Shown: in pieces, positions 1-64,000 of the stretch | Layout of the letters: every line of letters begins with the position of its first letter | Position numbering within the stretch: position 1 is the stretch's first letter | NCBI RefSeq assembly: GCF_007679045.1 | Contig: NZ_VEFS01000001.1 | Location: forward strand, 243,520 to 307,519 | DNA: 64,000 nucleotides | Reading direction: 5' to 3' | Origin: Microbacterium sp. BH-3-3-3 | Lineage (GTDB): Bacteria > Actinomycetota > Actinomycetes > Actinomycetales > Microbacteriaceae | Notes under the pieces: generated by a model | The model's database searches: none | Seen by the model: the letters and a program-made list of their open reading frames with translations, nothing else | Told to the model about the DNA's origin: nothing | Program-made: the position numbers and the translations under genes

Positions 1-424
1 GGCCCCGGTCGTCCACGAGCAGGGAGTGCTCAAGCCCCTGCTGCTGCTCACCAAGCTCGGTGTCTCCGGTCCCATCGGTCGCGGCACGCAGGTGTGGCCG
101 TGGATCTCGCTCGACGACGAGGTGCGCGCCATCCGCCACGTCATCGATTCCGACATCGTCGGTCCCGTGAACCTCACCGGACCGACGCGGGCGACGGCGA
201 ACGACCTGGGCTTCGCGCTCGCCCGACGCATGAACAGGCCCTACGCCCTGCGTGCCCCGGTCTTCGCGGTCAAGCTCGCGCTCGGAAAAGACGCCACCGA
301 GGCCCTTCTCACCTCCGACGCCGACGTCAAGCCGTCGGTCCTCGAGGAGAGCGGCTTCACCTTCACCCACCGCACCGTCGAAGAGGCCGTGGCCTCGGCG
401 GTTCCGGCGCACGACGCCGCGTGA
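1..424 (+). CDS. TIGR01777-type NAD(P)-dependent epimerase (3' part)
   Basis: The C-terminal ~140 residues of an SDR-fold epimerase/oxidoreductase run in from the left edge; the reading frame is open from base 2. The visible part contains WPWISLDDEVRAI and GPVNLTGPTRAT, followed by a DUF1731-like tail ending near VLEESGFTFTHRTVEEAV. This tail is typical of the TIGR01777 (SDR39U1) group, whose substrates are mostly unknown. The N-terminal Rossmann domain lies outside the window, so cofactor residues cannot be checked. A strong hairpin follows the stop codon within 10 bases. Confidence 0.85.
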   Translation, partial: APVVHEQGVLKPLLLLTKLGVSGPIGRGTQVWPWISLDDEVRAIRHVIDSDIVGPVNLTGPTRATANDLGFALARRMNRPYALRAPVFAVKLALGKDATEALLTSDADVKPSVLEESGFTFTHRTVEEAVASAVPAHDAA

Positions 425-429
425 CGGCG

Positions 430-460
430 GCGAGGGCGGCCCGAATCGGGTCGCCCTCGC
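430..460 (+). terminator. Hairpin terminator after the epimerase gene
   Basis: Two 15-base arms (430-444 and 446-460) pair with one mismatch around a single base, starting 6 bases after the stop codon. There is no T-tract, as is common for actinobacterial terminators. I see nothing further in 461-620. Confidence 0.6.
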
Positions 461-620
461 TGCAGCGGGGCTGACCTCCGCGTCGGGGCCGACCTCGAGC
501 TCCGTCTCGCCGACGGCTGCCCGGCGCGACGAGACCCGGAGATCTCCGCACTCCGCACGCGCGTGCTGCACGGCACGTCCACCGCGCTGAGCCCCGGCGC
601 GGCCAGGGCGTCGTGTCGCG

Positions 621-1073
621 TCAGGCCGCGCGGCGCTCGGCGGTCTCGAGCCGCACCGCGGTGCGCACGGCCTCGCGCGCGCGCCGGCGGTCGCCCGCCG
701 CGTCGTACGCCAGGGCCAGTCGATAACGGGCACGCCAGTCGTCGGGGTGCGCCTCCACGTCGGCCCGGTACCGCGGGAAGAGGGCGTCGCCGTCGGCACG
801 CTCGATCCGACCGCTCGGACGCACGGGCAGGTCTTCGTCGGGAAGCCCTCCCTCGGCGTCGAGCCGTTCGCCCAGCTGCTGCGCCCGCACGCCGAACCAG
901 AGCTCGCGGCCGATCGCCCAGAGCGCCAGCAAGGGCAGCACGAGAAGCGCCACGCCCATGACCACGCCGATGGTCTGCCCGCTGCCGAGCAGCACGACGG
1001 CGCGCTGTCCGGCGAGCACGATGTACATCAGCAGCAGCACCGTCATCACGGCGACGGCGACGCGGACCTTCAT
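621..1073 (-). CDS. Small two-TM membrane protein of unknown function
   Basis: This 150-residue protein is not recognised as a named family. Residues 1-30 and about 35-58 form two hydrophobic membrane segments. The rest is a soluble, Arg/Ala-rich helical tail, and its last ~50 residues (RYRADVEAHPDDWRARYRL onward) look like a single TPR-type helical pair. Its ATG overlaps the dapB stop codon by 4 bases (ATGA, 1070-1073), so the two are almost certainly co-transcribed and translationally coupled. Confidence 0.75.
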   Translation of the reverse strand: MKVRVAVAVMTVLLLMYIVLAGQRAVVLLGSGQTIGVVMGVALLVLPLLALWAIGRELWFGVRAQQLGERLDAEGGLPDEDLPVRPSGRIERADGDALFPRYRADVEAHPDDWRARYRLALAYDAAGDRRRAREAVRTAVRLETAERRAA

Positions 1074-1882
1074 GCGCTCGTGACGCTCGCGACCTGACCC
1101 GACACGTCGCCGTCGGCGACGGGCGCCTCCGCCTTCGCGGGGCGGGTGCGCACGCCGATGTCGATGAAGCTGTCCAAGCCGACGACGACGCCGCGCGCCT
1201 CACGTGCCGCCGCCAGGGCGATGCGGATGCCGGGGGCGTACGCCGCCTTCGGGTCGATGGTGTCGTGGACGATCGTGAGCGACTCCCCCGCTCCCGAGAG
1301 CACGGTCTCCTGCCGGGCGACGACGCCCGGCCGCCGCAGCGAGTGGATGGGCACCGAGGCCACGCGCTGCCCGCGGGCGCGCTGGTCGACGTGAGGAGAC
1401 TCCACCGGGCCGACCTCGGCGCGGGCGGCGGAGATGAGCTCCGCGGTGCGCACGGCGGTCCCGCTGGGCGAATCCACCTTCGTCTCGCGGTGCGCCTCGA
1501 TGATCTCGATCGAGGGGAAGAAGGGCGCCGCGGCGGCCGCGAGAGCGGTGCCGATCACCGAGCCGAGGGAGAAGTTGGGGATGAAGACGACCCCCGTGCC
1601 GCTGGCCTCCACGAGCGGACGCACGAGGGCGATGCGCTCGTTCGACCACCCCGAGGTGCCCACCAGCACGTTGATCTTGCGCTCGACGGCCGCGCGCACG
1701 ATGTCGATCGACACGGCGGGCGTCGAGGCGTCCACGACGAGGTCGGCCCCGTCGAGCTCGCTCATCGCCGACTTCGAGGTGAGGACCGCGACGACCTCGT
1801 ACCCTTCTTCGGCATCGACCACCTCGCGGATCACCCCGCCGAGCTTGCCGGTCCCGCCCACGATGGCCACGCGTGTCGTCAT
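1070..1882 (-). CDS. dapB: 4-hydroxy-tetrahydrodipicolinate reductase
   Basis: Reduces 4-hydroxy-tetrahydrodipicolinate with NAD(P)H in the cytosolic diaminopimelate/lysine pathway, which supplies cell-wall precursor. Visible motifs are the Rossmann loop IVGGTGKLGG (residues 7-16), VDASTP, GTSGW, and the catalytic segment EAHRETKVDSPSGTA. In that segment the family normally has two adjacent histidines (EXHHXXKXDXPSGT). Here the second is Arg, while the first His and the Lys remain. At 270 aa it is slightly longer than usual, with an Ala/Val-rich tail. The start is fixed by a leaderless arrangement: TAGGCT (1889-1894), six bases, then ATG. The downstream membrane protein overlaps it by 4 bases. 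Confidence 0.93.
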   Translation of the reverse strand: MTTRVAIVGGTGKLGGVIREVVDAEEGYEVVAVLTSKSAMSELDGADLVVDASTPAVSIDIVRAAVERKINVLVGTSGWSNERIALVRPLVEASGTGVVFIPNFSLGSVIGTALAAAAAPFFPSIEIIEAHRETKVDSPSGTAVRTAELISAARAEVGPVESPHVDQRARGQRVASVPIHSLRRPGVVARQETVLSGAGESLTIVHDTIDPKAAYAPGIRIALAAAREARGVVVGLDSFIDIGVRTRPAKAEAPVADGDVSGQVASVTSA

Positions 1883-1940
1883 GCCTCCAGCCTAGGCGCG
1901 GTGGGGCACGCGGACTCCGCCCGATCGGCGGACGCGCCGC

Positions 1941-2543
1941 TCAGACCGGCAGCGGGTCGGGAAGCCCCGTGCGCAGCTCGACCGGCAGGTGGGCCAGGTC
2001 GTTGTGCGACAGCAGCGTCCAGGGGCGGCCCTTCTTCTGCGCGATGACGGTGAGGCCGCAGTAGGCCTGGTTGATCGTCATCCACCGCCAGTCGGGGGCC
2101 TGCAGCACCTCCCGGACGAACCACGAGATGACGAAGTTGTGCGTGATGACCAGCTCGTGCACCTCGCCGGCCTTGCGCGCGAGGAACTCCGCCGTGGCGT
2201 CGGCCATCTGCGCGCGTCCGGCCTCGATCTCGGCATCCGTCACCGAACCGAAGAAGGGCTCGTAGGCCGCGGGCGTCTCGGGCGTCATGCCCGTCGGGAT
2301 GCAGTCGAACAGCAGGGCCGACGACTCCGGCGCCACCGACGGCAGGCGTTCGGCGACGGCCCGCGCGGTCTGCGCGGCGCGTTCGAGGGGCGAGTGCCAG
2401 ACGGCGTCGAGGGGAAGACCCGACAGGCGGTCGGCCAGCAGAGCGGCCTGTCGCTGGCCCCGCGGAGAGAGGGGGCCGTCGGTGAGTCCGTGCTCTGCGT
2501 CTTGGTGCTCGCCATGGCGCACCAGGTAGATGTAGTGCGTCAC
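1941..2543 (-). CDS. Histidine phosphatase family protein (phosphoglycerate-mutase fold)
   Basis: A 200-residue protein with the catalytic LVRHGEH motif at residues 7-13, the second-histidine region LVITHNFVISW, and the conserved SPLERAAQTA stretch. These show a branch-1 histidine phosphatase, in which a phospho-histidine intermediate removes phosphate from a small molecule or protein. The substrate cannot be read from sequence. The start is a GTG giving MTHYIYLVRHGEH, which places the motif at the usual distance from the N-terminus. No clear promoter or strong ribosome site was found. It follows the aldo/keto reductase on the same strand with a 77-base gap. Confidence 0.88.
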   Translation of the reverse strand: MTHYIYLVRHGEHQDAEHGLTDGPLSPRGQRQAALLADRLSGLPLDAVWHSPLERAAQTARAVAERLPSVAPESSALLFDCIPTGMTPETPAAYEPFFGSVTDAEIEAGRAQMADATAEFLARKAGEVHELVITHNFVISWFVREVLQAPDWRWMTINQAYCGLTVIAQKKGRPWTLLSHNDLAHLPVELRTGLPDPLPV

Positions 2544-2620
2544 GTCAGCTCACTTCGTCGTCGATCTGCCGTCCCCCGGCCGGTCCGTCCAGCCTACGTC
2601 ACACCCCGACGAGGGGGCGG

Positions 2621-3646
2621 TCACTCGGCGGCGCGGGCGATATCCGACAGCTGAGCGCGGCTCAGGCGCACCCCGACGGCGCGCATGCACTCGACCACGT
2701 GCCGCGGTGCGAAGGCGTTGACGATCGGGGCGGTGACGACCTTCTGCGCGAGCAGCCAGGCGACCGCCACGGCGGCATCCGGGATTCCGAGCTCGCTGCC
2801 CACCGCGTCGAGGGCGCGCAGCACGCGCGAGCCCCGACGGTTCAGGTGCGCGGCGACCTGCGTTCCGCGCACCGATTGCGTCGACTGACCGCGGGTGCGC
2901 GTCTCGCCGGCGAGGAACCCGTGCGCGAGGGGGTGGGACGGCGTCACCGCCATGTTCTGGGCCTGGGCGATCAGCCGCACGTCGCCGTCGAACTCCGCGC
3001 GCCGCAGCACGTTGTACGGCACGTCGAGCACGGTGATGCGGGGGTAGCCGGCCGACGAGAGGATGCGGGCCTCGACGAGCTGAGCGGCCGAGTAGCCGTG
3101 GGCGCCGATCGCCCGCACCTTGCCGGATTCGACGAGCCACTCGCTCGTGGCGAGGGTGTCTTCGAGCATCGCGGCGTCGCCGCGCACGGCGTCGAGCGAC
3201 AGCACGTCGATGCGGTCGGTGCCCAGACGCGTCAGCGAAGCCTCGACCGCGCGCACCAGGTTGACCGAGTCGAGGCCGGGGTTGTCGGGGTGGCTGCCCA
3301 CGCGCACGGTCAGCACGACCTCGTCGCGCGCCCGACGGCTGCGCAGCCATTCGCCGATGATGAACTCGCTGCGTCCCGCGGCGTAGCTGTCGGCGGTGTG
3401 CAGGGCGTTGCCGCCGAGCTCGGCGTAGGTGTCGAGGATCTCGTGGCTCGCGCGCGCGTCGACGTTCCAGCCGAACTCGCCGCCCCCGAGGAACATCGGG
3501 AAGACCTCGAAGCCGCTCTCGCCCAGGGGCACGCGGACGTGCGAGCCGAGGCCGGGGCCCTGCAGGGTGATGGGGGTCGACGGATGCGGGGCTCGATCGC
3601 GTCGCAGGCGCGGCGTGGCCGTCTCATCGACGCCTGAGCCGCTCAT
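2621..3646 (-). CDS. Aldo/keto reductase
   Basis: A 341-residue NADPH-dependent oxidoreductase of the (beta/alpha)8 aldo/keto reductase superfamily, presumably acting on carbonyl compounds in the cytosol. Supporting features are LGGGEFGWNVD near the N-terminus, the HTADSYAAGRSE segment carrying the catalytic Asp/Tyr, a VRVG strand, and the C-terminal cofactor region AVAWLLAQKVVTAPIVNAF. The frame stays open into pnp, but translation must begin at ATG 3646 (MSGSGVDET), which follows a purine-rich site (GGAGAGGGG). The long upstream extension is a shadow of pnp. A short dyad, TACGG-N5-CCGTA (3682-3696), lies upstream. Confidence 0.85.
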   Translation of the reverse strand: MSGSGVDETATPRLRRDRAPHPSTPITLQGPGLGSHVRVPLGESGFEVFPMFLGGGEFGWNVDARASHEILDTYAELGGNALHTADSYAAGRSEFIIGEWLRSRRARDEVVLTVRVGSHPDNPGLDSVNLVRAVEASLTRLGTDRIDVLSLDAVRGDAAMLEDTLATSEWLVESGKVRAIGAHGYSAAQLVEARILSSAGYPRITVLDVPYNVLRRAEFDGDVRLIAQAQNMAVTPSHPLAHGFLAGETRTRGQSTQSVRGTQVAAHLNRRGSRVLRALDAVGSELGIPDAAVAVAWLLAQKVVTAPIVNAFAPRHVVECMRAVGVRLSRAQLSDIARAAE

Positions 3647-3837
3647 GGCGAGATCCCCTCTCCGCGGCGCCGGGTCGACGGTACGGATGACCCGTATCAC
3701 CACGCCCCCCGACGTACTTCCGAGGGTAGGCGGTCCCCGTGACCGGCCCGTCGTTTCGCCCGGCTCGGCGGTAAATATTGCGTAACGCTTGACGGGCGTC
3801 GTCACGCCTCCCCCACGCGTCACTCGCGTCACACGAC

Positions 3838-3872
3838 GGATGCCCGCCCCGCACGAGGCGGGACGGGCATCC
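3838..3872 (-). terminator. pnp terminator built from an inverted GGATGCC pair
   Basis: The arms GGATGCCCGCCCCGC and GCGGGACGGGCATCC pair with one mismatch around ACGAG, just beyond the pnp stop codon. The stem ends are one copy each of GGATGCC and GGCATCC. Confidence 0.65.
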
Positions 3873-3887
3873 GATCGACGCGAAGGA

Positions 3888-6185
3888 TCAGCCTTCGGCG
3901 GGAGCCTCGGGGCCCTCGCTCGCGGCGGCCGAGCTCTGCGTGTCGGCAGGCTCGGTCGCGGCGGCGTCCTCGTCGAGCACGGGCTCGAGCGACAGCTTGC
4001 CGCGGTCATCGATCTTCGTGATGCGCACGAGGATCTTGCGACCGACCGAGAGCACGTCTTCGACGTTCTCGACGCGCTTGCCACCGGCGAGCTTGCGGAC
4101 CTCGCTGACGTGCAGCAGGCCGTCCTTGCCGGGGAGCAGCGAGACGAACGCACCGAAGGTCGCGATCTTGACGACGGTTCCGAGGAACTGCTCGCCCACC
4201 TCGGGGTTGGTCGGGTTCGCGATCGCGTTCACCTGGGCGCGGGCCGCCTCGGCCGAGGGGCCGTCGGTCGCACCGATGTACACGGTGCCGTCGTCCTCGA
4301 TCGAGATCTGGGCGCCGGTCTCGTCCTGGATGGAGTTGATCGTCTTGCCCTTGGGTCCGATGAGCTCACCGATCTTGTCGACCGGGATCTGCACGCTGAT
4401 GACGCGGGGCGCGGTGGGCGCCATCTCGTCGGGAGCGTCGATCGCGGCGTTCAGGACGTTGAGGATCGTGAGGCGAGCCTCCTTCGCCTGGGTGAGGGCT
4501 GCGGCCAGCACCGACGACGGGATGCCGTCGAGCTTGGTGTCGAGCTGGATCGCGGTGATGAACTCGCTGGTGCCTGCGACCTTGAAGTCCATGTCGCCGA
4601 GGGCGTCTTCGGCGCCGAGGATGTCGGTCAGGGCGGCGTAGCGCGTCTGGCCGTCGACCTCGTCGGTGACGAGGCCCATCGCGATGCCGGCGACGGGGGC
4701 GCGAAGGGGCACACCCGCGTTCAGCAGCGACAGGGTCGAGGCGCAGACCGAGCCCATCGACGTCGAGCCGTTGGAGCCGAGAGCCTCGGACACCTGGCGG
4801 ATCGCGTAGGGGAACTCCTCGCGGCTGGGCAGCACCGGAACGAGGGCGCGCTCGGCCAGGAAGCCGTGACCGATCTCGCGACGCTTCGGCGAACCCACGC
4901 GACCGGTCTCACCGGTCGAGTACGGCGGGAAGTTGTAGTGGTGCAGGTAGCGCTTGCTGGTGATGGGCGACAGCGAGTCGATCTGCTGCTCCATCTTGAG
5001 CATGTTCAGCGTGGTGACGCCCAGGATCTGGGTCTCACCGCGCTGGAAGATCGCCGAGCCGTGGACGCGCGGGATGACCTGCACCTCGGCGTCGAGCGGG
5101 CGGATGTCGGCGACGCCACGGCCGTCCATGCGGACGCCCTCGGCGAGGATGCGACCGCGGACGATCGTCTTGGTGACCGACTTGTACGCGGCGTTGAACT
5201 CGAGCGTCGCGACGGCGGGCAGCTCGCCCGACTCGACGGCGGCGAGGAGCTGCTCCTTGACCGAGGTCTTGACCTCGTCATCGGCGTTCTGGCGCTCCTG
5301 CTTGTCGGCGATCTGATACACGGGCACCAGACGGTCGTAGGCACGGCCGGCGACGAAGTCGTACGTCTGCTGGCTGTAGGCCGGGAAGACGGGGAACGAC
5401 TGGATCTCCTTGGCCGCGGTGCGCGCGACCTCGTTCTGCGCGTCGACGAGCTGACGCAGGAAGGGCTTGGCGGCCTCGAGGCCCTCGGCGACGACCTGCT
5501 CGTTGGGCTTGGTCGCGCCGCCCTTGATCATGTTCCAGCTGCCCTCGGTGGCCTCGGCCTCCACCATCATGATGGCGACGTCGCCGTCGTCGAGCACGCG
5601 GCCCGCGACGATGAGGTCGAAGACGGCGTCTTCGAGCTGGGTGACGGTCGGGAAGGCGACCCACTGGTCAGCGGTCTCGCCCTGGCCGGGGATGAGTGCC
5701 AGGCGCACACCCGCGATGGGGCCCGAGAACGGCAGACCCGAGATCTGGGTCGACAGCGACGCGGCGTTGATCGCCAGCGCGTCGTAGAACTCGCCGGGGG
5801 CGATCGAGAGCACGGTGACGACGATCTGCACCTCGTTGCGCAGGCCGTCGACGAACGACGGGCGCAGCGGGCGGTCGATGAGGCGGCACACGAGGATGGC
5901 CTCGGTGGAGGGGCGACCCTCGCGGCGGAAGAACGAGCCGGGGATCTTGCCGGCGGCGTACGAACGCTCTTCGACGTCGACGGTCAGCGGGAAAAAGTCG
6001 AAGCCTTCACGCGGGTGCTTGCCGGCGCTGGTGGCCGACAGGAGCATGGTCTCCTCGTCGAGGTAGGCGGCGACAGCGCCATGAGCCTGCTGAGCGAGGC
6101 GTCCGGTCTCGAACCGGACGGTGCGGGTGCCGAAACGGCCGTTGTCGAGAACGGCTTCAGCGGCGGTGATTTCTGGACCTTCCAA
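3888..6185 (-). CDS. pnp: Polyribonucleotide nucleotidyltransferase (PNPase)
   Basis: Phosphorolytic 3'-5' exoribonuclease of RNA turnover. The 765 residues contain two RNase PH domains (about 10-140 and 320-550), a KH domain with [16 protein letters not shown] (about 600-650), an S1 domain with [21 protein letters not shown] (about 660-725), and an acidic/Ala tail. The start is TTG at 6183-6185 ([12 protein letters not shown]): AAGGAGG lies 6 bases upstream and homology begins there, whereas longer in-frame starts give non-conserved sequence. A hairpin sits just before the ribosome site (about 6207-6232), which could allow leader-based autoregulation as in other bacteria (inference). rpsO, its usual neighbour, is 16 kb upstream on the same strand. 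Confidence 0.96.
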
Positions 6186-6492
6186 GAGGTCCCTCCTTCT
6201 TTGTTTAGGCTCGCCGCCCCGTGTGGGCGACGAGCTGACATGCGAAGGAGCAGGAACAGGCAGAAAGGGCACGCCGATGCGATCGGCGAGGGAATCCCGG
6301 CGACTGGCCACCAGTGCTCGACCACCCGGCGCTGACGACGGGGAGTCCACCACAGGGGACCAGCGTCTGCCGGCCTGCTCCGTGAGCTCGTATTTATTTG
6401 AGCGGATGCCAAGACGGCATTCGGTCCTCACCCTACCAGCGACCGCCCATGCGGGGTGGGCACGGCACGGCGAAGTGCTCTACCGTGACCTC
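6186..6492. other. Divergent intergenic region, pnp leader and lysozyme-gene promoter
   Basis: It holds the pnp leader with a pre-SD hairpin (about 6207-6232) and, near 6390-6405, an AT-rich patch that may contain the pnp promoter. One GGATGCC copy lies at about 6405. At the right end, TACCGT (6481-6486) with a 6-base spacer precedes the ATG at 6493. Confidence 0.5.
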
Positions 6493-7920
6493 ATGGGCCT
6501 CATTCGTCGCAGTAGTCACACGCTTCTCGCGTGCGTGCTCCTGGGCGCGGTGATCGCCCCGTCGCCGGCGAGCGCGACATCCCTCTCCGCCTCGACCCTC
6601 GCCCCCGTCGCGGCGGTCGACCAGGCCGCCGTGGACCGTGTTTTGGCCGAGCTCGACGCCGCGGAGACCTCGGCGGCCGAGGCCTCGCGCCGCGCCCTCG
6701 ATGCGTCCGCCCTCGCGGAACGCACGCGCCTGCAGGCCGAGACGACCGCGCAGCGCGCCGAGGGTCTCACCGCCCAGAGCGAGGCGGCCGACGCCGCGCT
6801 CTCCGCCGCGAGCACGCGCGCCGGAGCGAGCGCCTCCCGCCTCATGCGCACCGTGGGCGGTGGCCCGCTGGTGGCGCAGCTGCTGACGAACGCAGATCCC
6901 GACTCGCTGCTGCAGCGCCTCGGCATCCTCGACCGCGTCACCACGCTGGCCGCGCGCACCGCCGGCGAGGCCCGCAGCGCCTCCGACGTCGCCGCCTCCC
7001 TGCGAGAGCAGGCCGAGCAGGCCCGCGACGAAGCGGCACGCCTGGCGGCCGACGCGCAGTCGACCGCGGCGACGGCGCAGAGCGATGCGGATGCCGAGGC
7101 GGCCACCGTCGCGTCGGCGCAGGCCCGGCTCAACGACCTCTACGCGCAGCTCGCCGCTCTGCGGAAGACGACCGCCGACGCCGAACGCGCCGCGCGCGAA
7201 CGCGAGAAGGCGCAGCGCGACGCCGCCGCACCCGGCGGCGCGACGGGCGGGCCCGGCGCGGGCTCCGGCTCGAGCGGCGGCGGGGCGAACGCGGGCGGGT
7301 CGGGCTCCGGCGGGTCGGGATCGACCCCGGGCGGCGGAGCGGGCGGCAGCGGCTCGGGAGGTAGCGGCTCGGGCGGCAGCGGCTCGGGCGGCTCCTCCTC
7401 CGGCGGCGGGGGCTCCAGCGGCGGCAGTGGCTCGGGCGGCGGATCGAGCAGCGGCGGGTCCAGCTCCGGCGGCGGATCCAGCTCCGGCGGCGGCTCCAGC
7501 TCCGGTGGCGGCTCCGGCTCCGGCGGCGGGTCCAGCTCCGGTGGCGGCTCTCACCCCGGCGGCGGATCGAACGCGGGAGGCGGCGGGTCCACGGCCCCGG
7601 CGGGTCCGACCATGAGCCCGTCCCAGGCCCGCGACTACGCGCGCGGCGCGATCCGCAGCTACGGCTGGGGCGACGACCAGTTCTCGTGCCTCGTATCGCT
7701 GTGGAACCGCGAGTCGGGCTGGCGCGCCGACGCCCTCAATCCCTGGAGCGGCGCTTACGGCATCCCCCAGGCGCTGCCGGGCGAGAAGATGGCATCCGCT
7801 GGTCTGGACTGGCGCACCAACGCGGCGACCCAGATCTCGTGGGGGCTGACCTACATCAGCGGCCGCTACGGCTCACCGTGCGGGGCGTGGGCGCACTCGG
7901 AGCAGACCGGCTGGTACTGA
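6493..7920 (+). CDS. Secreted coiled-coil protein with C-terminal lysozyme/transglycosylase-like domain
   Basis: A 475-residue exported protein, probably acting on peptidoglycan. A Sec signal peptide spans residues 1-29 (hydrophobic core, then PSPASATS). Residues ~40-245 are an Ala/Glu-rich coiled coil, including LLTNADPDSLLQRLGILDR, of the kind that regulates cell-wall hydrolases. Residues ~250-375 are an almost pure Gly/Ser linker. Residues ~378-475 form a small SLT/aggregation-promoting-factor-like domain with the probable catalytic Glu in WNRESGW and AYGIPQALPGEK. The start is set by TACCGT (6481-6486), six bases, then ATG, which suggests leaderless transcription. It converges on the glycosyltransferase gene 41 bases away. 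Confidence 0.85.
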   Translation: MGLIRRSSHTLLACVLLGAVIAPSPASATSLSASTLAPVAAVDQAAVDRVLAELDAAETSAAEASRRALDASALAERTRLQAETTAQRAEGLTAQSEAADAALSAASTRAGASASRLMRTVGGGPLVAQLLTNADPDSLLQRLGILDRVTTLAARTAGEARSASDVAASLREQAEQARDEAARLAADAQSTAATAQSDADAEAATVASAQARLNDLYAQLAALRKTTADAERAAREREKAQRDAAAPGGATGGPGAGSGSSGGGANAGGSGSGGSGSTPGGGAGGSGSGGSGSGGSGSGGSSSGGGGSSGGSGSGGGSSSGGSSSGGGSSSGGGSSSGGGSGSGGGSSSGGGSHPGGGSNAGGGGSTAPAGPTMSPSQARDYARGAIRSYGWGDDQFSCLVSLWNRESGWRADALNPWSGAYGIPQALPGEKMASAGLDWRTNAATQISWGLTYISGRYGSPCGAWAHSEQTGWY

Positions 7921-7961
7921 CGCATCCGCACGGCTAAGCGACCGAGCCGGCCCGCAGCGGA

Positions 7962-9929
7962 TCACACCGCGTCGGCACGCTCGCGATCGCCGCGAGTGGG
8001 CAGCTCGACGTACCCGGTGTGCTTGGCCAGCACGCCGTCGCCGGCCGTGCGCCCTCGCACGCGCCGCCACACCCAGGGCAGTGCGTCGCGCGTGAGCCAG
8101 GTTCCGCCCGGCCGGTCGCCATCGTCGGCGTGCAGGGCCTCGTCGAGCCCCAGCAGTGCGCGCGCGTCGGGCACTCCGAGCGCTTCGGCCGCGCGATAGG
8201 CGACGAGACGGTGACCGGCCGAGCTGAGGTGCACGAGGTCGTCGGCCCACATCGACGTCTCGCCGATCTCGCCCACCGCTTCGAGGTCGAGCAGGATCGC
8301 CCCCTGCTCCGCGGCGATGCGCCGCAGGTGCACGTTGTAGGCGGCGAAGCGACGGGCGAAGATGCGGGCCGCGGGCCGACGCGGCAAGAAGGTCGTGACC
8401 AGCAGCACGTCGGCTCCCGTGCGCCGCACCGCGCGCACGGCCGACTCGACCTCGGCGACCAGCGCGGACAGCACCGGGGCGGGGCCCACCAGATCGTTCG
8501 CCCCGATGAGGATCGACACGAGGTCGGGCTCGAGCGTGAGGGCCGCGGGAATCTGCTCGTCGATCAGGTGGCGCACGCGACGACTGCGCACGGCCAGGTT
8601 GGCGTAGTGGAACGGTCCGGCGTCGCTCGTGTGGGCCAAGAGCTCCGCGAGACGGTCGGCCCACCCGCGGTACTGCCCGCTCGGCATGCGCGAGGCGTCG
8701 CACAGTCCCTCGGTCAGGCTGTCGCCGAGGGCGACGAAACGGGTCCTCCGCCCTCGGGTTCCGGATGCCGCCGGCGCGGCCGGCCGCGCGGCCCCGCGTC
8801 GCAGCATCACGTCGTCGACGCGGCGCAGGGCCACGGCATCCGCGTAGTGCCCGACGAGATCGCGGGTGAGCGCCTCCCACGTTCGGCCCTGCACGGCGTC
8901 GCGCGCGGCGCGAGAGAACGCGCGGCGCTTGGACTCGTCACCGACGAGGTCGGCGACGCGGGCGCGCATGTCGTCGAGGTCGCCGGGCTTGTACAACCAC
9001 CCGTCGACGCTGGAGCGCACCAGGTCGAGGGGTCCGCCGACGCCCGTGGCGACCACCGGCACCCCGCTGGCCAGGGCCTCCTGGATCGTCTGACCGAACG
9101 TCTCGCTCTCCCCCGGGTGCACGAACACGTCGAAACCCGCCATGACCCGCGCGAGCTCCGACCCCGACAGGTGGCCCGTGAACACGGCATCCGGAATCGC
9201 CTTCTCGAGGGCGGGGCGCGAGGGCCCGTCTCCCACGATGACCAGCCGGGTGTCGGCGACCTCGGCGAGCGCGCGCAGGTCGTCGACCTGCTTCTCGGGC
9301 GCCAGGCGACCGACGTAGCCCACGATGCGCTGACCAGCCGGGGCCACCTCCGCGCGCCACGACTCGTCGCGGTGCTCGGGGGCGAAGCACACGGCATCCA
9401 CTCCCCGCCCCCACCGGCGGATGCGGTCGACGCCCAGTTGCTCGAGCTGCCGCAGCGACGACGACGACGGAGCCAGGGTGAGAGTCGCTCGGCGGTGCAG
9501 GCGGGCGACGTGACCGGCGACGAGGGCGGTCGCGTGGGGCAGGCCGTACTTCTGGGCGTAGGCGACGACGTCGGTCTGGTACACCGCGACCGAGGGGATC
9601 TTGAGCGCGTCGGCGGCGGCGAGCCCCTGCCACCCCAGCACGAACGGCGAGGCAAGGTGCACGACGTCGGGGTCGAAGTCGCGCAGCAGCGCTCCCAGAC
9701 GCGCCGCCCGGGCGAACACCACGCGCACCTCGGGGTACGAGGGCAGCGGCACCGAGCGCAGCAGTTCGGTGCGGGCTCCGTGCAGGTCGGCGGTCACGTC
9801 GCCGGATTTGGGGGCGATCACGAGCGTCTCGTGGCCCGCCTCCGCCAGATGGCGCAGGACATGGAGAACGGAACCGGTGACCCCGTTCATGTGCGGGAGG
9901 AAGGATTCGGCCAGCAGCGCGACTCTCAC
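7962..9929 (-). CDS. GT4 glycosyltransferase fused to an SGNH/GDSL hydrolase
   Basis: One uninterrupted frame encodes two enzymes. Residues 1-375 are a GT-B-fold family 4 glycosyltransferase (RVALLAESFLPHMNGVTGS at the N-terminus; VGRLAPEKQVDDL; HPGESETFGQTIQEALASG with the nucleotide-sugar Glu), resembling PimB-type mannosyltransferases. Residues ~395-600 are an SGNH hydrolase with GDSLTEG (Ser near 400), GANDLV and DDLVHLSSAGH (catalytic Asp/His). The GTG at 9929 is preferred over the GTG at 9995 because family members begin MRVALLAESF; CACCCT lies six bases upstream. A role in building then trimming or acylating a cell-envelope glycolipid is inference. Confidence 0.88.
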   Translation of the reverse strand: MRVALLAESFLPHMNGVTGSVLHVLRHLAEAGHETLVIAPKSGDVTADLHGARTELLRSVPLPSYPEVRVVFARAARLGALLRDFDPDVVHLASPFVLGWQGLAAADALKIPSVAVYQTDVVAYAQKYGLPHATALVAGHVARLHRRATLTLAPSSSSLRQLEQLGVDRIRRWGRGVDAVCFAPEHRDESWRAEVAPAGQRIVGYVGRLAPEKQVDDLRALAEVADTRLVIVGDGPSRPALEKAIPDAVFTGHLSGSELARVMAGFDVFVHPGESETFGQTIQEALASGVPVVATGVGGPLDLVRSSVDGWLYKPGDLDDMRARVADLVGDESKRRAFSRAARDAVQGRTWEALTRDLVGHYADAVALRRVDDVMLRRGAARPAAPAASGTRGRRTRFVALGDSLTEGLCDASRMPSGQYRGWADRLAELLAHTSDAGPFHYANLAVRSRRVRHLIDEQIPAALTLEPDLVSILIGANDLVGPAPVLSALVAEVESAVRAVRRTGADVLLVTTFLPRRPAARIFARRFAAYNVHLRRIAAEQGAILLDLEAVGEIGETSMWADDLVHLSSAGHRLVAYRAAEALGVPDARALLGLDEALHADDGDRPGGTWLTRDALPWVWRRVRGRTAGDGVLAKHTGYVELPTRGDRERADAV

Positions 9930-10063
9930 GACACCAGGGTGAGGCGTGCCGGGGCCCGCGGGGCGCCGTTCGGCCCCGACGTTCGCGATGTTCACCGGAT
10001 GCTCCGCCGGGCGTCACCGGCGCGTGGGCGGGGCGTCTCGATCCACGGCGGAGAGTGACCCGA

Positions 10064-10675
10064 ATGGACGGTGTCGACGCGTGGCTGCAGGCGATCGCGG
10101 CGAGTCCGTGGGCGCTTCCCGCGATGGCGTTGCTGGTGTTCGCCGACGCGTTCCTCGTCGTGATCCCCGGCGAGGCCGCGGTCACGGCGTTCGGCGCCCT
10201 CGCCGTCGCCCACGGCACTCCCCCGCTCGCCGCGGTGATCGTCGTCGCCGGGGCCGCGGCCTTCGCCGGCGACCTCGGCTGCTATCTGGTGGGGCGCCTC
10301 GTGGGCGTGGAGCGTTGGGCGTGGATGCGCGGACCCCGCGTCTCCGCCGCGCTCGACTGGGCGCGGGCGCGCCTCGAGCGCAACGCCGCGGTCGTGCTCT
10401 TCACCGCGCGGTTCGTGCCCTTCGCGCGGCTCGCGGTGAACCTCGCGGCGGGTGCAGCACGGGTGAATCCGGCGCGGTACCTCGGCGTCGCAGCCCTCGC
10501 CGCCCTCGCGTGGGCGGCGTACCAAGCGGTGATCGGCGCGGTCGTCGCGGCGCTCGTACCGGGCGGCCCGGTGGTGGCGGTGGTGGTGTCGATCGTCGTG
10601 GCCGTGGGGATCGGCGTCGGCATCGACCTCGTGCTCGCTCGGCGGGCGAAGCGGCGGGCGGCCGCGCGCTCCTGA
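10064..10675 (+). CDS. DedA family membrane protein
   Basis: A 203-residue inner-membrane protein with about five hydrophobic segments and the family signature ARFVPFARLAVNLAAG (normally GRFIPxxRxxxPxxAG), plus FAGDLGCYLVGRLVG. DedA/SNARE-associated-fold proteins act in lipid flipping and membrane homeostasis. ATG 10064 is preferred because GGAGAG lies 8 bases upstream; a GTG at 10055 would add three residues and overlap that ribosome site. The gene diverges from the glycosyltransferase fusion and converges on the fructosamine-kinase-like gene 35 bases away. Confidence 0.9.
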   Translation: MDGVDAWLQAIAASPWALPAMALLVFADAFLVVIPGEAAVTAFGALAVAHGTPPLAAVIVVAGAAAFAGDLGCYLVGRLVGVERWAWMRGPRVSAALDWARARLERNAAVVLFTARFVPFARLAVNLAAGAARVNPARYLGVAALAALAWAAYQAVIGAVVAALVPGGPVVAVVVSIVVAVGIGVGIDLVLARRAKRRAAARS

Positions 10676-10710
10676 CCGTTCGGAGATCCCGGATGCCGGC
10701 GCCCGGCGCC

Positions 10711-11472
10711 TCAGCCCAGGGCGAGGGTCTGCTCGGCGGCGTCGACGAGAGCGCGCCCGTACGACGGCCCGTGGCCGGCGGCGTGCACGGCGAGCGGATG
10801 CAGCTGATGCACCGGCACGCGCTCGCTCCAGCCGTCGCGCAACGGATGCGTCCGGTCGTAGGCATCGAGGATCCGCTCGAGGAACGGGCAGCCGAACAGC
10901 GCGAGCATCGCAAGATCGGTCTCGCGGTGACCGCCGTGGGCCGCGGGATCGATCAGCACGACCCCCTCGTGGCCCCACAGCACGTTGCCCGCCCACAGGT
11001 CCCCGTGCAGGCGCGCGGGCGGTTCGTCGTCGTCGAAGGCTCCCGCCGCGATCAACGCGCACGCGCGCCCGACGACCTCGGCTCCGGATGCCGACAGGTT
11101 GCCGGCCGCGACCGCGATCGGCACGAACGGCTCGACGCGCTGCGCCGCGTAGAAGACGCCCCACGACGGCTTCGGTCGCGCCGGTTGCGAGCGGCTGCCG
11201 ATGAAGATGTCGCCCGTCCACCCGGGCGGGGGTGAGCCGAACGCCTCGGCCCCGGCATCGTGCGTCGCGGCGAGGGCGGCACCGAACGCGTCGGCGGCCT
11301 CGGCGGAGGGACGCGTCTCGGCGATGCGCTCCAGCACGATCCGCTGGTCGGCGACCTCGAACACCTCGGCGATGCGCGCGCCAGCCGCCTCGGCGAGCCA
11401 GCGGAGCCCGGCGGCCTCGGCGGTGAAGAACCCCGCGGGGGCGTCGCGGCGGGTCTTCACGTGCTGTTCCAT
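10711..11472 (-). CDS. Fructosamine/ketosamine kinase family protein
   Basis: A 253-residue APH-like kinase that in this family phosphorylates the sugar of glycated amines so that they decompose (protein deglycation). The catalytic loop RLHGDLWAGNVLW (residues ~154-166) and the metal-binding DPAAHGGHRETDLAM match the fructosamine-3-kinase signature closely, including the Trp after HGDL. The start (MEQHVKTRRDAP) is 46 bases from the divergent endonuclease gene. CAGACT (revcomp of 11479-11484) followed by six bases and ATG suggests a leaderless mRNA. Confidence 0.87.
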   Translation of the reverse strand: MEQHVKTRRDAPAGFFTAEAAGLRWLAEAAGARIAEVFEVADQRIVLERIAETRPSAEAADAFGAALAATHDAGAEAFGSPPPGWTGDIFIGSRSQPARPKPSWGVFYAAQRVEPFVPIAVAAGNLSASGAEVVGRACALIAAGAFDDDEPPARLHGDLWAGNVLWGHEGVVLIDPAAHGGHRETDLAMLALFGCPFLERILDAYDRTHPLRDGWSERVPVHQLHPLAVHAAGHGPSYGRALVDAAEQTLALG

Positions 11473-11518
11473 TCATCCAGTCTGTCGCGATGTCGGGAGT
11501 CACCGGCACGATGGAAGC

Positions 11519-12301
11519 ATGAGCGACGGTTACGACCCGGACTTCCTCGGCATCCCCCTGCCCCTCCCCTCTCCCGCGCAGCCCACCACGCGGCTCGACT
11601 ACCCGCGCTTCAGCGTGCTGCTCGACGAGCAGCGGCGTTTCGCGGCGGTCACCGCCGTGGTGATCGACGGAGCGAGCCTTTTGGATCTGCCGCGCACGGG
11701 TGAGTGGCGTCTCGACTCGCGTGCTCCCGCCGAGGCGCAGGCCGGGCCCGAGGTCTATAGCCGCAACGACCTCGACCGCGGGCATCTCGTGCGCCGCCGC
11801 GATCCCGGCTGGGGCGCCACCAATGAGGCGCGCGAGGCCACCGAGGCGACGTTCTTCTACACGAACGCCGCTCCGCAGGCCGCCGGCTTCAACCAGTCGA
11901 AAGAGCTCTGGCTCGGACTCGAAGACCACGTGCTGGCCTACGCCGAGGCGACCGACCAGCGCATCGCCGTGTTCACCGCGCCGGTGCTCGCCGACGACGA
12001 CCCGCCCTACCGCGGCATCCGGGTGCCGCTGCGGTTCTGGAAGATCGCCGCGTGGCGTCAGGGCGACACGCTCGCGGCGGCCGGGTTTGTGCTCGATCAG
12101 AGCGAGCTGGTCGACACCCGGCAGGGCCTCGTCGTGCCGCCCCTCGGCGCGTTCCGCACCTTCCAGGTGCCGATCGCCGACATCGCGGCCGAAGCGGGCG
12201 TCGACGTCGGCCCGCTCGTCGACGCCGACACCTTCGTGCGTCGCGGGCTGCGCCCGGTCGCCGCACGCGAGCTGCGGAGCGCCGACGACATCGTGCTGTG
12301 A
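11519..12301 (+). CDS. DNA/RNA non-specific endonuclease
   Basis: A 260-residue beta-beta-alpha-Me nuclease of the NucA/EndoG type. The catalytic motif reads DLDRGHLVRRRDPGWG (residues ~86-101), matching the family DRGHL/M core with the general-base His. A downstream Asn (FFYTNAAPQAAGFNQ) fits the metal-binding position. No signal peptide is visible, so it may act inside the cell or leave by another route. CACGAT (11507-11512), six bases, then ATG 11519 suggests a leaderless start. No immunity gene is adjacent; its partner across the divergent promoter is the fructosamine-kinase-like gene. Confidence 0.85.
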   Translation: MSDGYDPDFLGIPLPLPSPAQPTTRLDYPRFSVLLDEQRRFAAVTAVVIDGASLLDLPRTGEWRLDSRAPAEAQAGPEVYSRNDLDRGHLVRRRDPGWGATNEAREATEATFFYTNAAPQAAGFNQSKELWLGLEDHVLAYAEATDQRIAVFTAPVLADDDPPYRGIRVPLRFWKIAAWRQGDTLAAAGFVLDQSELVDTRQGLVVPPLGAFRTFQVPIADIAAEAGVDVGPLVDADTFVRRGLRPVAARELRSADDIVL

Positions 12302-12768
12302 GGTGCACCCCAGTCACGCGCGGACCGGCCGCCCCGTCGCACCCCAGGTGGCTGAGCCCGTCGAAGCCCCCGGTCACGCGCGGACCGACCGCCCCGTCGC
12401 AACCCAGGTGACTGAGCCCGTCGAAGCCCCCGGTCACGCGCGGACCGACCGACCCGTCGCAACCCAGGTGACTGAGCCCGTCGAAGCCCCCGGTCACGCG
12501 CGGACCGACCGACCCGTCGCACCCCAGGTGACTGAGCCCGTCAAAGCCCCCCGGTCACGCGCGGACCGACCGACCCGTCGCACCCCAGGTGGCTGAGCCC
12601 GTCGAAGCGCCCGGTCACGCGCGGACCGACCGACCCGTCGCACCCCAGGTGGCTGAGCCCGTCGAAGCCCCCGGTCACGCGCGGATCGACCGCCCCGTCG
12701 CACCCCAGGTGGCGGAGCCTGTCGAAGCCCCCGGTCACCGGCGGGTCGGCAGCGCCGGCCGCCGCTTC
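12302..12768. repeat. 60-bp tandem repeat array between convergent genes
   Basis: About seven head-to-tail copies of a 60-base unit run from roughly 12306 to 12737. One unit is 61 bases because of an extra C near 12550. Each copy carries the core TGAGCC(C/T)GTCGAAG seen elsewhere in the window. The spacing is invariant and there are no unique spacers. Because 60 is a multiple of three the array reads as repetitive peptide in several frames, but it lies past both stop codons. It separates the endonuclease (+) from the methyltransferase (-). Confidence 0.95.
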
Positions 12769-13371
12769 TCAGCGCACCCGCACCGCGTGCAGCACCGTGT
12801 CGATCGCGGGGTGCGCGTGCCCGTCGCGCAGCTCGGAATCGGCGGTCCCTCGCGTCACCTGCTCGCAGCGCTCGATGCGGAAGCGGTCGTCGAGCGCGCC
12901 GCTCAACAGCTTGGGCGTGTAGAGGATCGCTGGGTCGGAGGGTCCGTGTCCGCCCGCGGCGATGTTGTCGACGTCGTGGCCGATCACCACGAGCGTCCCG
13001 CCGACGGCGACCCACTCCGCGATCCGCGCAATGGCCGCGGCGTTGTCGCGCAGATGCAGGTAGCACGACACCACCAGATCGACGGATGCCGCGGGCTCGA
13101 ACTCGTGCACATCGGCACGCACCCACGAGACCGCGTCGCCGCCCGGGCGGGCAGCGGCGAGCGCGAGACCCGCACTCGAGAAGTCGATGCCCGTCGTCGT
13201 CCAGCCGCGCTGCGCCAGCCAGAGGGCGGTGCGTCCGTCGCCGGTTGCGACGTCGATCGCGGAACCCGGTGCGAGCGCGCCGGCGATCTCACGGACGACG
13301 GCGGGAGGCTGGGTTGCCCATACTCCCCCGGCGGAAGCGCGGTAGCGCTCGTCCCACTGCGTGGCATCCAT
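12769..13371 (-). CDS. Class I SAM-dependent methyltransferase
   Basis: A 200-residue cytosolic methyltransferase with the SAM-binding motif IDVATGDGRTALWLAQRG (residues ~39-56), the acidic loop TGIDFSSAGL, and VDLVVSCYLHL. It starts WDERYRASAGGVWATQPP, typical of small-molecule methyltransferases related to the TehB/UbiE-like group. The substrate is unknown. ATG 13371 is chosen because GGAGGAG lies five bases upstream; a longer open frame upstream has no conserved sequence. Confidence 0.85.
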   Translation of the reverse strand: MDATQWDERYRASAGGVWATQPPAVVREIAGALAPGSAIDVATGDGRTALWLAQRGWTTTGIDFSSAGLALAAARPGGDAVSWVRADVHEFEPAASVDLVVSCYLHLRDNAAAIARIAEWVAVGGTLVVIGHDVDNIAAGGHGPSDPAILYTPKLLSGALDDRFRIERCEQVTRGTADSELRDGHAHPAIDTVLHAVRVR

Positions 13372-13766
13372 TCGGTCTCCTCCGGCTCGCTCCCACCCTA
13401 GATCCGCGTGCGAGCGCCCCGGCGCCCGCGTCGCCGTCGAACCGAGGCGGCAGAACGGATGCCGTCGCCTCACCGCTCCGCATCCGCTGCCCCGACTGCG
13501 TCCCACGGAGCGCGATCCGCGCACCCTCAGCGATCCGCACATCCTCAGCCCGAAACCCCCGATGACGACTGAAGCTGCGCGAATCGCTCACCCTGCGCCG
13601 CCACGCCCGCACACCGCGATCCGCGCACCCTCAGCGATCCGCACATCCTCAGCCCGAAACCCCCGATGACAACTGAACCTGCGCGAATCGCTCACTCTGC
13701 GCCGCCGCGCGCACAGCACGAAGCCCCGCCACCCGAACGAACGGGCGACGGGGCTCCGTCACAGGG
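13372..13766. repeat. Intergenic region with a duplicated 104-bp segment
   Basis: A segment beginning GCGATCCGCGCACCC at 13512 is repeated at 13616 (period 104), with only scattered substitutions, to about 13719. Inside each copy a shorter piece, CAGCGATCCGCACATCC, echoes the start of the unit. No gene is visible. The methyltransferase ribosome site occupies the left edge and the FMN-reductase terminator the right. Confidence 0.85.
13722..13755 (-). terminator. Terminator of the FMN reductase operon
   Basis: Arms starting AGCCCCG and ending CGGGGCT pair over 14 positions with two G-U-compatible differences around a six-base loop, 12 bases beyond the stop codon. Confidence 0.55.
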
Positions 13767-14411
13767 TCACTCCCCCGACAGACCACCCAGCAGGTGGCCG
13801 AACGAGCGGCCTTCGCCGAGGTACGACGAGGGGTCGAACGGGTCGGCGTCGCGCACGGGTTCGCGGGCGGCGATGGCATCCGCGAGCTCACGGGCGCCGC
13901 GGTCGACGCGGGATCCGAGCGGGGCGACCTCGTCGGCGTTGGCACCCCAGTCGCTCGAGGCGGCGAACACACCGGTCGGCACGGGGTTGGCGTGCAGGTA
14001 GGTGAACAGCGGACGGATCGCGTAGTCGATCGCGAGCGAGTGCCGGGCGGTGCCGGCGTTCGCTCCGATGAGCACGGGGGTTCCGGTGAGCGCCTGCGGG
14101 TCGAGCACATCGATGAACGACTTGAACAGACCCGAGTAGCTGGTCGAGAAGATCGGCGTCACCGCGATGATCCCGTCGGCCGAGACGACCGTGTTGATCA
14201 TCTGCTCGAGGGCGGGCGGGGCGAAGCCGGTGAGCAGGTTGTCGGTCAGCTCGTGGGCGTAGTCGCGCAGCTCGAAGACGTCGGCGGTGGCCTCGATCCC
14301 GCGCTCGCGCAGCTCCGCGAGCACGGCGTGGCTGAGCCGGTCGCCGAGCATGCGAGTCGACGAGGGAGTCGAGAGTCCGGCGGTGATGACCGCGATGCGA
14401 CGGGCCGCCAT
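13767..14411 (-). CDS. NAD(P)H-dependent FMN reductase, partner of a luciferase-like monooxygenase (CE1759 family)
   Basis: A 214-residue flavodoxin-fold FMN reductase that would supply reduced FMN to the monooxygenase encoded just upstream. It opens MAARRIAVITAGLSTPSST, where the STPSST loop binds the FMN phosphate, and has TPIFSTSYSGLFKSFIDVL and GTPVLIGANAGTARHS. The pairing matches the TIGR04037/TIGR04036 duo as I recall it. Its ATG lies one base after the monooxygenase stop codon (TGAGATG), so it is translationally coupled. The longer open frame upstream is a shadow of the monooxygenase. Confidence 0.88.
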   Translation of the reverse strand: MAARRIAVITAGLSTPSSTRMLGDRLSHAVLAELRERGIEATADVFELRDYAHELTDNLLTGFAPPALEQMINTVVSADGIIAVTPIFSTSYSGLFKSFIDVLDPQALTGTPVLIGANAGTARHSLAIDYAIRPLFTYLHANPVPTGVFAASSDWGANADEVAPLGSRVDRGARELADAIAAREPVRDADPFDPSSYLGEGRSFGHLLGGLSGE

Positions 14412-14412
14412 C

Positions 14413-15645
14413 TCAGGCACCGACCTTCGACGCGGCCGCACCGAACGCGCTGCCCGAGCGGGGCGCGGCATCCTGGTAGGGGCTGCCCGACACCATGTTG
14501 TCGCCGCGGTTCGCACCGGGAACCGCCTGACGCGGAGCCGCGCCGGCGTAGATCTTCTCGATCTGGTTGGCGTGCGTGGGAGCGTCGGGCACCTCGGCCG
14601 GGCGGTTCTTCTGCAGCTCCTTGCGCAGCACCGGCACGACCTCGCCGCCCAGGATGTCGAGCTGCTCGAGCACGGTCTTGGTGGGAAGACCGGCGTGGTC
14701 GATGAGGAAGAGCTGGCGCTGGTAGTCGCCGAACGTCTCGCGCATCGCGGCGTAGCGGTCGATGATCTGCTGCGGCGAGCCGACGGTCAGCGGGGTCATC
14801 TCGCTGAAGTCCTCGAGGCTCGGGCCGTGGCCGTAGACGGGCGCGTTGTCGAAGTACGGGCGGAACTCGCGCACGGCGTCCTGGGAGTTGGCGCGCATGA
14901 ACACCTGTCCACCGAGGCCGACGATCGCCTGCTGCGGCGTGCCGTGGCCGTAGTGCGCGAAGCGCTCGCGGTACAGCGTGATGAGGCGCTGGTAGTGCTC
15001 CTTGGGCCAGAAGATGTTGTTCGCGAAGAAGCCGTTGCCGTAGTAGGCGGCCTGCTCGGCGATCTCGGGCGTGCGGATCGAGCCGTGCCAGACGAACGGG
15101 GGCACCCCGTCGAGGGGACGCGGGGTCGAGGTGAAGCCCTGCAGCGGGGTGCGGAACTTGCCCTCCCAGTCGACGACGTCTTCACGCCACAGCTTGTGCA
15201 GCAGGTCGTAGTTCTCGATGGTCAGCGGCAGACCCTGACGGATGTCCTTGCCGAACCAGGGGTAGACCGGACCGGTGTTGCCGCGGCCGAGCATAAGGTC
15301 GGCGCGACCGTTCGAGACGTGCTGCAGCATCGCGAAGTCTTCGGCGATCTTCACCGGGTCGTTCGTGGTGATGAGCGTCGTGGAGGTCGTGAGGATGAGG
15401 CGCTCGGTCTGGGCCGCGATGTACGCGAGCGTCGTCGTGGGCGACGACGACCAGAACGGCGGGTTGTGGTGCTCGCCGAGGGCGAAGACGTCGAGGCCGA
15501 CCTCTTCGGTGTGCTTGGCGATCGTGAGGGTGTCCTTGATGCGCTGGGCTTCGCTCGGCGTCGTGCCGGTGGTCGGGTCCTGGGTGATGTCGCTCACCGT
15601 CATGACACCGAACTGCATTCCGGGCCAGGTGTTCGTCTCGTTCAT
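14413..15645 (-). CDS. FMN-dependent luciferase-like monooxygenase (CE1758 family)
   Basis: A 410-residue (beta/alpha)8 flavin monooxygenase using FMNH2 and O2; the natural substrate is unknown. Bacterial-luciferase-family features are MQFGVMTVSDI, LGEHHNPPFW, LATSTT-like ILTTSTTLITTNDP, GRADLMLGRGNTGPVYPWFG and VWHGSIRTPEIAEQAA. ATG 15645 has GGAGG eight bases upstream. The C-terminal ~60 residues are low-complexity and Gly/Ala/Ser-rich. The gene heads a two-gene operon with its FMN reductase and diverges from the acyltransferase. Two dyads lie in the promoter region (15661-15695). Confidence 0.9.
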   Translation of the reverse strand: MNETNTWPGMQFGVMTVSDITQDPTTGTTPSEAQRIKDTLTIAKHTEEVGLDVFALGEHHNPPFWSSSPTTTLAYIAAQTERLILTTSTTLITTNDPVKIAEDFAMLQHVSNGRADLMLGRGNTGPVYPWFGKDIRQGLPLTIENYDLLHKLWREDVVDWEGKFRTPLQGFTSTPRPLDGVPPFVWHGSIRTPEIAEQAAYYGNGFFANNIFWPKEHYQRLITLYRERFAHYGHGTPQQAIVGLGGQVFMRANSQDAVREFRPYFDNAPVYGHGPSLEDFSEMTPLTVGSPQQIIDRYAAMRETFGDYQRQLFLIDHAGLPTKTVLEQLDILGGEVVPVLRKELQKNRPAEVPDAPTHANQIEKIYAGAAPRQAVPGANRGDNMVSGSPYQDAAPRSGSAFGAAASKVGA

Positions 15646-15660
15646 GATGCGACCTCCGTT

Positions 15661-15695
15661 TGTATGCATCTGAATATACATGGTGGAACGCACCA
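15661..15695. promoter_or_regulatory. Candidate operator dyads in the monooxygenase promoter
   Basis: TGTAT-N10-ATACA (15661-15680) is followed directly by TGGTG-N5-CACCA (15681-15695). The first dyad overlaps an AT-rich TATATT that could be the monooxygenase -10. No regulator gene is adjacent. Confidence 0.35.
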
Positions 15696-15781
15696 CGCCC
15701 AGCTTTATTCCGCTTACCTCATCGGCATCCCGAAACCGCCCCCGTCGACCCGTCGCCGCCTCGCGACTAGCGTCGCCCGAG

Positions 15782-16873
15782 ATGACGGATGCCGCGACCC
15801 CCACCCCCGCGACCTCGCGCGTGCCCTTCTGGGACAACGCCCGCTTCGCCGCGATCGTGCTCGTCGTGCTCGGACACGCGATCCAGCGTCTGACCTCCGA
15901 CTCGGATGCCGCGGAGGCACTGTACCTGCTCGTCTACGCGTTCCACATGCCGCTGTTCGCCCTCGTCTCGGGCTACTTCTCGTCGGCGGCCGAGCCCACG
16001 CGGTGGCGCATGGCGCGCGTGTTCACCGATCTCATCGCGCCGTACGTGATCTTCGAGACCCTCTGGACGATCGTGCAGTTCGCCGTCACCGGCCGCACGA
16101 ACCTCGACCCTGCCCAGCCGTCGTGGACCCTGTGGTTCCTGCTCGCTCTCGCGCTGTTCCGCGTCGCCCTGCCGTATCTGGCCCTGCTGCGCGCGCCCGT
16201 CGTCTGGGCACTGGCGATCTCGATCGCGGCGGGATACCTGCCGAGCATCGACTCGACCTTCTCGGTCTCGCGCTTCCTCGGTCTGCTGCCGTTCTTCACC
16301 CTCGGGTGGTGGCTGCGCGAGCACGACGTCGTCGCGCGCCTCGGCCTGCTCGCCAGCCGCCCGGTATGGATGCGGGTCACCGCCGCGGGCATCCTCGCGG
16401 GAGCCGGCGTGCTCGCCTTCGTGTTCGTCGACACGTGGCAGGACCTGCGCTTGGGGACGTGGTTCTTCTTCGTCGACGCCTACGTCGATCTCGACGCCCC
16501 GCAGTGGTGGGCGGGCGCCGTGCGCCTGGCGATCATCGCGCTCGCGCTCGTGCTGATGGTGGCGTTCCTCGTGCTGATCCCGCGCCACGAGACCCGGTGG
16601 ACGCACCTCGGCCGCTCCACGATGTACGTCTACCTGCTGCACACGTTCGTGCTCTACCCGTTCCGCCAGTCGGGGGTGCTGCGCGGGCTCGAGCCGATGT
16701 GGGTGTGGATCCCGGTCGTCGTCGTCGCGAGCGTCGCCATCGCCGTGGCGCTGTCGAGCCGCCCGGTGCGGCGCGTCTTCCGCCCGCTCGTCGAGCCCCG
16801 GATGCCGTGGCTCTTCCGCGATCGCGCGCTCGGCGCAGGCCGCGAGCCCGCAGCTGCCCGGCGAGGTCCCTGA
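15782..16873 (+). CDS. Acyltransferase family 3 membrane protein
   Basis: A 363-residue integral membrane protein with about ten hydrophobic segments. The N-terminal motif FWDNARFAAIVLVVLGHAIQR carries the conserved Arg and the catalytic His of acyltransferase-3 (OafA/fucose-4-O-acetylase-like) enzymes. FHMPLFALVSGYFS and the late GRSTMYVYLLHTFVLYP are also typical. Such proteins O-acylate exported sugars or polysaccharides; the target is unknown. TAGCGT lies eight bases before ATG 15782, so any 5' leader would be only 1-2 nt. The last 30 residues are Arg/Ala/Pro-rich and run up to the repeat array. Confidence 0.87.
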   Translation: MTDAATPTPATSRVPFWDNARFAAIVLVVLGHAIQRLTSDSDAAEALYLLVYAFHMPLFALVSGYFSSAAEPTRWRMARVFTDLIAPYVIFETLWTIVQFAVTGRTNLDPAQPSWTLWFLLALALFRVALPYLALLRAPVVWALAISIAAGYLPSIDSTFSVSRFLGLLPFFTLGWWLREHDVVARLGLLASRPVWMRVTAAGILAGAGVLAFVFVDTWQDLRLGTWFFFVDAYVDLDAPQWWAGAVRLAIIALALVLMVAFLVLIPRHETRWTHLGRSTMYVYLLHTFVLYPFRQSGVLRGLEPMWVWIPVVVVASVAIAVALSSRPVRRVFRPLVEPRMPWLFRDRALGAGREPAAARRGP

Positions 16874-17427
16874 GCCTGTCGAAGGGACCCGGTGGCTTCG
16901 ACAAGCTCAGCCACCTACCCAGCGAGGTCCCTGAGCCTGTCGAAGGGACCGGAACCCCGCGCGCGCCCGGTGACTTCGACAAGCTCAGCCACCTCCCTAC
17001 CCAGGTCCCTGAGCCTGTCGAAGGGACCGGAACCCGCGCGCGCCCGGTGGCTTAGACACGCTCAGCCACCTGCCGACCGGAACCCGCAGACGCCCGGTGG
17101 CTTCGTAGCGAGGCCCCTGAGCCTGTCGAAGGGACCGGAACCCGCGCGCGCCCGGTGACTTCGACAAGCTCAGCCACCTACCTACCCAGGTCCCTGAGCC
17201 TGTCGAAGGGACCGGAACCCGCGCGCGCCCGGTGACTTCGACAAGCTCAGCCACCTGCCGACCGGAACCCGCAGACGCCCGGTGGCTTCGTAGCGAGGTC
17301 CCTGAGCCTGTCGAAGGGACCGGAACCCGCGCGCGCCCGGTGACTTCGACAAGCTCAGCCACCTGCCGACCGGAACCCGCGCGCGCCCGGTGGCTTCGAC
17401 ACGCTCAGCCACCTGCCGACCGGAAGC
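16864..17427. repeat. Mixed-orientation palindromic repeat array between convergent genes
   Basis: Six copies of a 25-base element, GGTCCCT-GAGCCTGTCGA-AGGGACC, alternate with seven reverse-oriented elements, GGTGRCT-TCGACAAGCTC-AGCCACC (one or two degenerate). Each can form a 7-bp hairpin. The arms differ between the two types but remain complementary, while the loop is the same sequence in opposite orientation. Spacer GGAACCCGCGCGCGCCC recurs. The array separates the acyltransferase (+) from efeB (-). Confidence 0.93.
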
Positions 17428-18723
17428 CTACGCCCCGAGCAGGCCCGCGCCGATCGAGGTGCCGGCCGGGGCGGCGGGCGGCACGGCCCACAGTCCCGAG
17501 CCCACGTGGCGCAGGTATTCGCCCATGGCATCCGTCGCCAGGGCCTTCTGCAGGGTGATGAAGCGGTCGGGGCTCTTCTGGAACGACAGGAAGAACAGCC
17601 CCGCGTTGAGGCGTCCGAGATCGGTCGTGCCGTCGACGAAGTTGTAGCCGCGGCGGAGGATGCGGATGCCGCCGTTCATGTCGGGATGCGCGAGCCGCAC
17701 GTGACTGCGCGCGTCGATCGCGGGCTTGCCCGTCGCCCCCACGGCCGAGAAGTCGGGCGCGGCGAACTCGTCGCCGCCCGAGAGCGGGGCGCCGTTCGCC
17801 TTGTCGCGCCCGACGACGCGATCCTGCTCGGCGAGGCGCGTGCGGTCCCACGTCTCGATGAGCATCGCGATGCGACGCGCGACGAGGTACGACCCGCCCG
17901 CGAGCCAGGCCGGACCCTCGGATGCCGACACCCACACGTTCTCGTCGAGAGCGGCCGTGTCGTCGGCGAGGATGTTGGCCGTTCCGTCCTTGTAGCCGAA
18001 CAGGTTGCGCGGCGTGGACTGGTCGGCCGTGGTCTTCGACGTGCGGCCGAATCCGAGCTGCGACCACCGGATGGTCGCCCGCCCGAAGGCGATGCGACTG
18101 AGGTTGCGGATCGCGTGCACGGCGACCTGGGGGTCGTCGGCGCACGCCTGGATGCACAGGTCGCCGTCGGAGCGGAGCGGGTCGAGGTCGTCGCCGAGGA
18201 AGGCCGGGAGCCTCTCGAGCCCCGCGGGCTTCTGCGCCTCGAGACCGAAGCGCTGGTCGAACAGCGAGGGACCGAAGCCGAAGGTGATCGTGAGGTTGCT
18301 GGCGGGCAGGCCGAGCGCCTCGCCGGTGTCGTCGGGCGGGGCTTCGGGCGAGCCGTTGACGGCGCCGCTCGCGCTCACCTCAAGCCCCTGCATCATGCGG
18401 GTGGCTGCGTACGTCCAGTCCGACAGCAGCTCGGCCAGGTCGTCGCGGGTGGTGCGCGCCATCATGTCGTACGACGCGAAGTGCAGGTGCTCCTGCACCT
18501 CCGTCGTGATCCCGGGCTGATGGATGCCGCTGGCCGGCGCCGCGGCATCCATCACCGCCTTCTGCTGCTCACGCGCGAACGCCTGCCCGCCGACGAGGCC
18601 ACCGCCCGCGCCCACGACGAGTCCCGTGGCGCCGGCGCCCAGCGCCAGCCCCATCAGTCCGCGGCGGGACAGGCCGCCGGCATCCGGAGTCTTCTCGTCG
18701 GCAGCGTTCTCGGCGTCGCTCAT
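17428..18723 (-). CDS. efeB: Iron uptake deferrochelatase/peroxidase, DyP type
   Basis: A heme peroxidase of the EfeUOB system that acts outside the membrane. The 431 residues open with a twin-arginine signal (LSRRGLMGLALGAGATG, residues 18-34), indicating folded export. The DyP hallmark GYKDGTAN (distal Asp, about residue 244) and the likely proximal heme His in RLAHPDMNGG (about residue 355) are present, followed by RRGYNFVDG. ATG 18723 lies two bases after the efeO stop, with GGAG just upstream, so the genes are coupled. A 13-bp inverted repeat (18518-18530/18542-18554) lies within the coding sequence. Confidence 0.95.
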   Translation of the reverse strand: MSDAENAADEKTPDAGGLSRRGLMGLALGAGATGLVVGAGGGLVGGQAFAREQQKAVMDAAAPASGIHQPGITTEVQEHLHFASYDMMARTTRDDLAELLSDWTYAATRMMQGLEVSASGAVNGSPEAPPDDTGEALGLPASNLTITFGFGPSLFDQRFGLEAQKPAGLERLPAFLGDDLDPLRSDGDLCIQACADDPQVAVHAIRNLSRIAFGRATIRWSQLGFGRTSKTTADQSTPRNLFGYKDGTANILADDTAALDENVWVSASEGPAWLAGGSYLVARRIAMLIETWDRTRLAEQDRVVGRDKANGAPLSGGDEFAAPDFSAVGATGKPAIDARSHVRLAHPDMNGGIRILRRGYNFVDGTTDLGRLNAGLFFLSFQKSPDRFITLQKALATDAMGEYLRHVGSGLWAVPPAAPAGTSIGAGLLGA

Positions 18724-18725
18724 GC

Positions 18726-19955
18726 TCACTCCAGGATCGTGACCGTCAGCTGCGACAGCGGCTCGGCGAGGGCGTTGATGAGGTCGGTGAGCTGGCGCTT
18801 GTCGGCCTCCGTGACCTGGCTGTAGGGAACGAAGCCGGCGTCGAGCGAGCCGTAGGTCGCCAGTGCCGCCTCGAGGTCGGCGTACCCGGCGTCGATGCGG
18901 GTGACGAGCTCGGCACCCTTGTCGCCCTTCGACTCGGCGAAGTCGCGCACGAGCGAGAAGGCCATCTTCGAGCCCTCGACGTTCGCGGCGAAGTCGTTGA
19001 GGTCGGTTCCCGACCACCAGTCCTCTTCACCGCTGATCTTGCCGGTCGCGACCTCGTCGAGCAGCGCGATCGCGCCGTTCGAGATGCCCGCCACGCCCTG
19101 GTCCTCGAGGGTCTGCGTGAAGGTGTCGGAGTGCACGTAGTCGTACAGCTCCTGCGTGTCGGCGATCAGCTTGTCGCCGTAGGTCGCGCGCTCGGCGGGC
19201 GTCGAGGGCGCCCAGTCCTTCCACGCGGGCGTCTCGCCGTCGGCATTGAGTGCATCCTGCGCGGGGACCCACAGATCCTTCTCGATGCGGTGGAAACCGG
19301 TCCACTCCAGGCCCTCGGCGACCGCGTCGACCTCGCGGTAGTCGATGCGCGGGTCGAGGTCGCCCAGCGCCTCCGCGATCGGCTCGATGCGCTCGTAGAA
19401 CGCCCGCACGCGCGGGAACTGCTCGCGGGCGGTGGCGTCGTCGCCCGACTCGTAGGCGGCGGTGAAGCTCTGCACGGCGGGGAGGAGCTGGCCCGTCTGG
19501 TCCTTCACGAACGCGGCGTAGAGGTCGACGGCCTGCTGCTTCTGCTCGGCATCCGGACCCTCGACCGCCACGGCGTCACCCGTGACGGTGAAGCTCTTCT
19601 TGCCGACGCCGTCGCCGACCATGCCGGGCTTGCAGAGGGTGAAGTAGTCGCCGGGCTGGGCGACGACCGTGAGGGTGCGCGAGGCTCCCGGGGCGATGTT
19701 CTCGACCTCGCCGACGATGCGCAGGCCGTCGGAGGCCAGCAGGTAGAACTCGGTGACCTGGTCGCTCTTGTTCGCGATGTCGAACGCGACGGTGCCACTG
19801 GGCGCGGTGCTCGCCGACACCGCGCAGTCGTCCGCGGTCGAGGTGACCGCGAGCGCTCCCCCGGCGGCCGCGTCGGCCTTGGCGACGCAGCCCGAGAGGG
19901 CGAGGACGGCCGCGCCGGCCACGGCCGTGGCCGCGAGAAGGCGTGTCGAATTCAT
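18726..19955 (-). CDS. efeO: Iron uptake system protein EfeO (lipoprotein)
   Basis: Periplasm-facing iron-binding component of EfeUOB. The 409-residue protein has a lipoprotein signal with lipobox LSGC (Cys about residue 23), then an N-terminal cupredoxin-like domain (about 40-135) and a C-terminal peptidase-M75-type domain with the metal motif HRIEKDLW (HxxE, about residue 225). Full-length EfeO normally carries both domains. ATG 19955 is preceded by GGAG at five bases. It lies between efeU and efeB on the same strand. Confidence 0.95.
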   Translation of the reverse strand: MNSTRLLAATAVAGAAVLALSGCVAKADAAAGGALAVTSTADDCAVSASTAPSGTVAFDIANKSDQVTEFYLLASDGLRIVGEVENIAPGASRTLTVVAQPGDYFTLCKPGMVGDGVGKKSFTVTGDAVAVEGPDAEQKQQAVDLYAAFVKDQTGQLLPAVQSFTAAYESGDDATAREQFPRVRAFYERIEPIAEALGDLDPRIDYREVDAVAEGLEWTGFHRIEKDLWVPAQDALNADGETPAWKDWAPSTPAERATYGDKLIADTQELYDYVHSDTFTQTLEDQGVAGISNGAIALLDEVATGKISGEEDWWSGTDLNDFAANVEGSKMAFSLVRDFAESKGDKGAELVTRIDAGYADLEAALATYGSLDAGFVPYSQVTEADKRQLTDLINALAEPLSQLTVTILE

Positions 19956-20014
19956 GGGTGCTCCGTTCGGATGTGGGGCGGATGCCGCGGCGCCCAGCGC
20001 ACGCGGAAGAGGGG

Positions 20015-21031
20015 TCAGGACGTGGCGGGGGTCGCGGTCGAGGTGGTCCGCGCGACAGGGGTGGTCGGCGAGGCCGGGGCGGGCGAGGGTGCGGCCGCGG
20101 GGGCGGCCGGGACCGACGCGGCTGCAGCGGCCTGCGCGGCGCGCGGCCGACGGTTGCCGCGGACGCCGCGGATGAACAACGGCACGACCACGGCGATGTA
20201 GACCACCCACGCGATCACCTGCAGCCACGTCATCTTCGGCATGAAGCCGACGGTGGCCTGCAGCAGCGCGGCGAGCGCGCTGTCGGGCGCGATCACGGCG
20301 GAGACGTCGAAGGCCCAGCCGAAGGGCAGACCCGCCCAGCCGATCGCGACGAGTCCGGTCGCGGGATCGACGGGAGCGCCGGCCCCGAACGGACCGGGCA
20401 GGGCACCGGCCTCCTGCAGGTCGTGGAAGGCGTAGGCCAACACGCCCGCGGCCACGACGACGAGGAAGCCCCCACTCCAGGTGAAGAAGCGGCCGAGGTT
20501 GAGGCGCAGCATGCCGCGCGCGATGAACCATCCGAGCACCGCGGCGACGCCGAGGCCGATGACGGCGCCGATCAACGCGATCGCCTGGTCCTGGAACGAC
20601 TGCACCATGGCCCACAGGAACAGCGTCGTCTCGACGCCTTCGCGGGCGACCGAGACGAACCCGATCGCGACGAGCGCCCAGACGCCCCCGCGCAGCGCCT
20701 TGTCGACGCCGCCTTCGAGGCCCGACTTCATCGTGCGGCCGGCCTTCTGCATCCAGAAGATCATCCAGGTGACCATCGCCACCGCGAGCAGCGACAGTCC
20801 GCCGCCGAGCAGCTCCTGCGCCTCGAAGGTGAGCATGTAGGCGCTGAAGGTGAACGCGGCGCCGATGGCGAGCGCGAGCGCGATCGCCAGGCCCACTCCG
20901 GTCCACAGCTTCGGCAGCGCGTCGCGCCGGCCGACGCGCGTGAGGTAGGCCACGAGGATGCCGACGACGAGCGCGGCCTCGAGGCCTTCGCGGAGGCCGA
21001 TGAGGAAGGTGGCGAAGAAGCTGGCAAGCAC
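20015..21031 (-). CDS. efeU: Iron permease EfeU (Ftr1-like)
   Basis: Seven-helix membrane permease that moves iron inward, first gene of the efeUOB operon. The 338 residues contain two REXXE motifs, REGLEAALVVG (Arg14) and AREGVETTLF (about residue 155), that carry Fe through the channel. A 50-residue Ala/Pro/Thr-rich cytoplasmic tail follows the last helix and looks disordered. The best start is the GTG at 21031 (MLASFFATFLIGLREGLEA), which places the first motif as in relatives; the upstream open frame has no membrane character. A DtxR/IdeR-like box lies 50 bases upstream. Confidence 0.93.
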   Translation of the reverse strand: MLASFFATFLIGLREGLEAALVVGILVAYLTRVGRRDALPKLWTGVGLAIALALAIGAAFTFSAYMLTFEAQELLGGGLSLLAVAMVTWMIFWMQKAGRTMKSGLEGGVDKALRGGVWALVAIGFVSVAREGVETTLFLWAMVQSFQDQAIALIGAVIGLGVAAVLGWFIARGMLRLNLGRFFTWSGGFLVVVAAGVLAYAFHDLQEAGALPGPFGAGAPVDPATGLVAIGWAGLPFGWAFDVSAVIAPDSALAALLQATVGFMPKMTWLQVIAWVVYIAVVVPLFIRGVRGNRRPRAAQAAAAASVPAAPAAAPSPAPASPTTPVARTTSTATPATS

Positions 21032-21080
21032 GGGCGGGTGTTCCGACTTTCGTGAGAGGACGGGGCCGCGACGGTGCGGA

Positions 21081-21104
21081 TCAGGTAAGGACAGCCTCAC
21101 CTGA
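21081..21104 (-). promoter_or_regulatory. DtxR/IdeR-like iron box upstream of efeUOB
   Basis: The 24-base TCAGGTAAGG-ACAG-CCTCACCTGA is a dyad with 10-base arms (one mismatch). It matches the DtxR/IdeR consensus TTAGGTTAGGCTCACCTAA at 13 of 18 aligned bases by my alignment. Its position 50 bases before efeU fits iron-dependent repression. Confidence 0.7.
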
Positions 21105-21221
21105 CTGTGACAGATTACGCACATTCGTCGATTCGCGCACCTCGAAGTCGCCCTCAGAACCTCCGAAGTAACCCGCGGCAACATTCGCGCGCGTCATCTC
21201 GCACCGATCTAGCCTCTAGCC

Positions 21222-22238
21222 ATGTCCGAGCTGAATCTCCCCGTCCTCGACCTCTCGCTCCTCGATCAGGGGCCGGATGCCGCCGCCCGGTTCCGCGACG
21301 AGCTGCGCGCCGCGACGCACGACGTCGGATTCTTCTACCTCACCGGCACGGGCGTGAGCCCCGCCCTCGAGGAGCGCCTGCTGCAGGCCGCGAAGGACTT
21401 CTTCGCCCTGCCCGAGGCCGAGAAGCTGTCGATCGAGAACGTCACGAGCCCGCACTTCCGCGGCTACACCCGCGTCGGCGGCGAGCTGACGCAGGGCCGC
21501 GTCGACTGGCGCGAGCAGATCGACATCGGCCCCGAGCGCGAGCCCGTGACCGACCCCGACGGCCCCGGCTACAACCGTCTCGTCGGACCCAACCTCTGGC
21601 CCGCCGCTCAGCCCGAGCTGCAGGAGGTCGTGGCCGAGTGGCACGATCACCTCACCGGCATCGCCCGTAAGCTCCTGCGCGCCTGGGCCCTCGCGCTCGG
21701 CGCCGAGGAGCAGTACTTCGACCGCCACTTCGGCGACCCGCAGACCCTCATCAAGATCGTCCGCTACCCCGGCAAGGACGACCCGACTCCCCAGCAAGGG
21801 GTCGGCGCCCACAAGGACTCGGGCGTGCTCACCCTGCTGTGGGTCGAGCCCGGAAAGGGCGGCCTGCAGGTCGAGCGCGACGGCGAGTGGGTCGACGCTC
21901 CCCCGGTCTCAGGGGCCTTCGTCGTCAACATCGGCGAACTGCTCGAGTACGCCACGCAGGGCTACCTCACGGCGACCAACCACCGGGTGATCTCGCCGCG
22001 CTTCCCCGACGAGCGCATCTCGGTGCCGTTCTTCTTCAACCCGGCCCTCGACGCGCGCCTGCCGATCATCGAGCTTCCCGCCGAGCTCGCCGCCGATGCC
22101 CGCGGCGTCTCGCAGGACCCGTCGAACCCCATCCACGCGACCTACGGCGAGAACGCGCTCAAGTCACGGCTGCGCGCCCACCCCGACGTGGCCGAGCGCT
22201 GGCACCCCGACCTGGTCGCCGCCCGCGCGGCATCCTGA
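21222..22238 (+). CDS. Isopenicillin N synthase family Fe(II)/2-oxoglutarate dioxygenase
   Basis: A 338-residue non-heme iron oxygenase with the N-terminal DIOX_N region (LPVLDLSLLDQ; GFFYLTGTGVS) and the 2OG-Fe(II) domain. The iron triad is visible as HKDSG (His and Asp, about residues 190-192) and TNHRV (His about 248), with the co-substrate pair RxS in ERISVPFF. The substrate is unknown; plant-GA-oxidase-like members are widespread in actinobacteria. TAGCCT (21210-21215), six bases, then ATG 21222 indicates a leaderless start. It diverges from efeU across the iron box, so iron control is possible. Confidence 0.88.
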   Translation: MSELNLPVLDLSLLDQGPDAAARFRDELRAATHDVGFFYLTGTGVSPALEERLLQAAKDFFALPEAEKLSIENVTSPHFRGYTRVGGELTQGRVDWREQIDIGPEREPVTDPDGPGYNRLVGPNLWPAAQPELQEVVAEWHDHLTGIARKLLRAWALALGAEEQYFDRHFGDPQTLIKIVRYPGKDDPTPQQGVGAHKDSGVLTLLWVEPGKGGLQVERDGEWVDAPPVSGAFVVNIGELLEYATQGYLTATNHRVISPRFPDERISVPFFFNPALDARLPIIELPAELAADARGVSQDPSNPIHATYGENALKSRLRAHPDVAERWHPDLVAARAAS

Positions 22239-22498
22239 ACCCTGTTTGCAATCCAGGTGGCTGAGCCTGTCGAAGTCACCGGTCCTTTCGCGACCGAGGT
22301 GGCTGAGCCTGTCGACGCCACCCACCCCTTCGCGACGGAGGTGGCTGAGCCTGTCGAAGTCACCGGTCCCTTCGCGACCCAGGTGGCTGAGCCTGTCGAA
22401 GCCACCGGCCCCTGCGCGACCCAGGTGGCTGAGCCTGTCGAAGCCGCCGGCCCCGTCAACAGGCTCAGCGACCTCTCTCCCCGCATCCGGGAATGACG
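22239..22498. repeat. Five-copy 42-bp repeat array after the dioxygenase gene
   Basis: GGTGGCTGAGCCTGTCGA recurs at 22256, 22298, 22340, 22382 and 22424, exactly 42 bases apart. Most copies end in an arm (AGYCACC) able to pair with GGTGGCT. A reversed partial copy (AACAGGCTCAGCGACC) follows near 22458. The array lies between convergent genes and next to the rpsO terminator. Confidence 0.95.
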
Positions 22499-22527
22499 AA
22501 GGCCGCCCCACACCGTGGGGCGGCCTT
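22499..22527 (-). terminator. Bidirectional terminator between the dioxygenase gene and rpsO
   Basis: AAGGCCGCCCCAC and GTGGGGCGGCCTT form a perfect 13-bp stem with loop ACC. It lies 35 bases beyond the rpsO stop and beyond the repeat array for the other gene. Confidence 0.75.
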
Positions 22528-22562
22528 CCAAGAATGTTTTGCGCGATAGAACGCTGGTGCGA

Positions 22563-22832
22563 TTAGCGACGCAGACCGAGACGCTCGATGAGCGAGCGGT
22601 AACGGTTGATGTCGACATCCTGCAGGTAACCCAGCAGGCGACGGCGCTGACCGACGAGCAGGAAGAGTCCACGGCGCGAGTGGTGGTCATGCTTGTGGAT
22701 CTTGAGGTGCTCGGTGAGGTCCTTGATGCGCTGCGTCATCATCGCGACCTGCACCTCGGGGGATCCGGTGTCACCGGGGTGCGTCGCGTACTCTTCGATG
22801 ATCGCCTTCTTGACGTCTGCTTCGAGTGCCAT
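22563..22832 (-). CDS. rpsO: 30S ribosomal protein S15
   Basis: An 89-residue primary 16S rRNA-binding protein. The conserved [13 protein letters not shown] and [25 protein letters not shown] are intact and the length is that of the family. ATG 22832 is preceded by AGGAAGGGG. A TAGACT about 90 bases upstream (on the minus strand) is a reasonable -10, leaving a structured leader of the kind used for S15 autoregulation in other bacteria (inference). In many genomes pnp follows directly; here sixteen kilobases of unrelated genes intervene. Confidence 0.97.
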
Positions 22833-23070
22833 AGATGGGATCCCCTTCCTTCTCATTGCGCGGCGCCCGTCACACGATGTGCGAGCTCTCTTTATCCGCG
22901 GCCGATCGAACGGCAACCGCATGAGTCTACCAGCATCCGGATGCCGGGACCGCACCGGTCGGCGACGCTCGAGCCCGGCCCCGCAGCGTGCTCTTCGAGG
23001 GGATCCGGATGCCGCGAATCCGACGCCGCACGCGACCGACGGTGTCTGAGGCCTGGCGTAACCTCGATCC

Positions 23071-23292
23071 GTGCAGCTCACCGTCCGCGTCAAACCCGGA
23101 AGCCGGCGCGGCCCCCTCGTGGAAGACACCGCCGACGGGCTCGTGATCCACGTCCGCGAGCGCGCGGTCGACGGCGCGGCCAACAACGGCGTCGTGAGGG
23201 CCCTCGCCGCCCACTTCGCGGTGGCCCCGCGCGACGTCGAGATCGTGCGCGGCCACTCCGCGCGCATCAAGCGGATCGAGGTCGACGCATGA
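23071..23292 (+). CDS. DUF167 (YggU) family protein
   Basis: A 73-residue protein with the family core RVKPGSRRG...[21 protein letters not shown] and [14 protein letters not shown]. The fold is known from relatives; the function is not. It starts at GTG 23071, preceded by TAACCT (23059-23064) and six bases, so the transcript probably begins on the start codon. Its stop overlaps the MFS transporter start by four bases (ATGA, 23289-23292), so the transporter depends on this promoter. Confidence 0.88.
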
Positions 23293-24593
23293 GCGTGCGC
23301 CAGAGCGCCTTCATCGACATCCGCCCCCTGACAACTTCTCCCGCGTTCGCGCGCCTGTGGGTCGGGTCGACGCTCGCCGGCCTCGGCGGTCAGCTCACGG
23401 TCGTCGCCGTCATGCTGCACGTGTTCGAGCTCACCCAGAGCACCCTCGCCGTGTCGATGATCGCCGTGGCGGGGCTGCTGCCCATGATCGTCGCGGGCCT
23501 GTACGGCGGGATGCTCGCCGACGCGTTCGATCGACGCACCGTGGCGCTGCTCGCGGCCGTGGTCACCTTCGTCTCGACGGCGTTGCTGGCGGTGCTCGCG
23601 TGGACCGGCCTCGAGACCGTGGCGTGGCTGTTCGTGCTGAGCGTGGTGAACTCCGCGGCGAACTCGATCGTCATGGCGACCAAGTCGGCGATCACCCCGC
23701 GCCTGATCTCGCGCGACCTGCTGCCCGCGGCCGCGGCGCTGCAGGGCGTGACGGTGGGGATCATGGTCATGGCGGGCCCGGCCCTCGCCGGCGTCCTGGT
23801 CGCGTTCGCGGGGTACGCGTGGACCTACTCGCTCGACGTGCTGCTCATGACGTCGCTGTTCCTCGGGCTGTGGTCGCTTCCCAAGCTCCGCCCCGAGGGC
23901 GAGATCGTGCGGCCCGGTCTCGAGTCGCTCCGCGACGGCATGCGCTTCCTGCGCCGCGCGCCGAACATCCGCCTGCAGTACGTGCTCGACATCATCGCGA
24001 TGACCTTCGGCCAGCCCGTGGCGCTGTTCCCGGCGATCGGCGCGGTCCTCCTCGGCGGTGGGGCGATCACCACGGGTGTCCTCACCGCGGCGGTCGCGGC
24101 AGGGGCGTTCTTTTCGAGCCTGTTCTCGGGCCCGATCGGTCGCGTGCGTCGCCAGGGGCTCGGCATCGAACGCGCGATCCAGGTGTACGGGCTGTCGATC
24201 GCCGCGTTCGGCGTCGTGCTCCTGGCCGCGACCCTGGGCTGGGCGCGCCCCGCCGACACCGGCGAAGAGAACGGGGCGGTGCTGCTGATCGTGCTCGCGG
24301 CGCTCGTGCTCGCGGTCTCGGGAGCGGCCGACAACGTCAGCGCGATCTATCGATCGACCATGATGCAGGCGGCGGTCCCGGATGCCATGCGGGGGCGCCT
24401 GCAAGGCATCTTCGTCGTCGTGGTCGCGGGCGGCCCCCGCATCGGAGCCCTCTACGCCGGCACGCTGGCGACGCTGACGGCACTATGGGTTCCGCCCCTG
24501 TTCGGCGGGATCGTCATCCTCGGTCTCGTCGGCACGCTGGTGCGGTTCACGCCGCGGTTCCGCGCGTACGACGCGCTCGACCCTCAGCCCTGA
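23289..24593 (+). CDS. MFS transporter, EntS/MFS_3-like
   Basis: A 434-residue, roughly 12-helix major facilitator. [29 protein letters not shown] and [14 protein letters not shown] (motif A) place it with the EntS-like exporters, which include siderophore exporters. [19 protein letters not shown] near the C-terminus is also typical of that group. The substrate is not deducible; no siderophore synthesis genes are present. Translation starts at ATG 23289 inside the DUF167 stop codon. Confidence 0.88.
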
Positions 24594-24691
24594 CGCGCCG
24601 CGCGACACGCGCCTGCCGATCGTCGGCGGATTTCGGCCGTCGCAGCCGACCGGCCCGCGCGATGTCGGTGGTCGGCCGTAGTGTCGGCTCC

Positions 24692-25609
24692 GTGGCATCC
24701 ACCCCCGCTCCCTCCCCCGTCTCGATCACCGTGCAGTTCGTGCTCACGGGCATCGTGTGGGGGTCGAGCTTCCTCTTCATCGCCGTCGCGCTCACCGGCA
24801 TGACCCCGGCGCAGGTCGCGGGCGGCCGACTGCTGTTCGGAGCCCTCGCCCTCGCGGCGATCGTGGCGATCCGACGCGAGCGACTCCCCCGCACCCTGCG
24901 CGTCTGGGCGCACCTGTGCGTCTTGTCGGTGTCGTTCTGCGTCGTACCGTTCCTGCTGTTCGCGTGGGCCGAGCAGCACGTGTCGTCGGGCCTGGCGAGC
25001 ATCTTCAACGCCACCACGCCGATCATGACGGCGGTGATGGCCTGGGCGGTGTTCCGCGTCGAGAAGCTCCGCGTCGGTCAGCTCGTCGGCATCGGCGTCG
25101 GCATCGCGGGCGTGGCGATCATCATCGCCCCCGGGGCCGTCGGCGAGGTCGGCGACAGCACCATCGCCCAGCTCGCGCTGCTCGGCGCGACCGCCTGCTA
25201 CGGCTTCAGCCTCGCCTACATGCGGCGCTTCCTCGGCGACAGCGGCCTCTCGGGCGTGGCCTTCGCCTTCGGCTACATCGGCCCCGCCGCCGCCCTCATG
25301 GTGCTGCTGTCGCCGTTCATCCTGGCCGAGCCGCCACGCCTCGACCTGCCCGTCGTGGCGAGCATCGTCGCCCTCGGCGTGCTCGGCACCGGCGTCGCCT
25401 ACGTCTGGAACCAGAACACGCTGCGCGCCTGGGGTCCCACGCGTGCGTCGACCGTCACCTACATCACGCCCGTCGTCGGCGTCGCCCTGGGCATCGTCGT
25501 GCTGGGCGAGACCATCAGCTGGAACGAACCGGTCGGCGCCGCCGTCGTCTTCCTCGGCATCCTGTTGGTGCAGCAGCGGATCCGACTCCCCCGCCGAGCG
25601 CACGCCTGA
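24692..25609 (+). CDS. EamA/DMT-superfamily transporter
   Basis: A 305-residue ten-helix membrane protein made of two EamA repeats (about residues 12-140 and 155-300), with GIVWGSSFLFIAVALTGMTP and the second-repeat GTGVAYVWNQNTLRAWGPTRAS. RhaT/YdcZ-like members export metabolites or amino acids. Translation probably begins at GTG 24692 (MASTPAPSPVS), because TAGTGT (24679-24684) lies seven bases before it. The upstream ATG at 24662 would precede that promoter. Confidence 0.87.
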   Translation: MASTPAPSPVSITVQFVLTGIVWGSSFLFIAVALTGMTPAQVAGGRLLFGALALAAIVAIRRERLPRTLRVWAHLCVLSVSFCVVPFLLFAWAEQHVSSGLASIFNATTPIMTAVMAWAVFRVEKLRVGQLVGIGVGIAGVAIIIAPGAVGEVGDSTIAQLALLGATACYGFSLAYMRRFLGDSGLSGVAFAFGYIGPAAALMVLLSPFILAEPPRLDLPVVASIVALGVLGTGVAYVWNQNTLRAWGPTRASTVTYITPVVGVALGIVVLGETISWNEPVGAAVVFLGILLVQQRIRLPRRAHA

Positions 25610-25632
25610 CGCATCGCCCCGAAAACACGACA

Positions 25633-25658
25633 GTCCCGGATGCCATGGCATCCGGGAC
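25633..25658 (+). terminator. Terminator of the EamA gene, perfect GGATGCC palindrome
   Basis: A perfect 26-base palindrome (GTCCCGGATGCCA and its complement) 24 bases beyond the stop codon. Both arms contain the GGATGCC heptamer. Confidence 0.65.
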
Positions 25659-25670
25659 CGCACGGAAACG

Positions 25671-25706
25671 ACGAGGGCCCGGATGCCGCGGCATCCGGAC
25701 CCTCGT
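25671..25706 (-). terminator. Terminator of the yceI-like gene with GGATGCC arms
   Basis: Two 18-base arms (ACGAGGGCCCGGATGCCG and partner) pair with one G-U-type mismatch, starting six bases past the YceI stop. This is a second inverted GGATGCC pair, 13 bases from the first. Confidence 0.65.
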
Positions 25707-25711
25707 GAAGA

Positions 25712-26272
25712 TCACGCCTGGAGCGAGAGCTGCAGGTCGAGCTCGATGGTGACGTCCTTGCCGACGAGAACGCCGCCCTTCTCGAGGGCCGCGTTCCAGG
25801 TGAGGCCGAAGTCCTCGCGGTTGATGACCGTCTTGGCGGTCGCGCCGGCCTTGTAGTTGCCCCACGGGTCGGTGCCGAAGCCACCGAAGTCGAGCGAGAA
25901 GGTGGCGGGCTTGGTGACGCCGCGGATGGTCAGGTCGCCGTCGACGAGGAAGTCGCCGTCTTCGAGGCGAACGCCGGTGGAGCGGAAGTCCATCGTCGGG
26001 TAGGTCTCGATGTCGAAGAACTCGGCCGAACGGAGGTGCTGGTCGCGACCCTCGTCCTTGGTGTCGACCGAGGTGACGTCGACCGACGCCTCGACGGTGG
26101 CCTCGAGGGGGTTCTCGGGGGCGACGATGGTGGCGCTCTTGACGCCGAAGGTGCCGCGCACCTTCGAGATCATCATGTGGCGCACCGAGAAGGTGACCTC
26201 GCTGTGGCTCGGGTCGAGGACCCAGGTGCCGGTCTTGTAGCCGGGGATGTCGAGGGCGGTGGTGTCGGTCAT
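25712..26272 (-). CDS. YceI family protein
   Basis: A 186-residue lipocalin-like beta-barrel that binds isoprenoid or other amphipathic molecules in characterised relatives. It opens TGTWVLDPSHSEVTFSVRHMMISKVRGTF-like (family GxWxxDxxHSxVxFxVxH) and includes LTIRGVTKPATF and INREDFGLTW, all hallmark strands. No signal peptide is present, so it is cytosolic, unlike E. coli YceI. ATG 26272 follows AAGGAG at five bases. A perfect 16-bp palindrome lies between probable -35 and -10 elements upstream. Confidence 0.92.
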   Translation of the reverse strand: MTDTTALDIPGYKTGTWVLDPSHSEVTFSVRHMMISKVRGTFGVKSATIVAPENPLEATVEASVDVTSVDTKDEGRDQHLRSAEFFDIETYPTMDFRSTGVRLEDGDFLVDGDLTIRGVTKPATFSLDFGGFGTDPWGNYKAGATAKTVINREDFGLTWNAALEKGGVLVGKDVTIELDLQLSLQA

Positions 26273-26336
26273 GTCACTCCTTGAGATCTGGGGAGCCGTT
26301 TCGGCGTCCTGACGAGGGCCAACTCCCATTCACACG

Positions 26337-26358
26337 AATGTATTCCACGATCGTGGAA
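26337..26358 (-). promoter_or_regulatory. yceI promoter with palindromic operator candidate
   Basis: TTCCACGATCGTGGAA (26343-26358) is a perfect 16-bp palindrome. It directly abuts TACATT (revcomp of 26337-26342), a good -10, and would fill the spacer, the typical place for a repressor. The implied 5' leader is about 58 nt. Confidence 0.5.
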
Positions 26359-26362
26359 AATG

Positions 26363-26398
26363 ACGAACCCGAGAAGGCCGCAGCCCCCTCGGGTTCGT
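26363..26398 (-). terminator. Terminator of the FKBP gene
   Basis: ACGAACCCGAG and CTCGGGTTCGT form a perfect 11-bp stem with a 14-base loop, 25 bases beyond the FKBP stop codon. Confidence 0.65.
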
Positions 26399-26422
26399 GA
26401 ACGTCCGGTGACGAACGGAAGG

Positions 26423-26788
26423 TCAGCCGACCTTGAGCAGGTCGATGATGAAGATGAGGGTCTTGCCGCCGAGGAAGTGTCCTCCGGCCGGACCGTAGGC
26501 GAGGTGCGGCGGGATGACCAGCTCACGGCGTCCGCCGACCTTCATACCCGGGATGCCGTCCTGCCAGCCCTGGATCAGTCCGCGCAGGGGGAACTGGATG
26601 CTCTCGCCACGGCCCCACGACGAGTCGAACTCTTCGCCCGACTCGTACTCGACACCGGCGTAGTGCACGGTGACGGTGTCACCGGGCTTGGCCTCGTCGC
26701 CGTCGCCGACGATGATGTCGCGGATGACGAGGTCGGAGGGGGCGGGGCCGCTGGGAGCGTCGAACTCCGGCTTGGTGCGATCAGTCAT
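26423..26788 (-). CDS. FKBP-type peptidyl-prolyl cis-trans isomerase
   Basis: A 121-residue single-domain cytosolic FKBP. TVHYAGVEYESGEEFDSSW, RGLIQGWQDGIPGMKVGGRREL and IPPHLAYG cover the active-site residues (Tyr, Phe, Asp, Trp, Tyr) of the family. No signal peptide is visible. ATG 26788 is the only start giving the usual length. TTGGAT six bases upstream resembles the leaderless pattern but lacks the consensus A at position 2. Confidence 0.94.
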   Translation of the reverse strand: MTDRTKPEFDAPSGPAPSDLVIRDIIVGDGDEAKPGDTVTVHYAGVEYESGEEFDSSWGRGESIQFPLRGLIQGWQDGIPGMKVGGRRELVIPPHLAYGPAGGHFLGGKTLIFIIDLLKVG

Positions 26789-26965
26789 GCATCCATCCAA
26801 GCACGCCGAACCGATCGGCGAAGCCCCTGGACAAAGACTCAGCGCCCGGTGCCGCGGCGATGCCTGCGTGTCTCCCGGGCGCTGAGTTGGCCTGACACGA
26901 TGGTGCTCCCGACCTCGGACGGTGTCAAGACCCCCGGCGGGTGACATCGGCCACGTCGGTCGGCG

Positions 26966-28126
26966 TCAGCGCGAGAGCAGGGTCGCACGCGCCGCCGTGG
27001 TGCGCTCGAGAAGATAGCGTTCGGCCGCGGTCGCGTGCGGGTCTCGACCCGAGATCGCCCGTTGGCGAGCGGCGGCGAGCGCCGTGGCATCCGCGATGAA
27101 CGACTTCATCACCGGCGACCGGTCGCCCGGCAGCGTGCGCGCCCACGCGAGCGCCGACCTGCGCCCCGGACCGGTCGCGAGCATGTCGACCTCTTGGGGG
27201 GTGAACCACCCAGCGGCTGCGTATTCGCCGAGGCGGGCGCGGGTGAGTCGCGACTCCTCCCGGCGCAGCGCCAGGACGCCCAGGATGAACAGCACGAACA
27301 GCGGCACCTGCAGGGCGGCGTAGATCTCGAAGAAGTCGAAGAAGGTGGCCGAGCCGTTCCACAGGGCGTGCAGCACGATCGCCCCGATCAGACCCGGGAT
27401 GCCGTAGCCCAGCGCCGCGCCGGTGCGCAGCCCGCGGCGCGCGGCGAGTCCGAACGCGAATCCGGTCAGGCTGGTGAACATGACGTGCGCGAACGGCGAG
27501 AGCACCGCGCGCAGGAAGAACGTCGTGGCGACCTGCCCGGGCCCGCCCTCGAGGTAGCTGATGGCGAAGTACTGCACGTTCTCGGTGAGCGCGAAGCCCG
27601 CACCGATCAGCGCGCCGTAGACGATGCCGTCGACGGGTCCGTCGAACGCGCGGCGCGCGAACGCGAAGATGAGCAGCACGCCCAGGCCCTTCGCGACCTC
27701 CTCGACGATCGGAGCCTGCACGACGGCGCTGAACGCCTCGGGCAGTCGGCCCACCAGGAGCGTGATCACGAGGTCGACGCCGAGGGCGATGGTGACGGCG
27801 GCGATCGCCCCCCAGGCCACCGCGAAGACGAGCAGGCGCCGCGGTTCGGGCTCCCACCGGTCGATGTAGCGCACGGCGAACCACACGATCACGAACGGGA
27901 TCGCTGCCAGGATCAACCCGATGAAGGTCGCGGCGGTGCCGAGGAAGCCGGTGAAGTACCGCACCAGGAGCGCCAGCAGGGGCACGAGGAGCACCGCGAC
28001 GATCCACAGCGCCACTCCCCCGCGTCGCGTGCGGGGCGGGGCGGCGGACACGGCGGGCTGCGGCGCGGTCGAGATGCGCGAAGCCTCCGCCGACCCGGGA
28101 CGCGACAGCGGCGAGGGGGTGCTCAT
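26966..28126 (-). CDS. PrsW family intramembrane metalloprotease
   Basis: A 386-residue polytopic protein of the PrsW/CPBP-related glutamic/metalloprotease group; PrsW cleaves an anti-sigma factor in Bacillus. The motifs PIVEEVAKGLG (EExxK, about residue 145), ALTENVQY, SPFAHVMFTS and LHALWNGS supply the conserved Glu and His residues inside membrane helices. The N-terminal 35 residues are Pro/Ala-rich and cytosolic, and the C-terminal ~100 are soluble and helical. The start is ATG 28126, not the GTG six bases earlier, because TAGGCT (revcomp of 28133-28138) plus six bases ends at that ATG. No anti-sigma gene is nearby. Confidence 0.88.
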   Translation of the reverse strand: MSTPSPLSRPGSAEASRISTAPQPAVSAAPPRTRRGGVALWIVAVLLVPLLALLVRYFTGFLGTAATFIGLILAAIPFVIVWFAVRYIDRWEPEPRRLLVFAVAWGAIAAVTIALGVDLVITLLVGRLPEAFSAVVQAPIVEEVAKGLGVLLIFAFARRAFDGPVDGIVYGALIGAGFALTENVQYFAISYLEGGPGQVATTFFLRAVLSPFAHVMFTSLTGFAFGLAARRGLRTGAALGYGIPGLIGAIVLHALWNGSATFFDFFEIYAALQVPLFVLFILGVLALRREESRLTRARLGEYAAAGWFTPQEVDMLATGPGRRSALAWARTLPGDRSPVMKSFIADATALAAARQRAISGRDPHATAAERYLLERTTAARATLLSR

Positions 28127-28209
28127 GCGCACAGCCTAGAGGCGGCCTCCGACAGGGCATCCGGGGCTTGCGGCCCTCGCCACCGCGCAAGGCCCGGTAG
28201 CGTGGAGGC

Positions 28210-29076
28210 ATGCGCTTCGCCCACGTCCGTTCACAGGAAGGGGCGGAAGCCCCCCGTCTCGTCAGCGTCCACGGCGAGGAGTTCTCGTTCGTCGACGACT
28301 TCTTCGCGGGCGCCCCGAGCACTCTCGAGCAGCTCATCGCGGGAGGCGACGACTTGCTCGCGCGGGTGAAGGACGCCGCAGCGTCGGCTCCGCGGCATCC
28401 GCTGCAGGGGATCCGGTACGCCTCCGCCGTCCTCGCTCCGCCCTCGATCCTCGCCGTGGGGCTCAACTACGCCGCGCACTCCGGCGAGCTGGGGCTCAAG
28501 ACCGACGCCGGTCCCACCGTCTTCGTGCTGTGGCCGAACTCCCTGACCGCGCACGGCGAGACCACCTCGTGGCCCCGCTCGCTCAGCGAGGCCGTCGACT
28601 ACGAGGCCGAGCTGGGCGTCATCATCGGCCGACCGGGACGCGACATCCCCGAGGCCGAGGCGCTCGACCACGTCTGGGGCTACACCGTGGTCAACGACGT
28701 GACCGCGCGCAACATCCAGTTCTCCGAGGCCCAGTGGTCGCGTTGCAAGTCGTTCGACGGCTTCACCCCGACCGGACCGTTCGTCGTGACCGCCGACGAG
28801 ATCCCCGACCCGCAGGACCTGCACATCTGGACCGTCGTCGACGGCCACACCGTGCAGGACGCCAGCACCGGCCAGATGGTGCGCTCGGTCGCCACGCTCA
28901 TCAACAAGCTGTCGGAGTCGGTGACGCTGCTCCCCGGCACCCTCATCTCCACCGGCAGCCCGGGCGGCGCCGGCTACTCGCGCGATCCGCAGATCTTCCT
29001 GCGCGACCGCTCCACCGTGACCGTCGGGATCGACGGCATCGGCGAGCTGACCACGCACTGCCGCATCCTCGACTGA
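28210..29076 (+). CDS. Fumarylacetoacetate hydrolase family protein
   Basis: A 288-residue FAH-fold enzyme (hydrolase, isomerase or decarboxylase of 2-oxo/dicarbonyl acids in aromatic catabolism). Metal ligands fall in DYEAELGVII (about residues 136-145) and the downstream Asp of VVNDVTARNIQ. ILAVGLNYAAHSGELG, SFDGFTPTGP and ISTGSPGGAGYSRDP are family signatures. TAGCGT (28198-28203), then GGAGGC, then ATG 28210 fixes a leaderless start. It diverges from the PrsW-like gene. Neighbours do not reveal a pathway. Confidence 0.9.
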   Translation: MRFAHVRSQEGAEAPRLVSVHGEEFSFVDDFFAGAPSTLEQLIAGGDDLLARVKDAAASAPRHPLQGIRYASAVLAPPSILAVGLNYAAHSGELGLKTDAGPTVFVLWPNSLTAHGETTSWPRSLSEAVDYEAELGVIIGRPGRDIPEAEALDHVWGYTVVNDVTARNIQFSEAQWSRCKSFDGFTPTGPFVVTADEIPDPQDLHIWTVVDGHTVQDASTGQMVRSVATLINKLSESVTLLPGTLISTGSPGGAGYSRDPQIFLRDRSTVTVGIDGIGELTTHCRILD

Positions 29077-29078
29077 CG

Positions 29079-29106
29079 CGGCATCCGGGGTCTGTTCCGG
29101 ATGCCG
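29079..29106 (+). terminator. Terminator after the FAH-family gene, inverted GGATGCC pair
   Basis: CGGCATCCGG and CCGGATGCCG form a perfect 10-bp stem with loop GGTCTGTT, three bases after the stop codon. Confidence 0.65.
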
Positions 29107-29188
29107 GAGCCCCGGCGCCGCGCAGACGGCGACGCCGCACGACGAAGGGCGGGGACGATCACGCCCCGGCCCTTCGCGATGAGCGGGC

Positions 29189-30655
29189 TCAGTCCTCTTC
29201 GACGACGCTGTCGGCCGCACGGACGATCGGGATCGCCGCCGTCACGGCCTGCAGGCCCGACAGGCGCGCGGGCGAGATCTGCTTCATGACCTCGTCGCGG
29301 GTCATCAGCCCGGCCTCGACGACCAGGTCGGCGACGTTGCGGTGCGTCAGCAGCGCGGTCTTGGCGAGGGCCGCCGCGGCCGCGTAGCCGATGAACGGCG
29401 TCAGCGCCGTCACGACGCCGACCGACGAACCGACCATCGCGCCCAGACGCTCGCGGTTGGCGGTGATGCCGTCGACGCAGTTGACGCGGAGCGTCCACAT
29501 GGCCTGGCGCATCCAGGTGATCGACTGGAAGATCGAGTGCGCGATGACCGGCTCGAACGCGTTGAGCTGGAGCTGGCCGCCCTCGACCGCCATGGTGACG
29601 GTCATGTCGGCGCCGACGACCGAGAACGCGACCTGGTTGACGACCTCGGGGATCACCGGGTTGACCTTGCCGGGCATGATGCTCGACCCGGCCTGACGCG
29701 GGGGCAGGTTGATCTCGCCGAGACCGGCCTGGGGGCCCGACGACAGCAGACGCAGGTCGTTGCAGATCTTCGACAGCTTGATGGCGTTGCGCTTGAGCGA
29801 GGCCGAGAACGACATGAAGGCGCCGGTGTCGCTCGTGGACTCGACGAGGTCGGTCGCCGTCTCGAGGTCGAGGCCGGTGATCGCGCGCAGGTGGCGCAGC
29901 ACGGCACTGGCGTAGCCGGCGTGCGCGGTGATGCCGGTGCCGATGGCGGTCGCGCCCATGTTGATCTCGTAGAGCAGGTACGCATTCTCGGTGAGGCGGT
30001 TGTAGTCCTCGCCGAGGGTGGTCGCGAAGCCGTGGAACTCCTGGCCGAGGGTCATCGGCACGGCATCCTGCAACTGCGTGCGCCCGACCTTGAGCACGTC
30101 GTGGAACTCCTCCGACTTGCTCAGGAACGCCTGCCGCAGCAGCGCGAGCTCTTCGAGAAGGCTGCGCAGCGTCAGCGCGAGGCCGATCTTGATCGCCGTC
30201 GGGTACACGTCGTTGGTCGACTGGCTGCGGTTGGTGTCGTCGATGGGCGACAGGAAGGCGTAATCGCCCTTCTCACGACCTGCCATCTCGAGGGCGATGT
30301 TGGTGATGACCTCGTTGGCGTTCATGTTCGTCGACGTGCCGGCGCCGCCCTGGATGACGCCCACCGTGAACTCGTCGTGGAACTCCCCGTCGATCACGCG
30401 CTGCGCAGCGCGGTCGATGAGGTCGGCCTTCGCCTCGTCGAGCACGCCGATCTCGCGGTTGGCGCGAGCCGACGCCTGCTTCACCATCGCGAGGGCCCGC
30501 ACGAGGTCGGGGTAGACCGAGATCGGTCGCTTCGCGATCGGGAAGTTCTCCTGCGCACGGGCGGTGTGGATGCCCCAGTACGCCTCGGAGGGGATGTCGA
30601 GCGAGCCGAGCGAATCGGTCTCGGTGCGGGTGCGCGTCATTGCGTCCAAAGCCAT
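29189..30655 (-). CDS. aspA: Aspartate ammonia-lyase
   Basis: Converts L-aspartate to fumarate and ammonia in the cytosol. The 488-residue protein has the superfamily signature GSSIMPGKVNP (about residue 325), the upstream region GGAGTSTNMNANEVI, and GRTQLQDAVPMTLGQEF with the active-site His replaced by Gln as in aspartases. TGITAHAGY and LVEST also match AspA rather than fumarase C. Start ATG 30655 has GAGG eight bases upstream. TAGGCT (revcomp of 30698-30703) is a likely -10, with a perfect 16-bp palindrome further upstream (30742-30757). Confidence 0.92.
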   Translation of the reverse strand: MALDAMTRTRTETDSLGSLDIPSEAYWGIHTARAQENFPIAKRPISVYPDLVRALAMVKQASARANREIGVLDEAKADLIDRAAQRVIDGEFHDEFTVGVIQGGAGTSTNMNANEVITNIALEMAGREKGDYAFLSPIDDTNRSQSTNDVYPTAIKIGLALTLRSLLEELALLRQAFLSKSEEFHDVLKVGRTQLQDAVPMTLGQEFHGFATTLGEDYNRLTENAYLLYEINMGATAIGTGITAHAGYASAVLRHLRAITGLDLETATDLVESTSDTGAFMSFSASLKRNAIKLSKICNDLRLLSSGPQAGLGEINLPPRQAGSSIMPGKVNPVIPEVVNQVAFSVVGADMTVTMAVEGGQLQLNAFEPVIAHSIFQSITWMRQAMWTLRVNCVDGITANRERLGAMVGSSVGVVTALTPFIGYAAAAALAKTALLTHRNVADLVVEAGLMTRDEVMKQISPARLSGLQAVTAAIPIVRAADSVVEED

Positions 30656-30741
30656 GTGGGAATCCTCGTGGGTGTCACGGCGAGCAGGGATGGTCCGAGC
30701 CTAACGACCCCGTGCGATGGGCTCGCTGGACACGGCGGCAT

Positions 30742-30757
30742 GTGACGATATCGTCAC
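30742..30757 (-). promoter_or_regulatory. 16-bp palindrome upstream of aspA
   Basis: GTGACGATATCGTCAC is a perfect palindrome about 40 bases upstream of the likely aspA -10, an activator-like position. The TGTGA..TCAC half-sites are 8 rather than 6 bases apart, so it does not fit CRP/GlxR. Confidence 0.5.
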
Positions 30758-30780
30758 CGTCCGTTGCGTCTATTGCACGC

Positions 30781-31680
30781 TCACCTCTTTCGCGAGAACG
30801 CCTCGAGCCGCTCCTGCGGGCTGAGGGCGGCCATGCGCTGCGTCCATTCCGGGGTGAAGAAACCGGAGGCCTCGTCGTCGACCACGGGCACGACGGCGTG
30901 GGTGACGGTGCCGTCCCACACGTGCACCAGGTGGAACGACCTGCCACCGTCCATGCCGTTCACCGCGTCGCCCGGTCGGGCCAGGTCCATCGTGTAGCAG
31001 GAGGCCGCCGCCACGCTCACGGGGACGCCGGCGAAGGTGCCCGACGTCGAGTAGTGCAGGTGACCGGCGAGGATCGCGCGCACGTCGCTGCCCGCGATGG
31101 CCGCCGCGAGACCCGGCTGGTCGCGCAGCTCGAGGATGTCGAAGAACGGGATGTGCGTCGGCAGCGGCGGATGGTGCAGCGCCAGGATCGTGCCGAGCGG
31201 CGCCGGGGTCGACAGCTCGGCGCGCAGCCACTCCAGCTGGGCGGCGTCGAGGTCGCCGTGGTGCCACCCGGGCACCGTGGAGTCGAGCGCGACGAGGCGG
31301 AGCCCCCCGAGGTCCCACACGCCGGTCACCGGCTCCTGCGTCGGCTCCCCGTCGAGGAGTCCCTCGCGCAGCGCCGGACGCTCGTCGTGGTTCCCCGCGA
31401 CCCACACCACGGGAGCCCCGAGGCGTTCCGCCCACGGCTCGACCTCCGCGCGCAGCGCCCGATAGGCCTCGGGCTCGCCGAGGTCCGTCAGATCGCCGGT
31501 GAACACCACGGCATCCGGTCTCACCCCCGTCGCCTCGGCGGCCTCGAGCGTGCGCCGCAGGTGCCGCGCGGTGTCGTAGCGATCGCCGAGCAGCCGGTCG
31601 CCGGCGAGCAGATGCGTGTCGCTGAGGTGGAGGATCACGCGCGCCGCGGGCGCGTGCTGACCGAACTGCACGGATGCCAT
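30781..31680 (-). CDS. Metallophosphoesterase, cyclic-nucleotide phosphodiesterase-like
   Basis: A 299-residue class III phosphodiesterase resembling CpdA/Rv0805. The five metal-binding blocks are visible in order: LSDTHLL (residues ~19-25), GDLTDLG, GNHDERP, LHHPP and GHLHYS. It would hydrolyse 3',5'-cAMP or related phosphodiesters. TAGGCT (revcomp of 31687-31692), GAGCTC, then ATG 31680 gives a leaderless start. It lies upstream of aspA on the same strand with a 125-base gap that contains the aspA promoter. Confidence 0.88.
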   Translation of the reverse strand: MASVQFGQHAPAARVILHLSDTHLLAGDRLLGDRYDTARHLRRTLEAAEATGVRPDAVVFTGDLTDLGEPEAYRALRAEVEPWAERLGAPVVWVAGNHDERPALREGLLDGEPTQEPVTGVWDLGGLRLVALDSTVPGWHHGDLDAAQLEWLRAELSTPAPLGTILALHHPPLPTHIPFFDILELRDQPGLAAAIAGSDVRAILAGHLHYSTSGTFAGVPVSVAAASCYTMDLARPGDAVNGMDGGRSFHLVHVWDGTVTHAVVPVVDDEASGFFTPEWTQRMAALSPQERLEAFSRKR

Positions 31681-31731
31681 GAGCTCAGCCTAGGAGGGGC
31701 CTGCGACATCCGATGCAGCGGCGTCGACGGC

Positions 31732-32061
31732 TCAGTGGTTGAAGAGGATGAGCAGCAGCGCGCCCAGCACCGCCGCGGCGCACACCGCGAAGCACGCGTA
31801 GGCGGCCACGAGCGCCAGCCGCTTCTGGCCGTCGCTGAGCGGGTTCTTCTTGGCGGCCTTGGCCACCGCCTTCTCGGCGCGGCGCTTCTGCTTGTCGGAG
31901 ATCACGGTGATGGCATCCGTGAACTCCGCCGGAGAGACCAGGGGCGGGCGCCCGCCGGTCACGAGCAGACGCAGACCCAGCGCGTAGAAGGTCACGACGA
32001 TCGAGGCGCCCACGATGGCCGCGACGAAGACCTGGAGGAAGGCTTCCCAGTTGATCAGCAT
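31732..32061 (-). CDS. Small membrane protein coupled to the phosphate transporter
   Basis: A 109-residue protein with two clear membrane helices (about residues 9-33 and 81-107) separated by a Lys/Ala-rich cytosolic loop (KQKRRAEKAVAKAAKKN). I do not recognise the family. Its ATG shares one base with the pit stop codon (TGATG), so it is translated with the transporter and may be an accessory subunit; that role is inference. Confidence 0.8.
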   Translation of the reverse strand: MLINWEAFLQVFVAAIVGASIVVTFYALGLRLLVTGGRPPLVSPAEFTDAITVISDKQKRRAEKAVAKAAKKNPLSDGQKRLALVAAYACFAVCAAAVLGALLLILFNH

Positions 32062-33278
32062 CAGGCGTCCTTTCCGGCCTTGTCGCGCTCGAGACGACGC
32101 TGGCGGCGCGTCGGGCCGGGCTTGCGGGGCACTTTGACGGCGGCGCCCGAGTCGGCGACCTCGCTCATCGCGTTGGCCGAGGTGACCGAGTCGCGACGCG
32201 AGCGCAGGAACAAGCCGAGCACGATGACGACCGCGATCACCGCGTCGACCGCGACGCCCCATCCACCCAGCCAGACGACGATCAGCGCAGCGGCGGCACC
32301 GACGGCACCGGCGGCGGGGAGCGTGAGCACCCAGCCGATCATGATGCGGCCGACGGTGTTCCACCGCACGGTCGATCCGCGGCGGCCCAGGCCCGATCCG
32401 ATGACGGATCCGGATGCCACCTGCGTGGTCGACAGCGCGAAGCCGAGGGCACTGGAGGCGAGGATCGTCGCCGCGGTCGAGGTCTCGGCCGAGAAGCCCT
32501 GCGCCGGCTTGACGTCGGTCAGGCCCTTGCCGAGCGTGCGGATGATGCGCCAGCCGCCCATGTAGGTGCCGAGCGCGATGGTGATCGCGCACGCGAAGAC
32601 GACCCAGATCTGCGGGTCGGGGTTCGCCGACGACTGCCAGCCGACCGTGATGAGCGCGAGGGTGATGACGCCCATGGTCTTCTGCGCGTCGTTCGTGCCG
32701 TGCGCCAGGGCGACCAGCGACGAGGTGAAGATCTGCCCCCAACGGAAGCCGTCCCGACCGTCCGCCTTCATGTCGTACCGCCGGGTGATGCCGTACGCGA
32801 TCTTGGTGACGACGAACGCGATGATCCCGGCCGTGAGCGGCGCGATGAGCGCCGGGAGGATGACCTTGCTCAGCACCACGCCGGTGTCGATCGCCGAGGC
32901 GCCGACGCCCACGAGGGTCGCACCGATCAGGCCGCCGAAGAGGGCGTGCGACGAGCTCGACGGCAGGCCGAGCAGCCACGTGAGCATGTTCCACGTGATC
33001 GCGCCGATGAGGCCCGCGAAGATGATCGGCGGGAAGATGTCGGGACTGAGCTGGTCCTCGCGGATCATGCCGCCCGAGATGGTCTTGGCCACCTCGGTCG
33101 ACAGGAACGCCCCGACCAGGTTCAGGCTGGCCGCCAGCAGGACCGCGACCTTCGGCTTCAGCGCACCGGTGGCGATGGGCGTGGCCATCGCGTTCGCGGT
33201 GTCGTGGAATCCGTTGGTGAAATCGAAGAACAGTGCCAGCGCGATGACCAGCACGATGATGAGGGCTGCGCTCTCCAC
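32061..33278 (-). CDS. pit: Inorganic phosphate transporter, PiT family
   Basis: A 405-residue low-affinity phosphate:cation symporter with about ten helices. Both inverted PHO-4 signatures are present: FFDFTNGFHDTANAMATPIATGA near the N-terminus and ALAHGTNDAQKTMGV near residue 215. The preferred start is the GTG at 33278 (MESAALIIVLVIALALFF), with GGAAAG six bases upstream; an in-frame GTG at 33344 would add a poorly conserved extension. A triple 11-bp direct repeat resembling a PHO box lies 62-94 bases upstream. A basic tail (GPTRRQRRLERDKAGK) ends the protein. Confidence 0.93.
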   Translation of the reverse strand: MESAALIIVLVIALALFFDFTNGFHDTANAMATPIATGALKPKVAVLLAASLNLVGAFLSTEVAKTISGGMIREDQLSPDIFPPIIFAGLIGAITWNMLTWLLGLPSSSSHALFGGLIGATLVGVGASAIDTGVVLSKVILPALIAPLTAGIIAFVVTKIAYGITRRYDMKADGRDGFRWGQIFTSSLVALAHGTNDAQKTMGVITLALITVGWQSSANPDPQIWVVFACAITIALGTYMGGWRIIRTLGKGLTDVKPAQGFSAETSTAATILASSALGFALSTTQVASGSVIGSGLGRRGSTVRWNTVGRIMIGWVLTLPAAGAVGAAAALIVVWLGGWGVAVDAVIAVVIVLGLFLRSRRDSVTSANAMSEVADSGAAVKVPRKPGPTRRQRRLERDKAGKDA

Positions 33279-33339
33279 CGTTCGCTTTCCGTGAGAAGGA
33301 AGAAGGGATGCCGACGGGATCGGCGCGACGAACGAAGAG

Positions 33340-33372
33340 TTCACCTGGAGTTCGACACCTGTTCATCGGTGT
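33340..33372 (-). promoter_or_regulatory. PHO-box-like triple direct repeat upstream of pit
   Basis: GTTCACCTGGA, GTTCGACACCT and GTTCATCGGTG follow one another at exactly 11-bp spacing (33340, 33351, 33362). The spacing and GTTCACC core match actinobacterial PhoP boxes. The site is 62 bases before the pit GTG. Confidence 0.65.
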
Positions 33373-33549
33373 CGCCTCGTCATCATTTCATCGGTGGGGG
33401 CGGCGGTCAAACGCGCGCGGGCGGGGGCGGGCACCCGCCCGGGGCGTCGGCCCCCGCGGCGCGCGGACGGCCCACGACGGAAACGCCCGACACGGCGGCA
33501 TCCGGTGCCGTCGGAGACCGATGTCGGAGGGGCGCACTACCGTGGAACG

Positions 33550-35664
33550 GTGACCGATCACGCCTCGCAGCCCACGCCTCCCGTCGCCGCCCGCCGCCCC
33601 GCGCTGCGCACGCACCACGGCGACACGTTCGACGACCCCTACGAGTGGTTGCGCGCCAAAGACGACGCCGAGGTCATCTCGCACCTCGAGGCCGAGAACG
33701 CCTACACCTCCGCGCGCACCGCGCACCTGGGGCCGCTGCGCGACGCCATCTTCGGCGAGATCAAGGGCCGCACGCTCGAGACCGACCTCTCTGTCCCCGC
33801 TCGTCGCGGCGACTGGTGGTACTACGGCCGCACCGTCGCGGGCGCGCAGTACGGCATCCAGTGCCGCGCCCCGCTCGACTCCCCCGACGACTGGACGCCG
33901 CCGACCCTGTCGCCCGACCGGCCCGTCCCGGGCGAGCAGGTGCTGTTCGACGGCAACGTCGAGGCTGAGGGCACCGAGTTCTTCTCGCTCGGCAGCTTCG
34001 AGATCTCGAACGACGGCACGCGCATGCTGTACGGCATCGACGTCGCCGGCGACGAGCGCTACACCGTGCGCGTGCGCGACCTGGTGACGGGCGAGACCCT
34101 GCCCGACGAGATCCCCGGTACGTTCTCGGGCGCAACCTTCTCGCCCGACGGCAGCTTCATCGTCTACACCACCGTCGACGACGCCTGGCGCCCCGACACC
34201 GTGTGGCTGCATGAGATCGGCACGGCGACGGATGCCGACGTGAAGCTCTTCCACGAGCCCGACGACCGGTACTGGGTCGGCGCCGACTTCACGCGCAGCG
34301 ACCGCTACCTGATGATCGAGATGGGCTCGTCGATCACGAGCGAGGAGTGGATCCTCGACGCCGACGACCTCCGGGGCGAGCCCCGGGTGGTGTGGCCGCG
34401 GCGCGAGGGCGTCGAATACTCCTCCTCGCACGCCGTGGTAGACGGCGAAGACGTGCTCTACGTCCTGCACAACGACGGGGCGCTCGACTTCGAGCTCGTC
34501 AAGGTCTCGGCATCCGACCCCCAGGGTGCCCGCGAGACCGTGATCGCGCACCACCCCGGCCACCGGCTGCTGGGCGTCGACACCTTCCGCGACTGGGGCG
34601 TGGTCGGCTACCGCCGCGACGGCCTCGCCCGCCTGGGCATGCTGTCGTACGCCGACGGCGCCGTGACCGAGATCGCCTTCGACGAGCCGCTGTACAGCGT
34701 GGGCACGGGCGGCAATCCCGAGTACGCTCCCCCGGTCCTGCGTCTGGGCTACGGTTCGTTCGTCACCCCGGGCACCGTGTACGACTACGTCATCGAGACC
34801 GGCGAGCTGCTGCTGCGCAAGCGCCAGCCCGTGCTCGGGGGCTTCGACCCCGCCGACTACGGACAGGCGCGCGTGTGGGCGCCCGCCGACGACGGCACGC
34901 AGGTTCCGGTGTCGCTGGTGTGGAAGCGCTCGTTCGGCGAACCGGGCGACACCCCCCGGCCCGTGCACCTGTACGGCTACGGCTCGTACGAGCACTCGAT
35001 CGAGCCCGGGTTCTCGGTCCCCCGCCTGTCGCTGCTCGACCGCGGTGTCGTCTTCGCCGTCGCGCACGTGCGCGGTGGCGGCGAGATGGGCCGGCAATGG
35101 TACGAAGACGGCAAGCTGCGTGCGAAGCGCAACACCTTCACCGACTTCGTCGCCGCGGGGCGTCACCTGGTCGACGCCGGCTACACGACGCCCGACCGCA
35201 TCGTCGCCGAGGGCGGCAGCGCGGGCGGCCTGCTGATGGGCGCCGTCGCCAACCTCGCGCCCGAGCTGTTCGCCGGCATCCTGGCCGACGTGCCGTTCGT
35301 CGACGCCCTCACGACCATCCTCGACCCCTCGCTCCCGCTCACGGTGATCGAGTGGGACGAGTGGGGCGACCCCCTGCACGACGCCGACGTGTACGCCTAC
35401 ATGAAGTCGTACTCGCCGTACGAGAACGTGCGCGAGGGCGTCGAGTACCCCCGCATCCTCGCGGTCACCTCGCTCAACGACACCCGCGTGCTGTACGTCG
35501 AGCCCGCCAAGTGGGTGGCGCGCCTGCGCGAGGTCGGCGCCGACGCGATGCTCAAGTGCGAGATGGTCGCCGGCCACGGCGGCGTGAGCGGTCGCTACAA
35601 CGCCTGGCGCGAGCGCGCCTTCGAGCTGGCATGGCTGCTCGACGTGCTGGGCCTCACCGACTGA
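33550..35664 (+). CDS. Oligopeptidase B-like S9 serine peptidase
   Basis: A 704-residue cytosolic prolyl-oligopeptidase-family enzyme that cleaves short peptides, in family members after basic residues. Residues ~1-410 form the beta-propeller (FDDPYEWLR at the N-terminus; ISNDGTRMLYGIDVAGDERYT). The C-terminal alpha/beta-hydrolase domain holds the nucleophile in GGSAGGLLMG (about residue 560), the Asp near SLNDTRVLY and the His in GHGGVSGR. GTG 33550 is selected by TACCGT (33538-33543) plus six bases. A terminator hairpin follows. Confidence 0.92.
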   Translation: MTDHASQPTPPVAARRPALRTHHGDTFDDPYEWLRAKDDAEVISHLEAENAYTSARTAHLGPLRDAIFGEIKGRTLETDLSVPARRGDWWYYGRTVAGAQYGIQCRAPLDSPDDWTPPTLSPDRPVPGEQVLFDGNVEAEGTEFFSLGSFEISNDGTRMLYGIDVAGDERYTVRVRDLVTGETLPDEIPGTFSGATFSPDGSFIVYTTVDDAWRPDTVWLHEIGTATDADVKLFHEPDDRYWVGADFTRSDRYLMIEMGSSITSEEWILDADDLRGEPRVVWPRREGVEYSSSHAVVDGEDVLYVLHNDGALDFELVKVSASDPQGARETVIAHHPGHRLLGVDTFRDWGVVGYRRDGLARLGMLSYADGAVTEIAFDEPLYSVGTGGNPEYAPPVLRLGYGSFVTPGTVYDYVIETGELLLRKRQPVLGGFDPADYGQARVWAPADDGTQVPVSLVWKRSFGEPGDTPRPVHLYGYGSYEHSIEPGFSVPRLSLLDRGVVFAVAHVRGGGEMGRQWYEDGKLRAKRNTFTDFVAAGRHLVDAGYTTPDRIVAEGGSAGGLLMGAVANLAPELFAGILADVPFVDALTTILDPSLPLTVIEWDEWGDPLHDADVYAYMKSYSPYENVREGVEYPRILAVTSLNDTRVLYVEPAKWVARLREVGADAMLKCEMVAGHGGVSGRYNAWRERAFELAWLLDVLGLTD

Positions 35665-35679
35665 CCCGCGCCCTCCGCG

Positions 35680-35716
35680 CCGAACGCCCCGTCGCCTCGC
35701 GCGGCGGGGCGTTCGG
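35680..35716 (+). terminator. Terminator of the oligopeptidase gene
   Basis: CCGAACGCCCCG and CGGGGCGTTCGG form a perfect 12-bp stem with a 13-base loop, 16 bases after the stop codon. Confidence 0.7.
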
Positions 35717-35780
35717 CGTGCGGGGCTTTCGGTGCCGCCCCCGCAGTGACGCACGCCGCGATCAGCCTTGCGTTGACAAC

Positions 35781-35858
35781 CCATGTCCCGATTTGTGCAG
35801 ACCGTGTCCCACTTTTGGCTGTCTGCGCACGGCTCAGACAACCATTTTCGGGACATGG
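35781..35858 (+). repeat. Left palindromic element flanking the DUF559-type gene
   Basis: This 78-base element starts CCATGTCCCG and ends CGGGACATGG. It contains TGTCCCACTTTTGGCTG and can fold on itself. It is homologous, in inverted orientation, to the element at 36874-36952, and it ends two bases before the stop codon of the enclosed gene. Confidence 0.85.
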
Positions 35859-35859
35859 A

Positions 35860-36792
35860 TCAACACACATGGGCTGAGAGCCCCGGCCTCCAACCGGCTC
35901 TGACGAGCGCATCGCGAGCGAGAGCGACGGCCGGAGCGCCTCCATCTCGAAGGTGATGTTTCAGCACGCGCACGTGATCCCATCCCGCCGCCCGGATGGC
36001 GGCCCACCGATCGGCATCCCGCGCGAACTGTCGCTCGTCCTCGGCGTGGACGCGTCCGTCGTATTCAACGGCGACCATCCATCGGGCAAAGGCGAGGTCG
36101 ATCTCCGCGACGAACACGCCTCTCGAGTCGAAGATGTCGGCGTTGACCTCGGGCGTCGGGAGCCCGTTCCGGGCCAGCAGGAGGCGCAGACGTGTCTCTC
36201 TCGGCGACCGGACGCCGGGTCGGGCGAGGTCGACCGCCGTACGGAGAACACCGCCCCGAACGTCGCCCATCTCACTGACCTCAGACCTCAGCTGCTCTGC
36301 GTCGGCCATCGGCGGCCGCCCGCCCAGGAGCGCGTCGGCCGCAGCGACCAGGTCATCAAGGGGCCAGAGCCGCCCGCATTGTCTCCATGCCCGCACGGGG
36401 TCCTCGACCGGCAGGTCGAGTGGGCCCGCAGAGAACGCTGGTGCGCGCGCTTGCAGACGGTGGCCGATGACTCCTTGCGTCCGCGGCTCCCTCGCCGGCC
36501 GGTGTGCGGAAACATGGATCCGCGGCACGTACGGCCACTCCGGAGTGCATACTCCCCGCAGAGCAAGCGCCGTCTCGTGACTGAAGAACTGCCAGGGCAT
36601 CAGGCGCGGCGCGTATGTGAGGCACTGCTCGATCAAAGACGAAGGCAGAGCGGTCGTCGACGACCGGATGCCATGGAATGGCGACGCCAAATCTGCGGCT
36701 CGCAGCCGAGCACGCGTCACTCCCAGCTCAGCGGCGGCGCCGACGGAGAAATGCTCGGGAAGCTGCCCGGGAAGAGGTCGAGGACGCGGCAT
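35860..36792 (-). CDS. DUF559/Vsr-like endonuclease-domain protein
   Basis: A 310-residue protein common in Microbacteriaceae. The N-terminal ~100 residues (SVGAAAELGVTRARLRAADL) resemble an AbiEi-type winged-helix domain. The C-terminal ~110 carry a PD-(D/E)xK, very-short-patch-repair-like core: EIDLAFARWMVAVEYDGR-H, then FARDADRWAAIRAAGWDHVRV. Asp and Glu in EIDLAF and VEYDG are the likely metal ligands. Start ATG 36792 has a purine-rich stretch upstream. It stands alone, with no visible toxin or methylase partner. Both sides carry inverted copies of a palindromic element, the left one abutting the stop codon, which suggests the unit may have moved as a cassette. The function (nuclease, antitoxin or regulator) is unproven. 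Confidence 0.8.
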   Translation of the reverse strand: MPRPRPLPGQLPEHFSVGAAAELGVTRARLRAADLASPFHGIRSSTTALPSSLIEQCLTYAPRLMPWQFFSHETALALRGVCTPEWPYVPRIHVSAHRPAREPRTQGVIGHRLQARAPAFSAGPLDLPVEDPVRAWRQCGRLWPLDDLVAAADALLGGRPPMADAEQLRSEVSEMGDVRGGVLRTAVDLARPGVRSPRETRLRLLLARNGLPTPEVNADIFDSRGVFVAEIDLAFARWMVAVEYDGRVHAEDERQFARDADRWAAIRAAGWDHVRVLKHHLRDGGAPAVALARDALVRAGWRPGLSAHVC

Positions 36793-36873
36793 CCCTCAGC
36801 TTCTCGCCTCCGCCGACCCCGTCCCCAGTTATCCACAGGGCGCCCGCCACGACAAGTCGCGCCGAGGTCGCCA

Positions 36874-36952
36874 CCATGTCCCGATTTTGGCTGCCTGGAG
36901 GGCGCCTGGGCAGCCAAAAGTGGGACATGGACCGACACAAAGTGGGACAAGG
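36874..36952 (-). repeat. Right palindromic element flanking the DUF559-type gene
   Basis: Inverted copy (79 bases) of the element at 35781. It includes a 22-bp-arm hairpin (36874-36895/36909-36930, 20 of 22 paired, 13-base loop) followed by a further GTGGGACA half-site near 36941. Confidence 0.85.
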
Positions 36953-37298
36953 TACCTGGCCCGCCCCACAGAAGGCCGCGCCCGCATGGCGGGTCGCCCC
37001 GGCGCGCGCAAGGCCGAGCTTCACCCAGCAGAACGCCCCGCCTGCATGGCAGGACGCCCCGGCGCGCGCAACGCCTGCCCCGCCCCGCAGAACGCCCACA
37101 CCGCACAGCGCGACGCCCCGCCCCGCACACAGCGCGACACCCCCGCACACAGCACGACGCCCCGCCCCGCACACAGCGCGACGCCCCGCCCCGCACACAG
37201 CACGACGCCCCGCCCCGCACACAGCACGACGCCCCGCCCCGCACACAGCGCGACGCCCCGCCCCACACACAGCAGGACGGGGCGTCGACGCAGCAGGC
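36953..37298. repeat. Low-complexity repeats between the DUF559-type gene and pfkA
   Basis: A 24-base unit (GCACACAGCRCGACGCCCCG plus CCCC) is repeated about six times from 37145 to 37288. To its left, GCATGGCRGGWCGCCCCGGC recurs twice (near 36986 and 37042). No gene is visible. Confidence 0.88.
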
Positions 37299-38327
37299 TC
37301 AGCCGAACAGCGCGGCGGCCTCTTCGTAGCGGTACAGGGGCACGCTGTTGAGCTCGCCGAGGGCGTCGGCGAAGGGCACGCGCACGATGTCGGTGCCGCG
37401 CATGGCGACCATCTGGCCCCACGCGCCCTCGTGCAGCGCGTCGGCGGCGTGCAGGCCCAGGCGCGTCGCGAGCACGCGGTCGAAGCCCGAGGGCGAACCG
37501 CCGCGCTGGATGTGACCGAGCACGGTCGAGCGGGTCTCGATGCCGGTGAGACGCTCGATCTCGGGGGCGAGCTGCTCGCCGATACCGCCCAGGCGCGGGC
37601 GGTTGAAGGCGTCGAGACCCTTGTCGCTGAACGCCTCGTCCATGCCCTTGAGCTTGAAGCCCTCCGACACGACGACCAGGGGCGCGCGACCGCGGTCGTG
37701 CGCGCGCGTGACCTGCTCGGTGATCTCCTCGATCGACATCGGCACCTCGGGGATGCAGATGACGTGCGCACCCGCGGCGATACCGGCGTGCAGGGCGATC
37801 CAGCCGACGTGGCGGCCCATGACCTCGGCCACCATGCAGCGCTGGTGGGAGTCACCGGTGGTGCGCAGGCGGTCCATGGCATCCGTCGCGATGTTCACGG
37901 CGGTGTCGAACCCGAACGAGTAGTCGGTCGCCCGCAGGTCGTTGTCGATCGTCTTCGGCACGCCGAGCACGTTGATGCCGTCCTTCGACAGGCGATCGGC
38001 CGCGGCCAGGGTTCCTTCGCCACCGATGGCGAGGATGCCGTCGATCCGGTGACCGTACAGGGTCTTCGAGATGTTCTCGGCCCCGCCGCGCGCTCCCTCG
38101 TAGGGGTTGGTGCGGCTCGTGCCGAGGATGGTGCCGCCGACCTTGGACAGACCCTTCACCTCGTGGCGGGTGAGGGGGAAGAAGTCGCCGTCGACCACGC
38201 CGCGCCAGCCGTCGCGGATGCCGACGAACTCGATGTCGTAGTTGGTCGTGCCCTTGAGCACGACGCCACGGATCACCGCGTTGAGCCCGGGGCAGTCGCC
38301 GCCGCTGGTCAGGATGCCGATCTTCAT
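37299..38327 (-). CDS. pfkA: ATP-type 6-phosphofructokinase
   Basis: Phosphorylates fructose 6-phosphate in glycolysis. The 342 residues include GILTSGGDCPGLNAVIRG at the N-terminus, GGEGTLAAADRL (about residue 103), the catalytic loop PKTIDNDL, MGRHVGWIA and HIQRGGSPSGFDR. The Gly in GGEGT is the residue associated with ATP use, whereas PPi enzymes have Asp; the Lys in PKTIDND is shared with PPi-dependent relatives. The mix is normal for actinobacterial PfkA (group III). ATG 38327 has GAGGA eight bases upstream. Confidence 0.94.
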   Translation of the reverse strand: MKIGILTSGGDCPGLNAVIRGVVLKGTTNYDIEFVGIRDGWRGVVDGDFFPLTRHEVKGLSKVGGTILGTSRTNPYEGARGGAENISKTLYGHRIDGILAIGGEGTLAAADRLSKDGINVLGVPKTIDNDLRATDYSFGFDTAVNIATDAMDRLRTTGDSHQRCMVAEVMGRHVGWIALHAGIAAGAHVICIPEVPMSIEEITEQVTRAHDRGRAPLVVVSEGFKLKGMDEAFSDKGLDAFNRPRLGGIGEQLAPEIERLTGIETRSTVLGHIQRGGSPSGFDRVLATRLGLHAADALHEGAWGQMVAMRGTDIVRVPFADALGELNSVPLYRYEEAAALFG

Positions 38328-38697
38328 GGGCAGAGTCCTCAAGTGCTGTGGTTCGGGTGGAGGTCGGCGCCGTTGCCGTCTTCGACCTTATCGCCGCGGG
38401 CGGGACGGCTGCCACACGGCGAAGAAGAGCGGGCGGATGCCGTGGCCCCGGCGCCCCGCGCACGCCGCACCACCGCCGTCGTGCGGACGCCACCCGCGAC
38501 ACGCCGTTCCTCGGGCGTCCGGCCCCGGCGGGTCGTCCCCGACGTCCGCACGACGGCACCAGGCACGACGGCCCGAGGCACGACGGCCCGAGCCAACGAC
38601 GGCGCGAGCCACGAGGCCGCGAGGCACGACGGCACCCCGGCCGGAACGCACGAACGCCCCGGCGCCGAAGCGACCGGGGCGTTCGTGACGAACGGGA
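38328..38697. other. Intergenic region upstream of pfkA
   Basis: It holds the pfkA ribosome site at the left and, near 38550-38640, short imperfect repeats (GCACGACGGC type). A perfect terminator stem is listed separately. I see no gene and no clear pfkA promoter hexamers. Confidence 0.5.
38650..38686 (-). terminator. Terminator of the SNF2 helicase gene
   Basis: ACGAACGCCCCGG and CCGGGGCGTTCGT form a perfect 13-bp stem with an 11-base loop, 11 bases past the helicase stop. Confidence 0.7.
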
Positions 38698-40857
38698 TCA
38701 GGCCTTGCCGAGCGCCTGACGCAGCAGGTGCATGAGCGCCGACAGCTGCACCGAGTCGCTGGACCCGGGCTCGACCGCCAGCCCGTCGAGGGCGCGCTGG
38801 GCGAGGCCCTCCTTGGAGTCGATGAGCTCGGCGATCTTGGTGTCGATCGTGTGCGCGGCGATGATGCGCCACGCGGTCACGGGCTCGTCCTGGCCGATGC
38901 GGTGCACGCGGTCGATCGCCTGCGTCTGCTCGGCGGCCGTCCACGACAGCTCGGCGAGCACGACGTTCGACGCGGCCTGCATGTTGAGGCCGACGCCGGC
39001 GGCGGTGAGCGAACAGACGGCGATGCCCACGTCGGGGTCGCTGTTGAACGCGTCGATCGCGGCCTGGCGCGCGGTCGAGGTCTGCTCTCCGCGCACCGAG
39101 ACGGCCTTCAGGCCCGAGGCCTTGAAGTGCGCCTCGGCGGCGTCCATGACGTCGATGTGCTTGGCGAAGAACACGACCTTGCCCACCGAGCGCTGCAGCT
39201 GCACGGCGTAGTCGGCCGCGAGGTGCGCCTTGGCCTGGCCGATGCGGCGCACCATCGTGAACACGTTCTCGCTGCCGGAGCCGGCGGCCTTGGACTCCTC
39301 GAGCTCGCCGTGGGCGACGAGACGCACGATGTCCTCGTCGATCTCGCCGCGGGCGAGACCGCGGTCTCCGCGCGCCTCGATGATGCGACGGTACTTCGCT
39401 GCGAGGCGGGCACCGAGCTCGCGCTCGGCCTGGCGGATGGAGCGGCCGTATTCGTCGTCGAGCTCGACGGGCAGGTCGGCGACCAGCTTGTCGGGCAGGT
39501 CGGCGGCGACGTCCTTCTTCTTGCGCCGCACGATGCCCATCGAGATGACGGCCTCACGCGCCTCGGGGTAGAACGACTTGTCGGCGGGGGTCAGGCCCGT
39601 GGCATCCAGCTTCTCCATGAGCTCGGGACCGGGCTTCTCGCCGTTGGTCCAGCCGAGGAAGCGCCAGATCGCGTCGAAGTCCTCGACGTCGTTGATCAGC
39701 GGGGTGCCCGTGAGCGCCAGCATGAGCGGGTCGCGGGTCTGCTGACGGACGCGGGATGCCAGAGCCAGCACGTTCTGCGAGCGCTGCGAGGTGAGGTTCT
39801 TGATGAAGTGCGCCTCGTCGACCACGACGCCCTTGAGGCCGATCGACGACAGCCACGACAGGTGCCGGTCGAGGATCTCGTAGTTGACGATGAAGACGTC
39901 GGCGAAGGCGTCGATGTCGGCGCCGCCGCCCGAGATGACGGTCGCCCGGCGCTGCGGCGTCCACCGCTGCACCTCGCGGGCCCAGTTCATCTTGACCACG
40001 TTGGGGACGACGACCAGCAGCGGGTAGGCATCGGCGACGGATGCCGCGAGCACCGACTCCGCGGTCTTGCCCAGGCCCGGCTCGTCGGCGAGCAGGAACG
40101 AGCGGTGCCCGAGGCGCACGGCCTCGAGGAAGCGCGACTGGTGCGGCATGACCTCGAGCCCGCGCGGCGAGAGCCGGTCGAACTCGGGGACGGGAGGCAG
40201 CTCCATGCTCGCGGCCGACCCGCCGGCGCCGGTCTCGAACGCCTTGTACAGCGGGCCCATGAGCTCCCAGCCGTCGAGGCGGCGGCGCGGCGCGTCACCG
40301 CTCGTGCGCGGGGTGAGGTCGGGGGCGAGGAAGGGGTTGGCCATCTGACGCGCCTCGATCGACGCGGGGATGACCTGCTTCTCGGCCAGCGCCGCCGGCA
40401 CCACGGGGGTGATCTTGGGCGCGTTGTCGGTGATGATCAGCTCGTCCGGCGGCAGTTCGGCGCCGGATTCCAGCAGCCAGTCGCGGCGCATGCGACGAGC
40501 GACCGGCGAGGTGGCCGCGTCGACCTCGAGCAGCTGGATCAGCGAGGTGTCGCGCGCGGCGGTCTTGGCGAGGATCGTCGCGACCCCGTCGAGGCGCTTC
40601 AGCAGCTCGGCGCGGGCGGCGTCGGTGATCTCGGGGTCGGCCTTGACGCGTGCGCGCTCTTCGCGCACGAGGAAGGCGATCACCTGGAACTTGACGCGGT
40701 TGGTCGGCCCGAGCTTGCCGCGCTGAGCCTTCGCTTCGACCTCGCGCACCTTGCGGGCGAGGATCGGGATGACGGGGGCTTCGTCGTCTCGTCGGGATGA
40801 CGTGGTCTTCCTGCGCCGCTGGCTCGAGCTACGGGCGGCGGTTGCCGTGGTCGGCAT
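38698..40857 (-). CDS. SNF2-family DEAD/DEAH-box helicase
   Basis: A 719-residue RapA/SNF2-like ATPase. Residues ~1-230 are a basic, family-specific N-terminus. The helicase core has motif I DEPGLGKT (usually DEMGLGKT), motif II DEAH (VVDEAHFIKN), motif III LTGTPL, and motif VI QAIDRVHRIGQDEPV near residue 655. SNF2 proteins translocate on duplex DNA and remodel protein-DNA complexes or RNA polymerase. ATG 40857 is preceded by AGGAGG. No restriction or defence genes are adjacent, so a housekeeping role is more likely than a defence island. Confidence 0.9.
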   Translation of the reverse strand: MPTTATAARSSSQRRRKTTSSRRDDEAPVIPILARKVREVEAKAQRGKLGPTNRVKFQVIAFLVREERARVKADPEITDAARAELLKRLDGVATILAKTAARDTSLIQLLEVDAATSPVARRMRRDWLLESGAELPPDELIITDNAPKITPVVPAALAEKQVIPASIEARQMANPFLAPDLTPRTSGDAPRRRLDGWELMGPLYKAFETGAGGSAASMELPPVPEFDRLSPRGLEVMPHQSRFLEAVRLGHRSFLLADEPGLGKTAESVLAASVADAYPLLVVVPNVVKMNWAREVQRWTPQRRATVISGGGADIDAFADVFIVNYEILDRHLSWLSSIGLKGVVVDEAHFIKNLTSQRSQNVLALASRVRQQTRDPLMLALTGTPLINDVEDFDAIWRFLGWTNGEKPGPELMEKLDATGLTPADKSFYPEAREAVISMGIVRRKKKDVAADLPDKLVADLPVELDDEYGRSIRQAERELGARLAAKYRRIIEARGDRGLARGEIDEDIVRLVAHGELEESKAAGSGSENVFTMVRRIGQAKAHLAADYAVQLQRSVGKVVFFAKHIDVMDAAEAHFKASGLKAVSVRGEQTSTARQAAIDAFNSDPDVGIAVCSLTAAGVGLNMQAASNVVLAELSWTAAEQTQAIDRVHRIGQDEPVTAWRIIAAHTIDTKIAELIDSKEGLAQRALDGLAVEPGSSDSVQLSALMHLLRQALGKA

Positions 40858-41055
40858 GCTCCTCCTGAGCGTTCGTCCGGAACCGGGTCCGGAACGTTCC
40901 GGCGCGAGGCCGGTGGATCAGTGACCCCGCAGATCGTCGCGGACGACGCACACGAAAAGGGGCGGGTCTGCGACCCGACCGCGGGTTTCAGCCGGAAGCG
41001 GCTCACACGGACACGGTGACGGGGTCGCGACCATTCTACCCGCTCGGCGAGCCGA

Positions 41056-41700
41056 TCAGCGAGTCAGCGTGGCGAGAATGTCTTCGGTGTACCCGTCGGG
41101 GTTGACGTTGATCCACGAAGTGCTGATCCACAGGCCCGTCGACGGCGACACGGCCTGCGTCTCACCGCGCTCGTAGGGCTTGTCGTCGAGCGAGACCCCG
41201 CGCTGGTCGATGCGGCAGATCGTGGCGTCGCCGGAGCTCTCGCACCCGAAGCCCGCGTCGGTGAGGGCACCGGTCACGGTCGCCGCCTGCGCGGCGTCGA
41301 TGACCGAGACGTTGGTCGCCATTCCGGTGTCGCCCGGGGCGCCCCACGTGCAGCGCAGGGTCGGCACCGCGGCGAGCAGTTCGAGCAGCGGCGCCTGATC
41401 CGTCGACAGCAGGGTGATGCCGGGGTCGTTCAGCGGCGGCACCTGGGCCTCGAGCGTGGAGCGCATCGTGGGCGAATAGATGTCGTCGCACGAGGCGGGA
41501 AGGGCCGTCGTCGGCGTCGCTGTCGGCGTCGGCGTGGGCGTGGGGGTCGACGAGGCGACGGGGGCCGGGGTCGTGGCATCCGCGCTCGGGGTCGACGTGC
41601 TCGCGGTGCCGGTCTCGGCCTCGGGCACGCACGCGGTCAGGGCGAGGGCGACGACGGCTGCTGCGGCGCCGAGGGCTCCGACGCGGGCGAGGGGGGACAT
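41056..41700 (-). CDS. Secreted lipoprotein of unknown function
   Basis: A 214-residue lipoprotein: signal peptide (residues 1-23) with lipobox LTAC, a Thr/Pro/Ser-rich linker (about 28-65), then a compact domain of ~145 residues with three cysteines (SCDDIY, LRCTWG, GFGCES, plus ICRID) that may form disulfides. I do not recognise the domain; the layout resembles actinobacterial DUF3558-like lipoproteins. ATG 41700 has GGAGG five to six bases upstream, and a TAGGGT lies about 20 bases before the start. Confidence 0.78.
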   Translation of the reverse strand: MSPLARVGALGAAAAVVALALTACVPEAETGTASTSTPSADATTPAPVASSTPTPTPTPTATPTTALPASCDDIYSPTMRSTLEAQVPPLNDPGITLLSTDQAPLLELLAAVPTLRCTWGAPGDTGMATNVSVIDAAQAATVTGALTDAGFGCESSGDATICRIDQRGVSLDDKPYERGETQAVSPSTGLWISTSWINVNPDGYTEDILATLTR

Positions 41701-41755
41701 GCAACCTCCAGGGATCGCCTCGACCCTAACCCGCGCCCGCGACGGCGCCCCGCTC

Positions 41756-44194
<2,439 letters not shown>

Positions 44195-44227
44195 GGCTGC
44201 TCCTCCGGTCATGCCCTTCACAACAGC

Positions 44228-44244
44228 ATACCCCCTAGGGGTAT
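44228..44244 (-). promoter_or_regulatory. CsoR-like copper operator upstream of copA
   Basis: ATACCCC-CTA-GGGGTAT is a 17-base palindrome with 7-bp perfect arms, matching the G/C-tract, TA-flanked dyads bound by copper-sensing CsoR. It overlaps TATGCT, a plausible copA -10. Confidence 0.7.
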
Positions 44245-44333
44245 TTCCATCTCGGGGATCCGGATGCCGCGTCCTCCACCCCCGCGCCTGTCCACCCCGC
44301 GCGCGGGGGCGACGGCGGACGTACGCTGAGGCC

Positions 44334-45701
44334 ATGGCCGAGACGATGACGCGAGAGCAGCGCGTCGTGCTCGCCATCGCCGTACTGGCGTCTTTCGTGT
44401 CGTTCCTCGACGGCACCGTCGTCAACGTGGCCCTTCCCGCGATCGCGCGCGACCTCGGCGGCGGACTCACCACCCAGCAGTGGGTCGTCGACGCGTACCT
44501 CGTGACGCTGGGCGCGTTCATCCTCGTCGCGGGTTCGCTGAGCGACGTGTTGGGCCGCGTCGTGGTGCTGCGCATCGGTCTCATCGGATTCGCCGTGACC
44601 TCGGTCGCGATCGCCGCCGCGCCCACCGCGGAGTTCCTCATCGTCGCGCGCGCCCTGCAAGGGGTCGCGGGGGCGCTGCTCGTCCCCAGCTCGCTCGCGC
44701 TGATCACCTCGACCTTCCGCGGACCCGCGCAGGCTCGCGCGATCGGCATCTGGACCGGCGCGACCACCGTCGCGATGATCGCCGGTCCCCTCATCGGCGG
44801 GATCTTCGTCGACACCCTCTCGTGGCGCCTCGTCTTCCTCGTCAACGTGCTGCCGATCGGGGTGACGATGTGGCTGCTCGCCCGCCTCGGCCACCGCGAC
44901 CACCGCCGACCCGGTGCCCGCGTCGACGTCATCGGGGCGATCCTGTGCGCGGTGGGCCTCGGCGGCATCGTGTTCGCCCTCATCGAGCAGCCGAACCTCG
45001 GCTGGGGATCCCCCGTGATCTGGGCTCCGGGGATCATCGGCGCCCTCGCCTTCGCCGGATTCCTCTGGCGCCAGCGCGTCACGCCCGACCCGATGATGCC
45101 CCTCGACCTCTTCCGCTCGCGCAACTTCTGGGCGGGCAACCTCGTCACCGTCTTCGTCTACGCCGCGCTGTCGCTGAACGGCTTCGTCGTCGGCGTGTAC
45201 CTGCAGCAGGGGGCCGGGCTGTCGGCCACCCTCGCGGGGCTCGCCTCGCTGCCCAGCACTCTGTTGATGATCGGGCTCAGCTCCCGCATGGGCGCGCTCG
45301 CCGGTCGGTTCGGCCCGCGCCTGTTCATGACCCTCGGCCCGCTCGTGATGGCCATGGGCGCCGTGCTCCTGCTGAACGTGCGCGCCGACTTCGACTACTG
45401 GACGCAGGTGCTGCCGGGCATCGTGGTGTTCGGCCTGGGCCTGACGGCCACCGTCTCGCCGCTCACCGCTGCCGTGCTCGGCGCCATCGAGACCGAACGG
45501 TCGGGCATCGCCTCCGCGGTCAACAACGCCGTCTCCCGCGTGGCGGGCCTGCTGGCCATTGCCGCGGTCTCGGCCGTGGTGGGCGGATCGCTCGACCTCG
45601 ACGGCTTCCACCGGGCCGCGGTGTTCACCGCCGCGCTGATGGTGCTCGGCGGCGCGGCGGCGTTCTTCGGCATCCGGAATCATCTGTCGCGCCAGGACTG
45701 A
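44334..45701 (+). CDS. MFS transporter, DHA2 (14-TM) drug:H+ antiporter type
   Basis: A 455-residue exporter with about 14 helices. FLDGTVVNVALPAI (motif D1-like), GSLSDVLGRVVVLRIGL (motif A), the RALQGVAGALLVPSSLALI helix and GPLIGGIFVDTLSWRLVFLVN (motif C) identify the DHA2 family. The substrate is unknown. TACGCT (44322-44327), GAGGCC, then ATG 44334 gives a leaderless start. It diverges from copA, but its promoter lies 78 bases from the copper box, so co-regulation is uncertain. Confidence 0.9.
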   Translation: MAETMTREQRVVLAIAVLASFVSFLDGTVVNVALPAIARDLGGGLTTQQWVVDAYLVTLGAFILVAGSLSDVLGRVVVLRIGLIGFAVTSVAIAAAPTAEFLIVARALQGVAGALLVPSSLALITSTFRGPAQARAIGIWTGATTVAMIAGPLIGGIFVDTLSWRLVFLVNVLPIGVTMWLLARLGHRDHRRPGARVDVIGAILCAVGLGGIVFALIEQPNLGWGSPVIWAPGIIGALAFAGFLWRQRVTPDPMMPLDLFRSRNFWAGNLVTVFVYAALSLNGFVVGVYLQQGAGLSATLAGLASLPSTLLMIGLSSRMGALAGRFGPRLFMTLGPLVMAMGAVLLLNVRADFDYWTQVLPGIVVFGLGLTATVSPLTAAVLGAIETERSGIASAVNNAVSRVAGLLAIAAVSAVVGGSLDLDGFHRAAVFTAALMVLGGAAAFFGIRNHLSRQD

Positions 45702-45963
45702 CGCGAGGCGCGGGGACTGACCCGGGGCGCCGGGTGTTCCGCGGCCGGTCGGGCGCGGTGGTCTCGGGGCGGCTCGGCTCGCGCGCGGTGCCGGGAGCAC
45801 GCCGCAACCGTCGGTTGCAGATGGCCCCGGGGCCACGGCCAACGCCCCGGGGCCACGTTGCGCGCCCCGAAGCCGTTCCAGCCCGACCGGCGCCCCAGCC
45901 CGGCCCGCCGCCCAGCCCGGCCCGCTGGCCCGGCCCGGCCCGCGCCCCAGCCCGCTCCGCCCT
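45702..45963. other. Low-complexity region between convergent MFS and ribF genes
   Basis: C/G-only runs dominate 45790-45960, with repeated GCCCCGGGGCCAC and a loose CCCAGCCCGGCCCGC motif. No gene. One possible hairpin pairs the two CCCCGGGGCC blocks near 45825-45850. Confidence 0.6.
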
Positions 45964-46908
45964 TCAGGCGAGGATCGCGCGCGAGCGCTCGACGTCGTCG
46001 GCCATCTGCACGAGCAGCGCGTCGATGCCGTCGAACGCGGTCATCCCGCGCACCCGCTCGACGAAGCGCACCTCGACGTGGTGGCCGTACAGATCGAGCC
46101 CGGTCTCGTCGATGACGTACGCCTCGACCTGGCGGGAGTGCACGTCGTCGAACGTGGGGTTGGTGCCGACGCTGATCGCGGCGGGGTAGCTCGTGCGGCG
46201 GCCGCCGTCGACGTCGACCAGCCAGCCGGCGTAGACGCCGTCGGCCGGCACGAAGCCCTCGAGCTCGGGCGACAGGTTGGCCGTGGGGTAGCCGAGTTCG
46301 CGGCCTCGTTTGAGTCCGTGCACGACCTCGCCCCAGACCGAGGGGGCGCGTCCGAGCAGGCGGGCGGCAGTGGTGACGTCGCCCGCGGACAGCGCTTCGC
46401 GGATCCAGGTAGACGACACGCGTCGGTCGGCGTGCACCGCGCGGACGTCGTCGACCACGTCGACGCGGAACCCGTGCTCTTCACCCATGCGCACGAGCAG
46501 GTCGGGGTCGCCCATCCCTCCCGCGCCGAAGCGGAAGTCGCGTCCTACGAGCACCGTGCGGGCCTCGAGCGCGTCGACGAGCACGCGCGTGACGAAGTCC
46601 TCGGCGGGGATGGATGCCAGCTGTTCGTCGAACGTGAGCAGCAGCGTGGCGTCGACTCCGGCGCGCTCGAGAAGGTCGAGCTTCTGGTGCGGTCCGATCA
46701 CATCGGGCGGGCACCTCTCCGGACGCAGCACGCTGAGCGGATTGCGGTCGAAGGTGACGGCGACGACCTTCGCTCCCCCCGCCGCGTCGACGCGCGCCCG
46801 GTCGATGACCGCGCGGTGGCCGGTGTGCACCCCGTCGAACTTGCCGATCGCCACGACCGACGGCCCGAATCCGGCGGGGACCTCGGCGGGGTCGCGGAAG
46901 ACGATCAC
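45964..46908 (-). CDS. ribF: Bifunctional riboflavin kinase/FAD synthetase
   Basis: Makes FMN and FAD from riboflavin. The 314-residue enzyme has the N-terminal FAD synthetase (nucleotidyltransferase) domain (GKFDGVHTGHRAVI, residues ~22-35; VGRDFRFGAGGMGD; STWIREAL) and the C-terminal riboflavin kinase domain (GELGYPTANL-type RGRELGYPTANLSPE, about residue 200). It starts at GTG 46908 (MIVFRDPAEVP), overlapping the stop of the upstream membrane-protein gene by four bases, so it is translationally coupled. truB-ribF linkage is conserved in bacteria. Confidence 0.95.
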   Translation of the reverse strand: MIVFRDPAEVPAGFGPSVVAIGKFDGVHTGHRAVIDRARVDAAGGAKVVAVTFDRNPLSVLRPERCPPDVIGPHQKLDLLERAGVDATLLLTFDEQLASIPAEDFVTRVLVDALEARTVLVGRDFRFGAGGMGDPDLLVRMGEEHGFRVDVVDDVRAVHADRRVSSTWIREALSAGDVTTAARLLGRAPSVWGEVVHGLKRGRELGYPTANLSPELEGFVPADGVYAGWLVDVDGGRRTSYPAAISVGTNPTFDDVHSRQVEAYVIDETGLDLYGHHVEVRFVERVRGMTAFDGIDALLVQMADDVERSRAILA

Positions 46909-47324
46909 GACGCGGTCCGTCGGTGCCGGATCAGCCACCACAGACCGAGGAACGGCAGAACGAGCGGGATGAAGAGGTAGCCGTACCCGTAGACCGACCA
47001 CACCGTGGGGTGCTGGAACAGCGCCGGGTCGACGAGGCTCAGGGTGCCCACGACGAGGACGCCGACGAGTTCGAAGCAGATCGCGATCCACGCGACGCGG
47101 TACCAGGCGGGGCGCGCCGAGAAGATCAGCGCGAGGGTGGCCAAGATGTACACGACCGCGGCGAGGGCCGACAGCGTGTACGCGACGGGGGCGTCGTCGA
47201 ACTCGCGGACGATCTGCACGAACGAGCGACCGGTGGCGGCGAGGGCCATGATGCCGTAGACGACGACGAGGACACGGCCGATGCCGGTCATCCCCCGGGA
47301 ACGGGTGGGAGCTGTGGATGCCAT
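46905..47324 (-). CDS. Four-TM membrane protein of unknown function
   Basis: A 139-residue protein with four hydrophobic segments (about 15-35, 48-68, 76-98, 112-132) ending in a basic tail (WLIRHRRTAS). Such proteins sit between truB and ribF in Microbacteriaceae but I do not know their role. TAGAAT lies nine bases before ATG 47324, a possible own promoter with a very short leader. Confidence 0.8.
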   Translation of the reverse strand: MASTAPTRSRGMTGIGRVLVVVYGIMALAATGRSFVQIVREFDDAPVAYTLSALAAVVYILATLALIFSARPAWYRVAWIAICFELVGVLVVGTLSLVDPALFQHPTVWSVYGYGYLFIPLVLPFLGLWWLIRHRRTAS

Positions 47325-47371
47325 GACCTGTCGATTCTAGTTCGCTCGGGCCCGCACCGATCCGCCCGCGC

Positions 47372-47740
47372 TCAGGCGAGCTGCACCGTCCAGATGACGT
47401 GCATGCGCCACACCATCACCGCGACGGCCAGCGCCGCCACGCCCATGATCACCGTGCTCCACCGACTGCGCTCGATGAGCGCCCACGCGGCTCCCGCGAC
47501 GGGCACGAGCGCGGCCGACACCAGGTAGGTCCAGAACTCCAGCAGGCTGCCCGAGGGCGGGTTGCCCGCGAACGGCGAGATGATCGCCACGACGATCTGC
47601 ACGATGAGCAGCAGTTCGATGAGCGCGAGCGAGCCCACGGTGACGTCGCCGGGGCGCCGGCCGAGGAGTCCGGCGACCATCGCGACGACTCCCGCGAGCA
47701 CGGCGATGCCCACCTGCACGAGGGTGAACCACAGGATCAT
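47372..47740 (-). CDS. Small membrane protein coupled to truB
   Basis: A 122-residue protein with four predicted helices and no recognised domain. Its start overlaps the truB stop by four bases (47737-47740), so it is translated with truB. The next gene downstream starts 47 bases later. Confidence 0.78.
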   Translation of the reverse strand: MILWFTLVQVGIAVLAGVVAMVAGLLGRRPGDVTVGSLALIELLLIVQIVVAIISPFAGNPPSGSLLEFWTYLVSAALVPVAGAAWALIERSRWSTVIMGVAALAVAVMVWRMHVIWTVQLA

Positions 47741-48630
47741 CGGGCGGCCTCCACGGGCATGTTCATGACGCTCTTCACCTGCGTACCGCGTTTCTCGACG
47801 ACGCCGATCAGGAGCCCGTCGGGGTCGATCGCGGCGGCGACGGCTCCGGTCAGGCGACCGCCGCCGTCGATGCGCTTGCCGTGCCGCAGGTCGCGTGCGT
47901 CGTCGGCGCCCACCGCGAGGACGCCCATGACGACGGCCGCGGCGGTCGCCGGCTCGACGAGGGCGTCCTCGGCGATGTCGTCGACGGAGGCTGCGGCGGA
48001 GACGTCGAACGCCCCGATGCGCGTGCGGCGCAGCGCCGTCAGGTGTCCCCCGATCCTCACCGCGCGCCCGAGGTCGCGAGCCAGGGCGCGGATGTACGTG
48101 CCGCTCGTGCAGTCGACGACCACGTCGAGCTCGATCGTGCCCTCACCGCGGCGCATCTCACGCACCTCGAACCGCGACACCGTGACGCTCCGCGCCTTCA
48201 GCTCGACCTCTTCGCCGGCGCGAGCGAGGTCGTAGGCGCGGCGACCGGCGACCTTGATGGCCGAGACGGTGCTGGGCACCTGTTCGATCGCACCGGTGAG
48301 GGCGGCGATGCCGGCGGCGATGGCCTCATCGGTCACGGCGACGACGTCAGCGGCATCCGCCCGTGCCGTTTCGACGCCGTCGGCGTCGTCACTGTCGGTG
48401 GCGACTCCGAGCAGGATGGTCGCCTCGTAGGTCTTGTCGGCGCCGACGATGTAGGTCAGAAGGCGCGTCGCCCCCTCGACGCCGAGCACGAGGAGGCCCG
48501 TCGCCATCGGGTCGAGCGTGCCGGCGTGCCCGATCTTGCGGGTGCCGAGCGCGCGCCGCGCCCGCGACACGACGTCATGGCTCGTGATCCCTCCGGGCTT
48601 GTCGACCAGGAGGATTCCGGGACGCACCAT
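47737..48630 (-). CDS. truB: tRNA pseudouridine(55) synthase
   Basis: Converts U55 of the tRNA T-loop to pseudouridine. The 297-residue protein has LLVDKPGGITSHDVV at the start, the catalytic Asp in GHAGTLDPMATGLL (about residue 41), KTYEATILLGVATDSDD, and SGTYIRALARDLG. The C-terminal ~70 residues form the usual small accessory domain. Its ATG shares one base with the stop of the upstream uridine-kinase-like gene (TGATG). Confidence 0.95.
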   Translation of the reverse strand: MVRPGILLVDKPGGITSHDVVSRARRALGTRKIGHAGTLDPMATGLLVLGVEGATRLLTYIVGADKTYEATILLGVATDSDDADGVETARADAADVVAVTDEAIAAGIAALTGAIEQVPSTVSAIKVAGRRAYDLARAGEEVELKARSVTVSRFEVREMRRGEGTIELDVVVDCTSGTYIRALARDLGRAVRIGGHLTALRRTRIGAFDVSAAASVDDIAEDALVEPATAAAVVMGVLAVGADDARDLRHGKRIDGGGRLTGAVAAAIDPDGLLIGVVEKRGTQVKSVMNMPVEAAR

Positions 48631-49133
48631 CAGCAGAAGTCTCCGAACACCTGCACCGGGTGCGCGGGGTCGGAGTTCTCGACGATGACGGATGCCGCGA
48701 CGCGCGGCCGCGACTCGCTGAGGTAGTGCTTCTCGGCATCCGGAAGCTCGGGGCGCGCAGCGCCGACGGGCGGGTTGCTCTCGAGCCAGACGGAGAAGTT
48801 CCAGAGCTTGCGCAGCTCGACGGTGTGGAGGAAGCGGCCCGACACGACGAGCACGGCGTCGGCCGGCGCGGCCGACGCCCCGCTGAACGGCTCGCCCGAC
48901 CGGAACGGCGCGACGAGGCGGTCGCGCACGTCGTCCGCGTGGTCGGCAAGGCTCTCACGGAACACCGCGGTGCCCTCGACCTCGATGGCGGCGGCGAACG
49001 CATCGGCGAAGGTCGAGGCGGCGTCGGCATCGAGCGCGTCGACCGCCACGACGACGCGGCCCGCGCGGGCGTTCTGCCGCATCAGGTCGCGCAGGTTCCG
49101 CTGCAGGGTCTCGACGGGGTTCTCACTCGACAT
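48630..49133 (-). CDS. Uridine-kinase-like protein lacking the P-loop
   Basis: A 167-residue protein whose overall pattern follows small uridine kinase/P-loop kinases. RVVVAVDALDADAASTFADAF occupies the position of a Walker A strand-loop-helix, and DAVLVVSGRFLHTVELRKLWNFSVWLES matches the strand and WxxSxWL region of kinase relatives. The glycine/lysine-rich GxxGxGK(S/T) is replaced by DALDADAAS, so phosphate binding by the standard mechanism is unlikely. TAGGCT (revcomp of 49140-49145), GGAGGC, then ATG 49133 gives a leaderless start. It is the first gene of the truB-ribF operon here. Confidence 0.7.
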   Translation of the reverse strand: MSSENPVETLQRNLRDLMRQNARAGRVVVAVDALDADAASTFADAFAAAIEVEGTAVFRESLADHADDVRDRLVAPFRSGEPFSGASAAPADAVLVVSGRFLHTVELRKLWNFSVWLESNPPVGAARPELPDAEKHYLSESRPRVAASVIVENSDPAHPVQVFGDFC

Positions 49134-49286
49134 GCCTCCAGCCTACGGTCGACCACCGACACTCGACCCCTCCCGCCGCCCCGCGACGGCCAGGGCGCAG
49201 TGCTCCCCGTCGCGCAGGAACGGGATCGGCGCGGACAGCGTTCATGCGCGAAGTCCGGCCCCCTCCGGCGACCGTAGGCTGGACGG

Positions 49287-50165
49287 ATGCCAGGACTCGC
49301 CGCCCCGCTCATCGCGTGGTATCGCGACGCGGCCCGCGACCTCCCCTGGCGTCGCGAGGGGTTCGGCGCGTGGGGCACGCTCGTCAGCGAGTTCATGCTG
49401 CAGCAGACGCCGGTGAACCGCGTCGTTCCGCACCTCGAGGCGTGGCTGACGCGCTGGCCGACGCCCGCCGACCTCGCTGCCTCTCCCCCGGGCGACGCCG
49501 TGACCCAGTGGGCGAACCTCGGCTATCCGCGCCGCGCGCTGTGGCTGCACCGCGCCGCCGTCGAGATCCGCGACCGCCATGACGGCGTGGTCCCCCGCGA
49601 CGTCGACGCCCTGCTGGCCCTGACCGGCATCGGCGACTACACCGCGCGGGCCGTCGCGGTCTTCGCCTACGGCGATCGGCATCCGGTCGTCGACACGAAC
49701 ACCCGACGTGTGCTCGCTCGCGCGATCGGCGGCCGCGCGCAGCCGGGTCCGCCCCACCGCCGCGACCTCGAGGCGATGGAGGCCGAACTCCCCGCCGACA
49801 TAGCCGAGGCCGCGATCGTCAACGCCGCCGCGATGGAACTCGGCGCGATCGTCTGCACCGCCCGCGCGCCGAAGTGCGAGGCGTGCCCCCTCGCGGCGCA
49901 GTGCGCGTGGCGGGTGGCCGGGTACCCGGCATCCGAAGACCGACGACGAAAGCAGGCCACGTACGAGGGAAGCGATCGCCAGACCCGCGGGGCGGTGCTC
50001 AAGACCCTGCGCGAGGCGGCGCCCGCGGCGGTTCCGGTGTTCGCGGTGATCCCCGAGTGGCCGGATGCCGCGCAGCGCGACCGCGCGATCGACTCGCTCA
50101 TCGCCGACGGCCTCGTCGAAGCCGACGACGACCACCTGCGCCTGCCCGGCCACCCGGCATCCTGA
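49287..50165 (+). CDS. mutY: A/G-specific adenine DNA glycosylase (short form)
   Basis: Removes adenine mispaired with 8-oxoguanine. The 292-residue protein has the HhH-GPD core: catalytic Glu in VSEFMLQQTPVNRV (about residue 36), the hairpin LTGIGDYTARAVAVFAYG, the catalytic Asp in VVDTNTRRVLAR, and a [4Fe-4S] loop CTARAPKCEACPLAAQC with C-x6-C-x2-C-x5-C spacing. The C-terminal NUDIX-like oxoG-recognition domain is largely missing; only ~85 residues follow the cluster. TAGGCT (49275-49280) plus six bases sets ATG 49287 as a leaderless start. Confidence 0.92.
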   Translation: MPGLAAPLIAWYRDAARDLPWRREGFGAWGTLVSEFMLQQTPVNRVVPHLEAWLTRWPTPADLAASPPGDAVTQWANLGYPRRALWLHRAAVEIRDRHDGVVPRDVDALLALTGIGDYTARAVAVFAYGDRHPVVDTNTRRVLARAIGGRAQPGPPHRRDLEAMEAELPADIAEAAIVNAAAMELGAIVCTARAPKCEACPLAAQCAWRVAGYPASEDRRRKQATYEGSDRQTRGAVLKTLREAAPAAVPVFAVIPEWPDAAQRDRAIDSLIADGLVEADDDHLRLPGHPAS

Positions 50166-50600
50166 CCCGGCCCCCGTCCGGCGCCCCCCCCGTCCTGCGG
50201 ACCCGACCCCCGACACACCGCCTCAGCCCCCGCCCGGACCGGCCTGTCACACCCCCGATCCGCACGACGGTCCCGCCCCCGCCCCGCACCCACCCCCCGT
50301 CCTGCGGACCCGACCTCCGACACACCGCCTCAGCCCCCGCCCGGACCGGCGTGTCACACCCCCGGTCCGCACGACGGTCCCGACCCCGCACCCCACCCCC
50401 CGTCCTGCGGACCCGACCTCCGACACACCGCCTCAGCCCTCGCCCGGACCGGCGTGGCACACCCCCGATCCGCACGACGGTCCCGCCCCGCACCCCACCC
50501 GCCGTCCTGCGGACCCGACCTCCGACACACCGCCCCGCCCGCGCCCCGAACCGGCGTGTCACTCCTGGCATCCGCAGGACGGAAGTCCGGATGCCGCCGA
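50166..50600. repeat. Four-copy 102-107-bp tandem repeat between mutY and rbfA
   Basis: CGTCCTGCGGACCCGAC recurs at 50191, 50298, 50401 and 50503. Each copy continues with ACACACCGCCTCAGCC-like and GATCCGCACGACGGTCC-like blocks. The + strand is strongly C-rich. It lies between convergent genes. An inverted GGCATCCG/CGGATGCC pair (about 50566-50593) follows the last copy. Confidence 0.92.
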
Positions 50601-50608
50601 GACGACGA

Positions 50609-50645
50609 ACGGCCGGACTCCGCCGATGAGGCGGGGTCCGGCCGT
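50609..50645 (-). terminator. Terminator of rbfA
   Basis: ACGGCCGGACTCCGCC and GGCGGGGTCCGGCCGT pair over 16 bases with one mismatch around GATGA, 13 bases past the rbfA stop. Confidence 0.7.
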
Positions 50646-50657
50646 GTCGTACCGAGG

Positions 50658-51155
50658 TCAGGCGCGCGGGGCGTCGTCCTCGTCAAGGTCGTCGTTGTCT
50701 TCGTCGGCGCTGTCGTCTTCTTCGGCGCTCTCGTCTTCGTCGCGCGGCTTGACGTACGGGTCGGCGTCGCCGGCGTACGCGGCCGTGGCGGCGAGACCGG
50801 CGACCGACTGGTCGCGCTCGCGCGCTTCGCGCAGGAGGGCCGAGATGTGGTCGGCGTTCTCGGGGATGCCGTCGAGGATGAACTCCAACGACGGGGTCAG
50901 GCGCGTGTTGAGGTTCTTGCCGACCTCGCTGCGCAGCATGCCCGTCGCCGACTTCAGCGCGGCGGCGGTGTCGGCGCGGTGCGCTTCGTCACCCATGACG
51001 GTGTAGAACACCGATGCGTGCTGGAGGTCACCCGTGACCCGCACGTCGGTGATGGTGACGAATCCGAGCCGCGGGTCGCGCAGCCCTTTCTCGAGGCGCT
51101 CGGCGAGCACCACGCGAATCCGGTCCGCCACTCGGGCCTGTCGTTCCCCTGCCAC
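50658..51155 (-). CDS. rbfA: 30S ribosome-binding factor A
   Basis: A late 30S assembly factor. Residues 1-120 are the KH-like RbfA domain (RQARVADRIRVVLAERLEKGLRD-type start, FVTITDVRVTGDLQHASVFYTV, LRSEVGKNLNTRLTPSLEFILD). Residues ~125-165 form a very acidic Asp/Glu tail common in actinobacterial RbfA. It follows infB on the same strand, separated by 220 bases that include a long hairpin. Confidence 0.95.
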   Translation of the reverse strand: MAGERQARVADRIRVVLAERLEKGLRDPRLGFVTITDVRVTGDLQHASVFYTVMGDEAHRADTAAALKSATGMLRSEVGKNLNTRLTPSLEFILDGIPENADHISALLREARERDQSVAGLAATAAYAGDADPYVKPRDEDESAEEDDSADEDNDDLDEDDAPRA

Positions 51156-51260
51156 TGCCTTCTCCTTCTCGTTCTTTCATACCGCCGCGAGTCGAGTGCC
51201 CCCGTGGCTCATTGCCGGGCGGGAGTCCCGTCACGGGCAGCCGCACCAGCGTAGGCCGGA

Positions 51261-51324
51261 GGGGTGTGCATTCCCGAGAGCATCGGGGTAGGGGCCCCGC
51301 TCTGCTCTCGGGAATGCACACCCC
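51261..51324. repeat. 64-bp perfect hairpin between infB and rbfA
   Basis: Two perfect 22-base arms (51261-51282, 51303-51324) beginning GGGGTGTGCATTCCCGAGAG surround a 20-base loop that contains its own GGGGCCCC palindrome. There is no T-tract. It could terminate or attenuate infB transcription or be a miniature palindromic repeat. Confidence 0.85.
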
Positions 51325-51375
51325 GCAGGCCGAAGCGGGAGCCGCGTCCGCAGACGCGACTCCCGCCAGGTGTGA

Positions 51376-54189
51376 TCAGCCTCGCGGCTTCTCGACCATT
51401 TCGGTGGTCTCGATCTCGTCACCGATCTGGATGTCGTTGAACTTGCCGAGACCGATACCGGCCTCGAAGTCCGTACGAACCTCGGTGACGTCGTCCTTGA
51501 AGCGGCGCAGCGACTCGATGGCCAGGCCGTCGGCCAGCACGACACCGTCGCGGATGACGCGAGCCTTGGCGTTTCGCGTGATCGTTCCCGATCGCACGAT
51601 GACACCGGCGATGTTGCCGAACTTCGAGGAGCGGAACACCTCGCGGATCTCGGCGACACCCGACTGCACCTCTTCGAACTCCGGCTTGAGCAGGCCCTTG
51701 AGCGACTGCTCGACGTCGTCGATCGCGTTGTAGATGACCGAGTAGAACCGCACGTCGACACCCTCGCGGGCGGCACGCTCACGGGCCTTCGTGTCGGGAC
51801 GGACGTTGAAGCCGATCACGATCGCGTTGTCGATCGTGGCCAGGTTGATGTCCGACTCGGTGATCGCACCCACACCGCGGTGGATGATGCGCAGCTGGAC
51901 GCTGTCGTCGACCTCGATCTTGAGCAGCGACTCCTCGAGCGCCTCGACGGCACCCGACACGTCACCCTTGATGATGAGGTTGAGCGACTCGACCTTGCCC
52001 TCTTCGAGAGCGCGGGTGAAGTCCTCGAGCGAGATGCGCTTGCGGGCCTTGGCCAGCTGGGCGTTGCGCTCGGCCGCTTCACGCTTCTCGGCGATCTGAC
52101 GGGCGGTGCGGTCTTCTTCGGTGACGATGAAGACGTCGCCGGCGCGGGGCACGGAGTTGAGTCCCTGAACCGAGACGGGACGCGACGGGTAGGCCTCGTC
52201 GACCGCTTCGCCGTTCTCGTCCATCATCGCGCGGACGCGGCCGTAAGCCGTTCCTGCGACGATCGCGTCGCCGACGCGGAGGGTTCCGGACTGGATGAGC
52301 ACCGTGGCGACCGAACCGCGACCCTTGTCGAGCTTCGCTTCGATCGCGACACCGCGGGCCGCCTTGTTCGGGTTGGCCGTGAGGTCGAGACCGGCGTCGG
52401 CGGTGAGCAGGACCGCATCCAGGAGGGCCTGGATGTTGAGGTTCTCTCGGGCCGAGACGTCGACGAACATGACGTCTCCGCCGTACTCCTCGGCGACCAG
52501 ACCGTACTCGGTGAGCTGCTGGCGCACCTTGGCCGGATTGGCGTCGGGCTTGTCGACCTTGTTGACCGCGACCACGATCGGCACATTGGCCGCCTGGGCG
52601 TGGTTCAGTGCCTCGACCGTCTGGGGCATGATGCCGTCGTCGGCCGCGACCACGAGGATCGCGATGTCGGTCACCTGCGCACCACGGGCACGCATGGCGG
52701 TGAACGCCTCGTGACCCGGGGTGTCGATGAAGGTGATCGCGCGCTCGATGCCCTCGTGCTCGGTCCAGATCTGGTACGCACCGATGTGCTGCGTGATGCC
52801 GCCGGCCTCGCCCGCGACCACGTTGGTCTGGCGGATGGCGTCGAGCAGTCGCGTCTTACCGTGGTCGACGTGGCCCATGACGGTGACCACGGGAGGACGG
52901 ATCTCGAGATCGTCCTCGCTCTCGGCCTCGAGCTCGGCGTCGAGGTCGAGACCGAAGCCCTCGAGGAGCTCCTTGTCTTCGTCCTCGGGCGAGACCATCT
53001 GGATCTTGTAGCCGAGCTCGGCTCCGAGCACCTCGAAGGTGGCCTCGTCGAGCGACTCGGTCGCGGTGGCCATCTCGCCCAGGTTGAACAGGATGGTCAC
53101 GAGCGTGCCGGGCTGCACGGTGTAGCCGCGCAGGGCCTCGAGCTTGTCCGCGAAGTCGGCGATGGAGGCACCGCGACGCAGGCGGATGATCTCGCCGTTG
53201 CCCTTCGAGACGTTGACGCCGCCGACGACCGGCGCCGACCGCATCTCGAATTCCTGCCGCTTCGCCCGACGCGACTTACGCTGCTTGGACTTGCCGCCAC
53301 CCTTACCGAAGGCACCTGCGGTACCACCGCCGGGGCCACGGCCACGGCCGCCACCACCGCCGGGACGACCGGCGAAACCGCCGGCCGGAGGACCGCCACC
53401 GGGGCGCTGGAAGCCGCCACCGGCACCGCCGGGACGACCGGGACCGCCGGGACGCTGCTGGAACGGAGCGCCGGGACGACCGCCACCACCGGGACGACCG
53501 GCACCACCGGGGCGCGGAGCACCGGGACGCGGGGCGCCGGGGCGCGGAGCCTGCGGACGCGGGATGTTGCCGGGGGTCGGGCGCTGGCCCATGCCCTGCG
53601 CCGAGGCGAAGGGGTTGTTACCCGGACGGGGGCCGGAGGGACGCTGGCCCATGCCCTGCGCCGAGGCGAAGGGGTTGTTGCCGGGACGGGCTCCACCCGG
53701 ACGCGGGGGCGAGCTCGGGCCGGGCTTGGGGGCACCGGCGCCGGGAGCTGCGGCACCGGGGGTCGGAGGGGTCGAACCGGGGCTCGGCGGCGACGACGGA
53801 GTCGAGGGCTTGGCCGCCGACGGGGCCGCGGGGGCCTCGGGGGCGGATGCCGCGGGGGCGGCCTCGACCGGAGCCGCTTCGGGAGCGGCCGGAGCCGCGG
53901 GCTTCGCGGGTCCGGGCGTGGGACCCGACGGGCGGTTGCCGGGGGTCGCGGCCGGACGAGCCGGGCCGGGACGGGCACCGGGGCGCGCCGCGGAAGCGGC
54001 GGGCTTGGCATCCGAAGAGGAAGACGAGCCTTCGGAGGCCAGCGCAGCGCGGAGCTTACGGGCGACCGGGGGTTCGATGGTGGATGAGGGGCTCTTGACG
54101 AATTCGCCGAGCTCCTTCAGCTTCGCAAGCGCGACCTTGCTGTCGACGCCGAGCTCGGAAGCGATCTCGTGCACGCGTGGTTTTGCCAC
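51376..54189 (-). CDS. infB: Translation initiation factor IF-2
   Basis: GTPase that brings fMet-tRNA to the 30S subunit. The 937 residues start with an IF2_N domain ([18 protein letters not shown]), continue with a Pro/Gly/Ala-rich linker (about 60-310) that contains two near-identical [14 protein letters not shown] blocks, then a second IF2_N-like region, the G domain ([30 protein letters not shown]; about 435-600) and the beta-barrel/C2 domains. The start is GTG at 54187-54189 with AGGAG four bases upstream. Confidence 0.97.
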
Positions 54190-54282
54190 AATTCTCCTGT
54201 CTGAGGGCCTACCCCGGACAGGGCAGACCGTTAGTTGCGGACGGGTCTCATTTCGAGCCGTTCACTTCGTGTCCATAGCCGT

Positions 54283-54534
54283 TCAGCCTTTTCGCTGGTG
54301 GTGTGATTCGAAGGTCTGCGTGTCAAGCGGGCCTGACACACGCAATGCTCGTACGAAGGCGCGACGTGCGAGCGCTTTGCTCACACACGCGTCCGTCTCG
54401 TGCACCCACGCGCCCCGACCGGGAAGAACCGCCCGCTCGTCTGCGACGAGGACGGATCCGTCCGCGACCACACGCAGAAGCGAGGATCGGGGGGCACGTG
54501 CGCGGCATCCGACGCACGTTCGTACGGGTTCCAT
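54283..54534 (-). CDS. ylxR: YlxR family RNA-binding protein (DUF448)
   Basis: An 83-residue protein with the signature RTCVGCRARAPRSSLLRVV (residues ~5-23) and LPGRGAWVH, typical of YlxR, a nucleic-acid-binding protein encoded between nusA and infB in many bacteria and linked to RNase P or transcription control in some. ATG 54534 gives the normal start (MEPVRTCVGC) 34 bases after the nusA stop. The longer open frame upstream is a nusA shadow. Confidence 0.92.
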   Translation of the reverse strand: MEPVRTCVGCRARAPRSSLLRVVADGSVLVADERAVLPGRGAWVHETDACVSKALARRAFVRALRVSGPLDTQTFESHHQRKG

Positions 54535-54568
54535 CCTACACCTCGCGATCGTGGGGACGATCGGTCGC

Positions 54569-55558
54569 TCAGTTGTCTTCGAGGATGCTGTCGGGCTGGA
54601 TGTCGATCTTCGCACCGGTGAGCTTGGCGGCCAGGCGGGCGTTCTGGCCCTCCTTGCCGATCGCGAGCGACAGCTGGTAGTCGGGAACGAGGGCGCGCAC
54701 CGCCTTGGTCGAGGCGTCGAGCACGAACGACGAGGTCACCTTCGCGGGCGACAGGGCGTTGGCGACGAAGCGCGGCAGCTCGGCGTCGTAGTCGATGATG
54801 TCGATCTTCTCGCCGGCGAGCTCCTCGGTGACGGCGCGCACGCGGCGTCCGAGCTCTCCGATGCAGGCGCCCTTGGCGTTCACCGTCGGGTCGTTCGCCT
54901 TGACGGCGATCTTCGAGCGGTGCCCGGCCTCGCGGGCGAGGGAGACGATCTCGACGAGTCCTGCGGCGATCTCGGGCACCTCGAGGGCGAAGAGCTTGCG
55001 CACGAGACCCGGGTGGGTGCGCGAGACGGTGATCTGCGGACCCTTGTTGCCCTTGGAGACGCTGGTCACGTACACGCGCAGACGCGAGCCGTGCGCGTAG
55101 GTCTCGCCGGGCACCTGCTCCTCGGGCGGGAGGATGGCCTCGACGGTGCCGAGGTCGACGTGCACCATGCGCGGGTTGGGACCCTGCTGCACGACGCCGG
55201 CGACGATGTCGCCCTCTTTGCCGCGGAACTCGCCCAGCACGGCGTCGTCGGCGATGTCGCGCAGACGCTGGCTGATGACCTGCTTGGCGGCGAAGGCGGC
55301 GATGCGACCGAAGTCGTCGGGGGCCTGCTCCTCTTCGCCGACGATCGCGCCCTCGTCGTCGGTGACGGGGGTGAAGATGCCGACGTGACCGGTCTTGCGG
55401 TCGAGAGTGGCGCGCGCTCCCGTGGGGATCTCACCGGTCGGCGAGATGTGCTTGGCGTAGGCCGTCAGGATCGCCTGCTCGATGATGCGCGCGAGTTCGT
55501 CGAAGGGGATCTCCTTCTCGCGTTCGATCGTCTTGAGTAGTGCGAGATCGATGTCCAC
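54569..55558 (-). CDS. nusA: Transcription termination/antitermination protein NusA
   Basis: A 329-residue RNA polymerase-associated factor. N-terminal domain (MDIDLALLKTIEREKEIP; about 1-105), S1 domain (GDIVAGVVQQGPNPRMVHVDLG; about 115-185), then two KH domains (VKANDPTVNAKGACIGELG and YQLSLAIGKEGQNARLAAKLTG). The acidic C-terminal repeats of proteobacterial NusA are absent, as usual in actinobacteria. rimP, normally just upstream, is not found here. Confidence 0.96.
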   Translation of the reverse strand: MDIDLALLKTIEREKEIPFDELARIIEQAILTAYAKHISPTGEIPTGARATLDRKTGHVGIFTPVTDDEGAIVGEEEQAPDDFGRIAAFAAKQVISQRLRDIADDAVLGEFRGKEGDIVAGVVQQGPNPRMVHVDLGTVEAILPPEEQVPGETYAHGSRLRVYVTSVSKGNKGPQITVSRTHPGLVRKLFALEVPEIAAGLVEIVSLAREAGHRSKIAVKANDPTVNAKGACIGELGRRVRAVTEELAGEKIDIIDYDAELPRFVANALSPAKVTSSFVLDASTKAVRALVPDYQLSLAIGKEGQNARLAAKLTGAKIDIQPDSILEDN

Positions 55559-55678
55559 AAGGCCCTCCGTTGTTCAGCTTTCGTCGGCACGACCGGCGCC
55601 GACAACCCTCCTACGATACCCGGGATAACCGGCCGCTCGCATCTCGGCGGGCGATCCCGGATGCCGCGACGTCGGGGA

Positions 55679-56281
55679 TCAGAGGGTTTCGAGCGGATTC
55701 GCGGCGAGCTTGGCCACCACTCCCCCGTCGACGAGTCGTCGGGCGGCGGTGTCGGGCTTGCGGACGGCCTGATCGAGCACGCACGCGCCGAACTCCGCGG
55801 CGAGGGCTCCGCGCGGGTGGGCGGCGAGCACCTCGCGGCGGAAGTCCTCGGGCAGCGCGTCGGGGCGGGCGCCCGAGATGTCGAGGCCCGTCGCGATCTC
55901 GAGCAGGTGCCCCTCGGCATCCATCGCCGGATCCACGCGCGGCCAGTTGTGCCGCACGATCACCTCGAGCACGCGCTCGCGGCGGGGCTGGTCCCACCCC
56001 GCGCCCGCGGTGAGCGCGACGCCGACGTGCCCTCCCGCGTGTTCGTACGACAGCGTGTGGTTGTCGAATGAGCCGACGGTGCCGATGTCGTGCAGCACCG
56101 CGCCGACGTACAGCAGCTCGTGGTCGATGTCCCGGATGCCGTCGATGACGGCGAACGCCTCGGCCCACAACCACGACCGCAGCGCGTGCGCGGTGATCGC
56201 GGGCGATTGGTACTGCCGGGCGAGCGAGAGGGCCCCGCGGCCGGCGAGGGTGTCGGGAACGGGGAAGTCGCTGATGCGCAC
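55679..56281 (-). CDS. HD-domain hydrolase
   Basis: A 200-residue metal-dependent phosphohydrolase-type protein. The HD motif is VGAVLHDIGTVG (about residues 55-66), preceded by a candidate first metal His in the ITAHALRSW helix. Substrates of such small HD proteins are usually nucleotides or unknown. The start is taken as GTG 56281 (MRISDFPVPDT) because GGAGG lies four bases upstream; the frame is open for another 70 codons, but that part is Arg/Cys-rich and unlike protein. Family cyanamide-hydratase-like members have a similar layout. Confidence 0.82.
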   Translation of the reverse strand: MRISDFPVPDTLAGRGALSLARQYQSPAITAHALRSWLWAEAFAVIDGIRDIDHELLYVGAVLHDIGTVGSFDNHTLSYEHAGGHVGVALTAGAGWDQPRRERVLEVIVRHNWPRVDPAMDAEGHLLEIATGLDISGARPDALPEDFRREVLAAHPRGALAAEFGACVLDQAVRKPDTAARRLVDGGVVAKLAANPLETL

Positions 56282-56528
56282 GGGGCCTCCGGGGTCGAGA
56301 GGCTTCCACTCTCGCGCAGGTCGCCCCTCGACGCCGTCGCCGGTCGGCCAGCCTTCGCAGCCTTTCCGCCAGCGCGCGTGCACAACGCAGGAGATGACGG
56401 CGCCGCGCGCGGTGATGCACGCGCGATGACGGGGTGCGCGGTCGGCGCGGCATCCGAATCTCCGGAGTTGTGCACGCACCGCGCCCGTCACCGACCCAGA
56501 TTCAGACGCCGGAACGACGGATGCCGCG

Positions 56529-59024
56529 TCAGCTCACCGGGGTGGCGTGCCAGATGCGGTCCAGGTAGTCGCGCATGGCGCGGTCGGACGAGAAGTAGCC
56601 GCTGCGCGCGACGTTGAGGATGGCCGAGCGCACCCAGCCGTCCTGGTCGGCGTAGGCGGCGTCGACGCGGTCCTGGGCGTCGAGGTACGTCGAGAAGTCG
56701 GCGAGCGCCATGAAGCGGTCTTCGTACAGCAGGTTCGACACGAGCGGCTCGAATACGGTGCGGTCGCCGCCCGAGAAGGCCCCCGAGGCGATGAGGTCGA
56801 TCGCGCTGCGCAGCCGTTCGTCCTTCTGGTAGAAGTCGGCGGGGCGGTAGCCCTCGGCCCACAGTTCCTCGACCTCGGGCTCGCTCATGCCGAAGAGGAA
56901 GAAGTTGTCGTCGCCGACGAGCTTGCGGATTTCGACGTTCGCGCCGTCGTCGGTGCCGATGGTGAGGGCGCCGTTGAGGGCGAGCTTCATGTTGCCCGTG
57001 CCCGAGGCCTCTTTGCCGGCGAGCGAGATCTGCTCCGAGAGGTCGGCCGCGGGGATGATGCGCTCGGCCAGGGTCACGTTGTAGTTGGCCGGGTAGACGA
57101 CCTTGAGCTTGCCCTTGACCCGCTCGTCGGCGCTGACCACCTCGCCGACGGCGTTGATGAGGTGGATGATGCGCTTGGCCATGCCGTAGCCGGGCGCGGC
57201 CTTCGCGCCGAAGAGGAACGTGCGCGCCTGCACCTCGTCGACGTCGAGGCGGCCTGAGACGATGCCCTCGTAGGTGCTGACGATGTGCAGCACCTTGAGC
57301 GTCTGGCGCTTGTACTCGTGCAGGCGCTTGATCATGACGTCGAGCATGTGACCGTCGTCGAGAGGCGCTTCTCCGCGGGCCTCGAGCACGCTGCTGAGGC
57401 GACGCTTGTTCGAGGCCTTCACCGCGGCGAAGCGCTCGCGGAAGTCGGCGTCGTCGGCCAGGGCCTCGAGGCCGCGCAGGCGTTCGAGGTCGACGGTCCA
57501 TCCGGCACCGAGGGCCTCGGTGATGAGGCTCGACAGGTCGGGGTTGGCCAGGCGCAGGAAGCGGCGCGGGGTCACGCCGTTGGTGACGTTGGTGAACTTG
57601 TCGGGCCACATGGTGGCGAAGTCCTTCAGCACGTTGTCGCGCAGCAGCTGCGAGTGCAGCTCCGCGACGCCGTTGACCTTCGACCCGGCGACCGTGGCGA
57701 GGTAGGCCATGCGCACCGAGCGCGAAGGGTGCTCGCCGATGATCGACATGTTGCGGATGAGCATCTCGTCGTCGCCGAAGCGCTCGCGCACCTCGAGCAG
57801 GAACTCGTCGTTGATGCGGTAGATGATCTCGAGGTGACGCGGCAGCAGGTGACCGAGCAGGTCGACCGACCAGACCTCGAGCGCCTCGGGCAGCAGCGTG
57901 TGGCAGGTGTAGGCGAAGCACTTCTGCGTGATCGCCCACGCGGCATCCCACTCGAGCTTCTTCTCGTCGACGAGCACGCGCATCAGCTCGGGCACCCCGA
58001 TCACCGGGTGGGTGTCGTTGAGCTGGAAGATCACGCGCTCGGGGAGCTTCTCGATGTCGAAGTCGTCGGGCAGCACGTTGTCGATGAAGTCGGCGATGGA
58101 TGCCGCCACGAAGAAGTACTGCTGCTGCAGGCGCAGCTCCTTGCCCTGGGGCGTGGAGTCCTCGGGGTAGAGCACCTTCGAGATGTTCTCGGCGAAGGTC
58201 TGCGCGCGCACCGACTCGACGTAGTCGCCGGAGTTGAAGGTGTGCAGGTCGAAGGCGTTGGTGGCCACCGCACGCCACAGGCGCAGGGTGTTCACGCGGC
58301 CGTTGTGGTAGCCCGGGACCATCATGTTGTACGGCACGGCGAGCACGTTCCACTCGGGTACCCAGCGCGTGCGCTCCACGCCCTCGTCGTCGTAGGTCTC
58401 GGTGGTGCCGGCGAACGAGATCGTCTGCGCGGCCTCGGGGTGGGCGAAGTCCCACGGCGAGCCCATGCGCAGCCACGCGTCGGGCTGCTCGACCTGCTGC
58501 CCCTCGTTGAAGGCCTGGCGGAAGATGCCGTATTCGTAGCGGATGCCGTAACCGATGGTGGGGATGCTCATCGTCGCGAGCGAGTCGATGAAGCAGGCCG
58601 CGAGGCGACCGAGGCCGCCGTTGCCGAGTCCGGGCTCGATCTCGACCTGGCGCAGGTCGTCGATGTCGATGCCGCACTGCGCGAGCGCCTCGGTCGCGAT
58701 GTCGGTCAGTCGCGCGGCGAGGAGGTTGTTGTCGAGCTGGCGTCCCAGCAGGTACTCGGCCGAGAGGTAGCAGACGGTCTTGTTCTGCTGGGCCTTCTGC
58801 TGCGCGCGATCGTCGAACCAGCGCGCCATGAGGTAGTCGCGCACCGTGTACGCCAGGGCGAGGTACTGGTCGTTGACGTCGGAGTTCGACAGCGTGACGC
58901 CCTGGTCGAAGTTGAGGTTCTGCAGGAACTGCTTCGCGAAGCCGTCGACGGATGCCGCGGGGGCGACGACCGGCGCGATCGCGAGCGGGTGAGTGGGGCG
59001 CAGCTCAGCGGTGTTCTCGGGCAT
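56529..59024 (-). CDS. glgP: Glycogen/maltodextrin phosphorylase
   Basis: Releases glucose 1-phosphate from alpha-1,4-glucans using pyridoxal phosphate. The 831-residue protein shows GLGNGGLGRLAACFIDSLAT, the PLP-lysine region EASGTGNMKLALNGALTIG (about residue 670), and KRLHEYKRQTLKVL, all standard for GT35. Length is that of bacterial GlgP. TACGGT (revcomp of 59031-59036), six bases, then ATG 59024 (MPENTAELR) marks a leaderless start; the further 22 codons upstream are not needed. No other glycogen genes are in the window. Confidence 0.95.
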   Translation of the reverse strand: MPENTAELRPTHPLAIAPVVAPAASVDGFAKQFLQNLNFDQGVTLSNSDVNDQYLALAYTVRDYLMARWFDDRAQQKAQQNKTVCYLSAEYLLGRQLDNNLLAARLTDIATEALAQCGIDIDDLRQVEIEPGLGNGGLGRLAACFIDSLATMSIPTIGYGIRYEYGIFRQAFNEGQQVEQPDAWLRMGSPWDFAHPEAAQTISFAGTTETYDDEGVERTRWVPEWNVLAVPYNMMVPGYHNGRVNTLRLWRAVATNAFDLHTFNSGDYVESVRAQTFAENISKVLYPEDSTPQGKELRLQQQYFFVAASIADFIDNVLPDDFDIEKLPERVIFQLNDTHPVIGVPELMRVLVDEKKLEWDAAWAITQKCFAYTCHTLLPEALEVWSVDLLGHLLPRHLEIIYRINDEFLLEVRERFGDDEMLIRNMSIIGEHPSRSVRMAYLATVAGSKVNGVAELHSQLLRDNVLKDFATMWPDKFTNVTNGVTPRRFLRLANPDLSSLITEALGAGWTVDLERLRGLEALADDADFRERFAAVKASNKRRLSSVLEARGEAPLDDGHMLDVMIKRLHEYKRQTLKVLHIVSTYEGIVSGRLDVDEVQARTFLFGAKAAPGYGMAKRIIHLINAVGEVVSADERVKGKLKVVYPANYNVTLAERIIPAADLSEQISLAGKEASGTGNMKLALNGALTIGTDDGANVEIRKLVGDDNFFLFGMSEPEVEELWAEGYRPADFYQKDERLRSAIDLIASGAFSGGDRTVFEPLVSNLLYEDRFMALADFSTYLDAQDRVDAAYADQDGWVRSAILNVARSGYFSSDRAMRDYLDRIWHATPVS

Positions 59025-59118
59025 TCTCCGACCGTAATGAGTACGGCCCCCTTGCGCCAACGCGGAACGGGAACGACACACGATCTTCACTCCGGCGCCG
59101 TATTGCGCGGAGCGCGTG

Positions 59119-60957
59119 TCAGCGCAGGCCGCAGCCGTCGATCACCTGGTCTTTGCGTTCGATGAGCTTCTTCGTCCAGTCGTAGAGCACGGGCAGGAAT
59201 CGCGACTTGGGCAGGATCGGGCGCAGGTGGTCGTAGCCCGCGTAGGTCGCCCAGCGCACGTCCTGACCCTCGGCGCAGAGCTTCGCGACGTAGTCGCGCT
59301 GCAGCTTCGGCGGGATCACCTCGTCGTCGGCGCCCCAGGCCACCAGCATGGGCGTGCCCAACGGGGCGGTCATCGCGTTCTCGGCCAGCCGCTCCCCGAG
59401 CGCCCCGTCGGTGAGGTCGGCGCTGTAGAGCGGCCTGTCCTCCGACACCCCGAGGGCGGCGAGCACCGACACGACCACGCCGGGTTCGCTCGGGCAGCGC
59501 TGCGTCATCTCGAGCACGATCGATCGCGAACCCTCGGCGATGTAATCGTCGAGGCGCACGTCGGGGTACGTGTCGGAGTAGGGCACCAGCACCCAGGAGG
59601 TGATCACCGACAGCATCGCGTTGGGCGGCCCCGACAGCAGCTCCTCGGCGAGCGCGGGCGGATCGGCGACGGGGGCGACCACCGCGGTGCCGAGCACGTC
59701 GAGGCCGGGCGCGTAGTCCTTCGCGATCGCGGTGGTCCACAGTGCCGCGTGACCGCCCTGGGAGTGACCCCACACGACGGTGTCGGGCGAGAGCGTCAGG
59801 TCGGTGCGCAGTTCGGCGGTCGCGAGCACCGCGTCGAGCGATGAGCGGGCCTCGCCCTCGCCGATCAGGTACGGGTAGGCCCCCGGTGCCCCCTGGCCGG
59901 AGAAGTCGGATGCCACGACCACCCACCCCGCTTTGAGCGCCTGTTCGAGGGCCGGGATCGACCACTTCGTCGCCGAAGCGTCGCGCAGGCTCGGCGCGCA
60001 GCCCTGGGCCACCCCGGTCGTGCCGTGGTTCCACACGATGACGGGGCGGGGGCCGGCGGGCGGGTCTTTGGGCACGATGACGAGCGCGCTGGCGACGGCC
60101 GGACCATCGAGCGCGTCGCGCGTGGTGTACAGGATGCGCGAGACGTCGCCGTTCTCGGGGAGTCGGCCGAGATAGGCGTCGGAGCGGATGAGGCGACCGT
60201 GCCCGCTCGGCACCTGCGCGGGCGGGTCGTAGAACGCGTCGACCACCGGGGCGCCGTCGTCGAGCCAGTCGTTGAGCCACCATCCGCCCGCCGCCGTCGC
60301 CACGAGCACGAGCGACAGGGCGTAGCGACCGGCCGCTGCCCAGCGGGCGCGGATCACCCGTCGGCGCACCGCGCGCTGCGCGTCGAAGGGCTCCTTCCGC
60401 TGCCGCGGGCGCCGGATGCCGACCACCCCGCGCCAGAACACGCCCAGGCCGAACACGACCGTGCGCACACCGAAGACGACCGCCAGCACCAACACCGTGA
60501 CATCGGGCCACGTGAACGACAGCAGCCCGAACGCGATCTGAGCGACGCCCCACGCGAGCGCGAGGATGCGTGCGCTCGCGGGACCCGCGCCGGTCGCGCG
60601 CCCCACCGAGGCGAGACCACCGATCACCAGCAGCACCGCGAGCACGGGCGGAAGCAGCTCGAGGCTGCGGCCGAGCCATACGAGCACGGCGAGACCGGCG
60701 ACGATCCACGCGGCCGAGACCGCGCGCTGCCACCAGCCCGCGGGCCGCCCCACGAGCTCGACGACGCCCATGGCCACGGCGCTCGCGCCGACGTACACGC
60801 CGAGCAGCACGAGGGAGGTCAGCGGACGCGACACGATGAGCACGCCCAGGGCCACCACGATCGCCCCGACCAGCAGCAGCACCCGCGGCGGCGCGTTGCG
60901 CACGAGCGCGGGGAGAGCGTTCCACCGGCGCAGGTGCGGTCGGCGGGTCGCGGGCAT
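59119..60957 (-). CDS. Membrane-anchored secretory-lipase-like alpha/beta hydrolase with DUF308-like N-terminus
   Basis: A 612-residue two-part protein. Residues ~20-180 contain six hydrophobic segments arranged like HdeD/DUF308 repeats. A further helix (about 213-233) leads to an extracellular alpha/beta hydrolase of the secretory lipase (LIP) type: the nucleophile elbow is VVWGHSQGGHAALW (about residue 407), the oxyanion region is VIVWNHGTTGVAQGC, and the Asp and His follow in WGADDEV and GYDHLRP. TATCAT (revcomp of 60964-60969), six bases, then ATG 60957 supports a leaderless start. Substrate unknown. Confidence 0.82.
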   Translation of the reverse strand: MPATRRPHLRRWNALPALVRNAPPRVLLLVGAIVVALGVLIVSRPLTSLVLLGVYVGASAVAMGVVELVGRPAGWWQRAVSAAWIVAGLAVLVWLGRSLELLPPVLAVLLVIGGLASVGRATGAGPASARILALAWGVAQIAFGLLSFTWPDVTVLVLAVVFGVRTVVFGLGVFWRGVVGIRRPRQRKEPFDAQRAVRRRVIRARWAAAGRYALSLVLVATAAGGWWLNDWLDDGAPVVDAFYDPPAQVPSGHGRLIRSDAYLGRLPENGDVSRILYTTRDALDGPAVASALVIVPKDPPAGPRPVIVWNHGTTGVAQGCAPSLRDASATKWSIPALEQALKAGWVVVASDFSGQGAPGAYPYLIGEGEARSSLDAVLATAELRTDLTLSPDTVVWGHSQGGHAALWTTAIAKDYAPGLDVLGTAVVAPVADPPALAEELLSGPPNAMLSVITSWVLVPYSDTYPDVRLDDYIAEGSRSIVLEMTQRCPSEPGVVVSVLAALGVSEDRPLYSADLTDGALGERLAENAMTAPLGTPMLVAWGADDEVIPPKLQRDYVAKLCAEGQDVRWATYAGYDHLRPILPKSRFLPVLYDWTKKLIERKDQVIDGCGLR

Positions 60958-61068
60958 TAGGCAATGATAAGCACCGTCGCGCGGCGACCCGGGCGGGCCG
61001 CCGCGTGCGCTACCGGCTCGCGGGCGGGTGCCGTCGGCCGCTCCCCCGGCGGTCGGAGAGTGGCACGG

Positions 61069-61872
61069 TCAGGCGGTCGCGACCGGCTGCTGCAGCTCGG
61101 TGACCCAGTCGGACTGATCGTCGGACTCGGCCCGCACGTACAGCTCGCGGCACGGACCCGCGGGAACGAACCCCCGCGCGAGGATCTGGGAGTGGATCGA
61201 CTGCCAGCTCTCCGCGATGCCGTCCATGGGGCCCAGGTGGATGCCGCATACAGCCTGATCGACAGCGGCCAGATCGACGAGGTCTATCCCCTCCCGCGCC
61301 GCCCCGCTGTACACGTACCCGGCCACGATCTCGAGCCCGTCCTCGACCGCGGTGTACTGCGCGATCGGGGTCTCGAGTGCACCGCCGACGTCGCCGATCA
61401 CCGCGGCGACCTCGTCGGAGGCCGGACCGACGATGTCGGCGATTGCCGCCGACGACGGGGCGATCGTGCGCCGAGCCGCCAGGCGGACGGCGGGGAGGGG
61501 CTTCTGGATGGTCTCGATCTCGCGCATGCGCGTCTCTCTCTCGATCAGATGGAGCCGCCGTTCCACGTCGACGAGTCGAGCGGCCGCGATCCGGTGCTCT
61601 CGCTCGACCTCTGCGCGACGCGCGTGCAGCAGACCGGCGATGCGGTCGGCATCCACCCCCTGATCGAGGATGAGGGCGACGTCGTCGAGGCCGAAACCGA
61701 GCTGGCGCAGAGCCACGATCCGGTGCAGCCTCTCCAGCTGCGACGGGTCGTAGGAGCGGTAGCCGCTGAACTCGTCCACGTGCGCGGGCACGAGCAGACC
61801 CGCCGTGTCCCAGTGCCGGAGCATCCGGTGGGTCACCTGGCCGATCTGCGCGAACGCTCCGATGGACAACAT
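61069..61872 (-). CDS. MerR-family regulator with GyrI-like effector domain
   Basis: A 267-residue transcription factor. The N-terminal MerR winged helix (LSIGAFAQIGQVTHRMLRHWDTAGLL, FSGYRSYDPSQLERLHRI) is followed by a dimerisation coiled coil (about 75-115) and a C-terminal GyrI-like ligand-binding domain (about 120-267), the BmrR/TipA layout for multidrug sensing. ATG 61872 (MLSIGAF) is preferred over upstream codons because the promoter -10 GATAAC ends six bases before it. A 19-bp dyad in the long promoter spacer indicates autoregulation. Confidence 0.87.
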   Translation of the reverse strand: MLSIGAFAQIGQVTHRMLRHWDTAGLLVPAHVDEFSGYRSYDPSQLERLHRIVALRQLGFGLDDVALILDQGVDADRIAGLLHARRAEVEREHRIAAARLVDVERRLHLIERETRMREIETIQKPLPAVRLAARRTIAPSSAAIADIVGPASDEVAAVIGDVGGALETPIAQYTAVEDGLEIVAGYVYSGAAREGIDLVDLAAVDQAVCGIHLGPMDGIAESWQSIHSQILARGFVPAGPCRELYVRAESDDQSDWVTELQQPVATA

Positions 61873-61878
61873 GATTCC

Positions 61879-61909
61879 GTTATCCCCCCTCACACGGTGT
61901 CAGGGTCAA
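61879..61909 (-). promoter_or_regulatory. MerR-type promoter/operator with 19-bp spacer
   Basis: -35 TTGACC (revcomp 61904-61909) and -10 GATAAC (revcomp 61879-61884) are 19 bp apart. The spacer region carries CCCTGACAC-C-GTGTGAGGG (61887-61905), a 9-bp-arm dyad with one mismatch. A long spacer with a central dyad is the hallmark of MerR-activated promoters. Confidence 0.75.
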
Positions 61910-61974
61910 GCATCCCAGGAGCCGCGCGGCGCAACCGGCGCGGGGTAGGGCACGGAACCGCGTACGGTGCAGAG

Positions 61975-62784
61975 GTGTCCACCCCCGCCCGCGCCGCCGC
62001 CCGAGACGCGGAGGCCAACCCCGCGTTCCGCATCGCCGCGCGCGCGGGGTACGCGGCCAACGGCATCCTGCACCTGCTCATCGGCGGGCTCGTGATCGCG
62101 GTCGGCCTCGGCGCGAAGGAGGACAGCGATCAGACCGGAGCGTTCCGCGCGGTCGCCGCGGCGCCCCTCGGCGCCGCCGCTCTGTGGGCCCTGGCCGTCG
62201 GACTCGTGGCCCTCGGCGCCTGGCACCTGCTGCAGGCGTTCGCCCCGCGTCACCTCTCGGTGTGGCGCCGGATCGGCCGGATCTTCGCCGAGGCCCCGCA
62301 GGGCCTCGTCTTCGCCGCGGTCGGGCTGGTGTCGGCATCCGTCGCCCTGGGGGCCCGTCCACGCGCCGAGCAGGCGGCCGAAGACCTCAGCCAGGGCGTG
62401 CTCACCTGGCCGATCGGCGGATTCGTGCTCGGCGTGGTCGGTCTCGCGGTGGCCGCGGTCGGCGTCGGCTTCGTCTGGATGGGCCTGCGCCGGTCGTTCC
62501 ACTCCAGGGTGCGCACGCCGGCAGGCCCCGGCGGCTTCGCCCTCACGGTGCTCGGCGTCGTCGGATTCGTCACGAAGGGCGTGGCCCTGCTGATCGTGGG
62601 GGTGCTCGTGGTCGTCGCCGCCGTCACCGTCGAGCCCGACACCGCGGGCGGGCTCGACGGAGCGACCGCCGCCGTCGTGGCCCTGCCCGCCGGCCCCGTG
62701 CTCGCCTGTCTCGTCGGTGTGGGATTCCTCGCCTACGGCGTCTTCACGGTCTTCCGCGCGCGGTACGCACGGCTCGACGCCTGA
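61975..62784 (+). CDS. DUF1206 family membrane protein
   Basis: A 269-residue protein with six hydrophobic segments arranged as three two-helix DUF1206 repeats; the repeat hallmark is seen in ARAGYAANGILHLLIGGLV and GFVTKGVALLIVG. Function unknown. GTG 61975 is the start, with TACGGT (61963-61968) and six bases before it. It diverges from the MerR gene, and the MerR operator is about 70 bases from its start codon, so it is a candidate target. Confidence 0.87.
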   Translation: MSTPARAAARDAEANPAFRIAARAGYAANGILHLLIGGLVIAVGLGAKEDSDQTGAFRAVAAAPLGAAALWALAVGLVALGAWHLLQAFAPRHLSVWRRIGRIFAEAPQGLVFAAVGLVSASVALGARPRAEQAAEDLSQGVLTWPIGGFVLGVVGLAVAAVGVGFVWMGLRRSFHSRVRTPAGPGGFALTVLGVVGFVTKGVALLIVGVLVVVAAVTVEPDTAGGLDGATAAVVALPAGPVLACLVGVGFLAYGVFTVFRARYARLDA

Positions 62785-62793
62785 GCTCGGGCC

Positions 62794-63615
62794 TCAGTCG
62801 AGGTCGGGGTTGCGGCCCGTGCGCTCGCCCGTGTCGAGGGTCGCGATGACGGTGTGGTCGTCCTCGTCGAGCGTGAAGTCGAAAACGTCGCCGTTCTCGC
62901 GGATGCGGTCGAGCGACACCGACTTCGGGAACACCACGAGGTCGCGATCGAGGTGCCAGCGGATGACGACCTGGGCCGGCGTCTTGCCGTATTTCTCGGC
63001 GATGCGGGCGAGCACCGGCTCGTCGAGCAGGCCGCCGCGCGCGAGCGGCGCCCACGACTCGGTCACGATGCCGTTCGCGACGTGCCAGTCGACCAGCTCG
63101 TTCTGCGGGAAGCGCGGGTGCAGCTCGACCTGGTTCACGGCCGGCAGCAGTCCGGTCTCGTCGCGCAGGCGATCGAGGTGCACGACCGAGAAGTTGCTGA
63201 CGCCGATCGAGGCCGCTCGTCCCTCCTGCTGCAGGCGCTGGAGCGCCCTCCAGGTGTCGACGTAGCGGTCGGCACTGGGGATCGGCCAGTGGATGAGGTA
63301 GAGGTCGACGCGGTCGAGACCGAGCTTCGCGGCGCTGGCGTCGAAGGCCCGCAGCGTTTCATCGAACCCCTGGTCGTCGTTCCACACCTTCGTGGTGACG
63401 AACACCTCGTCGCGCTCGAGGCCCGAGGCGCGCAGCCCTTCGCCGACCTCGGCCTCGTTGCCGTAGAGCGCGGCCGTGTCGATGTGGCGGTACCCGGCGG
63501 CGAGCGCGCCCTCGACGAGACCGGCGGTGACGTCTGCGGGCACCTTGTACGTGCCGACGCCGAGCTGCGGGATGGTGGAGCCGTCGCTCAGCGACAGGCG
63601 GGGTGCGGCGATCAT
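62794..63615 (-). CDS. Aldo/keto reductase (2,5-diketo-gluconate reductase-like)
   Basis: A 273-residue NADPH-dependent reductase. It has the three classic signatures: GYRHIDTAALYGNEAEVG (catalytic Asp and Tyr), the LIHWPIPSADRY region with the catalytic His, and VVFPKSVSLDRIREN (cofactor site). This places it with the AKR5-type DkgA/B enzymes. TAGCGT (revcomp of 63623-63628), seven bases, then ATG 63615 gives a near-leaderless start. Confidence 0.93.
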   Translation of the reverse strand: MIAAPRLSLSDGSTIPQLGVGTYKVPADVTAGLVEGALAAGYRHIDTAALYGNEAEVGEGLRASGLERDEVFVTTKVWNDDQGFDETLRAFDASAAKLGLDRVDLYLIHWPIPSADRYVDTWRALQRLQQEGRAASIGVSNFSVVHLDRLRDETGLLPAVNQVELHPRFPQNELVDWHVANGIVTESWAPLARGGLLDEPVLARIAEKYGKTPAQVVIRWHLDRDLVVFPKSVSLDRIRENGDVFDFTLDEDDHTVIATLDTGERTGRNPDLD

Positions 63616-63689
63616 GGCATCCACGCTACCGAGTCGCCCGCGCGTGCCGGGTCGCTTGACCACCCGCCCCGACTTGCTGCGTCGAAGAC

Positions 63690-63760
63690 CGCGAAACTGC
63701 ATCTCGCTGACATGTCGGTTGCAACCTGCAGCCGTGTCGTCAGCGAGATGCAGTCTCGCG
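63690..63760. repeat. 71-bp inverted repeat between the aldo/keto reductase gene and proS
   Basis: 22-base arms (63690-63711 and 63739-63760, core ACTGCATCTCGCTGAC) pair with one mismatch around a 27-base loop. It ends 22 bases beyond the proS stop, so it may serve as its terminator. Its arm length equals that of two other hairpins in the window. Confidence 0.85.
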
Positions 63761-63781
63761 ATGAAAAGGCGGGGCGAAGGC

Positions 63782-64000
63782 TCAGCGCGTGAGCGCCGCC
63801 ACGGCGTCGTCGACCGACACGGTGTCGCGTTCGCCCGTGCGGCGGTCCCAGAGCTCGACCTGACCCTCGGCCGCGCCGCGACCCACGATGAGGATGCGCG
63901 GGATGCCGACGAGCTCGGCGTCGCCGAACTTCACGCCGGGCGACACCTTGGGGCGGTCGTCGTAGAGCACGTCGAGACCGGCTGCCTCGAGCTGGTCGGA
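63782..64000 (-). CDS. proS: Prolyl-tRNA synthetase (C-terminal end)
   Basis: The last ~72 codons of a gene running off the right edge. [32 protein letters not shown] followed by [20 protein letters not shown] is the anticodon-binding domain end of bacterial-type ProRS, which charges tRNA-Pro. The catalytic part is outside the window. In many actinobacteria proS lies near rimP-nusA, as it does here at about 8 kb. Confidence 0.9.

Follow-up and report, generated by a model that had tools for sequence, protein, structure and literature searches.

A predicted AbiEi-Vsr/EDxHD nuclease of Microbacterium encoded between inverted palindromes that co-diverge with it: a possible REPIN-RAYT-like partnership

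The enzyme reported to partner the dispersed REP-like palindromes of bacteria is the RAYT transposase, which is described as encoded by a single-copy gene that lies between two inverted REPs, coevolves with these repeats and is passed on vertically (PMC2817692, PMC3116915, PMC8049555). CGTC REPs are likewise dispersed palindromes and are reported to have no transposase dedicated to them (PMC3733652). Proteins of the AbiEi family are reported to bind inverted repeats, of 23 bp in the case of AbiEi and Rv2827c, and to autoregulate via inverted repeats in their own promoter (PMC7319586). The homing nuclease I-Bth0305I reportedly forms a dimer on a target just short of 60 bp (PMC3943268), and a Vsr-like protein is reported from Caulobacter (PMC12907096). 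Among the matches listed from open PubMed Central, no title or abstract opening links palindromes to DUF559 or AbiEi-Vsr nucleases.

Here we describe a nuclease gene of Microbacterium sp. BH-3-3-3 that lies between two inverted palindromic elements. Our preferred reading, to which we assign a probability of roughly 0.55, is a gene-and-repeat partnership functioning like REPIN-RAYT and built on a non-homologous enzyme. The source genome comprises 3.56 Mb in 19 contigs, and the window, the whole stretch of 64,000 nucleotides that was analyzed, corresponds to G000:C11:243520-307519. Its features are as follows, in window coordinates; R1 is a covariance model derived from 16 elements of the same genome, both window elements among them, so that their R1 matches are not independent.

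33394-35664, plus strand: S9-type peptidase gene, a conserved neighbor (ORF start mechanical)
35781-35858, minus strand: left palindromic element, 78 bases, palindrome arms within 35802-35858 (R1 match C11:279299-279377 minus, E 6e-21)
35781-35789: outward half-site of the left element, sequence CCATGTCCC
35860-36792, minus strand: nuclease gene, ORF of 310 aa, with a predicted AbiEi-like region and Vsr/EDxHD-like domain
36874-36952, plus strand: right palindromic element, 79 bases, palindrome arms within 36874-36930 (R1 match C11:280393-280472 plus, E 7e-21)
36944-36952: outward half-site of the right element, sequence GGGACAAGG
37299-38342, minus strand: pfkA-like gene, the other conserved neighbor, convergent with the peptidase gene

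The sequence-only reading of this DNA had proposed two homologous elements of 78 and 79 bases in opposite orientation, and both were recovered at these positions. A repeat search paired 35802-35858 with 36874-36930 in inverted orientation (57 nt, 74% complementary) and returned the right element also as a hairpin of its own (22-nt arms, 91%); the shared 17-mer TGTCCCACTTTTGGCTG matches three times in the window at ≤3 mismatches, against 0.03 expected. That each element is itself palindromic holds for a single 51-bp palindrome (TGTCCC..GGGACA), with the correction that both elements have a third half-site, which points outward from the nuclease gene and lies 21-22 bp beyond the palindrome. The left copy abuts the nuclease stop codon, as had been noted, with one base between the TGA and the element; the right copy lies 81 bases ahead of the start codon. 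The names of the neighboring genes, which we take to be an S9-type peptidase and a pfkA-like gene, come from reading the sequence by eye. An array of ~24-bp direct repeats (CCCCGCACACAGCRCGACGC) occupies 37073-37303, in the interval that separates the right element from the pfkA-like gene. Rfam gave zero matches within positions 33000-39000 of the window.

The enclosed gene had been read as Vsr-like with an AbiEi-like N-terminus, in agreement with the fold predicted here. In the AlphaFold2 model (pLDDT 93.6), the AbiEi-like region (about residues 3-191) fits AbiEi 6y8q with Z 11.0 over 177 residues and the C-terminal domain (about residues 196-301) fits I-Bth0305I 3r3p with Z 12.0, Vsr 1cw0 fitting the model with Z 9.8; these values come from VIA-align, applied as a second look at Foldseek matches, and the EDxHD/Vsr catalytic fold is present in the predicted model. 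The top Foldseek matches include Rv2827c and the I-Bth0305I catalytic domain, none with E ≤0.001. Residues E199, R203, E243, G246, H249 and D259 are among the columns invariant across 35 homologues. By sequence the DUF559 label of the earlier reading is weak, since a Pfam scan at E ≤1 gave PF18741 (21.5 bits) and DUF559 (14.4 bits) only, both below cut-off, and it is the predicted fold that lends it support; a Y1 (PF01797) HuH transposase is absent from the same scan. PADLOC likewise returned weak AbiEi matches. As modeled, the window protein is a predicted AbiEi antitoxin fold fused to a Vsr/EDxHD homing-type nuclease. Its nearest named relative among those returned is a protein of Microbacterium testaceum StLB037, 93% identical.

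Homologues (E ≤1e-10) are found in 139 of 149 genomes of the genus, allowing the flanks of many of them to be compared. The set started from 90 places, 30 of them automatic loci and 60 drawn from listings; four are other PF18741 places of the source genome with no match. Of the other 86, 83 had two long-enough flanks, and each was scored by the best local match, direct or inverted, between upstream and downstream flank. The median score was 49 at nuclease loci vs 22 in 249 same-locus control windows. Flank similarity exceeded the control 95th percentile at 71 of 83 nuclease loci, which are not independent, as 33 share the pfkA-S9 locus by label, vs 30 of 585 control genes, and the 99th percentile at 61 of 83 vs 6 of 585; the remaining 12 nuclease loci stay within the 95th percentile. 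Loci without a pfkA or S9 neighbor (n=48) gave 40 and 36 cases above the two percentiles, respectively. Hairpins on both sides exceeded the control 95th percentile at 64 of the 83 loci. The top-scoring "control" gene is the G018 nuclease, itself in the nuclease set and met within a longer stretch, and the third-highest is a response-regulator-like gene between two dispersed elements of the locus-3_4 type.

Outside the genus, the best PF18741 matches lay mostly in reading frames of >1000 codons, and these 30 loci (L360-L389) were left unused. Twenty other loci of AbiEi/DUF559 size (frames of 244-789 codons) were chosen by hand within the same order, 19 in other genera and one, L391, in the same genus. 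Set against 200 control pairs, thirteen of the twenty scored above the 95th percentile and 11 above every control, L391 being in both counts; L398 (flanked on each side by 73-bp palindromes), L399 (with inverted repeats of 57 bp), L390, L402, L406 and L407 are clear cases. These comparisons indicate that the arrangement of a nuclease gene enclosed by two palindromes recurs as a unit in many species and at several loci.

The palindromes themselves differ between nuclease groups. Mostly TGTCCC types accompany the pfkA-S9 group, and GAGTGTCCAAGACACGC, AGGTCCCAGTTGGGCCGGG, GCGGTCCAGGTT and further types accompany the others. Around 63 nucleases at the pfkA-S9 locus, a pattern search located the GTCCC palindrome on both sides in 44, on one side in three and on neither in 16, leaving 35 of 126 sides without it; 11 of these 16 nucleases fall in one distant tree clade, and some of the 16 have other hairpins. 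In the nearest elements (n=91), the extra half-site points outward in 58, both ways in nine and inward in none, and is absent in 24. Across 41 loci, distances between palindrome arms are correlated with those between the nucleases (r 0.57), also given the distance of the S9 peptidase (partial r 0.53, permutation p 0.001); the correlation of palindrome with S9, or host, distance given nuclease distance vanishes (partial r -0.07). Mean protein distance at these loci is 0.40 for the nuclease vs 0.18 for its S9 neighbor. Judged from sequence distances, the palindrome tracks nuclease divergence, not host divergence. A generic terminator was considered and rejected, as it leaves this co-divergence unexplained.

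Within the elements, pairing is retained as sequence changes. Across 116 non-redundant 51-bp palindromes, positions 11-21 pair above shuffled mates (z 2.3 to 10.3, relatedness ignored), while positions 8-10, an internal loop, do not (z -0.6 to -1.9); pairs 2-6 are uninformative, being imposed by the search pattern. Such inner-stem covariation favors selection for a folded strand. The strand preference of the hairpin, as judged by the bias of G-T vs A-C mismatches, is weak (154 v 121, p 0.05; 54 v 33 elements).

The source genome carries further copies of the element. The 17-mer has 17 matches there at ≤2 mismatches and none as a reversed pattern, and R1 gives 39 matches with both strands counted, corresponding among the matches listed to 12 element places besides the nuclease locus. 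Eleven of the 12 are also element places in StLB037, indicating that element movement is rare. The exception, L273, has two tandem copies in the source genome and a diverged copy in G151, and the matching stretches of G149, G150 and G071 have none. Another place, L259, holds at least three tandem copies in StLB037 and one in G150, with none in the matching stretch of the source genome; at both places of gain or loss, the adjoining DNA is too diverged for a target duplication to be read. A second AbiEi/DUF559-like nuclease of the source genome (L123, C19:1000-8000, gene at about 2500-3576 of that stretch) has different repeats on both sides; three more PF18741 places (L120-L122) were left out, the frame read there being apparently wrong.

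The position of these copies relative to genes bears on the reading of the palindromes as operators, by which the AbiEi-like part would repress its own gene, the scattered copies would be further operators of a regulon, and the nuclease domain would have a separate job such as phage defense. The reported autoregulation of AbiEi-family proteins through promoter inverted repeats (PMC7319586), the placement of the right element ahead of the start codon and the weak PADLOC matches all speak for it. It does not anticipate, however, an element directly after the stop codon or inner stems that stay paired despite sequence change. Furthermore, only two of 40 scattered-site stretches lie between divergent genes, compared to 27 between codirectional and six between convergent genes, four inside a called gene and one undetermined; these stretches come from four genomes, with orthologous sites counted repeatedly and genes called with a simple custom caller. 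Taken together, we consider an operator role unlikely, at somewhat better than one chance in five.

The history of the locus can be followed on a tree of 131 distinct nucleases, many inner branches of which are weakly supported. Three places account for 94 of them: pfkA-S9 with 61, split 32 to 29 between the two orientations; locus 2_5 with 16; and locus 3_4 with 17. Eight place labels require 10 changes on the tree, vs a possible minimum of seven and a shuffled mean of 60, pointing to a largely vertical pattern with rare moves and few flips. The pfkA gene is present in all 40 genomes picked because a close homologue was missing or placed elsewhere, and several of the 30 returned loci show a bare stretch after it. 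Orphan palindromes without a nuclease follow the pfkA-like gene at L330, L336, L337 and L340. A different nuclease family, accompanied by hairpins of its own, occupies at least seven loci (L332, L339, L344, L345, L348, L355 and L356), and in six of the seven the hairpins on the two sides look alike by eye; the L344 protein scores 38.0 bits for PF18741 and 31.1 bits for DUF559. The pfkA-S9 site can thus also lack the cassette, carry it in the reverse orientation, keep orphan palindromes, or house another nuclease together with the palindromes of that nuclease. Two Microbacterium-like loci, L156 and L213, occur in records titled Stenotrophomonas maltophilia and Planococcus sp.; the nuclease DNA of L213 is common to a same-genus genome, and these records are probably mislabeled or contaminated assemblies.

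The varied states of this site are what a homing cassette might leave behind. According to that explanation, the EDxHD-like nuclease would cut cassette-free alleles of a few intergenic sites, the palindromes would be recognition remnants or recombination ends, and the scattered copies would be secondary. The closest catalytic fold in the predicted model is indeed that of the homing nuclease I-Bth0305I. Against this, the pattern at conserved loci is largely vertical, and palindromes dispersed far from the gene are unexpected under plain homing, so that we hold homing to be improbable, at about one chance in seven. The same history disposes of the proposal that the window holds a freely moving, MITE-like cassette of about 1.17 kb: the gene is single-copy in the source genome, homologues sit mostly at a few conserved loci and inheritance is mostly vertical, which is not the behavior of an autonomous multi-copy element of the MITE or insertion-sequence kind.

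Whether dispersed palindromes belong to the nuclease was followed in other genomes. G007, a carrier of the locus-3_4 nuclease, has zero R1 matches, and a loose window-type pattern matches once in 400 kb of it, at a place unlike an element. The same 400 kb, nuclease included, contain 21 matches to the locus-3_4 half-site, of which 17 lie outside the nuclease locus, spread over nine places, compared to 0-2 in ten base shuffles, one in 138 kb of the source genome and none in 200 kb of G059. G018 carries both nuclease types, and all six locus-3_4 half-site matches in a 200-kb sample of it lie at the locus-3_4 nuclease, with none dispersed; in 200 kb of G059, its own type occurs in four 300-base bins, two beside the nuclease and two away. 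As far as these sequence samples go, dispersal of cognate palindromes holds for two types, with little or none for two others, and the odds given above for our preferred reading were slightly lowered because dispersal is seen for two types only.

For the window type, 28 of the 39 genomes that have a ≥50%-identity homologue contain at least five R1 matches, vs 8 of 110 others (p 2e-14), among the matches listed, in a hand tally with both strands counted and at most about 31 candidates scored per genome. We preferred the 50% cut over a hand-drawn "type 1" set (25/26 vs 11/123), which had been drawn after the palindromes were seen. In one of the eight exceptions, G114, four window-type elements were read, and its inspected nuclease has quite different palindromes. 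At two G114 loci, L450 and L452, the outer half-site of the element runs into an apparent start codon. The association of element and nuclease proposed from the sequence alone does not stand as a simple cassette, as no PF18741 match lies within 5 kb of the 12 other listed element places of the source genome, an outcome that the sequence-only reading had itself named as a refutation; it stands in the form of lineage-specific cognate palindromes across homologues. That an unrelated insertion sequence spreads the palindromes, with the nuclease gene merely between two copies, would suit those 12 places and the eight genomes with no ≥50%-identity homologue among the matches listed, yet we regard it as very improbable, given that the bracket recurs with different palindromes around homologues at other loci, that it extends to the 11 of 20 hand-chosen same-order loci (19 in other genera) beyond all controls, and that palindromes follow the nuclease and not the host.

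Under the preferred gene-and-repeat partnership, the AbiEi-like part would bind the repeated GTCCC/GGGAC half-sites, by analogy with the binding of inverted repeats by AbiEi and Rv2827c, and the Vsr/EDxHD-like domain would nick or cut at or beside them. Occasional copying would carry palindromes to further intergenic sites, perhaps in the form of folded single strands, given that base pairing of the inner stem is preserved as its sequence changes. The nuclease cassette could flip or be exchanged at its locus; the gene itself is mostly inherited vertically, like RAYT genes. More tentatively, at a little under even odds, we suggest a second, independently evolved REP-like class, widespread in Actinobacteria, in which the enzymes that generate and sustain families of dispersed palindromes are AbiEi-Vsr/EDxHD fusions and not HuH transposases, are exchanged or inverted at favored intergenic sites, and whose relatives may explain other REP families without a known transposase. 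If true, gene-and-repeat partnerships arose more than once, and a large actinobacterial group of AbiEi/DUF559 proteins would have a suggested function. Such proteins would also be a source of sequence-specific DNA-binding nucleases with candidate targets adjoining their genes.

Among known systems, the CGTC REPs resemble the window elements in being dispersed palindromes and differ in sequence (PMC3733652). AbiE type IV toxin-antitoxin systems (AbiEi, Rv2827c) share the predicted AbiEi-like fold and inverted repeats beside the gene; in contrast to them, the window protein carries a nuclease domain and its gene neighbors are pfkA-like and S9-peptidase-like. EDxHD homing endonucleases such as I-Bth0305I, and Vsr, are alike in the predicted C-terminal fold, whereas the window nuclease is fused to an AbiEi-like region and its gene is free-standing, with cognate palindromes on both sides and dispersed. 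REPIN/RAYT systems differ in their enzyme, a Y1 HuH transposase instead of a predicted AbiEi-Vsr/EDxHD fusion, and in the ends of their repeats, GT(A/G)G instead of CCATGTCCC. The 16 aligned own-genome elements, picked via the TGTCCC pattern, end in CCATGTCCC / GGGACA and show no GT(A/G)G head at the palindrome foot; GTGG is present inside the stem of many copies. Copy number is also low here, with 12 further places listed, and the host belongs to the Actinobacteria. The likenesses to REPIN/RAYT, as those systems are described, are extensive: a gene between two inverted palindromes, sometimes directly after the stop codon, vertical inheritance, evolution faster than that of neighbors, coevolution of enzyme and palindrome, compensatory hairpin changes, and cognate dispersal (PMC2817692, PMC3116915, PMC8049555), the last seen with the window type and, in G007, with the locus-3_4 type. 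The parallel to REP-associated transposases drawn from the sequence alone fits in its flanking palindromes, coevolution and dispersal. The window system would work like the RAYT family and is not a member of it, as enzyme and repeat ends differ.
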